DNA from: Acidobacteriota bacterium
Lineage (GTDB): Bacteria; Acidobacteriota; Holophagae; Holophagales; Holophagaceae
Reading direction: 5' to 3'
DNA length: 38,649 bases
Assembly: GCA_018269025.1 (NCBI GenBank)
Contig: JAFDVN010000087.1
Coordinates: forward strand, 1-38,649
Shown: in pieces, positions 1-38,649 of the stretch
Numbering within the stretch: position 1 is the stretch's first letter
Layout: each line of letters begins with the position of its first letter
The notes under the pieces: model-generated
Told to the model about the DNA's origin: nothing
Databases searched by the model: none
Seen by the model: only the letters and a program-made list of their open reading frames with translations
Program-made: the position numbers and the translations under genes

Positions 1-85
1 CGAAGCGGGATCACGGGAGCGTAGCGATCCAGGAACGGTCCCCGCGCGGGGATATGACGCAATGATTGTTTCGAGGGAAGATCCA

Positions 86-1576
86 ATGCCTGTCACGAAA
101 GTTTTGATCGCGAACCGCGGGGAAATCGCCTGTCGCGTGATCCGCACCTGCCGGGAGATGGGCATCCCGACTGTGGCGGTGTACTCCGAGGCTGATCGCG
201 GGGCGCTCCATGTGCGCATGGCGGACGAAGCCTACTTCATCGGCCCTGCCGCGGCGCGGGAGAGTTATCTCGTCGTGGAGAAGATCATCGAAGTCTGCAA
301 GAAGTCCGGCGCGGACGCGGTGCACCCGGGCTACGGCTTCCTCAGCGAGAACGCCGAGGCCGCCAAGCGCTTCAAGGCCGAAGACATCACCTTCATCGGG
401 CCCAACCCGGAGGCCATCGTGAGCATGGGCTCCAAGACCGCGGCCCGCGAAGTGGCCATCGCGGCGGGTTGCCCGGTGGTGCCCGGCATCCAGAAAACGA
501 TGTCCGACGAAGATCTCCTGGCCGAGTCCCAGAAGATGGGCTTCCCCGTCATGCTCAAAGCCGCCATGGGCGGAGGCGGGAAGGGCATGCGCCTCGTGGC
601 GAAACCCGAGGAGTTCGCGTCCTCTCTCGCCCGGGCCCGGGGCGAGGCCCTCAGCTCCTTTGGCGACGATTCGGTCTATGTGGAGAAGGCGATTCTCCAG
701 CCCCGCCACATCGAAATTCAGATATTCAGCGACACCCACGGCAACCATGTCTACCTCTGGGAACGGGAATGCTCCGTGCAGCGCCGGCACCAGAAGGTCA
801 TCGAGGAGGCGCCTTCGCCCCATGTGACGCCGGAGATGCGGAAGGCCATGGGCGAGGCGGCCTTGAAAGTGGCCCGCGCCGTGAACTATGTGGGCGCCGG
901 AACCGTGGAATTTCTCGCGGACGCCGACCGGAACTTCTACTTCCTGGAGATGAACACGCGCCTCCAGGTGGAGCACCCCGTCACGGAATGGATCACGGGC
1001 CTGGATCTCGTGAAGTGGCAGATCCTCGTGGCCAGAGGCGAGAAGCTGCCCATGACCCAGGAGGAGATTCCCCTGAATGGCTGGGCCATGGAATGCCGCG
1101 TCTACGCAGAGGACCCGGACAAGAACTTCATGCCTTCGCCCGGCAAAATCACCTTCCTCCGTATCCCTTCCGGTCGCAATGTGCGGGACGATAGCGGCGT
1201 CTACGAAGGCGCGGATGTGCCCATGTTCTACGACCCCATGATTTCCAAGCTCTCCACCTGGGGGCCGACGCGGTTGGAGGCCATTGACCGGATGCGCGCG
1301 GCCCTCGGTGAGTACCGCATCGGGGGCATCCGCCACAACATCGCCTTCCATGAAGTGCTCATGGAGCACGGCCCTTTCCGGGATGGCGCGCTTCACACGG
1401 GCATGCTCGACAAGCCCTTCTGGAAGAAGAAGGAGCAAGGGCCGAACCTCAAGTTCGCCGTGGCCGCGGCGTTGATGCAGGAGATGGACGCGGAAGAGCG
1501 TCGCGCCGCGAAGCCCGCCAGCACCGAGGGCAAGCCCGATGCCTGGAAGCATTGGGGAAAGTTCAATCAGATCTGA
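86..1576 (+). CDS. accC: Biotin carboxylase subunit of an acyl-CoA or acetyl-CoA carboxylase
   Basis: ATP-grasp enzyme that carboxylates biotin on a carrier protein using bicarbonate and ATP, in the cytoplasm. The N-terminus (KVLIANRGEIACRVIRTC) is the classic biotin carboxylase start. A glycine-rich ATP loop (GGGGKGMR) lies near residue 165 and the metal-binding FLEMNTRLQVEHPVTE block follows around residue 295. I chose ATG 86 because GAGGGAAG precedes it at good spacing; an upstream in-frame ATG at 62 would add eight residues that the family lacks. At 496 residues it is about 45 longer than E. coli AccC. The extra C-terminal part is typical of carboxylases whose carrier is encoded separately, and the carrier follows about 95 bases downstream. 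Acetyl-CoA and propionyl-CoA carboxylase cannot be told apart because no carboxyltransferase gene is present. Confidence 0.93.
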   Translation: MPVTKVLIANRGEIACRVIRTCREMGIPTVAVYSEADRGALHVRMADEAYFIGPAAARESYLVVEKIIEVCKKSGADAVHPGYGFLSENAEAAKRFKAEDITFIGPNPEAIVSMGSKTAAREVAIAAGCPVVPGIQKTMSDEDLLAESQKMGFPVMLKAAMGGGGKGMRLVAKPEEFASSLARARGEALSSFGDDSVYVEKAILQPRHIEIQIFSDTHGNHVYLWERECSVQRRHQKVIEEAPSPHVTPEMRKAMGEAALKVARAVNYVGAGTVEFLADADRNFYFLEMNTRLQVEHPVTEWITGLDLVKWQILVARGEKLPMTQEEIPLNGWAMECRVYAEDPDKNFMPSPGKITFLRIPSGRNVRDDSGVYEGADVPMFYDPMISKLSTWGPTRLEAIDRMRAALGEYRIGGIRHNIAFHEVLMEHGPFRDGALHTGMLDKPFWKKKEQGPNLKFAVAAALMQEMDAEERRAAKPASTEGKPDAWKHWGKFNQI

Positions 1577-1586
1577 AACTGGTCCC

Positions 1587-1645
1587 CAGATTACGCCGAT
1601 GACGCCGATTGATCCTCCAGTTCTCTCGCCCATCTGCGTAATCTG
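1587..1645. repeat. Inverted repeat between accC and the carrier gene
   Basis: Arms CAGATTACGCCGATG (1587-1601) and CATCTGCGTAATCTG (1631-1645) are complementary at 14 of 15 positions, with a 29-base loop. Half-arm variants (GACGCCGATT, GACATCTGCGG) sit beside each arm, so the unit is internally repetitive. It resembles dispersed extragenic palindromic repeats more than a terminator, since no T-run follows and the two flanking genes should be co-transcribed. Confidence 0.6.
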
Positions 1646-1672
1646 CGACATCTGCGGATATAAGGATTCCCC

Positions 1673-2200
1673 ATGAAACGCACGGTGATGGTTGGCAAGG
1701 AACAGCACGAGGTCGAGCTCATCCGAAGGGACGGTGTCCTCTCGCTCCTCTGGAATGGCGAGGCCCAAGCCGTGGATCTGATTGAGGTGGAGCCCGGCTG
1801 CTATTCCGTGATCCTTGGCGGTCGCAGCGTGGATGTGCGCCTGGACGCCGCCAAGCATCCTGATCCCGACCTTCGGGCCTTTCGCGCGAGCCTTTACGAT
1901 GGTGCCTACGAGTTCGCGCTCCAGGACCCCATGAAGGCCTTGCTCGCCGCGGCGGGCGGCGCTTCGGTGACCGGCGGGCTGCTCGCCTCGCCCATGCCCG
2001 GCAAGATCGTGAAGGTGCTCGTGAAGGCGGGTGAGACCGTCGCCGAAGGCCAGACCCTCCTCGTGATGGAGGCGATGAAGATGCAAAATGAACTCAAGAG
2101 CCCTTGCGCGGGTTCCGTGACCAAGCTCCATGTCGAAGAGGGCGCCACGGTAGAGACCGGCGCGAAACTGGCGGAGGTTCAGGCCTTCGACGAAGCCTAG
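1673..2200 (+). CDS. Biotin carboxyl carrier protein with C-terminal biotinyl domain
   Basis: 175-residue carrier for the adjacent biotin carboxylase. The last ~75 residues form a biotinyl/lipoyl barrel: MPGKIVKVLVKAGETV, then EAMKM with the biotinylated lysine near residue 136, then the second hairpin ending GAKLAEVQAFDEA. The N-terminal ~95 residues are not an AccB-type Ala/Pro region and look more like the extra domain of propionyl-CoA or pyruvate carboxylase carriers. Start ATG 1673 follows AAGGATTCCCC. The 3' end of this gene, from just before the codon after the biotinyl lysine, is repeated twice downstream with an exact 157-base period, so this copy may itself carry a replaced C-terminus. 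Confidence 0.88.
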   Translation: MKRTVMVGKEQHEVELIRRDGVLSLLWNGEAQAVDLIEVEPGCYSVILGGRSVDVRLDAAKHPDPDLRAFRASLYDGAYEFALQDPMKALLAAAGGASVTGGLLASPMPGKIVKVLVKAGETVAEGQTLLVMEAMKMQNELKSPCAGSVTKLHVEEGATVETGAKLAEVQAFDEA

Positions 2201-2230
2201 CGCGAGGCCTCGCGTAGGCCGAAGGCCTAC
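2201..2230. repeat. Twin palindrome, copy 1, after the carrier gene stop
   Basis: Directly after the TAG stop come a perfect 14-base palindrome CGCGAGGCCTCGCG (2201-2214) and an overlapping 7-bp stem with a 3-base loop, GTAGGCC-GAA-GGCCTAC (2214-2230). The whole block recurs unchanged 157 bases downstream at 2358-2387. Its core GCGAGGCCTCGCG also occurs downstream of tRNA-Gln near 18627. Confidence 0.85.
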
Positions 2231-2237
2231 CGAGAAG

Positions 2238-2357
2238 ATGCAAAATGAACTCAAGAGCCCTTGCGCGGGAACCGTCACCAAACTCCATGTGGATGAGGGC
2301 GCAACCGCGGAGACTGGCGCGAAGCTGGTGGAGGTTCAGGCCCTCGACGAAGCCTAG
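2238..2357 (+). pseudogene. Second copy of the carrier protein 3' end
   Basis: Translates as 39 residues, MQNELKSPCAGTVTKLHV to LVEVQALDEA and stop, matching the C-terminus of the upstream carrier protein. It starts exactly 157 bases after the matching ATG codon (2081) of the full gene and lacks everything N-terminal of it, including the biotinyl lysine codon's domain context. The coding part differs from copy 1 at roughly a dozen positions, while the ~40-base palindromic spacer between copies is identical. No ribosome-binding site of note is present, so I read it as a gene-end fragment rather than a peptide gene. Confidence 0.8.
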
Positions 2358-2387
2358 CGCGAGGCCTCGCGTAGGCCGAAGGCCTAC
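2358..2387. repeat. Twin palindrome, copy 2
   Basis: Identical repeat of the 2201-2230 block: CGCGAGGCCTCGCG followed by GTAGGCC-GAA-GGCCTAC, placed directly after the stop codon of the second carrier fragment. Confidence 0.85.
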
Positions 2388-2394
2388 CGAGAAG

Positions 2395-2505
2395 ATGCAG
2401 AATGAGCTCAAGAGCCCATACACGGGAAGCGTGACCAAGCTCCATGTCGAAGAGGACGCGACCGTGGAGACCGGCGCGAAGCTCGTGGAAGTTAAGGCGG
2501 AGTAA
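2395..2505 (+). pseudogene. Third copy of the carrier protein 3' end
   Basis: Encodes 36 residues, MQNELKSPYTGSVTKLHV to GAKLVEVKAE and stop, again 157 bases after the previous copy. The ending differs from copies 1 and 2 (VKAE rather than VQAFDEA/VQALDEA), so this may be the ancestral C-terminus pushed downstream by insertions. No palindromic block follows it. Confidence 0.78.
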
Positions 2506-2523
2506 GGTCGGCCTGGATGAGAT

Positions 2524-2554
2524 GCAAGCCCTTGCCTCACGAGGCATGGCTTGC
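2524..2554. terminator. Hairpin after the carrier gene array
   Basis: GCAAGCC and TGCCTC pair with GAGGCA and GGCTTGC, giving a 13-bp stem interrupted by a small bulge and a very tight loop. No T-run follows, so it is either a weak terminator for the carboxylase operon or an unrelated hairpin. Confidence 0.35.
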
Positions 2555-2597
2555 GGCGGCCCCGTTCCTCTGAATTGCGTGGATTCTCCAACCACGC

Positions 2598-2626
2598 TTG
2601 TCACTTCTCGCCCTTCTGCCTACACT
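2598..2626 (+). promoter_or_regulatory. Sigma-70-like promoter of the OmpA gene
   Basis: TTGTCA (2598-2603), a 17-base spacer and TACACT (2621-2626) form a near-consensus housekeeping promoter. Predicted transcription start is near 2633, giving a ~35-base leader with AAGGAGG placed just before ATG 2669. Confidence 0.75.
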
Positions 2627-2668
2627 GGCCGCGTTGTCACTTCTTTCCCTTTTTTCTAAGGAGGCAAG

Positions 2669-3784
2669 ATGCGGAAAGCACTCGGCATGCTCCTACTGGG
2701 CGCATCGCTGACCCTCGCGGCCCAGGAAGGTCAATCCTGGGTGGTCGGACAGGTCGGCCAAACCCTGCAGCAGGGCACCAGCAAGGATCTTTACAAGGAT
2801 GGCTTCCACTACGGCCTCGGATTCGGCCACTGGTGGACGGATCGCTGGGGCTTCGATGTAAAGGCGCTTCAGAGCGATCTGAAGGTCAAGTCCGGCATCC
2901 CGTTCAAGGATGACCATGAGCAGATGGCGCTTGGCTCCGTGCTCTTCAATCTGGCTCCTGGTGGGAACTGGTATCCCTACCTCGCCGCGGGCGTGGGCGG
3001 GTCCAAGCTTCCCGAGCCCATGACCAACGACGCGACCAAGCTGAACTTCCATGCGGGCGCCGGCATCATCGGCCACCTGGAGAACGGTTTCACGGTGCAG
3101 GGCGACGCGAAGTATGTGCGGACGAGCCTCCCGGTGGACAACCACAGCGTGATCCTCGCCACTCTGGGCCTCGGCTACACCTGGGGCGCCTCCAAGCCGC
3201 TGCCTCCGCCTCCTCCACCTCCCCCCCCACCGCCTCCAGCTCCTGAGCCGGTAGCGCCTCCGCCGCCGCCTCCTCCGCCCCCGCCGCCTCCGGCTCCGGT
3301 GGAAGAAGCCAAGCCCGCCCCGCCGCCACCCCCAGCCAAAATCGTGCTGGATGAGGCGCGCCTCCACTTCGCCACCAATAAGGCGGATCTGGATGACCAG
3401 GGCAAGCAGGCCGTGCAGGAAGTGGCCGACAAGCTCAAGGCCTACAGCGGCGAATACAAAGTCGTCGTGGCCGGTTACACCGACAGCCGTGGCAGCAAGG
3501 CGCTCAACGAGAAGTTGAGCAAGCGCCGCGCCCAGGCCGTGGCCGACGCGCTCGTGGCCGATGGCATCGCCGCGGACCGCGTGAGTGCCGAAGGCAAGGG
3601 ACCTGCGGATCCCATCGGCGATAACAAGACGGCGGAAGGCCGCGACCGGAACCGCCGTGTGGAGGTGAACATCAAGACCTCTGACGCCAATGTGGAGACC
3701 AACCAGGTCAAGACCGATCACCAGCCGGACGCCGCGCCAACCAAGAAGCCGGCGCGTCGCCACAAGAAGCCCGCCACCAAGTAG
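2669..3784 (+). CDS. OmpA family outer membrane protein with polyproline linker
   Basis: 371 residues. A signal peptide (MRKALGMLLLGASLTLAA) is followed by an ~155-residue OmpA-like beta-barrel rich in Gly and aromatics. Then comes a linker of about 45 residues made almost wholly of Pro, Ala and Glu (nt ~3200-3340), and a C-terminal OmpA peptidoglycan-binding domain (GYTDSRGSKALNEKLSKRRA; NRRVEVNI). A Lys/Arg/Pro-rich tail ends it. The likely role is anchoring the outer membrane to peptidoglycan, with the barrel in the outer membrane. Strong AAGGAGG supports the start, a good promoter precedes it and a hairpin terminator follows, so it is a single-gene transcript. The polyproline tract should need elongation factor P for smooth translation (inference). 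Confidence 0.92.
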   Translation: MRKALGMLLLGASLTLAAQEGQSWVVGQVGQTLQQGTSKDLYKDGFHYGLGFGHWWTDRWGFDVKALQSDLKVKSGIPFKDDHEQMALGSVLFNLAPGGNWYPYLAAGVGGSKLPEPMTNDATKLNFHAGAGIIGHLENGFTVQGDAKYVRTSLPVDNHSVILATLGLGYTWGASKPLPPPPPPPPPPPPAPEPVAPPPPPPPPPPPPAPVEEAKPAPPPPPAKIVLDEARLHFATNKADLDDQGKQAVQEVADKLKAYSGEYKVVVAGYTDSRGSKALNEKLSKRRAQAVADALVADGIAADRVSAEGKGPADPIGDNKTAEGRDRNRRVEVNIKTSDANVETNQVKTDHQPDAAPTKKPARRHKKPATK

Positions 3785-3798
3785 GCGGATCACGGACG

Positions 3799-3820
3799 AA
3801 GGGGCCCGAAAGGGCCCCTT
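3799..3820 (+). terminator. Intrinsic terminator after the OmpA gene
   Basis: Perfect 9-bp stem AAGGGGCCC-GAAA-GGGCCCCTT with a stable GNRA-like loop, followed by CCTTCAT. It sits 15 bases past the stop codon and just before the MscL ribosome-binding site. Confidence 0.8.
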
Positions 3821-3839
3821 CCTTCATCAGGAGCGTTCC

Positions 3840-4226
3840 ATGTCCATGAAAGACGAATTCAAAGCCTTCATCATGAAGGGCAATGTGGTGGATCTGGCCA
3901 TCGCGGTCGTCATCGGCGCGGCCTTCGGCAAGATCGTCTCCGCCTTTGTGAGCGGCATCATCATGCCGATGGTGAGCTATGTGATGCCCGGCGGCGATTG
4001 GCAGAGCTGGGCCGTGGGCAAGTTCCAGATCGGCTCCGTGCTCGGGGCCACGGTGGATTTCCTCATCATCGCGGCCACGGTATTCCTCGTTCTGGTGAAG
4101 CTGCTCGGGGCCATGACGAAGAAGGACGCCCCCGCCGCGGATCCCACCACCAAGGAGTGCCCGGCCTGCCTGGAGCAGGTACCGCTCAAGGCCACCCGCT
4201 GCAAGCACTGCACCAGCCAGCTCTGA
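3840..4226 (+). CDS. mscL: Large-conductance mechanosensitive channel with C-terminal zinc ribbon
   Basis: Opens under membrane tension to release solutes during osmotic downshock; inner membrane homopentamer. The N-terminus DEFKAFIMKGNVVDLAIAVVIGAAFGKIVSAFV is the typical MscL TM1 region, and TM2 is around residues 70-95 (VDFLIIAATVFLVLVKLL). The usual charged C-terminal helix is replaced by a four-cysteine zinc ribbon: CPACLEQV, then RCKHC near the end. Length is 128 residues, normal for the family. Start ATG 3840 follows CAGGAG; a second ATG two codons later is possible. The gene stands alone between two intrinsic terminators. Confidence 0.93.
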   Translation: MSMKDEFKAFIMKGNVVDLAIAVVIGAAFGKIVSAFVSGIIMPMVSYVMPGGDWQSWAVGKFQIGSVLGATVDFLIIAATVFLVLVKLLGAMTKKDAPAADPTTKECPACLEQVPLKATRCKHCTSQL

Positions 4227-4240
4227 ACGGAGGGAAGTCC

Positions 4241-4269
4241 AGGAAAGCCGCCCCAGGGGCGGCTTTCCT
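4241..4269 (+). terminator. Intrinsic terminator after mscL
   Basis: A 13-bp stem (AGGAAAGCCGCCC paired with GGGCGGCTTTCCT up to the loop), followed by GTTTAAG. It separates mscL from ileS. Confidence 0.75.
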
Positions 4270-4335
4270 GTTTAAGGGAAGGTCTTCTTGCCGCTAGACT
4301 TGAGGATTGAGCGCACGAGGGCGCGGAGGTCTTTC

Positions 4336-7125
4336 ATGGCGGACGAGACGCAGCAGGGCGGGAAGAAGAAATACCCCGTCTTCCTCCCACGGACGGATTT
4401 CCCCATGAAGGCGGATCTTCCCCAGCGCGAACCGAAGCGGTTGGAGCGTTGGAAGAGTGAAGGGCTCTATCAGCGCGTCGAGGCCTCCCGCAAGGCCGCG
4501 AACGCGGCAGGCAAGGGTAGGGGGAGGCGCGTGCTCCACGACGGCCCGCCCTACGCGAACGGCGGCCTTCACATGGGCCACGCCCTGAACAAGATCCTCA
4601 AGGATCTCGTCGTCAAGTCGAGTTGGATGGAGGGCTTTGAGAGTCCCTACATCCCCGGTTGGGATTGCCACGGCCTGCCCATCGAACACGCGGTGGAGAA
4701 AGACCTCGGACCGAAGCGGCGGGAACTGTCCCGGGCGGATTTCCTGCAGCGTTGCCGGGCCTATGCCCAGAAGTGGATTGATACGCAGCGGACGGGGTTC
4801 CAGCGCCTGGGCGTCATCGGGGATTGGGAGCGACCCTACATCACCATGGACCCGGTCTACGAGGCAGCGGTCGTGCGCCAACTTGGGAAGTTGTTCGATC
4901 GTGGCTGCGTGACCCGCCGCCTCAAGGTCGTCCATTGGAGCTACGGCGCGCGCACCGCCTTGGCCGAAGCCGAAGTGGAATACGCGGATAAGACGAGCCC
5001 CGCGATCACGGTGGCCTTCCCGGTGCCCGATGCAGAGGCTGCCCGCCTGGGTCTGCCCTCGAACCTGTTCCTGCCCATCTGGACGACGACGCCCTGGACC
5101 CTACCCAGCAACCGCGCCATCGCCATGCACCCTGATCTCGAATACGCGGTCGTGAAGGCCGGGGAGCGCGCCTTTGTCGTGGCGGTGCCCCTCTTGGAGG
5201 ACTTTGGCAAGAAGCTCGACCAGCCCCTTCACACCGTGAAGGTGATGAAGGGTTCCGAGTTTCAGACCCTGGTGGCGCGGCATCCCTGGATCGAGCGGGA
5301 CGCGCCGGTGCTGCTGGGTGCCCATGTGACGGCCGACACCGGCACGGGCCTCGTCCATACCGCCCCGGACCATGGCGTGGATGACTTCCAACTCGCCCAG
5401 CACTTGGGGCTCTTCCAGCTCGTGGGGCCCGATGGCAAATTCCTTCCCGCGGTGAATGACGCGGCCTTGGAAGGCATCAACATCTTCGAAGCCAACCCCC
5501 TCGTCATCGAAAAGGTGAAGGGTTCTGGTGCCTTGCTGCACGAGGACAAGCTCACCCACAGCTACCCCCACTGCTGGCGGACGAAGACGCCGATCCTGTT
5601 CCGGGCCACCGAGCAATGGTTCATCACCATGGACGACGCCATTGAAGGGGGCCGGAGCGTCCGCGAGCTCGGGCTGGAGGGCGTGGATGGGACGATTTGG
5701 GTTCCGTCCATCGGCCGGAACCGGATTCACGCGATGATCTCCGGCCGTCCTGACTGGTGCATCAGCCGGCAGCGAGCCTGGGGCACACCCATCACGGTAT
5801 TGCGCTGCACGGTCTGTGAAGAGCCCCTGGTGGCTCCGTCCATCTTCGAGAAAGCCGCTGCCGCCATCGAGAAGAGCGGCATCGAAGCCTGGGCGGACAT
5901 GGCGGTGGAGGATCTCCTGCCTGCGGGCTCGGTCTGCGCCAAGTGCGGCGGCTCGGCGTTCCAGAAAGAGACGGACATCCTGGATGTGTGGATTGATTCC
6001 GGTGTGAGCGCTGGCGTGGTCTGCGACACCCACCCGGATCTCTCCCGCGCGGATTATGGCCAATTCATATACCTGGAAGGCAGCGACCAGCACCGGGGCT
6101 GGTTCCATAGCTCCCTGCTCTTCAACCTCGCCGCCAGCGGCTCCAAGCCCTACACGACGGTCGTCACCCACGGTTTCGTGCTGGATGGGCGCGGCCAGAA
6201 GATGAGCAAGAGCCTGGGGAATGTCATCACCCCGGATGAAATCCTGAAAACCTACGGCGCGGACATCCTTCGGTTCTGGGCCGCATCCTGCGACTACAGC
6301 GAGGATGTGCGCGTTTCCAAGGAAATCCTGGAGCGTTCGGCGGACGCTTACCGCAAGATCCGGAACACCCTGCGCTTCATGCTCGGGGCCTTGGCGGACT
6401 ACGATCCGAAGGCGGCCACGCCCTCGCCCACGGCCCTGGATCGTTGGTTGCTGGGGGCGATGGGTCGGCTCTCCGAGGAGGTTCGGCGTGCCTACGCGAC
6501 CTTCGATTTCCATGGCGCGTCCCAGGCCCTTCTGGGCTTCTGCCAATTGGAACTCTCAGGCAGGTACTTCGAGATCGTGAAGGACCGCCTCTACTGCGAC
6601 GCGGCGGAGTCGCCACGACGGTTGTCCTGCCTGGCGACGCTTCACCAGGTGGCCTCCACCCTGATCCGACTTCTCTCGCCCATCCTCAGCTACACGGCGG
6701 ACGAGGCTTGGGAACATTTGCCGGGGGCGGCAGGAAGTGTGTTCCTCGCGCGATTCGAGGATCATGCGGCCACGGCGGAAGCTGGTGAGTGGACTTCCTT
6801 TTGGTTCCAGCGGGAGGCGCTCCAGACCGCGCTGGAACCGCTGCGGGCCTCGAAGGTCGTCGGCACCAGCCTGGATGCCCAGGTCCGACTGTCCCTGAAG
6901 CCCGCGGACCTCGCGGCCCTTCGCGCCCTCCAAGCCATGTCCGATGCGGATGCCCTGGAAGACCTCTTCGTGGTGTCCGGCCTGGACCTCGCGGAGGGAG
7001 ACGCGCTTGAGGTGGAAGCCCACCCGGGGACCAAGTGCCCCCGCTGCTGGAACCACCGGGGTGGCCACGGCAAGGGTGAAGACGAAGCCCTCTGCGCCCG
7101 CTGCGCGTCCGTGGTGGGCGCGTGA
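4336..7125 (+). CDS. ileS: Isoleucyl-tRNA synthetase
   Basis: Class I synthetase that charges tRNA-Ile and edits valine. The HIGH-type signature appears as GLHMGHALN near residue 79, the KMSKS loop as GQKMSKSLGN near residue 622, and the editing domain lies between them (WTTTPWTLPSN). A C-terminal zinc finger (KCPRCWNH ... ALCARC) marks the bacterial type. I chose ATG 4336, preceded by GGAGG six bases away; the longer frame from ATG 4288 would start inside the leader. Protein length is 929, as expected. A TAGACT -10-like box lies at 4295-4300 without a convincing -35. The stop overlaps the lspA start by four bases (GTGA), so the two are co-translated, as is common for ileS-lspA. Confidence 0.97.
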   Translation: MADETQQGGKKKYPVFLPRTDFPMKADLPQREPKRLERWKSEGLYQRVEASRKAANAAGKGRGRRVLHDGPPYANGGLHMGHALNKILKDLVVKSSWMEGFESPYIPGWDCHGLPIEHAVEKDLGPKRRELSRADFLQRCRAYAQKWIDTQRTGFQRLGVIGDWERPYITMDPVYEAAVVRQLGKLFDRGCVTRRLKVVHWSYGARTALAEAEVEYADKTSPAITVAFPVPDAEAARLGLPSNLFLPIWTTTPWTLPSNRAIAMHPDLEYAVVKAGERAFVVAVPLLEDFGKKLDQPLHTVKVMKGSEFQTLVARHPWIERDAPVLLGAHVTADTGTGLVHTAPDHGVDDFQLAQHLGLFQLVGPDGKFLPAVNDAALEGINIFEANPLVIEKVKGSGALLHEDKLTHSYPHCWRTKTPILFRATEQWFITMDDAIEGGRSVRELGLEGVDGTIWVPSIGRNRIHAMISGRPDWCISRQRAWGTPITVLRCTVCEEPLVAPSIFEKAAAAIEKSGIEAWADMAVEDLLPAGSVCAKCGGSAFQKETDILDVWIDSGVSAGVVCDTHPDLSRADYGQFIYLEGSDQHRGWFHSSLLFNLAASGSKPYTTVVTHGFVLDGRGQKMSKSLGNVITPDEILKTYGADILRFWAASCDYSEDVRVSKEILERSADAYRKIRNTLRFMLGALADYDPKAATPSPTALDRWLLGAMGRLSEEVRRAYATFDFHGASQALLGFCQLELSGRYFEIVKDRLYCDAAESPRRLSCLATLHQVASTLIRLLSPILSYTADEAWEHLPGAAGSVFLARFEDHAATAEAGEWTSFWFQREALQTALEPLRASKVVGTSLDAQVRLSLKPADLAALRALQAMSDADALEDLFVVSGLDLAEGDALEVEAHPGTKCPRCWNHRGGHGKGEDEALCARCASVVGA

Positions 7126-7628
7126 AGCGGCCCGCCTGGCTGCTTCTTCCCCTGGCGGTGCTTGGGGTGGACGCGATCTCGAAACTCTGGGTCCTCTCCA
7201 GGCTGAGGGAAGGCGAATCCTTCACGGTGATTCCACACTTCTTCAACCTATCCCTGGGTTTCAACACCGGTGCCATCTTCGGCAGCCTGCAGGGACTCCC
7301 GGAATGGGCGCGGACGGTGATCTTCACCGTGGCGGGGATCGCCGCGCTGATCTATTTCGGTGGCCTGTTCATCAAGGACGAGACTCCGACCTTGGAGCGC
7401 GCAGCGCTCGGGCTCATCCTGGGCGGTGCCATGGGCAACGGGCTGGATCGCCTGGTCCATGGGCATGTGGTGGACTTTCTGGACTTCGTCTTCGGCGGAT
7501 GGCACTACTGGACCTTCAACCTCGCCGATAGCGCCATCGTGTGCGGCGCGATCCTCTTTGGGTTGAGCCTCCTTCGGCAGCCAGCTACGCATAAGAGCTC
7601 GGTCAAGACGCCCGCGAAGGACGCCTGA
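7122..7628 (+). CDS. lspA: Lipoprotein signal peptidase II
   Basis: Inner-membrane aspartyl protease that removes signal peptides from prolipoproteins after lipidation. 168 residues with four hydrophobic segments. The two catalytic aspartates are visible: D118 in GHVVDFLDF and D136 in FNLADSAI. FNTGAIFG is the conserved N-terminal motif. The GTG start overlaps the ileS stop, so no independent ribosome-binding site is needed. The protein converges on the HD hydrolase gene with only three bases between stop codons. Confidence 0.95.
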   Translation: MKRPAWLLLPLAVLGVDAISKLWVLSRLREGESFTVIPHFFNLSLGFNTGAIFGSLQGLPEWARTVIFTVAGIAALIYFGGLFIKDETPTLERAALGLILGGAMGNGLDRLVHGHVVDFLDFVFGGWHYWTFNLADSAIVCGAILFGLSLLRQPATHKSSVKTPAKDA

Positions 7629-7636
7629 GGCTCAGG
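7624..7636. terminator. Short hairpin spanning two convergent stop codons
   Basis: CCTGA-GGC-TCAGG contains the lspA stop on one strand and the HD gene stop on the other. The stem is only five base pairs, so its value as a bidirectional terminator is doubtful. Confidence 0.3.
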
Positions 7637-8198
7637 ACGGCAGCAGGCCCAGTTCCTCGCGATGGGCGTGGAGCACAGCGAGTATGCGGGAAAGATGGTC
7701 TTCATCCGTTCCGCCGGTGACCTCGATGAGCATGCGGAAACCCTCCGCCACCTCGTGTCGGTCCACCCCAGCGGCGAAGGCCTTGTCCTTCAGTTTCTTC
7801 TTCACGGACCTGGGCTCCAGCCCCTCGGTGCGGGAAGGGCGGACCAGCGCGCAGGCCATGCAGAAGCCCGTGATCTCATCCGAAGCGAGAAGCGCCTTGT
7901 CCAGGAGGCTGTCGTAGCTCACGCCCCACTGGGTGTAGTGGGCACTGATGGCATGGGCGATGGGCTCCTCGCTCCGAGCCCTTAGCCATTCGACGATGCG
8001 CTTGGGGTGATCCTCCGGCCATTGGTCATAGTCCGCATCGTGGAGCAGGCCCGCGAGGCCGAAGGCTTCCTGATCTTCCCCGAGGCGAGCCGCCAGGTCG
8101 CGCATGACCAATTCGACAGCTCGCGCGTGGATGCGCAACTTGGGCGAAGGCGTCCAGTCGCAGAGCAGGGCCCAGGCTTCGGCTCGGGTGAGGGACAT
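7632..8198 (-). CDS. HD superfamily hydrolase
   Basis: 188-residue predicted metal-dependent phosphohydrolase. The HD pattern is H24 (RIHARAVE), H53-D54 (LLHDADYDQW) and a further histidine in ISAHYTQWG. It resembles the small stand-alone HD proteins of the COG2316 type, whose substrate is not known to me. The start at 8198 shares one base with the truA stop (TGATG), so it is translationally coupled to truA. Upstream in-frame extension to 8471 lies inside truA and is not protein-like. Confidence 0.85.
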   Translation of the reverse strand: MSLTRAEAWALLCDWTPSPKLRIHARAVELVMRDLAARLGEDQEAFGLAGLLHDADYDQWPEDHPKRIVEWLRARSEEPIAHAISAHYTQWGVSYDSLLDKALLASDEITGFCMACALVRPSRTEGLEPRSVKKKLKDKAFAAGVDRHEVAEGFRMLIEVTGGTDEDHLSRILAVLHAHREELGLLPS

Positions 8199-9004
8199 CA
8201 GGGCACCTGGATGAATGGGGTAAGCGCGCCTGCGGGGGCTTCGCCCTTGTATTTGACCCGCTCCAGGAAGAGCCCCGCGGAAGGCGCGGCCCGCTCGGAC
8301 CAGAAGAGGGCTGCGTCCCGGGTGGGCTGGGCCAAATCCTTCTTCACACGGGAAGGATCGGCTTCGCCGAGGGCGCAGGTGACCGCCGCGCCGACCATGC
8401 GCCGCACCTGGCTGCGCTTGAAGTGGCTCGCGGTGGCGCGAAGGAGAATGAGGCTTCCGTGCTCGATCCATTCGCAGCGCCGGATCTCGCAGCGGGGTTC
8501 GTCGCCCTTTTCCAGGTCCGCGAAGGCCGTCACCGCGTGGAAGCCCTCAAAGGCGCTCCAGGCGGATGCGAGCCGGTCGAGGTCGAGGCGCTTCTTCACC
8601 CACCAGATGAAGGGCTTGGCGAGGCCAGAGCGACGGCGGCAGATCTGGTACAGATAGCTTCGTTCCTCGGCATCGTGGCGGGCATGGAAGGCTGGGCTGC
8701 AGGCCTTCACTTCCCGAACGGCGACATCGGAGGGCAACCCTTCGTCAAAGAGGCGCTGAAGGTTGGTGTGGGAGGGGGCGCGATTCGGGTCCAGGTGAAG
8801 ATGGGCGCATTGGTCCAGCGCGTGCACGCCCGCGTCGGTCCTTCCCGACCCCATGAGGGAGATCACGCGAAGATCCGACTGGCGGAGGCAGTGCTCCAGG
8901 CTCCCCATCACCGTGCGGACGCCTGCCTTGGTCTGGGCCTCGCCTTGCCGCTGCCAGCCCTGGAAGCGGCCGCCTTCGTATTCAATGCGAAGGCGAAAGG
9001 CCAC
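8198..9004 (-). CDS. truA: tRNA pseudouridine(38-40) synthase
   Basis: Converts uridines 38-40 in the tRNA anticodon stem to pseudouridine. The catalytic aspartate D57 sits in the signature GSGRTDAGVHA, and RSYLYQI and FxRSQVRRMVG-like blocks (HFKRSQVRRMVGA) are present. No ATG is available at the conserved N-terminus (AFRLRIEYEGGRFQGWQRQ), so I chose GTG at 9004, giving 268 residues, the normal length. The long frame upstream to 9271 is antisense-like and overlaps the receiver gene. It probably follows the receiver gene in one transcript, 44 bases apart. Confidence 0.92.
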   Translation of the reverse strand: MAFRLRIEYEGGRFQGWQRQGEAQTKAGVRTVMGSLEHCLRQSDLRVISLMGSGRTDAGVHALDQCAHLHLDPNRAPSHTNLQRLFDEGLPSDVAVREVKACSPAFHARHDAEERSYLYQICRRRSGLAKPFIWWVKKRLDLDRLASAWSAFEGFHAVTAFADLEKGDEPRCEIRRCEWIEHGSLILLRATASHFKRSQVRRMVGAAVTCALGEADPSRVKKDLAQPTRDAALFWSERAAPSAGLFLERVKYKGEAPAGALTPFIQVP

Positions 9005-9048
9005 GACCTGGGCTGATCCCTGGGCGGATCGTCGGGCCGGTTCCCGAT

Positions 9049-9453
9049 TCACGGGTTGCGGTCCACGACCTCGCGCACGGCCTTGATGAAGGCATCGGGA
9101 TCGTGAATGGGCTTGGAGAGGTAGCCTTCCGCGCCGCTCTCCTTGAGGAATTTCTCCCGGTCTCCGCTCATGGCGTGGGCGGTGGCGAGCATCACGGGCA
9201 CTTTGGCCGCGGCCGCATCGGCCTTCAGCAGCTTTGTGATGAACACGCCATCCACATTCTCCCCATCCCATTGGGAGTTGGTGAGGCTCACATCCATGAT
9301 GATGCAGGAGAGGCCTTCTTCCTTGGCCAGCCGGAGGATCTCGGCCACATCCTCCGACACGAAGACTTCGTAGCCTCCCTTGCGGGTGAGGACCACCTGC
9401 ATGTAGCGGATGTTGATGGGATCGTCCTCGACGATGAGGATGCGCTGGGCCAT
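9049..9453 (-). CDS. Single-domain CheY-like response regulator
   Basis: 134 residues consisting only of a receiver domain. Acidic pocket D10/D11 (LIVEDDP), phosphoacceptor D54 (IIMDVSL), T91 (MLATAH) and K114 (YLSKPI) are all present, so it should accept phosphate. There is no output domain, and no histidine kinase is nearby, so partner and function are unknown. The sequence GENVDGVF after the phosphoacceptor resembles polar cell-cycle DivK-type or Cph/Rcp-type receivers. Start ATG 9453 follows GGAG at eight bases. Confidence 0.9.
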   Translation of the reverse strand: MAQRILIVEDDPINIRYMQVVLTRKGGYEVFVSEDVAEILRLAKEEGLSCIIMDVSLTNSQWDGENVDGVFITKLLKADAAAAKVPVMLATAHAMSGDREKFLKESGAEGYLSKPIHDPDAFIKAVREVVDRNP

Positions 9454-9493
9454 GGGGGGTGCTCCAGGTTCCAGCCTAGCCTGGGAAGATGGG

Positions 9494-10360
9494 CTAGTGC
9501 CAAGTCCCTTCACGGCGCCGTTGTTCGAGGCCTTCGAGAAGCTCATCCGGCACATGCAAGGAGCCGCGCCCCCGGCCCAGGCGGATCGCGGGCTTGTTCC
9601 TGCCGTGATAGTCGCTGCCCCCGGACATGGCCATGCCGAGCTTGGCGGCAAGGGCTTTGAAGCTCTTTTGCTGGGCTTCCGCGTATTCGCCGTAATAGGC
9701 TTCAAGGCCCTCCATGCCGAGGTCCCGCAGCTCCTTCATGGCCTCATCCCAGACGAAGGCCCCGCCCGCGAATCGGCCCGGGTGGGCCACGACGGGAACG
9801 CCCCCGGCTTCACGGATCCATCGCGCGGCCGTGGCGGGTTCCAGTTCGTCCATGGGCACCCAGGCGCGGCCCCCATCGCAGAGCAGGGACTCAAAGGCCT
9901 GCTGGGGGTGGTTCACGATGCCCTTGGAGGCGAGCGCTTTGGCGAAATGAACGCGGGAGATGAGGTAGGCACGGCCCGGCTGATCCGGGGCCTCGGCCTC
10001 TACATCCGCCATTTCGATGCGGCATCCAAGCTCCTGGAGCTTGGCGATCATGCGGCGGTTCCGGTCATCCCGCCGGGTGCGCAATTCCGCAAGCCGTTCC
10101 GCGAAGCGAGTGTCCTCGTGGTTCACGAGGAGGCCCAGCACATGGAGGCTCCGGCCCAGGAAACGGCAACTCACTTCCGTGCCTGCGAGGAGGCGGGTCT
10201 TCACCTGAGGCTGCATGGCCAAAAAGGCGGGCAGGCCCTCCAGGGTGTCGTGGTCGGTGAGGGCGAGGGCGGACAGGCCGATGCCGTCTCCCATCCGAGC
10301 CAGGGCCTCGGGCGTGTCGGTGCCATCGGAGTAAAGGCTGTGGCAGTGCAGATCAATCAT
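9494..10360 (-). CDS. PHP domain phosphoesterase (RNase AM / TrpH type)
   Basis: 288 residues. Metal-binding PHP motifs: DLHCHSLYSDGT at the N-terminus, LTDHDTLEG, GTEVSC, VVAHPGR and GGSDYHG near the C-terminus. Relatives hydrolyse 3',5'-nucleoside bisphosphates or trim RNA 5' ends. The neighbouring PAPS-producing genes a few kb away would generate 3'-phosphoadenosine 5'-phosphate as waste, so pAp removal is an attractive but unproven role. The gene is separated from the upstream glycosyltransferase by a hairpin terminator. Confidence 0.87.
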   Translation of the reverse strand: MIDLHCHSLYSDGTDTPEALARMGDGIGLSALALTDHDTLEGLPAFLAMQPQVKTRLLAGTEVSCRFLGRSLHVLGLLVNHEDTRFAERLAELRTRRDDRNRRMIAKLQELGCRIEMADVEAEAPDQPGRAYLISRVHFAKALASKGIVNHPQQAFESLLCDGGRAWVPMDELEPATAARWIREAGGVPVVAHPGRFAGGAFVWDEAMKELRDLGMEGLEAYYGEYAEAQQKSFKALAAKLGMAMSGGSDYHGRNKPAIRLGRGRGSLHVPDELLEGLEQRRREGTWH

Positions 10361-10378
10361 GGAACCCTGGGACGGAAA

Positions 10379-10396
10379 GGGCCGCGTGAGCGGCCC
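10379..10396 (-). terminator. Intrinsic terminator after the glycosyltransferase gene
   Basis: Perfect 7-bp stem GGGCCGC with a four-base loop, followed on the minus strand by CTTTCC. It lies 12 bases past the glycosyltransferase stop and before the PHP gene. Confidence 0.6.
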
Positions 10397-10408
10397 GGAT
10401 CCGGATGA

Positions 10409-11929
10409 CTACTGGACCAGATGGGACGCGTGCTCGCTGTCTTCCAGTTCGTCCATGGCGAGACGCCGGAAAAGCTGAATGTCCATGAGGCTGAAGAGGC
10501 TCATGTAGGCGAAGCCGTTGAAGAAGAGCAGGAGAAAGGGGACAGAGGCCCACTTCCGCATCTCGATGGAGATGATCACGGCGACGAGATAGTAGAGCGC
10601 GAAGCCCAGCTCCAGGAAGGTGATGAGGCTCTTGGGCACCTTGTAGGCGCGCTTGCTCATTGTCTTACCGTTGGCGTCCACGCCGAGCTTGGGAGTGCGC
10701 TTGAATTCCTTGTCGTCGGTGAAGAAGCCTTCCAGCACTGCCTTCGCCTGGTTCAGACCGAGGCCGATGCCAAGGCTCATGAGGCCGGGGATGTACTTGA
10801 GGCGGCTGGACCAGCCACGGTTGTCGGTGAGTTCCCGCTGGGAAAGGCCAAAGTAGAGGCCCACGCTCACGGCATTGAGCAGGAAGAAGGGGCCATCCGT
10901 CGCCAGCAGGATGTACCAAGGCGTGCCCGCGCGCAGTACCATGCAGGGCACCATGATGATGGCGAGCAGCACCATGAGCAGGTAGTTGCAGTTGGCGGAG
11001 AGGTGGAACCAGCACTCCAGCTTGGTGTGGAGCGAGGCGTTCGACTTCCAGATGGTCGTCATGAGCTTGCGGATGACCTGGGCGTTGCCCTTGGCCCAGC
11101 GGTGCTGCTGGCTCTTGAAGGCGTTCACATCCACGGGCAGTTCGGCGGGGACGACGAGGTCCTTGAGGTACACGCCCTTCCAGCCCTTGAGCTGGGCGCG
11201 GTAGGAGAGGTCCGCGTCCTCGGTGATGGTGTCGTGCTCCCAGCCCCCGGCGTCGGCGATGGCGGCGACGCGCCACATGCCAGCGGTGCCGCTGAAATTG
11301 AAAAAGGCTCCGGAGCGGTTGCGGGCCGTGTGTTCGAAGACAAAGTGGCCGTCCAGCAGGATGGCCTGCACTTGGGTCAGAAGGCTGAAATCGCGATTGA
11401 GGTGCGCCCAGCAGCCTTGCACGAAGGCCATCTTCGGATCGGCGAAATGGGGCACAGCCTTGCGGAGGAAGTCCTCGGTGGGGATGAAGTCCGCGTCGAA
11501 CATGGCGACGACTTCGCCCTTGGCGGTCTTGAGCCCCGCGGCCAGGGCGCCGGCCTTGAAGCCGGTGCGATCCGTGCGGTGCAGGTGGACGATGTCGAAG
11601 CCCAGCGCCGCGTATTTCTCGCACACTGATTGGGCCACCTTCACGGTCTCATCCGTGCTGTCATCCAACACTTGGATTTCCAGGCGATCCTTGGGCCAAT
11701 CCATGCGCACGACGGAATCCACGAGCCGCTCGACCACATTCATCTCATTGAAGATGGCGAGCTGCACCGTCACCATGGGCTCGTAATCCGGGCCACCCAT
11801 GGGCTTGGGTTCGTGCTGCTTGTGTTTGTAGTAGAGCCAGAGCATCCACAGCCGGTGCGCGCCGTAGACGCTTAGCACCGTGAGGATCGTGAAATAGGCT
11901 GACAGTACCACCAGCTTGAGGATGTCCAT
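10409..11929 (-). CDS. Membrane family 2 glycosyltransferase, cellulose/mannan synthase-like
   Basis: 506 residues. One N-terminal membrane helix, a cytoplasmic GT-A domain and about four C-terminal helices. Processive GT2 hallmarks are all present: VLDDSTDE (D89-D90), FDADF (D145-x-D147), TEDAD (E237-D238) and QQHRW (274-278). It should polymerise a sugar nucleotide and pass the chain through the membrane. Substrate cannot be told; the architecture is close to bacterial glucomannan/CslA-like proteins. No BcsB, PilZ partner or other polysaccharide gene lies beside it. It is transcribed divergently from the Ser/Thr kinase across a 137-base gap. Confidence 0.9.
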   Translation of the reverse strand: MDILKLVVLSAYFTILTVLSVYGAHRLWMLWLYYKHKQHEPKPMGGPDYEPMVTVQLAIFNEMNVVERLVDSVVRMDWPKDRLEIQVLDDSTDETVKVAQSVCEKYAALGFDIVHLHRTDRTGFKAGALAAGLKTAKGEVVAMFDADFIPTEDFLRKAVPHFADPKMAFVQGCWAHLNRDFSLLTQVQAILLDGHFVFEHTARNRSGAFFNFSGTAGMWRVAAIADAGGWEHDTITEDADLSYRAQLKGWKGVYLKDLVVPAELPVDVNAFKSQQHRWAKGNAQVIRKLMTTIWKSNASLHTKLECWFHLSANCNYLLMVLLAIIMVPCMVLRAGTPWYILLATDGPFFLLNAVSVGLYFGLSQRELTDNRGWSSRLKYIPGLMSLGIGLGLNQAKAVLEGFFTDDKEFKRTPKLGVDANGKTMSKRAYKVPKSLITFLELGFALYYLVAVIISIEMRKWASVPFLLLFFNGFAYMSLFSLMDIQLFRRLAMDELEDSEHASHLVQ

Positions 11930-12066
11930 CCAGGCTCCGAGGAGGCATGCCGATGGCCTGCCTTGGAAAATTCTCCCATGAATTCATGGCTGGTCCAGGG
12001 AAAAAATCCGGGATTCCGGTCGGAGCCCCGCGCCTTCCGATAGCATGGTCCTATCCAGGTCACGAG

Positions 12067-14031
12067 ATGATTCCCGAAGAGAAGATCCCCCAATCCATCG
12101 GCCGCTACCAGGTACTCAAAGTGCTGGGGGCAGGGGCCATGGGCAGCGTGCTCCTAGCGGAAGACCCCCGCATCAAGCGCAAGGTCGCCATCAAGGTGGT
12201 TCGCCTGGAGTCCCTCCGTTCCCACAAGGATGAGGAGGAGTATCTGGCGCGATTCCAGCGCGAAGCCGAGGTCAGCGGCCTCCTGAACCACCCGGGCATC
12301 GTGACCATCTTCGATGTGGGCGAGGAGGACGGCATCGGCCCCTTCATGGCGATGGAGTTCGTCGCCGGGCAGTCCCTGGATGGACTCATCAAGTCGGGTA
12401 CGGTGGTTCCGCTGGAGCAGAAGCTGCGCATTGCGGCTGGCATCGGGGAGGCCCTAGACCATTCCCACCACCTAGGCGTCATCCACCGGGATGTGAAGCC
12501 GGGGAATGTGATGCTCACCGAGGACGGGCGGCCGAAACTCATGGATTTCGGCATCGCCAAGCGCGAGGACGCCGGGCTCACCCAGACGGGTACCTTTTTG
12601 GGAACGCCCAGCTACGCCGCCCCGGAACAGATCAAGGAGGGGGCAGTCACACCCCAGTCCGATCAATTCAGCTTTGCGGTGATGGTGTTTGAGCTTTTGA
12701 GCGGAAAGCTTCCATTCCCTGGCAATTCCATCAACACGATTCTATATCGGATCGTGAACGAGCCGCCTTCGGATCCCCAGCCCCCGGTGGAAGGAATCTT
12801 GCCGGAGGCCTGGCACCGCATCTTCCTCCGGGCCTTGGCGAAGGAGCCCGAGGGGCGCTTTCCCAGTTGCAGCCATTTCATCCACGAATTGGGCGAGGCC
12901 GCCCTCGGCGTCGGGACGCTGGTTCGCCAGGACCTTCTGACCGCCATGCCCCCCGTCGTACCCCCTGTGGACACCACCCAGCCCCTCCTGCCACCTGTCG
13001 CCGTGCCGCCCGTCGGGGCCGCCACCCGCATTTCGCCAGTGATCCAATTGGGATCGGGACATGAAGAGACTCTGAGCCAACCGCTGGACTTGGGTTCCCT
13101 GGAGGCGAAGTCCAAAGGCCGCGCGTGGCCTTGGGTCGCGCTGTTCATCGCAGCGGCTGGGGCAGGGGGATACTTCTTCTGGAACCGCCCAGCCAGCGCG
13201 ACGGTGCTCCTCAAGACCAGCCCGGACAAGGCACAGGTGACCTTGAATGGCAGAGCCCTCGGCGATACGACACCGATCCAAGAGCCCCTCAAGGCCGGTG
13301 ACCATCTCAAGTTCGAAGCCAAGGGATTTCAGGCCAAAGAGCTGGACTTCACCACTTCCGCCGTTTGGCCGAGCTCCATCTCGCTGGAGCCGATCGTAAG
13401 CACCCTGGAACTGAAGACAGATCCCGCCGGTGCCCAGGTTGTGATGGACGGAAAGCCACTGGAAGGCGTGACCCCCCTGTCCATTTCCTGGAACCAGGGC
13501 CAGCCTCATCAACTCACCTTCACCAAGGGCACGGCCTCCCTGCCTAAGGACTTTGCGGTGGGCGAGGTTCCCGAAGGGGTGTTTGCGCTTCAATCCGCCT
13601 CTGCGTCCGCCGCGGCCGTCACGGGAAATGGCACGGTGAGGTTTGCGGGTGGATTCTCGGTCCGCGTCAAGGTGGACGGGGCGGACAAGGGCGAGATGGG
13701 GCCTGGCAAAACCCTTGAACTGACCCCAGGGGACCACCGCCTGGACCTCAGCAACGGAAGAGTCTTTTTCTCGGAATCTCGGACCGTCACCGTCACCATG
13801 GGGCAGGAGGCGAAAGTGGCCTTGCCGGGCTTAGCTTCCCTCACGGTGAATACCCATCCTGGCGTAGGCGATGTGCTGGTGGATGGGAAACCGACGGGGA
13901 TTCAGAGTGATGGCAGCCGCGTCCAAGTGGCCGCCGGAAAGCATACGATCACCATCCGCAGCCTGAGTGGGAAGACGGTGAGCCAGACGGTGGAAGTGCA
14001 GGGCGACAAGTCCGTGGACCTCGCGCTCTAG
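12067..14031 (+). CDS. Membrane Ser/Thr protein kinase with PEGA-like extracytoplasmic repeats
   Basis: 654 residues from ATG 12067; an ATG at 11947 would add 40 residues that do not resemble kinase sequence. The Hanks-type kinase domain is complete: P-loop GAGAMG, K43 (VAIKVV), HRDVKPGN (140-147), DFG (160-162) and AAPEQ. A proline-rich stretch leads to a transmembrane helix around residues 354-372. The outer part has four beta-rich repeats of PEGA type, each with a pattern such as [25 protein letters not shown] domains are thought to bind surface or cell-wall ligands. The cysD start lies only seven bases beyond its stop, so the kinase and sulfur genes may share a transcript, an unusual pairing. 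Confidence 0.92.
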
Positions 14032-14038
14032 CGTTCCC

Positions 14039-14929
14039 ATGCTCGACCGAGGCCTGGAATCCGAAAGCATCGAGATCATCCGCGAAGCGGTCGCCGGGGC
14101 CGCCAAGCCGGTGATGCTCTATTCGATCGGCAAGGATTCCTCGGTGATGTTGCACCTGGCGCGGAAGGCCTTCTATCCGGCTCCGCCTCCCTTTCCGCTT
14201 CTCCATGTGGACACCACCTGGAAGTTCAAGGAGATGTACGCCCATCGCGCGCGGATGGTGGCGGAATCAGGCATGACTCTGCTGACTCACACAAATCAGG
14301 AAGGACTCGCGGCGGGGGTGAACCCCTTCACCCATGGCTCTTCCTACTACACCGATGTGATGAAGACGGAAGCCCTCAAGCAGGCGCTGGACCTCCATGG
14401 CTTTGATGTGGTGTTCGGTGGGGCGCGCCGGGATGAGGAGAAATCCCGCGCCAAGGAACGGATCTTTTCCTTTCGTTCCAAGGGCCATCGGTGGGATCCC
14501 AAGAAACAGAGGCCTGAGCTTTGGAATCTGTACAACACGCATATCCAGCCTGGCGAGACGCTCCGGGTCTTTCCTCTGTCGAACTGGACTGAGGCAGACA
14601 TCTGGGAATACATCCGCGCGGAAGAGATTCCCATCGTGCCGCTCTACCTCGCCAAGGCGCGCCCCGTGGTCCGGCGGGGCGGAGCCTGGATCATGGTGGA
14701 TGACGAACGCTATCCACTGGAGCCAGGTGAATCGCCCGAGGTGCGCAGGGTTCGCTTCCGGACCCTTGGCTGTTATCCCCTCACGGGCGCTGTGGAAAGC
14801 GGCGCGGACACGCTCGATTCGGTGATCGCCGAGACCCTCGGCGCGCGGAATTCGGAACGCCAGGGCCGCCTCATTGATTCGGACCAGCCCGGATCCATGG
14901 AGAAGAAGAAGCAGGAAGGGTATTTCTGA
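14039..14929 (+). CDS. cysD: Sulfate adenylyltransferase subunit 2
   Basis: With CysN makes adenosine 5'-phosphosulfate from ATP and sulfate. 296 residues; the PP-loop reads [18 protein letters not shown], and [34 protein letters not shown] and the C-terminal [12 protein letters not shown] are all signature regions. No clear Shine-Dalgarno precedes ATG 14039, which fits coupling to the kinase gene ending seven bases upstream. Its stop overlaps the cysNC start (TGATG). Confidence 0.97.
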
Positions 14930-16755
14930 TGACCACCCGGCCGCTTCGCTTCATCACCTGTGGAAGCGTGGACGATGGGAAGTCCACGCTCATCGGTCGG
15001 ATGCTCCACGAATCCAAGTGCGTCTTCGAAGACCAGATGGAGTCCCTGGCGAAAGACTCGCGCCAGTTCGGGACTCAAAGCGGGAAGGTGGATTTCGCGT
15101 TGCTCGTGGATGGCCTACAGGCCGAGCGTGAGCAGGGCATCACCATTGATGTGGCCTATCGGTTCTTTTCCACGCCGAAGCGAAAATTCATCGTGGCCGA
15201 TACGCCTGGACACGAGCAGTACACCCGCAATATGGCGACCGGGGCATCCACCGCAGACCTCGCGATCCTCTTGGTGGACGCCCGCAAGGGCATCCTCACC
15301 CAGACCCGCCGCCACGCACGGATCGTGGCGATGATGGGCATCCGAAAGGTGGTGCTCGCCATCAATAAAATGGATCTCGTCGGGTATGAGGAAGCCACCT
15401 TTCGGCGCATCACTTCGGAATTTGAGGAGGTTGCCGCGGGGCTGGGCATTCCAAGCGTGATGGCCATCCCCCTGAGCGCCCTGGAAGGCGACAATGTGGT
15501 CGCGCCGAGCGGGCGGACCCCCTGGTACGGCGGACTTGGACTGCTTGGGCTCCTGGAAGGCGTGGCACTTGAGGAACCCCTCGGATCCGCTCCCTTCAGG
15601 ATGCCGGTTCAATGGATCAATCGCCCCAACGCCGAATTCCGAGGTGCCTGTGGCCGCATCGCCCAGGGTCGCATTCGACCGAAGGACCCCGTGCGGATCC
15701 TGCCCTCCGGCGTCGAGACGCGGGTGAAGGAGGTCCTTGCCTGGGGCGGTCCCCAAGGAGGCGCGGAGATCGGAGATTCCATCACGCTCACCTTTGAGGA
15801 CGAGGTGGATGTGAGTCGCGGAGATCTCTTGACCTCCCCCGAGGATGCGCCGCAAGTGGCGGATCAATTCGAGGCGAATCTCATATGGATGTCGGAGCAC
15901 CCCTTGGTGGCGGGGAGGCCTTACCTCCTGAAGTTGCATGCCAAGGAAGTCACGGCGACGGTCACCTCCATCAAGCACGCGGTGGAGGTGAACACCGGAG
16001 CCCATGGGGCCGCCCGCTCCCTGGGACTCAACGAAATCGGAGTGGTCAATCTGAGCTTGAATCAGCCTGTTCCCTTCGAGCCCTATGCCACGAACCGGAC
16101 GCTGGGCTCCTTCATCCTGGTGGACAAACTCACCTTTGAAACCGTGGGCGCCGGGATGATCCAGTTCGCCTTGAGACGGGCGATGAACATCCACTGGCAA
16201 GCCCTGGAGGTGGATCGGGCGGCCAGGGCGCGGTTGATGGGGCAGAAGGCGACATGCGTCTGGTTCACCGGCCTTTCCGGTTCAGGGAAATCCACCCTGG
16301 CCAACCTCCTGGACAAGCGCCTTCACACCGAAGGCAAGCACACCTACATCCTGGATGGCGACAATGTCCGTCATGGCCTCAATCGGGATCTGGGATTCAC
16401 CGAAGCCGATCGGGTGGAAAACATCCGCCGTGTCGCCGAAGTCGCCAAGCTCATGTCGGACGCGGGACTCATCGTGCTGGTGGCCTTCATCTCCCCCTTC
16501 CGCTCCGAGAGGCGGATGGCCCGCGACCTCTTCCCAGAAGGGGATTTCATTGAGGTCTTCGTGGACACTCCCCTGGAAGAATGCGAACGCCGGGATGTGA
16601 AGGGCCTCTATGCCAAGGCCAGACGGGGTGAATTGCGCAACTTCACGGGGATTGATAGCGCCTACGAACCGCCCGAACATCCTGAACTTCACCTTCGCGC
16701 GGGAGAGTCATCCCTTGATTCCTGCGTTGAGGCGATCCTGAAGCACCTCAGCTGA
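14929..16755 (+). CDS. cysNC: Bifunctional sulfate adenylyltransferase subunit 1 / APS kinase
   Basis: 608-residue fusion. The N-terminal part (~430 residues) is the CysN GTPase with P-loop [10 protein letters not shown], switch [12 protein letters not shown] and NKMD. The C-terminal part from about residue 440 is CysC with its own P-loop [14 protein letters not shown] and [10 protein letters not shown]. The fused protein drives APS synthesis by GTP hydrolysis and phosphorylates APS to PAPS. No cysH, cysI or APS reductase is in the window, so PAPS may serve both assimilation elsewhere and the sulfotransferase encoded just downstream. The start and stop each overlap the neighbouring gene by one base. 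Confidence 0.97.
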
Positions 16756-17543
16756 TGGGCGGCTGGATGGAAGTCGCCGCGGGCGCTCTGACGGGTCTGG
16801 TGGTCGGGCTCACCGGCGTCGGTGGCGGTGCCTTGATGACGCCGATTCTGCTTCTTGGGTTCGGGGTGGCACCCGTGACGGCTGTTGGAACGGATCTCTG
16901 GTTCGCGGCGCTGACCAAGATTGCCGCTGTCCCGGCTCATCAGGGCAGGGGTCTCATAGATTGGGAAATCACCAAGCGGCTCTGGATGGGAAGTCTTCCC
17001 GCTGCGCTTGTCGCGGTTGGACTCCTGAAGGTCGGAATCATCGGGCCCCATCAACCTCGATTTCTAATGCTCGCTATTTCAGGCGCGGTGATTCTGACGG
17101 CGCTTGGGCTATTGTTCCGCGGACCGCTTGCTGTGCGCGACCTGGCAATCCTTGACCCAGGAGATCGGCTAGGCCACCGCAGCAGGATGACACTCACCCT
17201 AGCCTGCGGCGCGGTGCTGGGCTTTTTGGTCACCCTCACTTCCATCGGTGCGGGCGCGTTGGGGGCGGTGTTTCTGACCTATCTCTATCCGACTCGGCTC
17301 ACTCCCGCCCGGCTCATCGCCACGGATCTGGTCCATGCCATTCCCCTCGCCCTATTTGCGGGAGCAGGACACCTGATGTTCGGGAATGTGGATACGCATC
17401 TACTTGTCTTATTGCTTTGCGGTTCCATTCCGGGTGTCCTGGTGGGGGCCAAGCTCGCCCATCGTCTGCCTCAGAGAATCCTGCGTTGGGCCATGGCCTT
17501 GGTGTTGCTCGTAGTCGGATTAAAAGTCTGGATGTCCCGCTAG
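16755..17543 (+). CDS. TauE/SafE family sulfite or sulfate permease
   Basis: 262-residue inner-membrane protein with about eight hydrophobic segments. The N-terminal GLVVGLTGVGGGALMTPILLLG and the repeat-related GFLVTLTSIGAGALGAVFLTYLYP are typical of TauE/SafE half-repeats. Position directly after cysNC, with a TGATG overlap, argues for a sulfur oxyanion as substrate, with direction of transport uncertain. The stop overlaps the stop of the opposing sulfotransferase gene in a shared CTAG (17540-17543). Confidence 0.88.
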   Translation: MGGWMEVAAGALTGLVVGLTGVGGGALMTPILLLGFGVAPVTAVGTDLWFAALTKIAAVPAHQGRGLIDWEITKRLWMGSLPAALVAVGLLKVGIIGPHQPRFLMLAISGAVILTALGLLFRGPLAVRDLAILDPGDRLGHRSRMTLTLACGAVLGFLVTLTSIGAGALGAVFLTYLYPTRLTPARLIATDLVHAIPLALFAGAGHLMFGNVDTHLLVLLLCGSIPGVLVGAKLAHRLPQRILRWAMALVLLVVGLKVWMSR

Positions 17544-18439
17544 GAGTCGGCGAGGTAACCAAGCTCTTCCAACATGCCCCCGGAGCGGGCATTGAAGCGC
17601 TGGATCTGGGAGGCCGTCATTTGAGTCTTCCAGTCATCCGCCGTGCCTTTACGGAAGAAAGACTGGGAATCCTCCTGTCCTTGGACCCGACCTTTGGCGA
17701 GCTTCTCAAAGGAGGCCTCCTCCAAGCAGACACGAAGGGTTGCCTCTTCCGAATTCGCCCCAAGGTGGTTGAGAATCCTAACCATTTGAGGGCCTGGATC
17801 AGTCAGCAAGGACTCATACCTAACTTCGAGGTAGCGGTCCCCAAGGATAGAGCGGGTGTCCATTGCCCTCCGATGCATCGAGCCCCATTCTTCCGCGGCG
17901 GCATTCATGAATCGGTCGAAAGCGGCTGGATCATTCGCCTGTTTCGTGATCCGGAGGTTGTGATGCCAGGCGGACACGAGCACGCTCCTCCCATCTCGGA
18001 TGATGTGGAGAACTTTTGCTTCTGGGAACATCCGGTTGAGTGTTGGGAAATTCACCACATGTAAAGGATCTTTCTCCCCCACGAAACGGAGTCGGGATTT
18101 GCTCTTGTCCGCAATGACTTCCAGCCGGAGTTCAATGAAGTGCCTCCCCATGGCATAGACTTCCGCTTCCTTGAGAGGGGGGAATTCATTGCTTTCCAGG
18201 AACGCGCCGCTCCGTCCTCCAAGCATGCCGTTGTACTCATTGCTGATCTTGATGAGGCCCTTAATGAATGCGTGCACGCAGGCTTCGCCTTTGCAACTGA
18301 TCTCGGGGTGGGCGTCAAGTAAGCGACCTAGCCAAGTCGTTCCAGACTTGGGAGCCCCGGTAACGAAGAATGGCGCATAGGACATGAAGGCCTCGTGAAC
18401 CTCCATTTTGGAGGAAGGGAGGACTATCCCGCACCCCAT
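17540..18439 (-). CDS. PAPS-dependent sulfotransferase
   Basis: Up to 299 residues. The 5'-phosphosulfate loop APKSGTTWLGRLL (about residues 29-41) and the 3'-phosphate motif HIIRDGRSVLVSAWHH (145-160) are clear, so it should transfer sulfate from PAPS to an acceptor such as a carbohydrate or lipid. ATG 18439 has GAGGCAAG upstream. ATG 18385 (MSYAPFFVTG) also has GAGG at good spacing and matches where most relatives start. The gene is visibly richer in A and T than its neighbours, a sign of recent transfer. It converges on the cysD-cysNC-tauE operon that would supply its donor. Confidence 0.87.
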   Translation of the reverse strand: MGCGIVLPSSKMEVHEAFMSYAPFFVTGAPKSGTTWLGRLLDAHPEISCKGEACVHAFIKGLIKISNEYNGMLGGRSGAFLESNEFPPLKEAEVYAMGRHFIELRLEVIADKSKSRLRFVGEKDPLHVVNFPTLNRMFPEAKVLHIIRDGRSVLVSAWHHNLRITKQANDPAAFDRFMNAAAEEWGSMHRRAMDTRSILGDRYLEVRYESLLTDPGPQMVRILNHLGANSEEATLRVCLEEASFEKLAKGRVQGQEDSQSFFRKGTADDWKTQMTASQIQRFNARSGGMLEELGYLADS

Positions 18440-18492
18440 GATCTTGCCTCTGGTCTCCGGCCCGCGTCCGCGCTAGGATTTCCTTTTGCCCT

Positions 18493-18567
18493 TGGGGAGT
18501 AGCCAAGTGGTAAGGCAGCAGGTTTTGATCCTGCGTATCGAGGGTTCGAATCCTTCCTCCCCAACCA
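18493..18567 (+). tRNA. tRNA-Gln (anticodon TTG), CCA encoded
   Basis: Acceptor arms TGGGGAG and CTCCCCA pair over seven bases. The anticodon stem GCAGG/CCTGC encloses TTTTGAT (anticodon TTG), and the T-arm is GAGGG-TTCGAAT-CCTTC. The ACCA end is encoded. A TAGGAT -10-like box lies at 18474-18479, and a hairpin terminator begins five bases after the CCA. Confidence 0.95.
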
Positions 18568-18765
18568 GATTGAGGGCCCGCTGGGCCCTCTTTTGATATA
18601 GGGAGGAAGGATGAGAATCGCCAAAGGCGAGGCCTCGCGCACCTAGGCAGGTCGCGAAGGAGGCTCCGGTGGAGCCTACAAGCGGGCCCCTGCCAGGCAA
18701 GCAAGGCCCGCCATTGGCGCGGCCCAACGGGGAATCCTTCCTCCCCAACCAGATTGAGGGCCCGC
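18548..18765. repeat. Direct duplication of the tRNA-Gln 3' end
   Basis: A 34-base stretch running from the T-loop through the acceptor arm, ACCA and the start of the terminator (18548-18581) is repeated exactly at 18732-18765, 184 bases downstream. The copied piece begins inside the T-loop, so no second functional tRNA is formed. Between the copies lie a palindrome GCGAGGCCTCGC (18627-18638), a stem AGGCTCC-GGT-GGAGCCT (18661-18677) and other GC-rich sequence, with no coding potential. Confidence 0.85.
18572..18594 (+). terminator. Terminator of tRNA-Gln
   Basis: Perfect 8-bp stem GAGGGCCC-GCT-GGGCCCTC followed by TTTT. Confidence 0.85.
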
Positions 18766-18778
18766 AGGGGCCCTCTTT
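18756..18778. terminator. Second copy of the tRNA-Gln terminator
   Basis: GAGGGCCC-GCAG-GGGCCCTC followed by TTTG. It comes from the duplicated tRNA-Gln 3' end and lies four bases beyond the spoVG stop on the other strand, so it could also end that transcript. Confidence 0.6.
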
Positions 18779-18782
18779 GCTG

Positions 18783-19136
18783 TCAGGGGTTCTGTTTGGG
18801 CGTGAATCCGAATTCTTCCACGCTGAGGAGGTCGGGCCGTACCACGCCCTGGTCCTCCGCTCGGGCGATGGCGCGCCTGCCGGTGGCGGCTTCGAAGGCC
18901 TCCAGCACGCGGCGCTCGAGGAACTCCCGGGCCTCATTGGACAGGGGATAGGCGATGTCCTTGTAGCTGCCGTCCCGCTTCCTGCGCGAGGGCATGGCGA
19001 CGAAGTACCCCTCTTCACCTTCCACCACGCGCAGGTCGCCCACCAGGAAGGTGCCTTCAAGGACGATGGCCGCGTAGGCCCTGAGCTTGTCGTCGTTGGC
19101 GATGGGGGTGATGCGGATGTCGGTGATCGTCAGCAT
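18783..19136 (-). CDS. spoVG: SpoVG family regulatory protein
   Basis: 117-residue small nucleic-acid-binding protein. The N-terminus MLTITDIRITPIANDDKLRAYAAI and the block FLVGDLRVVEG ... FVAMPSRR are diagnostic of SpoVG. In Firmicutes the family affects septation and global expression; its job in this lineage is unknown. The gene follows pgeF by nine bases. GGAGG sits only one base before the ATG, too close for a normal ribosome-binding site, so initiation may depend on the upstream gene. Confidence 0.93.
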   Translation of the reverse strand: MLTITDIRITPIANDDKLRAYAAIVLEGTFLVGDLRVVEGEEGYFVAMPSRRKRDGSYKDIAYPLSNEAREFLERRVLEAFEAATGRRAIARAEDQGVVRPDLLSVEEFGFTPKQNP

Positions 19137-19145
19137 GCCTCCAGT

Positions 19146-19790
19146 TTACGCGAGGATCTCGACCCACCCCCACTGCCGGGGTTTCGTGTCTCCCCGGCGG
19201 TAAGACCAAAGCAGATCGGATTGGCACACGGTACATAGGGGGATGGAGCCGTCCCGGGAAGGGTCGAGGCCAAGATCCATGGCCTGGGCACGAAGGAATC
19301 CGTGGAGATCGAGATGAGGTTTCTCCCTTGGGCCCATGGAACGGAGGGAGTCTACCCAGGCCGAATCCTCTTTCGCCGCCTCGATCACCTCTTCCCCCAC
19401 CTCAAAATGGCAGGGCTGAATCGCGGGGCCGAAGGCGAAGGCGAGGTCGGCAGGATCGCCTCCCAGCTCCCGGAAGGTGGCCACACCCCGGCGCAGAATG
19501 CCTCCTGTCGCCCCGCGCCAGCCCGCGTGGAGCGCGGCAACCCAGGGACGGTCATTCCTCACCCGACCCGCGAGAAGGATGGGAACACAATCCGCGACCC
19601 GGATGCCAATTCGTCGGTTTGGCTCCATCGTCCAGGCTCCATCCGCTTCCTGGATGGCATTCCCGGCTTCCACCACGCCGCAGCCGTGGACTTGGCTTAA
19701 GCCCGGAGCGGGTAGGAGCGCGGGGTCGTCGAGTTTCGTCGAGAAGCCCCAGGCGAGGGGGAAGGGTGGATGCGTTTGAGGCACGAGCAT
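19146..19790 (-). CDS. pgeF: PgeF/YfiH family multicopper-like purine phosphorylase (peptidoglycan editing factor)
   Basis: 214 residues with the family's Cys/His metal site: SQVHG, RVADCVPILL, ALHAGWRG, and later CTVCQSDLLWSYRRGD. Relatives act as purine nucleoside phosphorylase/adenosine deaminase and keep L-Ser out of peptidoglycan precursors. It lies between the DinB-like gene (10-base gap) and spoVG (9-base gap) in an apparent minus-strand operon. Confidence 0.92.
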   Translation of the reverse strand: MLVPQTHPPFPLAWGFSTKLDDPALLPAPGLSQVHGCGVVEAGNAIQEADGAWTMEPNRRIGIRVADCVPILLAGRVRNDRPWVAALHAGWRGATGGILRRGVATFRELGGDPADLAFAFGPAIQPCHFEVGEEVIEAAKEDSAWVDSLRSMGPREKPHLDLHGFLRAQAMDLGLDPSRDGSIPLCTVCQSDLLWSYRRGDTKPRQWGWVEILA

Positions 19791-19800
19791 GTCGTCCAGC

Positions 19801-20322
19801 CTACTGCCCCAGGTAGCGCTCCCGCAGGACCCTTAGATGATGCTGGGCGTGGCCTGCGATGACGAAGGCCAGGGCACGAACCGAGCATTCCTTGCCATTG
19901 GCGATGCCGCGACGGTCCCAGGCTTCGGGCGAGAGATGACTGAAGGTCGCCAAGCTCGCGGCGCGGAGATGCCCGAACTCCTCACCGAGGTCAGCAAGGG
20001 TCCGAAGGTCGAAGCGGGAGGCGGCCACATAGGCATCCTCATCGAAGCCTGGCAAGGGGGAAGCATCCCCACGGCTGAACCGGTAGGCTCGGTGTTCGAA
20101 GCACTTCTCCGCGTCGTTGATGTGTCCAATCAACTCCCGGATGCTCCACTTCCCGGGCGCGTATCGGTGGCCACCCATGGATTCCGGAAGGGAGCCGAGC
20201 ATGCCAAGGATCTCCTCGCCCTGACGCCGGAGCGTATCCAGTATGTCGCCTTCCGGGGCCTCCTTCACATAGGGCGCATGGGAAGTGGGGTATTCGCTTA
20301 CCTCAGGGCGCTGGCTGGGCAT
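19801..20322 (-). CDS. DinB-like metal-dependent four-helix protein
   Basis: 173 residues. The DinB_2-type helical bundle carries a histidine in ELIGHINDAEKCFEHR and a pair in GHAQHHLRVLRERY, which form the usual metal site. Substrate is unknown; relatives include bacillithiol or mycothiol-dependent transferases, and bshA is 2 kb away, so a thiol-transferase role is possible but unproven. ATG 20322 is preceded by AAGGAGG, so I prefer it over the upstream in-frame ATG at 20367. Confidence 0.82.
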   Translation of the reverse strand: MPSQRPEVSEYPTSHAPYVKEAPEGDILDTLRRQGEEILGMLGSLPESMGGHRYAPGKWSIRELIGHINDAEKCFEHRAYRFSRGDASPLPGFDEDAYVAASRFDLRTLADLGEEFGHLRAASLATFSHLSPEAWDRRGIANGKECSVRALAFVIAGHAQHHLRVLRERYLGQ

Positions 20323-20384
20323 GGGGCCTCCTTCGGAGAGCATGGACCCGGGATGAAGCACCGCCAAGCCCGAATGACGAACCG

Positions 20385-21563
20385 TCAGATCCGTTCAACT
20401 GCCATGGCGATGGCGTTTCCACCACCCAGGCACAGCGCCGCGACGCCCCGCTGCTTGCCGTGGCGCTCCAGCGCATGAAGGAGGGTGGCCATGACGCGCG
20501 CCCCGCTAGCCCCGATGGGGTGGCCGAGGGCGACGGCCCCTCCGTGGACATTGACTCGGTCCACGGGCAGTTTCAGCTCCTTGACCGTGGCGACGAGCTG
20601 CACCGCGAAGGCTTCGTTGATCTCCCAGAGGTCCACATCCGCCACGCTCCAGCCCACCTTGGGGAGCAACTTTTGAATGGCGGGCACCGGTGCCATGGTC
20701 ACCCATTCGGGATCCAGACCCGCCGTGCTCCAGCCAAGGATGCGGGCCTGGAAGGGGAGGCCGTGGGCCTTGGCGTAGGACTCGGTGGTGATGAGCGCGG
20801 CGGCCGCGCCGTCGTTGACGGAAGGCGCGTTGCCCGCGGTGACGGTGCCACCGTCCTTCTTGAAGGCGGGCTTGAGCTTGGCCAGTGCTTCCAAAGAGGT
20901 GTCCGCTCGCGGGCCCTCATCGGTGTCCACGATCACCTCGCCTTTCTTGCCAGGAACCGCGATGGGCACGATCTCGGCCTTGAACGCGCCGTTCTCGATG
21001 GCCGCGATGGCTTTGCGATGGCTGTTCAAGGACCATTCATCCTGCATCTCGCGGGTGACGCCGTATTTCTGCGCGACGAGTTCTCCCGTTGAACCCATGG
21101 CCTGATCCGTGATGGCGCAGTGGAGGCCATCGAAGGTCATGGAATCAATGGCCGCCGTGTTGCCCATGCGCGCGCCGGCACGGAGCTTCGGGAGCAGGTA
21201 GGGCGCGTTGGACATGGATTCCATGCCGCCGGCGAGGATGACTTCGTGATCACCGAGCAGGACGCCGCTGGCCGCGAGCTGGATGGCTTTCAAGCCCGAT
21301 CCGCACACCTTGTTGATGGTGAGCGCGGCGGTGGAGGAAGGCAGGCCGCCTCGTAGAGCGGCCTGGCGGGCTGGGGCTTGTCCTTCGCCCGCGGTAAGCA
21401 CATTGCCGAAGATCGCCTCGCCAGGCATGGCTCCAGGCACCTCCAATAGCAGCCGCTTCACCACCTGCGCGGCGAGGTCCGGCGCCGCGAGGGGGGACAG
21501 CGCGCCCTGGAACTTGCCCACGGGGCTGCGGAGGCATTTAAGAATGACGGCGTGGTCGGACAT
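20385..21563 (-). CDS. Acetyl-CoA acetyltransferase (thiolase)
   Basis: 392 residues. Catalytic cysteine in [11 protein letters not shown], the active-site block [10 protein letters not shown], histidine in [17 protein letters not shown] and the second cysteine in ALCLGGGN are all present. It either condenses or cleaves acetoacetyl-CoA; the direction cannot be read from sequence. It follows divIVA by 11 bases, an arrangement with no obvious functional logic. Confidence 0.94.
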
Positions 21564-21574
21564 GGGCTACCTGC

Positions 21575-22114
21575 TCAAGAACGGGGAAGTTTCGGCTTGG
21601 CGGAATCTTCGAGATGACTGAAATCCAGGTGCTCCAGGTTGAGGGTCGGCGGGGCAGGGGCGTAGAGATCCGGTGCCTCCTGCTGGACGAAGCGTCGGGT
21701 GCGCTCCAGGAGATTCTCAAGGTCCTGGAGCATCCTTAGGCGTTCCATCTTCATGTTGCGGATCTGGACTTCGATCTCGACCACATGCTGCTGCGCCTCG
21801 CGGATGATTTCATCCGCCTTGAACTGGGCTTCCTTGAGGACGATCTCCTTCTCGCGGTTCGCGGTGTCGAGCACATCTTCCCGGGTTCGCTGGGCTTGGA
21901 GCAGCGTCTCGCGGAAGATACGGTCCTGCTCGCCGTACTGGCGGAGCCGCTCCCGGGATTCCAGAAGCTCTTCCTTGAGTCGCTGATTCTCCGCGAGAAG
22001 CTCTTCCCAGTCGGTGGAGATTTCATGGAGGAAGGCCCGGACTTCGGATTCCTCCACGCCACGGAAGGCCTTGGTGAACTCCCGGCGCTGGATGTCAATG
22101 GGCGTGAATTTCAT
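21575..22114 (-). CDS. DivIVA-domain coiled-coil protein
   Basis: 179 residues. The N-terminus MKFTPIDIQRREFTKAFRG with VRAFLHEI is the DivIVA membrane-binding head, followed by a long coiled coil (about residues 35-145) and a short Pro-rich tail. Likely a cell pole or septum scaffold in the cytoplasm. AGGTGAG precedes ATG 22114. It follows yggT by seven bases, the same order as the ylmG-divIVA pair of Gram-positive division clusters. Confidence 0.92.
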   Translation of the reverse strand: MKFTPIDIQRREFTKAFRGVEESEVRAFLHEISTDWEELLAENQRLKEELLESRERLRQYGEQDRIFRETLLQAQRTREDVLDTANREKEIVLKEAQFKADEIIREAQQHVVEIEVQIRNMKMERLRMLQDLENLLERTRRFVQQEAPDLYAPAPPTLNLEHLDFSHLEDSAKPKLPRS

Positions 22115-22121
22115 GGCTCAC

Positions 22122-22379
22122 CTAGCGCGCCAGGGCGCGGAGGAAGTACTCGTTGATCCATTCCAGCACGAGAATCGCCACCAGGGGCGAGAGGCTCAGT
22201 CCCCCAATGGGAGGGATCAGCTTCTGGAATGGGAGCATGATCGGCTCCACCAGGCTGTCCACCACACGCACCACGGGGTTCCTGGGATCCGGGTTGAACC
22301 AGCTCATGATCGCCCAGATGAAGATAAGGATCACCCAGGCCCGAATGGCCCAGGAAGCGATCTGGATCAACAGCAGCAT
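22122..22379 (-). CDS. YggT/YlmG family membrane protein
   Basis: 85 residues with two hydrophobic segments (about 5-27 and 60-82) and the family motif SWFNPDPRNPVVRVVDSLVEPIMLPFQKLIPPIGGLSLSP-like region in between. Linked to cell division or membrane protein organisation in other bacteria. First gene of the minus-strand cluster and divergent from bshA across 48 bases. Confidence 0.9.
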   Translation of the reverse strand: MLLLIQIASWAIRAWVILIFIWAIMSWFNPDPRNPVVRVVDSLVEPIMLPFQKLIPPIGGLSLSPLVAILVLEWINEYFLRALAR

Positions 22380-22427
22380 GGCCGGAAGCCCTCGAAAGGT
22401 TCATCATACAAGGCTGGAGGGGCCCCC

Positions 22428-23564
22428 ATGCGCATCGGCATCTCGTGCTACGCGACCTTCGGCGGTTCGGGTGTCGTGGCCACGGAAGTTGGCAAGGCCC
22501 TGGCCGCGCGTGGGCATGAAGTTCACATCCTCAGCCCGGCCCTTCCTCCGCGACTCGTGGGATTCGAAGATCGCATCTGCTTCCACGAAGTGACCGCGAG
22601 CCCCTATCCGCTCTTCGAGGGATCACCCTTCAGCATCGCCCTCGCGTCCAAAATGGCGGATGTGGCGAGTCACTATGGGCTCGAGATCATGCACGCACAC
22701 TACGCCATCCCACACGCCAACGCGGCCTTGCTGGCTCGCATGGCGCTGGAGGGCAACTTAAAAGTCGTCACCACCCTCCATGGCACGGACATCACGGTCG
22801 TGGGCAGCGATCCCAGCTACCTGCCCATGGTGAAACTGGCGATCCGAGAGAGCGATGGCGTGACCGCGGTGAGCCGGTATTTGAAAGAGGAAACAATCCG
22901 AACCTTCGGGCTGGGCGACTCCATCGAGGTCATTCCGAACTTCGTCCGTACCCCAGAATCACCTGTTTCGAAATGCCGGGATTGGCTCGCGCCGAAGGAC
23001 TGCGCGGTCCTGGTCCACATTTCCAATTTCCGCCCCGTGAAGCGCGTCATGGATGTGATCCACACCTTCGAGCGGGTAAGGAAGAATGTCCCAGCCCGGC
23101 TCGTGATGGTCGGCGACGGCCCCGATCGTGCCGAGGCGGAAACCTATTGCCGGGAACATGGCCTCGGTTCCGAAGTCCGATTCACCGGAAAACAGCTCGA
23201 TGTGGGATCCGTCCTGGCCTGCGCGGATCTATTCCTCTTGCCCAGCGCCACCGAGAGCTTTGGACTCGCCGCCCTGGAAGCCATGGCCTACGGCGTGCCC
23301 GTTGTGGCCGCCGCGGTGGGAGGCGTGCCCGAGGTCATCCGCGAAGGCCTGGATGGGTTCCTTTGCCCCATGGGGGATGTGGACGCCATGGGCGCCGCGG
23401 CCCTGCGCATCCTCCAAGAGCCCTGCGCCCGTGCCCGCATGGGCGAAAGCGCCCGCAAGCACGCCCTGGGCGACTTCGCCGAAGACCCCGTCGTGGACCG
23501 CTACGAGGCGATGTACGAGAAGGTGCTGAAAGGGACGCGGAAGAGCATGGCGGTTGGGGGCTGA
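22428..23564 (+). CDS. bshA: N-acetyl-alpha-D-glucosaminyl L-malate synthase
   Basis: First step of bacillithiol synthesis: transfers GlcNAc from UDP-GlcNAc to L-malate. 378 residues, GT-B fold. The N-terminal block MRIGISCYATFGGSGVVATE, HAHYAIPHA, TTLHGTDITVVG, HISNFRPVKRVMDVI and the C-terminal ESFGLAALEAMA region fit BshA closely. ATG 22428 has GGAGGGG upstream; earlier in-frame codons back to 22014 overlap the opposite-strand yggT and divIVA genes and are not used. No bshB or bshC is in the window. Confidence 0.9.
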   Translation: MRIGISCYATFGGSGVVATEVGKALAARGHEVHILSPALPPRLVGFEDRICFHEVTASPYPLFEGSPFSIALASKMADVASHYGLEIMHAHYAIPHANAALLARMALEGNLKVVTTLHGTDITVVGSDPSYLPMVKLAIRESDGVTAVSRYLKEETIRTFGLGDSIEVIPNFVRTPESPVSKCRDWLAPKDCAVLVHISNFRPVKRVMDVIHTFERVRKNVPARLVMVGDGPDRAEAETYCREHGLGSEVRFTGKQLDVGSVLACADLFLLPSATESFGLAALEAMAYGVPVVAAAVGGVPEVIREGLDGFLCPMGDVDAMGAAALRILQEPCARARMGESARKHALGDFAEDPVVDRYEAMYEKVLKGTRKSMAVGG

Positions 23565-23579
23565 GAGCCTGGGGACCTC

Positions 23580-23738
23580 GTCTCCACGGCGCGCTCACCG
23601 GCTGGCTGCTCCGCCTGACGCAGGCTCCACTGGAGCCTGCTCCCGCTCGCCTCGGCTCGCGGAGGCGGAGCCTCTTCGCAGGTCCGAATCCTGAACGAAT
23701 GCCTCTCTCAGTAGTGGGGGTCCTGCAGGATTCGAACC
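23580..23738. repeat. tRNA-Ile2 3'-end repeat unit, copy A
   Basis: This 159-base unit is nearly identical to 23789-23948 (offset 209; two substitutions and one indel seen). Reading on the minus strand it contains a damaged copy of the T-arm and acceptor end of tRNA-Ile2, followed by downstream sequence with the stem GCAGGCTCC-ACT-GGAGCCTGC (23620-23640). The tRNA part stops at the T-arm, so it is not a functional tRNA. A further truncated copy may begin just left of 23580, where GGGACC and TCTCCACGG are again adjacent. Confidence 0.85.
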
Positions 23739-23772
23739 CTTGCCAGCAACGGTTCGCGCTTGGGACCGCTCC

Positions 23773-23791
23773 GACGCTCCACTGGAGCGTC
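23773..23791. repeat. Stem-loop between the repeat copies
   Basis: GACGCTCC-ACT-GGAGCGTC, a perfect 8-bp stem with the same ACT loop as the 23620 and 23829 stems. Confidence 0.7.
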
Positions 23792-23948
23792 TCCACGGCG
23801 CGCTCACCGGCTGGCTGCTCCGCCTGACGCAGGCTCCACTGGAGCCTGCTCCCGCTCGCCTCAGCTCGCGGAGGCGGAGCCTCTTCGCAGGTCCGAATCC
23901 TGAACGAATGCCTCTCTCAGTAGTGGTGGTCCCTGCAGGATTCGAACC
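23789..23948. repeat. tRNA-Ile2 3'-end repeat unit, copy B
   Basis: The copy attached to the intact tRNA. It runs from the T-arm of tRNA-Ile2 (23924-23948) through ~135 bases of downstream sequence with stems GCAGGCTCC-ACT-GGAGCCTGC (23829-23849) and GAGGC-GGA-GCCTC. The stretch 23565-23923 holds only these repeats, with no gene. Confidence 0.85.
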
Positions 23949-23999
23949 TGCGACCAAGCGGTTATGAGCCGCCAGCTCTGACCGCTGAGCTAAGGGACC
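23924..23999 (-). tRNA. tRNA-Ile2 (anticodon CAT), CCA encoded
   Basis: Acceptor GGTCCCT pairs with AGGGACC, the anticodon loop is CTCATAA and the variable region reads CTTGGTCGC. The body matches E. coli ileX-type tRNA-Ile2 more closely than elongator tRNA-Met, so the CAT anticodon is probably modified to lysidine to read AUA. TilS would be needed. The T-arm is AGGTTCGAATCCT-like and CCA is encoded. Confidence 0.88.
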
Positions 24000-24037
24000 A
24001 GGGGCAGGCTAGCACGCTTGCCGTGAAGGATTGAGCC

Positions 24038-24066
24038 GTGACGGGACCAGGAGAAGTCGCTACACT
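24038..24066 (+). promoter_or_regulatory. Promoter of tRNA-Met
   Basis: GTGACG (24038-24043), a 17-base spacer and TACACT (24061-24066), placing the transcription start a few bases before the tRNA 5' end. Confidence 0.55.
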
Positions 24067-24075
24067 ATTCGTTCC

Positions 24076-24152
24076 GGCTGGGTAGCTCAGGTGGTTAGAG
24101 CGAGGGTCTCATAATCCCTAGGTCGGCGGTTCGAGTCCGCCTCCAGCCACCA
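24076..24152 (+). tRNA. Elongator tRNA-Met (anticodon CAT), CCA encoded
   Basis: Acceptor GGCTGGG pairs with TCCAGCC (one G-T), anticodon loop CTCATAA, T-arm GGCGG-TTCGAGT-CCGCC. The first pair G-C excludes the initiator. A likely mobilizable element begins directly downstream, making its 3' end a candidate attachment site, although no second copy of the 3' end is found within the window. Confidence 0.92.
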
Positions 24153-24167
24153 GAAAATGAAGGGCTT

Positions 24168-24191
24168 GGCGTCACCCCTGGGGGTGGCGCC
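24168..24191 (+). terminator. Terminator of tRNA-Met
   Basis: GGCGTCACCCC faces GGGGTGGCGCC (one mismatch, tight loop), followed by ATTTGCTTTT. Confidence 0.6.
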
Positions 24192-24319
24192 ATTTGCTTT
24201 TGCTACAGCCGTGCTACAGGGGCTCAAGGGACAGCATGGGTCCAGGTGGGCCCTGATGCGACCTTCTCCCCGGGCGAAGCAGCGGGATACAGGCTCAGGC
24301 TGTCTCCTTCCCTATCGAT

Positions 24320-24500
24320 GCTCACCGAGACTTCCGAAGCTTCGGTGCTTCGTGGTGATCCGGCGCAGAGGGTGAAGACCCGCAGGGGCAGAACCCTCTG
24401 GGTGGCAAGTTGTGCCTGGTGCATGACTGTGGCCGCTCCGCGGGGAAGCCACCTTGGACGCGGAGATCTCGGCGACATCCGATGTCGCCTGGCGTGAGCT
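24320..24500. other. Candidate oriT region: cluster of inverted repeats upstream of the mobilization genes
   Basis: The 24153-24537 stretch has no convincing gene. It holds a palindrome CCGAAGCTTCGG (24334-24345), an inverted repeat CAGAGGGT/ACCCTCTG (24366-24373 and 24393-24400), and a perfect stem GGCGACAT-CCG-ATGTCGCC (24471-24489). Arms and loops of this kind next to a relaxase operon are typical of an origin of transfer. No nick site could be assigned, so the call rests on position and structure only. Confidence 0.4.
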
Positions 24501-24537
24501 CTGCCCCCAACCAAGCCACACACCACCGGAGTTCCCC

Positions 24538-24981
24538 ATGAATCACAACGAGAAGTCCCACTCCAAAGTCGTGGTGCATGCTCGCATTGGGCGCGAAGCT
24601 TACGAAGCATTGGAGGCCTACGCCAACCGGAAGGGCTGCAGCCTAACCCATGCCCTCAGGGAGCTGCTCCGCGACCTCAAGCAGCGCGAACTCGAGGATG
24701 GTTCGGCCTCCCGATTGGAGGCGATCTCCAGGAGCCTCCTCGGGATCGCGGAACAGCAGGCCAGGCACGCTTCCCGGATCGAGGCCCTCGTCGCCATCCT
24801 CCGGAAGGTTGAGGAGGGCCAGGAGGCGCGCGAGGCCCAGATTCTCGAGACCCTCGCGACCGTCCTGGGGCTCGATCAGCTGGCCTACGCCCACCTCCTG
24901 GGGATCGTGGAGAGCAGTCCGCGGGCGGCCGATATCACGGCCTCCGCCCAGGCCAAGATCCGCGCCCTCCAGAACGGGTGA
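24538..24981 (+). CDS. Ribbon-helix-helix mobilization accessory protein (MobC-like)
   Basis: 147 residues. The N-terminal ~45 residues (KVVVHARIGREAYEALEAYANRKG) fit a ribbon-helix-helix DNA-binding fold. The rest is a Leu/Glu/Ala-rich, probably coiled-coil, helical region. It directly precedes the relaxase-like gene by four bases, so a role in binding oriT and helping the relaxase is inferred. CGGAG stands six bases before ATG 24538. A repressor role in plasmid-type partition or autoregulation is the alternative. Confidence 0.6.
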   Translation: MNHNEKSHSKVVVHARIGREAYEALEAYANRKGCSLTHALRELLRDLKQRELEDGSASRLEAISRSLLGIAEQQARHASRIEALVAILRKVEEGQEAREAQILETLATVLGLDQLAYAHLLGIVESSPRAADITASAQAKIRALQNG

Positions 24982-24985
24982 TCCC

Positions 24986-26527
24986 ATGGCAATCCTCAAG
25001 CCGGGTTTCACCCCCGGTTTTCGCGGCCGGAAGCGGCCTCCCGCCTGGAACCGCCGGGCGCACTACCTTGCCAGCGAGCACGACCGGGAGTCCGCTCGAC
25101 TGCTCGATCTGGATGGCCACGCTCTGACCGCCTCCCAGGCTATCGAGTCCCTGGGCGGGCCTGGCGTGGACTACCACGAGGTGATCGTGGCCCCCAGCCA
25201 CCACGAATGCGAGGTAATCCGGGGGCGGGATCCCAGCAATCCAGCCCAGGCAGCCCAGGAGGCCGGCCGGCGGCTTGCCATGGCTTACGCCCAGGGGCGA
25301 CCTGCCCTGCTCGCCATTCACGAGCAGGATGGCCGATTCCACTACCACCTGGCCGTGAAGGGCCCCCGGGATCCCCGAGCGCTAGGCAGAAACGGTGTCC
25401 TTCAAGCCCACTGGGACCGGGAGGTCCTCGGGGACGAGCCCAGGATCCTGGATTGGGAGGCCCATCTCCGCTTCAAGAGCCTCAGAGCCCGTCTCCTGGG
25501 AATCATCCAGATGCAGCGGGAGAACGAGCGGTCCAGGGTCGAGGCTGTCCGACTCGCACCTCCGGGGCTCAAGGCCTCCGCCGCCACCCCCTACGAACGA
25601 ACAGGCCGACATTTCATCGAGAGCCGGTTCCGCCAGGAGATGGACACCCTCCAGGCCCGGTACCAAGCCCGGGGCATGGTGGGCTCCCCGCGGCACCTGG
25701 CCGAACAGGAAGCGGCGGCCCACCGCCGTTTGGGCGCCCTCCGGCGCTTGGAGAAGCGAGAGCTCGGCAGGGAGCTCGCGTCCGTCCGTCACATGGCTGG
25801 ATGGGCTGGTGAGCGCCTGGGGCGAGGTGCCCGTTCCGTCCTGGAGGTGACGGAGACCCTGGCCGGACAGGTCCGGCAGGGCCTGGATGGGCTGAGGGAA
25901 CCACCACCGGACCGTTCAGCGACCCGTGGGCTGCAGATTTGGGAGCAGGCATCAGTCCAGACCGCCCAGCGGATCGGTACTGAGGCCGCCCAGGCTGTCA
26001 CCAGGGTCTCCTTGCGGGTGGGGACAGCGGCCTTGAAGATGGGCGCGGGTCTTCTCCTGACCGTCCCGAGCGGGGGCGCAGAGCTGAGCCGATCTCTGGT
26101 CGAGGCGGGGAGAGAGATCGGAACGGCAGGCCAGGAGACTGGAGAAGCAATCGGCCGTTTTGGAGGCTCCCTCCTCCAGGGCGCGGGCCGCGTGACGCTT
26201 GCCACGGCAAGGACCGCGCTGCCGGAGGAGGCTAAGCCGGTCCTGCAGGCGTCCCTGGAAATGAGTCGAGGCGCGGGTGAATTCACCAGGGAGGTCCTGA
26301 GCCTCTCTCCCGGATCGGCTCTGGTCTCAGCCACTCAGACCGCGCTCCGGACGGTTCGGGCCACGGCCGCCGCAAGGGGACAGCTCCCCGAGCCTCTCCG
26401 CAGGGCCTTTCAGGTCGCGGGATGGATCCCCCTGGCGGGGACCGGAATTAATGCACTTCAACAGGCGGCTGAACTCGCTCAGTCCGCCCACAACGCTGCT
26501 TCGCGCGGCCTGGAGATGGACCGTTGA
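24986..26527 (+). CDS. Relaxase-like mobilization protein
   Basis: 513 residues. The segment AIHEQDGRFHYHLAVKGP (H112, H119, H121) resembles the three-histidine metal motif of conjugative relaxases. Y27 in RRAHYLASE is a candidate nicking tyrosine; Y63 is the alternative. The C-terminal half (about 230-513) is helical, Ala/Gly/Arg-rich with hydrophobic stretches, and has no recognised domain. It would cut and carry the element's DNA strand. Start ATG 24986 has only a weak GGGTG upstream, consistent with coupling. The stop overlaps the coupling-protein start by four bases. The family could not be assigned to a named MOB class by eye. Confidence 0.62.
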   Translation: MAILKPGFTPGFRGRKRPPAWNRRAHYLASEHDRESARLLDLDGHALTASQAIESLGGPGVDYHEVIVAPSHHECEVIRGRDPSNPAQAAQEAGRRLAMAYAQGRPALLAIHEQDGRFHYHLAVKGPRDPRALGRNGVLQAHWDREVLGDEPRILDWEAHLRFKSLRARLLGIIQMQRENERSRVEAVRLAPPGLKASAATPYERTGRHFIESRFRQEMDTLQARYQARGMVGSPRHLAEQEAAAHRRLGALRRLEKRELGRELASVRHMAGWAGERLGRGARSVLEVTETLAGQVRQGLDGLREPPPDRSATRGLQIWEQASVQTAQRIGTEAAQAVTRVSLRVGTAALKMGAGLLLTVPSGGAELSRSLVEAGREIGTAGQETGEAIGRFGGSLLQGAGRVTLATARTALPEEAKPVLQASLEMSRGAGEFTREVLSLSPGSALVSATQTALRTVRATAAARGQLPEPLRRAFQVAGWIPLAGTGINALQQAAELAQSAHNAASRGLEMDR

Positions 26528-28383
26528 CCAAATTTGCTTTGGACCTCCTGATGTTCTGGCGTGGCTCGGGGGCACTCGTCCCTTTGATTCTTGGCCTGCT
26601 GCCAGCCCTCCTATGTCTGGCGCGAATCTATCTCGTAGAGAAGGAAGATCCCCTCTCGCTGCTGCACCAGCGGTCGGACAGAGTCATTCGCTGGCTCCTC
26701 CTCCACCGGAGATCTCCCGGGACCCTTCCCTTCGGCATCGCTCTCATCCTGGCGGCACTTGTCCTTCACCAAGCCGCCCTGGGCCAGGGTCTGGGGAGGT
26801 GGGTGATCCTACATCCGGGGGGCTTCGTGGCGGGACATGGCGTCGCGTTCGGCCTCCTGGCCTGGTTGCGGCTGGTTTCCTGGGATCCGGCCCCAGGATT
26901 CCTGGCCCGAGGAGAGATCCGGGCTGATGCCCAGTTCATGGATATTCCCGAGGATTGGGGCCCTCGGCCACGGGGAGAGGGCCGAGCGGGATCCAAGGAG
27001 CTCCCGACTGCGGAGCTACTCGGCTTCAGGTGCCCGTCCAAGTTGGCGCGCCGTGTTCTCGAGGCGAATCGGCTTCCTGCCCACCTCACCCTGATCTCCC
27101 TCCGCTGGGACATCCTCAGCCGTCACCTGTTCCTGCTGGGTCCCCAGGGCTCTGGGAAGACGACCACGGTCTACGGGCACATCATGCACTCCACGTCCTG
27201 CCCGTTCATTTATCAGGACAGCAAGGCAGAGCTGCCGTTCAGGACCGATTTCCCCGACCTTCCGGTGTGGGGGCTGGATGTCCGGGGACATGAGAGCCGG
27301 AGCGGGGTATTCAACCCCCTGTCTGAGATCCGCGGACCGGAAGATCGGGATCTGGTCGTGGACTATGTGTTCCCCGTGAATCCCCATGACGCCAACCCGT
27401 GGGTGCGGGAAATGGCGCGGGTGCTCTTCGGGGCGATCCTTGAGGCGCGGCCCTGGGAGAGCCTCCAGGAGATCCATCGCGCCCTGCGGGCGACACGGCT
27501 GGAGCCCTTCCTGGAGACCCTCGAGCCGGTCTGGCGGGATCTGATGAAGGAACCCAAGAGCCAGGTCCCGATCCTCCAGGATCTCGTCGCCACCCTGAGC
27601 CGGTGGGACACCGAGCGGGTCCGCTCCATCACGGAGGGGCCGAGCACTGTGACGCTGGACGAGTTCATCGAGCGGGGTGGCTTCGTCCTTAACTGTGAGG
27701 ACAGCGATGCCCTGAAGGCGCCTGTCCATCTGTTCTGGGCCATGCTCCTCGGCCGACTCCGGAACCGGCCCGAGGGAGCATCCCCCCTGCTCCTGCTGCT
27801 GGATGAGTTCGGAGACTGCGGCCGCATCCCGAACATCCAGCGGGCCCTGGTGCTGTTGCGCTCGAAGGGGGTCTCCATTGTTGCGGGCATCCAGAACCTG
27901 GGGCTGCTCCAGGATGTCTATCCCAGGGACTGGAAGGCGGTTCTGGAAGGCTTCGGGACTCGGATCTGGCTGGCCCGGAATCTGGAGGACGACCTCCGCC
28001 TGAAACTCACCCAGGCCATCGGGCGCTTCACGCGGAGGATCCCGGCTCAGGGCTCCAAAGCCAGACCCGGCGAGAAGGAATCGGATCTCATGCCCTTGGA
28101 CGCCTGGGGAACCTGGTCCCAGGCCCGCGCCGCGCTCGGCAGGCTGAACGGCTTCTCCTACTGGCTTCCGGTCCCCTTGAGCATCCCCAGGACGCCCCTT
28201 GGGATGGAGCTGCGAGGTAAGGAATCGGGAGGCGAGCGCCTCACCGGTACGGGTGAACTCCTCACAGGAGGGACGCCCTTGGAGGGACGGGAGCTGGAGC
28301 TTCCGAAGGACATCCTGATGGAACCCAAGGCGGAGGGTCCCGCCACTAACCTGAGCGCCGCTCATGAGGAGGATTGGCTGTGA
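26524..28383 (+). CDS. VirD4/TraD-type coupling ATPase
   Basis: 619 residues from a TTG start that overlaps the relaxase stop (TTGA). Two N-terminal membrane segments (about 15-35 and 60-105) precede the cytoplasmic ATPase. Walker A is GPQGSGKTTT near residue 205 and Walker B is LLLLLDEFGDCG near 427; SKGVSIVAGIQNLGLL matches the conserved motif after Walker B. Such proteins hand the relaxase-DNA complex to a type IV secretion channel. No VirB genes are present, so the element would rely on a helper system. The tail after about 540 is low in predicted structure. Confidence 0.82.
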   Translation: MTKFALDLLMFWRGSGALVPLILGLLPALLCLARIYLVEKEDPLSLLHQRSDRVIRWLLLHRRSPGTLPFGIALILAALVLHQAALGQGLGRWVILHPGGFVAGHGVAFGLLAWLRLVSWDPAPGFLARGEIRADAQFMDIPEDWGPRPRGEGRAGSKELPTAELLGFRCPSKLARRVLEANRLPAHLTLISLRWDILSRHLFLLGPQGSGKTTTVYGHIMHSTSCPFIYQDSKAELPFRTDFPDLPVWGLDVRGHESRSGVFNPLSEIRGPEDRDLVVDYVFPVNPHDANPWVREMARVLFGAILEARPWESLQEIHRALRATRLEPFLETLEPVWRDLMKEPKSQVPILQDLVATLSRWDTERVRSITEGPSTVTLDEFIERGGFVLNCEDSDALKAPVHLFWAMLLGRLRNRPEGASPLLLLLDEFGDCGRIPNIQRALVLLRSKGVSIVAGIQNLGLLQDVYPRDWKAVLEGFGTRIWLARNLEDDLRLKLTQAIGRFTRRIPAQGSKARPGEKESDLMPLDAWGTWSQARAALGRLNGFSYWLPVPLSIPRTPLGMELRGKESGGERLTGTGELLTGGTPLEGRELELPKDILMEPKAEGPATNLSAAHEEDWL

Positions 28384-28802
28384 TGGATCACCGGGATCGC
28401 GCGTGGGTCAAGGCCTGGATCCGAGACGGTCTGGCGCAGTTGGACGGCTGGAAGGACCTCGTGGAGGACCTGGTCCGGATGGGGTACGGAGATGAGGAGG
28501 TCCATGACCTCCTCCGTCCCTACCGAGTCTGGTCAGATGAGGCTCAGACAATGAAGCTGGCGGGATGCCCGTTCGAGGAGATCATTGGTCATCTTCGGGA
28601 TCTGAAGGCCCAGCCGTGGGATGTCGTGCAGGCCCTGACGGATTCGGGGCAATCCCTCGCAGATGCGCTCCGCATTGTGCTCCCTAGCCTGACAGAGTCT
28701 GAGGGGCATCTCCTTGTGAGTCACCTTCTCAAGAATCGAGAATCGAACCATGGCGAGGAAGTCCGTGCGGTTCTCGCCTACCACGGGCTCTGGCTGGAAT
28801 GA
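28383..28802 (+). CDS. Unknown protein of the mobilization operon
   Basis: 139 residues, acidic and helical, with many Trp, Leu and Asp. No motif recognised. ATG 28383 overlaps the coupling-protein stop (TGATG) and has AGGAGG ten bases upstream; GTG 28380 and TTG 28374 are other in-frame starts. The repeated pattern of short helices (GYGDEEVHDLLRPYR, GCPFEEIIGHLRDL) might suggest tandem helical repeats. It is the last gene of the plus-strand mobilization run. Confidence 0.6.
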   Translation: MDHRDRAWVKAWIRDGLAQLDGWKDLVEDLVRMGYGDEEVHDLLRPYRVWSDEAQTMKLAGCPFEEIIGHLRDLKAQPWDVVQALTDSGQSLADALRIVLPSLTESEGHLLVSHLLKNRESNHGEEVRAVLAYHGLWLE

Positions 28803-28816
28803 GAGTGTCCTTGGGA

Positions 28817-29437
28817 CTAGGCGTCTCCAATATCAGCGAGGACCCAGATCTGCTTCAGAGGGAGTCTGGCGCGGATCTCCTCATCCAGCTTGTCGTAGTG
28901 GGCCATCAGCTCCTCCAGCACATCGTCCGAGGTCCAGAGACGGACCCTGAAGAACATGTTGGCGAGCTCCTCCTGAACATTCTGTTTGAAGCCGTTCCAG
29001 GCTACAAAAATCCCTTGGTCTGCATTGAACTTCTGTATCGCCCCGATCAGCTTGTCCACTGTGGGGCGGTCGATCGGACCCGATCCTGACTTCACTTCGA
29101 TGCAGAGCTTGGGCCCACCAAATCCTGAGGGAGCGTTGCCTGCAAGGATGTCGCGTCCTCCATCCGTCCCTTCGGGGCTCAGGTAGGTGGTATATCCCTT
29201 GGCTTTGAATAGAGCCTCGACTAGCACTTCCAACTGCTTCCCTTTGAATCTGGCGTCGATGAGCCGGAGAATCTGGTCCTTCCCGGCCCGCTCAAGGTCG
29301 GTCCCCTCGATCTCCGGATCCGCCTCTCCTTTGGGACCTGCCACGATGTCTCGATTCCGTTCCGGGCCCCACGCTCGGTTAGCCATGTCTGCCATGCGCT
29401 GCTCGGCGTTGTTCCTTTGGATTCGGCAGATGGTCAT
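28817..29437 (-). CDS. Mrr-type restriction endonuclease, possibly 5'-truncated
   Basis: 206 residues from the first ATG. The Mrr_cat fold is seen in the C-terminal 140 residues: LVEALFKAKGY, GTDGGRDIL (D96), CIEVKS (E114-x-K116) and QGIFVAWNGF, the PD-(D/E)XK core. Probably cuts foreign or modified DNA. The frame is open upstream for about 27 more codons to a stop at 29519 with protein-like sequence (AVPRSHFGQDLLYSFGAF) but no usual start codon. An ATG in another frame at 29511 ends after six codons, so a small frameshift or truncation is likely. Convergent with the mobilization operon. Confidence 0.72.
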   Translation of the reverse strand: MTICRIQRNNAEQRMADMANRAWGPERNRDIVAGPKGEADPEIEGTDLERAGKDQILRLIDARFKGKQLEVLVEALFKAKGYTTYLSPEGTDGGRDILAGNAPSGFGGPKLCIEVKSGSGPIDRPTVDKLIGAIQKFNADQGIFVAWNGFKQNVQEELANMFFRVRLWTSDDVLEELMAHYDKLDEEIRARLPLKQIWVLADIGDA

Positions 29438-29523
29438 GAATGCGCCGAAGGAATAGAGCAGGTCCTGGCCGAAATGGCTGCGAGGTACAGCTAGGTCTGG
29501 AGTTTGGACATTTTGAATCTATT

Positions 29524-29562
29524 CGCCGATGAACCCCTTTATTCACAAGGAGTTCATCGGCG
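29524..29562. repeat. Perfect 11-base inverted repeat
   Basis: CGCCGATGAAC (29524-29534) and GTTCATCGGCG (29552-29562) with a 17-base loop. It lies between the metal-fusion gene end and the Mrr gene, at the apparent junction of the mobilization and metal regions. It may be a terminator without a T-run on the minus strand, or a recombination site. Confidence 0.55.
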
Positions 29563-29621
29563 TTTGAGCCTTTGCCTTCCCTCTTAGGAGGCAAGGCATC
29601 GCGACTGATCGATCCCAACAG

Positions 29622-31085
29622 CTATGGCTGACGCTGGATCACAGTCCCGGAGAACCCGAGGTCATGATCCCAATGGGCGAGGATCCCCTCCACATCGGCC
29701 CCTGATTGGAATGCGATCCGGGTCTTGCGCGCATCGAAATCCATCTGAACCGAAGCTACGCCGGGTGTCTGGGCCATGGTCTGCGGAAGGGTCCCGGCGC
29801 ACGACGGGCAATCGAACTGAGGCGTACTGAGCACGAGGAGGGTGCCTCCCGCAGGTGCCATTGCTCTGGCCTCTCCGGTCGGTGGACCACCCGAGTGGAC
29901 CAGCCTTGGCGTCGCCCAAGCTCCCACCAAGGAAATCGCCAGGACCACCACAGGCAAAACGGGGAACCGAGGAGCAACGGCGCAGCAATCGTCTGTCACC
30001 TTCGCCGTCATGAATCGTCGGTAGGTCCACCATCCGACGAGGCCCGCGAGAAGGAGCACGAGACCGCCCAGCGCCCAGGGTCGGATCCAGGCAACCCTGG
30101 CACCGGCCGCACCACCAGCCACACCCACCCCGGCCAAGGCGAGCGGGAGCCAGCAGCAGGCGGAGGCCAGTAGGCCAAGGCCCACGGCAGCCCAGGCGGT
30201 CCGGCGTTGGGCGCCATCCTCTTCCAATGAAGCCGCGTTGGGGTGCTTGGCATGGTCTGCCACAGGGATACCGCAGCAATCGTGGGCGCCTTCATCGGTC
30301 AGGCCAGCTGCGGGCCTTTCAGTCCCTACTTCCTTCACGGCCTTGAGGACATCGCCCAGACAGCAGGCGCCCCCAGGGTTCGTGATCTCGCAGTGGCACA
30401 TGCCCGCCTTCACCTGCGCCCGGATGGCTTCGACAGCTGTGCATGCCCCTGAATCGGCGTATTCAGCCTGGATGCTCTCCACGCTGTGGCCGAAGCAGTA
30501 GCAGAGGGGCCGCGGGGTTTCCCGCTCCTTGATGCCTACCCGGACGGCCAGGTCGCCTTTGATGAAGGATTCCCTTCCGTCCGCGGTGAAATAAACCACC
30601 TCGCAGGACGGGTCGCCGCAGAAGCGGTACACCTCGTCCCGCACCTTGTCCTTCAGGTGGGGCTTCAGCAGCGCCCGTAAGGTGAGTGCCTTCACCGGCC
30701 TGCCCTTGGTGCCACTGAAGGGGCATACCGCATCTCGTTGGTGCCCGATGGGCGTGCAGCAAGCGTGAGATTCGGCCTCCTGGGCAGCCCGGAGCGCATC
30801 AACCACCTTCGCGCGTTCCGGAAGGCCTTGGAGACGGCCCTCCACAAGGTAAGTCCGGCAGGCCAAGCTCCCCTCAACAACCCCTTCCACGGGGTCTACA
30901 TCTGCATCGTTAACCCGAAGGGTCGGCGAGCCCGGGAAGGCGAGGAGCTTCGCCAGCTCAGGGGTATCCACCTGGACTTCCGTGAGGTTCCCGGAGATGC
31001 CCAAGGCCTCCATGCAATCTCTGAGAAGGTCGAGAGCGGCCGCCGTGTTCGGGCATCCCTCGAAGACCAGCAGTTCGATTTTCAT
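29622..31085 (-). CDS. Four-part metal-handling fusion: thioredoxin-like, CopZ/BFD-like, MerT-like, MerP/HMA-like
   Basis: 487 residues. Residues 1-95 resemble a thioredoxin-fold protein with a lone C11 (FEGCPN). Residues 105-255 are Cys-rich (C109, C110, C121, C156, C161, C195, C197, C215, C230, C232, C241, C242), matching the zinc-binding and BFD-like [2Fe-2S] part of CopZ-type chaperones. Residues 297-395 contain membrane segments with MerT's vicinal cysteines in SACCWLPLALAG (C310-C311). Residues 415-487 are an HMA domain with CPSC (C426, C429). It should bind and move a thiophilic metal, probably Hg or Cu, across the inner membrane. GAGGTGATCC precedes ATG 31085, which overlaps the regulator stop. 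No merA is present. Confidence 0.8.
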   Translation of the reverse strand: MKIELLVFEGCPNTAAALDLLRDCMEALGISGNLTEVQVDTPELAKLLAFPGSPTLRVNDADVDPVEGVVEGSLACRTYLVEGRLQGLPERAKVVDALRAAQEAESHACCTPIGHQRDAVCPFSGTKGRPVKALTLRALLKPHLKDKVRDEVYRFCGDPSCEVVYFTADGRESFIKGDLAVRVGIKERETPRPLCYCFGHSVESIQAEYADSGACTAVEAIRAQVKAGMCHCEITNPGGACCLGDVLKAVKEVGTERPAAGLTDEGAHDCCGIPVADHAKHPNAASLEEDGAQRRTAWAAVGLGLLASACCWLPLALAGVGVAGGAAGARVAWIRPWALGGLVLLLAGLVGWWTYRRFMTAKVTDDCCAVAPRFPVLPVVVLAISLVGAWATPRLVHSGGPPTGEARAMAPAGGTLLVLSTPQFDCPSCAGTLPQTMAQTPGVASVQMDFDARKTRIAFQSGADVEGILAHWDHDLGFSGTVIQRQP

Positions 31086-31528
31086 GGATCACCTCGATCG
31101 CGCTTGGAGACTGATGGCGCGCCGGACGCGCATAGGCGGATGAAGGCTGGGCACGCCGGGCCAGGTGCGCCTTCGCAAGCGGCCCGGAGGCTGGCAAGAA
31201 CCTCCTGCATGGACGCGAGGTCCTGGAGTTGCGCCGCGACATGCTGGAGCTTCTCGTCGAGCAGGGCCTTGGTCGCGTCGCAGGCCTTGGGGCTCGCCGC
31301 ATTCGCCGTGAGCAAGCTCCGGATTTCGGCTAGGGTGAACCCGCAGCGCTGCGCGTGCTTGATGAAGTGGATCGTCGCGATGGTGCTGGGAGCGAACAGC
31401 CGGTAGCCCTTGTCCGTGCGCGAGGCGGGCTTCAGCAAACCCTCCCGCTCGTAGAGCCGGACCGCCTGATCGCTGACCCCACACGCCTGGGTGAGGTCGG
31501 CCATTTTCATGAGGCCTTGATCGACCAT
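31082..31528 (-). CDS. MerR family metal-responsive regulator
   Basis: 148 residues. An N-terminal winged helix (LTQACGVSDQAVRLYEREGLLKPASRT, YRLF) is followed by a long dimerisation helix and a C-terminal Cys pair region (GPACPAFIRLC) that could bind metal. I prefer ATG 31528, with GGGGAG at five bases, over GTG 31534; ATG 31510 is also possible. Expected to repress, then activate with metal, its own promoter upstream. Its stop overlaps the fusion-protein start (ATGA). Confidence 0.88.
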   Translation of the reverse strand: MVDQGLMKMADLTQACGVSDQAVRLYEREGLLKPASRTDKGYRLFAPSTIATIHFIKHAQRCGFTLAEIRSLLTANAASPKACDATKALLDEKLQHVAAQLQDLASMQEVLASLRAACEGAPGPACPAFIRLCASGAPSVSKRDRGDP

Positions 31529-31545
31529 AGACACTCCCCATCACC

Positions 31546-31577
31546 AGGGTAGTGTCTATACCCGGGCACAGAGTCAA
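31546..31577 (-). promoter_or_regulatory. MerR-type promoter and operator
   Basis: On the minus strand TTGACT (31577-31572), a 20-base spacer and TACCCT (31551-31546). The spacer holds an imperfect dyad, CTCTGTGCCC facing GGGTATAGAC (seven of ten positions match), as expected for MerR-family control. A second, perfect 9-bp repeat ATAGACACT/AGTGTCTAT (31527-31535 and 31551-31559) overlaps the -10 box and the start codon. Confidence 0.75.
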
Positions 31578-31600
31578 GAGCTGATGCTTTCACGGGAGCC

Positions 31601-32680
31601 TCAGCTCTCCAATCTCCCGTGGGCATGCGTATGGTGAAGGTCCGGAAAGTGCGGATGGCTATGCAGAAGAGGCTCGTGCCCGTGTCGATGGCTGTGGGGC
31701 TCGCCTGGCGGGTCGCTGGGATCGTGAGGGTGCTGGTGATGTTCGTCGTGCCAGTGGAGATGTTCATGCGCCAGCGCCTCATGGAGATGCTCGTGCTCGT
31801 GGTGCTCCGTCAGATGAAGCCAGACACCCACGGCCATCAGGCCGCCTGATGCGATCAGTCTCAAGGTGAGGGGCTCGCTGCCCATGCCTAAGGCGATCAG
31901 CGCGCCTACGAACGGTGCCAGCGAGAAGTAGGCGCCGGTCCGCGCGGTCCCGATGTAGCGGAGGGCCAGCACGAAGCACATCAGGCTGAGTCCATAGCCC
32001 AGGAAGCCGATGAGACCGCCCGCCACGCACGGGAGGAAGCTCGCCTTCACATGGCATAAGCTAAGCGCCAACAGAGTATTTGTGACGCCCGCGGCCAGTC
32101 CCTTCACCATCGCGATCTGGAGCGCGTCGCTGCCGGAGACACGGCGGGTGAGGTTGTTGTCCAGGGCCCAACAGAGACAAGCCCCCGCAATTAGTAAGCT
32201 GCTTCCTCCGCCTGCGCGAAGGTTGCCGCCCGTCCATGACAGCACCGCACCTCCCGTAAGAATCAGCACCATGCCGAGGAAGATCCGTCGGTCGAAGTGC
32301 TCCTTGAACACGAACCAAGCGAGCCCAGCGGTGAAGACCCCTTCTAGATTCAACAGCAGGGACGCCGACCCAGCGGCCATGTGCGCCAGGCCGAAAAGCA
32401 GCAGGACAGGCCCAAGGATGCCGCCGAAGACCGTCGCGGCGCCGAGCCATGCCCAATCCCGGCCGCGCAAGGGTGCCTCTTCGCTGGGGTGGCCGCTCAG
32501 CCGGGACACCATCCGCATCAGGCCGAGCCCAAGGCCAGAACCGAGGTAGAGGATCCCCGCCATGAGCCAAGGGGAGAGCTGGCCCTCAGCGGACAATAGC
32601 CATTTGGCCGCCGGGGTGCTCGCCCCGAAAAGCCCGGCCGCAGCGAGCGCGTACACATAGCCAGGACGAGGAGATCGCAT
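31601..32680 (-). CDS. EamA (DMT) family transporter with histidine-rich C-terminus
   Basis: 359 residues from ATG 32680, which has TAGGA at good spacing; upstream ATG codons (32701, 32740) lack one. Ten hydrophobic segments fill about residues 1-290 with the two EamA repeats (GASTPAAKWLL; LLNLEGVFTAGLAWFVFKE). The last ~70 residues hold about 25 histidines in HxH patterns, a likely Zn, Ni, Co or Cu binding tail. Substrate of EamA proteins is usually small metabolites, so the tail suggests metal export or metal sensing by a drug/metabolite-type pump. It ends just upstream of the MerR-type promoter. Confidence 0.85.
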   Translation of the reverse strand: MRSPRPGYVYALAAAGLFGASTPAAKWLLSAEGQLSPWLMAGILYLGSGLGLGLMRMVSRLSGHPSEEAPLRGRDWAWLGAATVFGGILGPVLLLFGLAHMAAGSASLLLNLEGVFTAGLAWFVFKEHFDRRIFLGMVLILTGGAVLSWTGGNLRAGGGSSLLIAGACLCWALDNNLTRRVSGSDALQIAMVKGLAAGVTNTLLALSLCHVKASFLPCVAGGLIGFLGYGLSLMCFVLALRYIGTARTGAYFSLAPFVGALIALGMGSEPLTLRLIASGGLMAVGVWLHLTEHHEHEHLHEALAHEHLHWHDEHHQHPHDPSDPPGEPHSHRHGHEPLLHSHPHFPDLHHTHAHGRLES

Positions 32681-32718
32681 CGCGTTCCTACCAGCATTCA
32701 TTTTAAACAACAGAGATG

Positions 32719-32823
32719 CCGGAGACCACCAACCCAACACCTGCGTCGCGCGTGAGTAATCGCGCTTGTCCGGGCTTTCCTGGACGCCATCAGGTCTGGA
32801 TGGTGTCTCCCTTCGGTCTCCGG
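32719..32823. repeat. Widely spaced inverted repeat in the divergent control region
   Basis: CCGGAGACC (32719-32727) and GGTCTCCGG (32815-32823) are perfect 9-bp complements about 87 bases apart in the intergenic region between the EamA gene and the secreted protein gene. It might be an operator pair or chance. Confidence 0.35.
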
Positions 32824-32832
32824 TTCTGAAAG

Positions 32833-32861
32833 TGGGCAGCGTCTCAGGGGTAGGCTACACT
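32833..32861 (+). promoter_or_regulatory. Promoter of the metal-island plus-strand genes
   Basis: TGGGCA (32833-32838), a 17-base spacer and TACACT (32856-32861). The predicted start falls on or next to ATG 32868, so the first transcript could be leaderless. Confidence 0.5.
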
Positions 32862-32867
32862 CTTCGC

Positions 32868-33233
32868 ATGAGGCGATGGCTCCAGCCGCTCTTGGCGCTG
32901 GCCTTCCTGATCGGAGGGCTGGGGACTGATGTGGCCGTGTCGCCGAAACCGGCGATGGCCTGCTGCGCCATGGGGTCGGATCCCGGCTGCCCGTGCCCAC
33001 CTCCCCAAGCACCGAACACGCCTTGCCGCGCCCCTTCCTCCACGCCCTCCCCGGCGGTAGCCGTTCAGGCCGCCCAGGCGTCGGAATCGGTTTGGGCTTG
33101 GCCCTTTGCGACGATTCTTGAATCCCCTTCCTGGGATGGCTTCCACCTCTCGGGCGCGGATGCACGCCCGGCAGGCGGCCGGGATTCTGACCTGGGACGG
33201 CACCTGGCCCGATTAGGGGTCTGGCGGATCTGA
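32868..33233 (+). CDS. Small secreted cysteine-rich protein, unknown function
   Basis: 121 residues. A signal peptide (RRWLQPLLALAFLIGGLGT) leads to a Cys/Pro-rich segment, MACCAMGSDPGCPCPPP with another Cys at APNTPC, then a Ser/Ala-rich stretch and a charged end. The cysteines and position suggest periplasmic metal binding, but I do not recognise the family. ATG 32868 was chosen over the upstream frame start at 32766, which is in control DNA. Confidence 0.6.
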   Translation: MRRWLQPLLALAFLIGGLGTDVAVSPKPAMACCAMGSDPGCPCPPPQAPNTPCRAPSSTPSPAVAVQAAQASESVWAWPFATILESPSWDGFHLSGADARPAGGRDSDLGRHLARLGVWRI

Positions 33234-33237
33234 GACG

Positions 33238-33251
33238 GGGGCTCGCGCCCC
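33238..33251 (+). terminator. GC hairpin between the secreted protein and the lipoprotein gene
   Basis: GGGGC-TCGC-GCCCC, flanked by GAGAC and GTCTC that extend pairing. No T-run, so an attenuator or processing stem is also possible. Confidence 0.35.
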
Positions 33252-33290
33252 GGCTGTCTCGATCCTTAGAACCGACTCACGGAGAACATC

Positions 33291-33626
33291 ATGCGAATCC
33301 TCTTGGCCCTGGGCCTGGGAGGGCTGCTCCTGGCCTGCGGACGCCCCGCGGCCGTGCCGCCCCGCCCGAACCCTGATCCGGCTTCCGCCTCCGCGGCGGA
33401 GAGCCCCGTCCCGCTGCTCCCGGCAGCCCTGCAACCCGCGCCGGTCCAGGTGCTCACGCGCCCGATTCCGGCGCAGGCGCCTGCGCCTCAGCCTCCACCC
33501 GCGTCTGAAGAGACGGGCACCACCTACACCTGCCCCATGCACCCCGAGGTCCACGAGGACCATCCGGGGAAGTGCCCGAAGTGCGGCATGACGCTAGTGC
33601 CCGAGAAGAAGGGAGGCCAGCCATGA
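33291..33626 (+). CDS. Lipoprotein with heavy-metal-binding domain
   Basis: 111 residues. The lipobox LLLAC gives lipid attachment at C16. A long Pro/Ala linker precedes a heavy-metal-binding domain: TYTCPMHPEVHEDHPGKCPKCGM, the motif often found at the N-terminus of copper efflux proteins. It probably scavenges copper in the periplasm. CGGAG precedes ATG 33291. The stop overlaps the TolC-like start (ATGA). First gene of a four-gene overlapping operon. Confidence 0.85.
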   Translation: MRILLALGLGGLLLACGRPAAVPPRPNPDPASASAAESPVPLLPAALQPAPVQVLTRPIPAQAPAPQPPPASEETGTTYTCPMHPEVHEDHPGKCPKCGMTLVPEKKGGQP

Positions 33627-34987
33627 ACGTCCGCGTCTCGATCTTCGTGTGGGCCGTGGCGGCGCTGCCAGGCGCGGCGCAGAGCCCGGAAGCCCAAGTG
33701 GCGAAGCAGGTGAACGCCGTCGCCCAACCTCCAGAGCCCTGGAAGCCGGACACGGCCCAGGACCAGGTGCAGGCCAAGGTCCATGCCCTGTTGAAGGACG
33801 GCCTGAACCTGGACCGCGCCCGCGCCATCGCGCTGCTCAACAACCCGGATCTCCGTTCGAGGATGGATGGCCTGGGCGTCGCACAGGCGGACCTCGTGCA
33901 GGCCGGCCTGCTCACGAATCCCGTGCTCGGCGTGGGTTTCGGTTTCTCGCGGAATGGCGGCGGCACGAGCACGGAGTTCAGCCTCGTGCAGGAGCTGGTG
34001 AACCTCTTCACGCGGGGGCGGCGCAAGCAGGTTGCTTCGCTCCAGCTCGAAGCGGATCAGGCCGAGGTGGCCTCCAGCGCTCTGGATCTGCTCGCCTCCG
34101 TGGAATCCACCTACCGCACGGTCCAGGCGGACCAAGGGATGCGCGATCTGGACGCAACCCTGTTGGACTCCGCCGAAACCTCGGCCGAACTGGCCCGGCG
34201 CCAGTTCGAGGCGGGCAACATCAGCGAGCTGACCTACCAGACCCAGGCTTCCTTCTCCGAGCAGGCCCGGCTGGATCTGGCTCGCGCGGAGACGAAGCTG
34301 GTCGAAAGCCGGGAAGCTCTCACGCGGCTCCTCGGCCTCTGGGGCGCGGACACGGACTGGAAGCTCCAGGACGGCCTTCCTGAACTGCCCCACGAGGAAC
34401 TACCACTGGATCGTCTTGAATCCCTCGCCGTGTCCCAGCGTCTCGATCTGCGCGCGGCCCAATCCCAGGCCAAGGCCCTGCTGGAGGCCGCCAAGCTCGC
34501 CCGGGGCACCCGCTTCACGCCGATCGTGGATCTCGGCCTCCGCGCCGATAAGGACGCCGAAGGCACCCGCACCCTAGGCCCGACCCTCGGCGTCGAGCTG
34601 CCCCTCTTCGATCATGGGCAGGGCCGCGTGGGGCGCCTGGAGGCCCTTGCCCGCCAAGCCGATGACCGGGTGACGGCGCAGGCCGTGGACATCCGCTCAG
34701 AGGTCCGCCAGGCGCGGGAGCGCCTGCGTGCCGCGCGCGCCGTGGCGGAGCAGTACCGCGACGCCATCCTGCCTCGACGCGAGCGCGTCATGAAGCTCGC
34801 GCAGGACTCCTACAACGGGATGTTGCTAGGGGTTTACGACCTCATCCTCGCCAAGCAGGCTCAAGTCGCCGCCTACCGCGACTACCTGGACGCCATGCGG
34901 GGCTACTGGACCGCCCGCGCGGAACTCGTCCGCGCCCTCGGCGGCGCCTTGCCCAGCGATACGCAGACCCAAGAGGTGAAGCCATGA
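33623..34987 (+). CDS. TolC family outer membrane channel protein
   Basis: 454 residues with a signal peptide (VSIFVWAVAALPGAAQ). Two TolC-type repeats are visible: GLNLDRARAIALLNNPDLRSRMDGLGVAQADLVQAGLLTNP-like N-terminal region and later LAVSQRLDLRAAQSQAKALLEAA, plus long coiled coils. GGGAGG precedes the ATG. In related metal clusters such a protein forms the exit duct with RND pump partners, but no CusA or CusB is here. It may serve a pump encoded elsewhere. Confidence 0.9.
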   Translation: MNVRVSIFVWAVAALPGAAQSPEAQVAKQVNAVAQPPEPWKPDTAQDQVQAKVHALLKDGLNLDRARAIALLNNPDLRSRMDGLGVAQADLVQAGLLTNPVLGVGFGFSRNGGGTSTEFSLVQELVNLFTRGRRKQVASLQLEADQAEVASSALDLLASVESTYRTVQADQGMRDLDATLLDSAETSAELARRQFEAGNISELTYQTQASFSEQARLDLARAETKLVESREALTRLLGLWGADTDWKLQDGLPELPHEELPLDRLESLAVSQRLDLRAAQSQAKALLEAAKLARGTRFTPIVDLGLRADKDAEGTRTLGPTLGVELPLFDHGQGRVGRLEALARQADDRVTAQAVDIRSEVRQARERLRAARAVAEQYRDAILPRRERVMKLAQDSYNGMLLGVYDLILAKQAQVAAYRDYLDAMRGYWTARAELVRALGGALPSDTQTQEVKP

Positions 34988-36390
34988 AAACACTCCTAAA
35001 AATGCTCATCCCGGCGGTCGTGCTGCTCGCGCTTCCGTCCAGGCTGCTTGCGGGCCAGAAGGCTCAGTCCTTCGTGGCGCCCGGCGCAAACTACACCGAA
35101 ACGATCACGCCCGGCGTGCCGAAGCTGCCCTTCGTCATGGACCACGGCGTGAAGGTCTTCCACCTCATCGCCGAGCCCGTGCGCCACGAGATCGCGCCGG
35201 GCATGGTGATCCAGGGCTGGGGCTACAACGGCTCCATCCCCGGCCCCACCATCGAGGCGGTGGAGGGCGACCGGGTCCGCATCCTCGTCACCAACAAGCT
35301 GCCGGAGCAGACCTCCATCCACTGGCACGGCGTCATCCTGCCCAGCGGCATGGACGGCGTGGGCGGCGTCAGCCAGCACCACATCCAGCCCGGCGAGACC
35401 TACGCCTACGAGTTCACACTCAAACAGCATGGCACGCAGATGTACCACCCCCACGCCGACGAGACGACGCAGATGGCGCTGGGGCAGATGGGCTTCTTCA
35501 TCATCCATCCCAAGCGCGAGCCCCGGCGCATTGATAAGGACTTCGCCATCTTCCTCCAGGAGTGGGATGTGCCGCCCGGCAGCTACGCGCCGAACCCGGT
35601 GACCATGACGGACTTCAACCTCTTCACCTTCAACGGCCGCGCCTACCCGGGCACGGTGCCGCTGATCGTTCAGCGCGGCGACCGCGTCCGCATCCGCTAC
35701 GCCAACCTCACGATGGACTCGCACCCCATCCACATCCACGGGTACGACTTCGTCACGACCGGAACCGATGGCGGCCCCATCCAGCCCGCCGCGTGGGTGC
35801 CGGAAACGACCGTGAATGTGCCCCCGGGCACGACGCGCGACATCGAGTTCACGGCCGTGCATGACGGCGATTGGGCGCTGCATTGCCACAAGGCGCACCA
35901 CGCCATGAACCAGATGAACCATGCCGTCCCGAACCTGACGAATGTGGACCAGGACGGCCTTGCCGAAAAGATCCAGGCCCAGCTCCCAGGCTACATGCCC
36001 ATGGGTCAGAACGGCATGTCCGACATGGCGGGCATGGACATGGGCGGCCCGCCGAACACGCTGCCGATGATGACGGGCGATGGCCCCAAGGGGCCCATCG
36101 AGATGGGCGGCATGTTCACGGTCGTGAAAGTCCGCGATCGCATCCACGGTCAGGAAGATCCGGGCTGGTATCAGGACCCGCCGGGGACACTTGCGCACCC
36201 CGTGGATCTCTCGAAACAGGTCTTCGTGGACCTGCCTGAGGGCGCGCCCGCGCCTGCGCCCAAGCCCGCGAAGCCTCCCATGAAGATGGACGACATGAAG
36301 GACATGGACATGAAGGGGATGGATATGAATGGCATGGACATGAAGGACATGAAGGACATGAAGCATGAAAAGCCCGGGAGGAAGCCGTGA
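34984..36390 (+). CDS. Periplasmic multicopper oxidase with Met-rich tail
   Basis: 468 residues. Signal peptide (MLIPAVVLLALPSRLLA). Copper ligands: SIHWHG, MYHPHAD, the type 1 region SHPIHIHG and CHKAHHAMNQM with the Cys in LHCHKAHH. Likely oxidises Cu(I) to less toxic Cu(II), or oxidises other periplasmic substrates. The last ~40 residues are a Met/Asp repeat (MDMKGMDMNGMDMKDMKDM) that would bind copper. Overlaps the TolC-like gene by four bases and the next gene by four (GTGA). Confidence 0.93.
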   Translation: MKTLLKMLIPAVVLLALPSRLLAGQKAQSFVAPGANYTETITPGVPKLPFVMDHGVKVFHLIAEPVRHEIAPGMVIQGWGYNGSIPGPTIEAVEGDRVRILVTNKLPEQTSIHWHGVILPSGMDGVGGVSQHHIQPGETYAYEFTLKQHGTQMYHPHADETTQMALGQMGFFIIHPKREPRRIDKDFAIFLQEWDVPPGSYAPNPVTMTDFNLFTFNGRAYPGTVPLIVQRGDRVRIRYANLTMDSHPIHIHGYDFVTTGTDGGPIQPAAWVPETTVNVPPGTTRDIEFTAVHDGDWALHCHKAHHAMNQMNHAVPNLTNVDQDGLAEKIQAQLPGYMPMGQNGMSDMAGMDMGGPPNTLPMMTGDGPKGPIEMGGMFTVVKVRDRIHGQEDPGWYQDPPGTLAHPVDLSKQVFVDLPEGAPAPAPKPAKPPMKMDDMKDMDMKGMDMNGMDMKDMKDMKHEKPGRKP

Positions 36391-37190
36391 CCGCTGCGCT
36401 CCTCTTCGATCCCTTGACCTGGCTGGGACGAGAGCACCCCGCCATGGTCCACCTGCCCATCGCGGCAGCGCTTCTCGTGCCGGTGGCCCTCCTCCTGTCG
36501 CTGTGGCGGCGGGAGGAGGGATGGCTGCGCACGGCCCGCTTCCTCGCTTGGGCCGGGCTGATCGGCTCCGGCGCCGCGCTGTTGAGTGGGCTCTTCTGGG
36601 CGCGCCAGTTGGACCTTCTCGCTCCGGGCGGATGGCTGGCCCAGGCGAAAGACGGCCACCTCCAAAGTCTGCTGCGGACGCATCAGTTCCTCGCGCTGGG
36701 CGGCTTCGCGCTGGGTCTCCTGACCCTCGCCGTGCTGCACCGCAAGGCTGAGCGCGGCGTCGCCACGGCGCTGCTCCTCAGCCTCGCCTGGGCGGGCGCC
36801 TGGGGCGCCGCCGGACACTGGGGCGGGCGCATGGTCTTCCCCGAGGTCGCAAGTTCGGCGGACATGAAAGCCGTCCACCAGGAGATGCAGGCACAGATGC
36901 AGCAGGCACCCGCACCGCCACGCAAGGACTTCCACGGCGTCTACCTGGAGATGTGCGCCTCCTGCCACGGCCAGGATGGCTCGGCCCGTTCGCCCTCCGG
37001 CCACAAGATGCACGGCCAGGACTTCACCGATCCGAAGTGGCAGGCCGCACGCACGGATGATCAGATCGTGAAGGTCATCCTCGATGGCAAGGGCCACATG
37101 CCCGCCTTCCGGGGTGCCTTGAGCGAGGCGGATGCCCTGGCCCTGGTCCAGCAGGTGCTCCGGCCCATGAACAAGGCCCCGCATTCTTGA
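36387..37190 (+). CDS. Membrane-anchored cytochrome c with DUF2231-like domain
   Basis: 267 residues from a GTG that overlaps the oxidase stop; GGGAGG precedes it. About four membrane helices fill residues 20-150, with HPAMVHLPIA, a DUF2231-type heme or membrane signature. A single c-type heme motif CASCHG lies near residue 190 with a likely Met ligand in HMPAFRG. It could pass electrons from the multicopper oxidase to the respiratory chain (inference). Confidence 0.85.
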   Translation: MTAALLFDPLTWLGREHPAMVHLPIAAALLVPVALLLSLWRREEGWLRTARFLAWAGLIGSGAALLSGLFWARQLDLLAPGGWLAQAKDGHLQSLLRTHQFLALGGFALGLLTLAVLHRKAERGVATALLLSLAWAGAWGAAGHWGGRMVFPEVASSADMKAVHQEMQAQMQQAPAPPRKDFHGVYLEMCASCHGQDGSARSPSGHKMHGQDFTDPKWQAARTDDQIVKVILDGKGHMPAFRGALSEADALALVQQVLRPMNKAPHS

Positions 37191-37199
37191 ACCGAAGCG

Positions 37200-37237
37200 C
37201 CAGCCGCCAGGGGCGTCGTGCCCCCCCTGGCGGCTGG
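37200..37237. terminator. Strong hairpin after the copper operon
   Basis: Perfect 14-bp stem CCAGCCGCCAGGGG paired with CCCCTGGCGGCTGG, loop of ten bases. No T-run follows, so it acts as a Rho-independent terminator only weakly, if at all, but it marks the end of the operon. Confidence 0.6.
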
Positions 37238-37278
37238 ACAGGCCGCGCTCGCCTCTATGAAATGAAAGAGGAGTCCCC

Positions 37279-38547
37279 ATGGAAGTGAATGCGCCCAGCT
37301 CATCCCTTGGGCTGAACGATCTGGTTGGCCGCTACTGCGGGGATCCCGAATCCGTGTATCACACCTGGTTCCTGGGCGAGGACCGCCTCAAGGCCTTCCG
37401 CACCCTCCGCCGGGGCATCCAGGGCGTGGTGGAGGACATCCAGTCCGGGACCTTCCCCCGGGATTACCGGGGTTCCAGCCTCGAAGTGGTGATGACGGCC
37501 ATCATCGAGCAGAAGCAGGTCTTCCAAGGCGCTGCGCACGCCTTCTACTGGAAGCCCAAGCTGCGGATCCCGGACATCTACGAGCACCGGGACAACCAGC
37601 TCGGGTTTGCACGGTTCCTCGCCGAAGCCCTAAAAGCCACCCGAGAGGACCAGGTGCTGGCGGCCATCCACCGGCTGGACAGTCTCTCAATCAAGGGCAT
37701 GGGGCCAGCCGCGGCCAACCTGCTGTACTTCCTCCACCCCACCCTCATGCCCGCCTTCAACACAGCAATCCTGACCGGCTTCAACGCGCTGACGGGCGCG
37801 CGGCTCAAGCTCGGCTCATGGCAGGACTATCTGGCCATGCGCGAGGGCGTGCTCGACCTCAACACCCGGTTCCAGGACCGGTTCTCCCGGGACCTGGGCG
37901 CGGTGTCGGGGTTCCTTTTCGACATTGGGATCGGGAAGCTCGCCACGACGGGCAATGTCGAGACGGCCTTGGTGTTTGAGGAGAAGAAGCTCCAGAAGAC
38001 CGTGGAGAAGCGCCACCAGGAGGTGATGGCCGACGCTCAGGAGGCCTCCCTTCACGCGCGTATGCAGGCCCACCTCCTCAAGGTCGGAAGGGCGCTCGGG
38101 TACGAGGTCTGGGTGGCGCGCAACGACCGGAGCGCCCCGAACTGCCACGGCGGAGGCACCTTGGGGGAGGGAACAGCCTCGAAGCTGCCCCCCATGGACC
38201 TGCCCCCAGAGGTCCTCGGTACGGTGGAGCTGATCGATGTGCTGTGGCTTCAGGAGGGCCAAATCGTCTGCGCCTTCGAGGTCGAGAAGAGCACTTCTAT
38301 CTACTCCGGCATCCTCCGCCTCCAGGACCTGAGCCTGTCCCTCCCGGAGCCTGGTCCGAACCTCTATCTCGTGGCGCCGGACGGCCGCGAAGGCGAGGTG
38401 CGGGCGCAGCTCGCCCGGCCCATCTTCCAAGCGCTGGCGAACCGCCCGGCGCTCATCACTTTCTCCGACATCGAAACCCACTGCGAGGCCATCTGTCGCT
38501 TCGGTATGGGCCACGAGTCCCTGAAGCGCATCGCTCGCGTCGTGTGA
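37279..38547 (+). CDS. Putative PD-(D/E)XK nuclease-like protein, unknown function
   Basis: 422 residues. The C-terminal part contains ELIDVLWLQEGQIVCAFEVEKSTS (about 317-341), which fits the D...E-x-K core of PD-(D/E)XK nucleases, and SIYSGILRLQDLSLS after it. The N-terminal 200 residues are helical with KGMGPAAANLLYFLHP, a segment resembling a helix-hairpin-helix DNA-binding motif. A role in DNA defence is possible, as with the Mrr gene at the other side of the island. No methylase partner is visible. Start ATG 37279 follows AGAGGAG at seven bases. Confidence 0.7.
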   Translation: MEVNAPSSSLGLNDLVGRYCGDPESVYHTWFLGEDRLKAFRTLRRGIQGVVEDIQSGTFPRDYRGSSLEVVMTAIIEQKQVFQGAAHAFYWKPKLRIPDIYEHRDNQLGFARFLAEALKATREDQVLAAIHRLDSLSIKGMGPAAANLLYFLHPTLMPAFNTAILTGFNALTGARLKLGSWQDYLAMREGVLDLNTRFQDRFSRDLGAVSGFLFDIGIGKLATTGNVETALVFEEKKLQKTVEKRHQEVMADAQEASLHARMQAHLLKVGRALGYEVWVARNDRSAPNCHGGGTLGEGTASKLPPMDLPPEVLGTVELIDVLWLQEGQIVCAFEVEKSTSIYSGILRLQDLSLSLPEPGPNLYLVAPDGREGEVRAQLARPIFQALANRPALITFSDIETHCEAICRFGMGHESLKRIARVV

Positions 38548-38554
38548 GACCCGC

Positions 38555-38649
38555 CTAGAAAATCCGGATCAAGTTGAAACCCAACGACCAATAACCGGGC
38601 GCGCGCGGACCGAAGCCCTCATAATCCCCGCCTAAAACTTGATGGGCCG
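38555..38649 (-). CDS. C-terminal end of an unidentified gene (runs off the window)
   Basis: The last 30 codons before a TAG stop read GGDYEGFGPRAPGYWSLGFN and end in LIRIF. A terminal Phe after alternating aromatic residues would suit an outer membrane beta-barrel, but too little is visible for a call. Confidence 0.45.
   Translation of the reverse strand, partial: AHQVLGGDYEGFGPRAPGYWSLGFNLIRIF

Follow-up and report, generated by a model that had tools for sequence, protein, structure and literature searches.

Hairpin-separated copies of gene ends in Holophagaceae and the probable origin of a tripled biotin carrier gene end

Why does a biotin carrier gene carry its own end three times? We addressed this question in a contig of 38,649 nucleotides from an Acidobacteriota bacterium (JAFDVN010000087.1), analysed over its whole length and referred to as the window. 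Short palindromic repeats are widespread in bacteria, but little is known about how they spread without damage to genes; in the case described here, the gene is preserved by the layout of the insertion. A copy length common to unrelated loci points to one testable mechanism. In addition, the silent ends look used, so that such repeats may let essential proteins exchange their ends (the carrier and, by our reading of translations, UppS, UvrB and S20).

The carrier gene array in the window

The biotin carrier gene (1673..2200, plus strand; an open reading frame of 175 aa with a Pfam Biotin_lipoyl match at 1.8e-21) follows a biotin carboxylase gene (62..1576, plus strand; Pfam Biotin_carb_N, CPSase_L_D2 and Biotin_carb_C). 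Three copies of the final ~117 coding bases of this carrier were present, starting at 2078, 2235 and 2392 with a spacing of exactly 157 bp. This tripling and its period had been stated in the preliminary description and were confirmed by TRF, which returned a period of 157, 2.7 copies, an 88% match and no indels (2077-2233, 2234-2390 and 2391-2498). Every copy began at the AAG codon of the biotinyl-lysine (EAM-K-MQNE) and closed with its own stop codon; since 157 is not a multiple of three, the later copies lie out of frame with the first, as had also been described.

All parts of the array lie on the plus strand. The first copy, S1 (2078..2208), is the expressed gene end, which starts at an A-R-R-A-N-G site (AAGATG) and extends over 131 nt up to hairpin 1 (2209..2234; CTCGCGTAGGCCGAAGGCCTACCGAG). 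The hairpin comprises 4 bp, a bulged C, 7 bp and a GAA loop, and was assigned from its position, fold z values of -2.9 and -3.6 and covariation in its family. S2 (2235..2365), a silent gene end with its own stop codon recognised by copy comparison, is followed by hairpin 2 (2366..2391), which was assigned by position and has the same sequence as hairpin 1. The silent S3 (2392..2505) has no hairpin behind it and is joined to downstream sequence, as indicated by copy comparison and orthologous arrays.

The two hairpins and their flanks were identical, whereas units 1 and 2 differed at 14 of their first 121 bases compared with 0 of their last 36 (hypergeometric P = 0.022). The alignment thus bore out the earlier observation of identical palindromic spacers between differing coding pieces; the contrast is real, but statistically modest. 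S2 differed from S1 at 13 positions of the compared coding part, 10 of which were third codon positions.

Elsewhere in the window, the next gene (2669-3784) contained a long run of proline codons (PPPPP...) at 3190-3330, between a beta-barrel and an OmpA domain that it connects, and a short tandem repeat, GACATGAAG, with a period of 9-30 occupied positions 36279-36369.

The hairpin family

The hairpins share one architecture, i.e., CTCG, one bulged C, a stem of 7-8 bp, a triloop and CGAG. Loci were collected with a degenerate pattern (CTCGCGNAT..ATNCCGAG), by which variant hairpins are under-sampled; it matched in 67 of 77 genomes of Holophagaceae, the family of soil and sediment bacteria to which Geothrix belongs, with up to 21 hairpins per genome (e.g., in G. 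rubra), and the reversed control gave 0 matches. One genome per species was sampled, which hides recent dynamics. In a phylum-wide search of 396 genomes, matches outside the family were few and mostly single, and the listed ones had unpaired inner parts; judged by sequence, the clear cases in this search are confined to Holophagaceae. Named matches were overwhelmingly from Geothrix and other Holophagaceae, as were the named relatives recovered via the hairpin of the window, which is itself part of an incomplete genome. No matches were obtained in viral contigs.

In a set of 104 distinct 28-nt hairpins that had not been filtered for pairing, both central pairs of the stem switched between G-C and C-G and were still paired in 98 and 103 of the 104, respectively, compared with about 50 after shuffling; by this sequence measure, the inner stem covaries. 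An Rfam search with the hairpin returned sub-threshold matches and nothing over the gathering score, and we found no published description of the element in the open-access literature. An assembly artefact of one MAG was ruled out, as the same arrays were present in isolate assemblies (Geothrix rubra, fermentans, campi and fuzhouensis) and in the single-contig genome G004. A carrier-specific explanation was ruled out by the occurrence of the layout at many unrelated genes.

Some hairpins lacked a host copy and had a left arm of 14 nt that resembled AGATATCAGTTTGT. These solo hairpins sat either within other repeats between genes or inside genes in frame, in which case the 42 bp lengthen the product by 14 residues (e.g., KSQSVSRIAEGDAE). 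Solo 42-bp elements in open, coding-like frames were found at L176:5633-5702, in L223 (minus strand, 2538) and at L279:1501, and one tandem pair was found. The solo hairpins in L117, L123, L147, L171 and L177 were embedded in a larger dispersed sequence that begins with AGAGTGCCTAAC (AGAGTACCTAAC in L177) and contains GTTAGGC 119-204 nt past the hairpin, which resembles a terminal inverted repeat or an attC-like site.

Copied gene ends at other loci and in relatives

The layout of copy, hairpin and copy (S-hairpin-S) recurred at many unrelated loci. Among hairpins with enough flanking sequence, 115 of 225 were flanked by direct repeats of host sequence, compared with 1 of 1449 control positions. 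The copies had preferred lengths: the shortest distance from the upstream repeat to the hairpin was 74-79 nt in 20 of 28 loci clusters, the clustering being conservative and approximate. The remaining distances were 41, 111, 124-150 and 179-187 nt. Those of 124-150 nt were found at the carrier and a few other loci and those of about 40 nt in a few, the distance of 111 nt came from an array with 68-nt spacing, and those of 179-187 nt may span two units (two ~76-nt units plus a hairpin amount to ~180). The same lengths were found again in loci collected later from other genera. The length bins might reflect wrapping of single-stranded DNA by a binding protein. Readings of the bins as helical turns or as SSB footprints did not fit all of them.

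Both 3' ends and 5' ends of genes were copied, and the gene was left intact. The copied 3' ends included that of the carrier and, as we read the translations, presumably those of uvrB and rpsT (with its terminator); the copied 5' ends, presumably of uppS and others, were in reverse orientation. The preliminary description had missed that 5' ends and genes other than the carrier are affected as well, and that a host copy together with its hairpin, of a preferred length, seems to form the mobile unit. Its proposal that the spacer is the mobile or recently homogenised part was correct in that the hairpins form a dispersed, probably mobile family, but homogenisation of the spacer only was too narrow a view, as coding ends, too, are homogenised within the genomes of relatives. 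In G060 (L102:1050-1420), six hairpins followed a gene end at a spacing of about 68-71 bp, with short host copies (~40 nt) and varying loops.

A site motif marked the edges of the copies. The left repeat began with A-R-R-A-N-G and the hairpin was preceded by G-N-G-G-T; past the hairpin, the sequence opened once more with A-R-R-A-N-G or A-R-G-A-N-G, giving the junction CCGAG|ARRANG. In the most recent cases, S and S' were identical until 0-9 nt before the hairpin (L126, 75/78; L278, 80/80; L289, 75/79; L018, 120/129). In L285, L057 and L107, the homology between S and S' ended well before the hairpin, often near a gene boundary, and the total length was unchanged; therefore, pure target-site duplication does not explain every case.

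In several genera, the orthologous carrier gene had the array at the same AAG|ATG codon, with three copies at 157 in L013, two copies in L016, L018, L019 and L044, a period of 169 in L021 and longer arrays in the genus g11. Only remnants were left in L010, L014, L017 and L023, and L015 was without the array. The comparison with related genomes thus included a single-copy relative, of the kind that the preliminary description had proposed to look for, and it showed the array at the same codon in other genera. The last copy of L013 was decayed (a frameshift and 77% identity) and continued into downstream sequence resembling that of the single-copy L015; therefore, it appears to be in its native position. 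S3 of the window is probably the gene end that already stood there before the insertion. Positions conserved across genera may be old insertions kept by homogenisation rather than signs of current mobility. A separate S-hairpin-S array, whose left arm measured 142 nt, was present at the corresponding MKM codon of a second biotinyl-like carrier gene (ESMKMQIPV motif; L107, L119 and L136).

We considered replication slippage or unequal crossing-over, in which an intergenic hairpin stalls replication, its neighbour is copied in tandem, and the arrays expand, contract and homogenise. The tandem arrays of 2-6 units, whose copies were most alike within a genome, and the first two copies of L013, which were 98% alike, agree with this explanation. 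However, it does not predict that unrelated loci share a preferred distance of ~76 nt, that copies have an A-R-R-A-N-G edge or that the last copy has no hairpin. We therefore consider it unlikely as the origin of the layout, and these processes probably account for the later expansion and homogenisation of arrays.

The silent ends showed a coding constraint. Within one genome, the carrier ends differed at 48 positions, 40 of which were third codon positions (P = 1.3e-12 against one third, and P = 4.3e-7 against a cautious null of 0.48, chosen to accommodate a pair in which one copy is constrained and the other free). At the other loci, where frames were assigned from the GC content of codon positions, 87 of 142 differences were at third positions (P = 9e-12 against one third and 0.001 against 0.48); against a null of 0.55, this excess was not significant (0.078). 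An open frame was kept in nearly all silent carrier ends.

In g11, two clearly different carrier ends were present, A being expressed in L012 and L022 and B in L011, L017 and L020. The two ends alternated within arrays (L012, L020, L022, L011 and L017) and traded the expressed position between species; in L020, the hairpins behind A and B were identical, yet two B ends had different hairpins. The third-position differences and the swapped end types in g11 indicate that the silent ends were probably once in use. Most simply, an end may pass from the used to the silent position and back, or it may come from a relative in which it was in use. The earlier suggestion that the coding ends came from different paralogues rather than from plain duplication holds in part: they diverged as working coding sequence, with a third-position bias that agrees more readily with separate histories or exchange than with a single plain duplication. 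However, the contrast between coding pieces and spacers is not a general rule, because the coding ends in arrays of other species were often near-identical (95-99%).

Homing by DNA uptake, whereby the gene end of a relative integrates with its hairpin at the same gene and displaces the resident end, would explain why silent ends diverge at third codon positions, why homology is lost abruptly at the gene boundary in some loci, and why the A and B ends are common to several species. However, outside g11, most silent copies were nearest to the expressed copy of their own genome and not to that of another species, and we regard homing as quite improbable.

A proposed cassette and its comparison with known systems

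We propose that the array is, with fair likelihood, an old member of a Holophagaceae-specific family of hairpin-ended mobile cassettes. Such a cassette would consist of an A-R-R-A-N-G site in the gene, a stretch of the gene end (most often ~76 nt, here 131) and the covarying hairpin with one bulged base, and would lie directly upstream of the older end of the gene. Because it adjoins the older end on this side, the gene would stay intact and the displaced end would become a silent spare. Cassettes may insert, or arise through local copying, at A-R-R-A-N-G. By analogy with IS200/IS605- or IS91-type enzymes, a candidate enzyme would recognise the hairpin as single-stranded DNA, and it would cut at the hairpin|ARRANG border. 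Recombination between copies could swap the used and the spare end, and ordinary recombination would later expand, contract and homogenise the arrays. We further suggest, tentatively and as a doubtful extension, a new type of mobile cassette in which an enzyme connects the bulged single-strand hairpin with an A-R-R-A-N-G site at a fixed distance (~76 nt, or a longer or shorter step) and duplicates the intervening host DNA. Every insertion inside a gene would then restore that gene and add a spare end that is silent yet still usable. If true, this cassette type would build, over time, a library of exchangeable protein ends.

Four types of enzyme were examined in Holophagaceae genomes, i.e., Y1 and Y2 transposases, reverse transcriptases and integron integrases, and none of them tracked the hairpin. 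The RAYT/IS200 Y1 transposase (PF01797) was present in 13 of 77 genomes and missing from 64, including G067, with its 21 hairpins, and the complete G004. The IS91 Y2 transposase (PF04986) was found in 21 of 77, but not in G067, G004 or G001, and a reverse transcriptase (DGR, retron or RT-borne; PF00078) in 2 of 16 hairpin-bearing genomes. The integron integrase was at first found in 15 of 16 hairpin-bearing genomes; this link was gone in the whole-family comparison. That the arrays are integron cassettes, with the hairpin as an attC-like site handled by this integrase, is very improbable: the layout is cassette-like, the hairpin has one extrahelical base, and the integrase (TIGR02249) exceeded the curated cut-off in 46 of 77 family genomes (L346-L375), but the junction is without GTTRRRY, and the integrase was present in the hairpin-free G003, G013, G015 and G028 and missing from the hairpin-bearing, near-complete G012, G072, G096 and G098.

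For REP/RAYT, IS91 and integron attC alike, the hairpin family lacked a defining feature that we checked. Like attC sites, the hairpins follow an open reading frame and form arrays in which the first position is expressed; unlike them, they have no RYYYAAC/GTTRRRY core at the crossover, and integrase and hairpin mismatch both ways. IS200/IS605 and IS91 elements terminate in a hairpin that has a bulge or a fixed flank, insert next to a short motif and capture flanking DNA. The cassettes proposed here resemble these elements and Helitrons in their hairpin terminus, with a bulge or fixed flank, beside a short target motif and in the capture of flanking DNA, but no accompanying transposase was found in the Holophagaceae genomes and the copies remain at their own locus. 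Neisserial dRS3/NIME arrays, in which units of 50-150 bp next to genes alternate with a short inverted repeat, are similarly built; however, the neisserial units are repeats of their own, whereas the units here are the neighbouring gene's own end. The Helitron end bears a hairpin (PMC4778049).

The hairpins are also like REP/RAYT elements, which are short, dispersed, imperfect palindromes near gene ends and sometimes inside genes (PMC3733652). REP/RAYT are defined with a GTAG (or CGTC) tetranucleotide beside the stem; the CGTC super-family, of which dRS3 is CGTC-1, also includes types without a known transposase (PMC3733652). In contrast, the Holophagaceae hairpins have no fixed GTAG/CGTC tag but a GNGGT flank, or TTTGT in solo forms, and the host gene end beside them is copied at a preferred length. 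Compared by description rather than by sequence, Rickettsia palindromic elements differ in being ~150 bp long, and the excerpted account of them does not describe S-hairpin-S copies of gene ends; like the solo 42-bp form with its 14 added residues, they are palindromic and lie in frame inside genes (PMC10969869).
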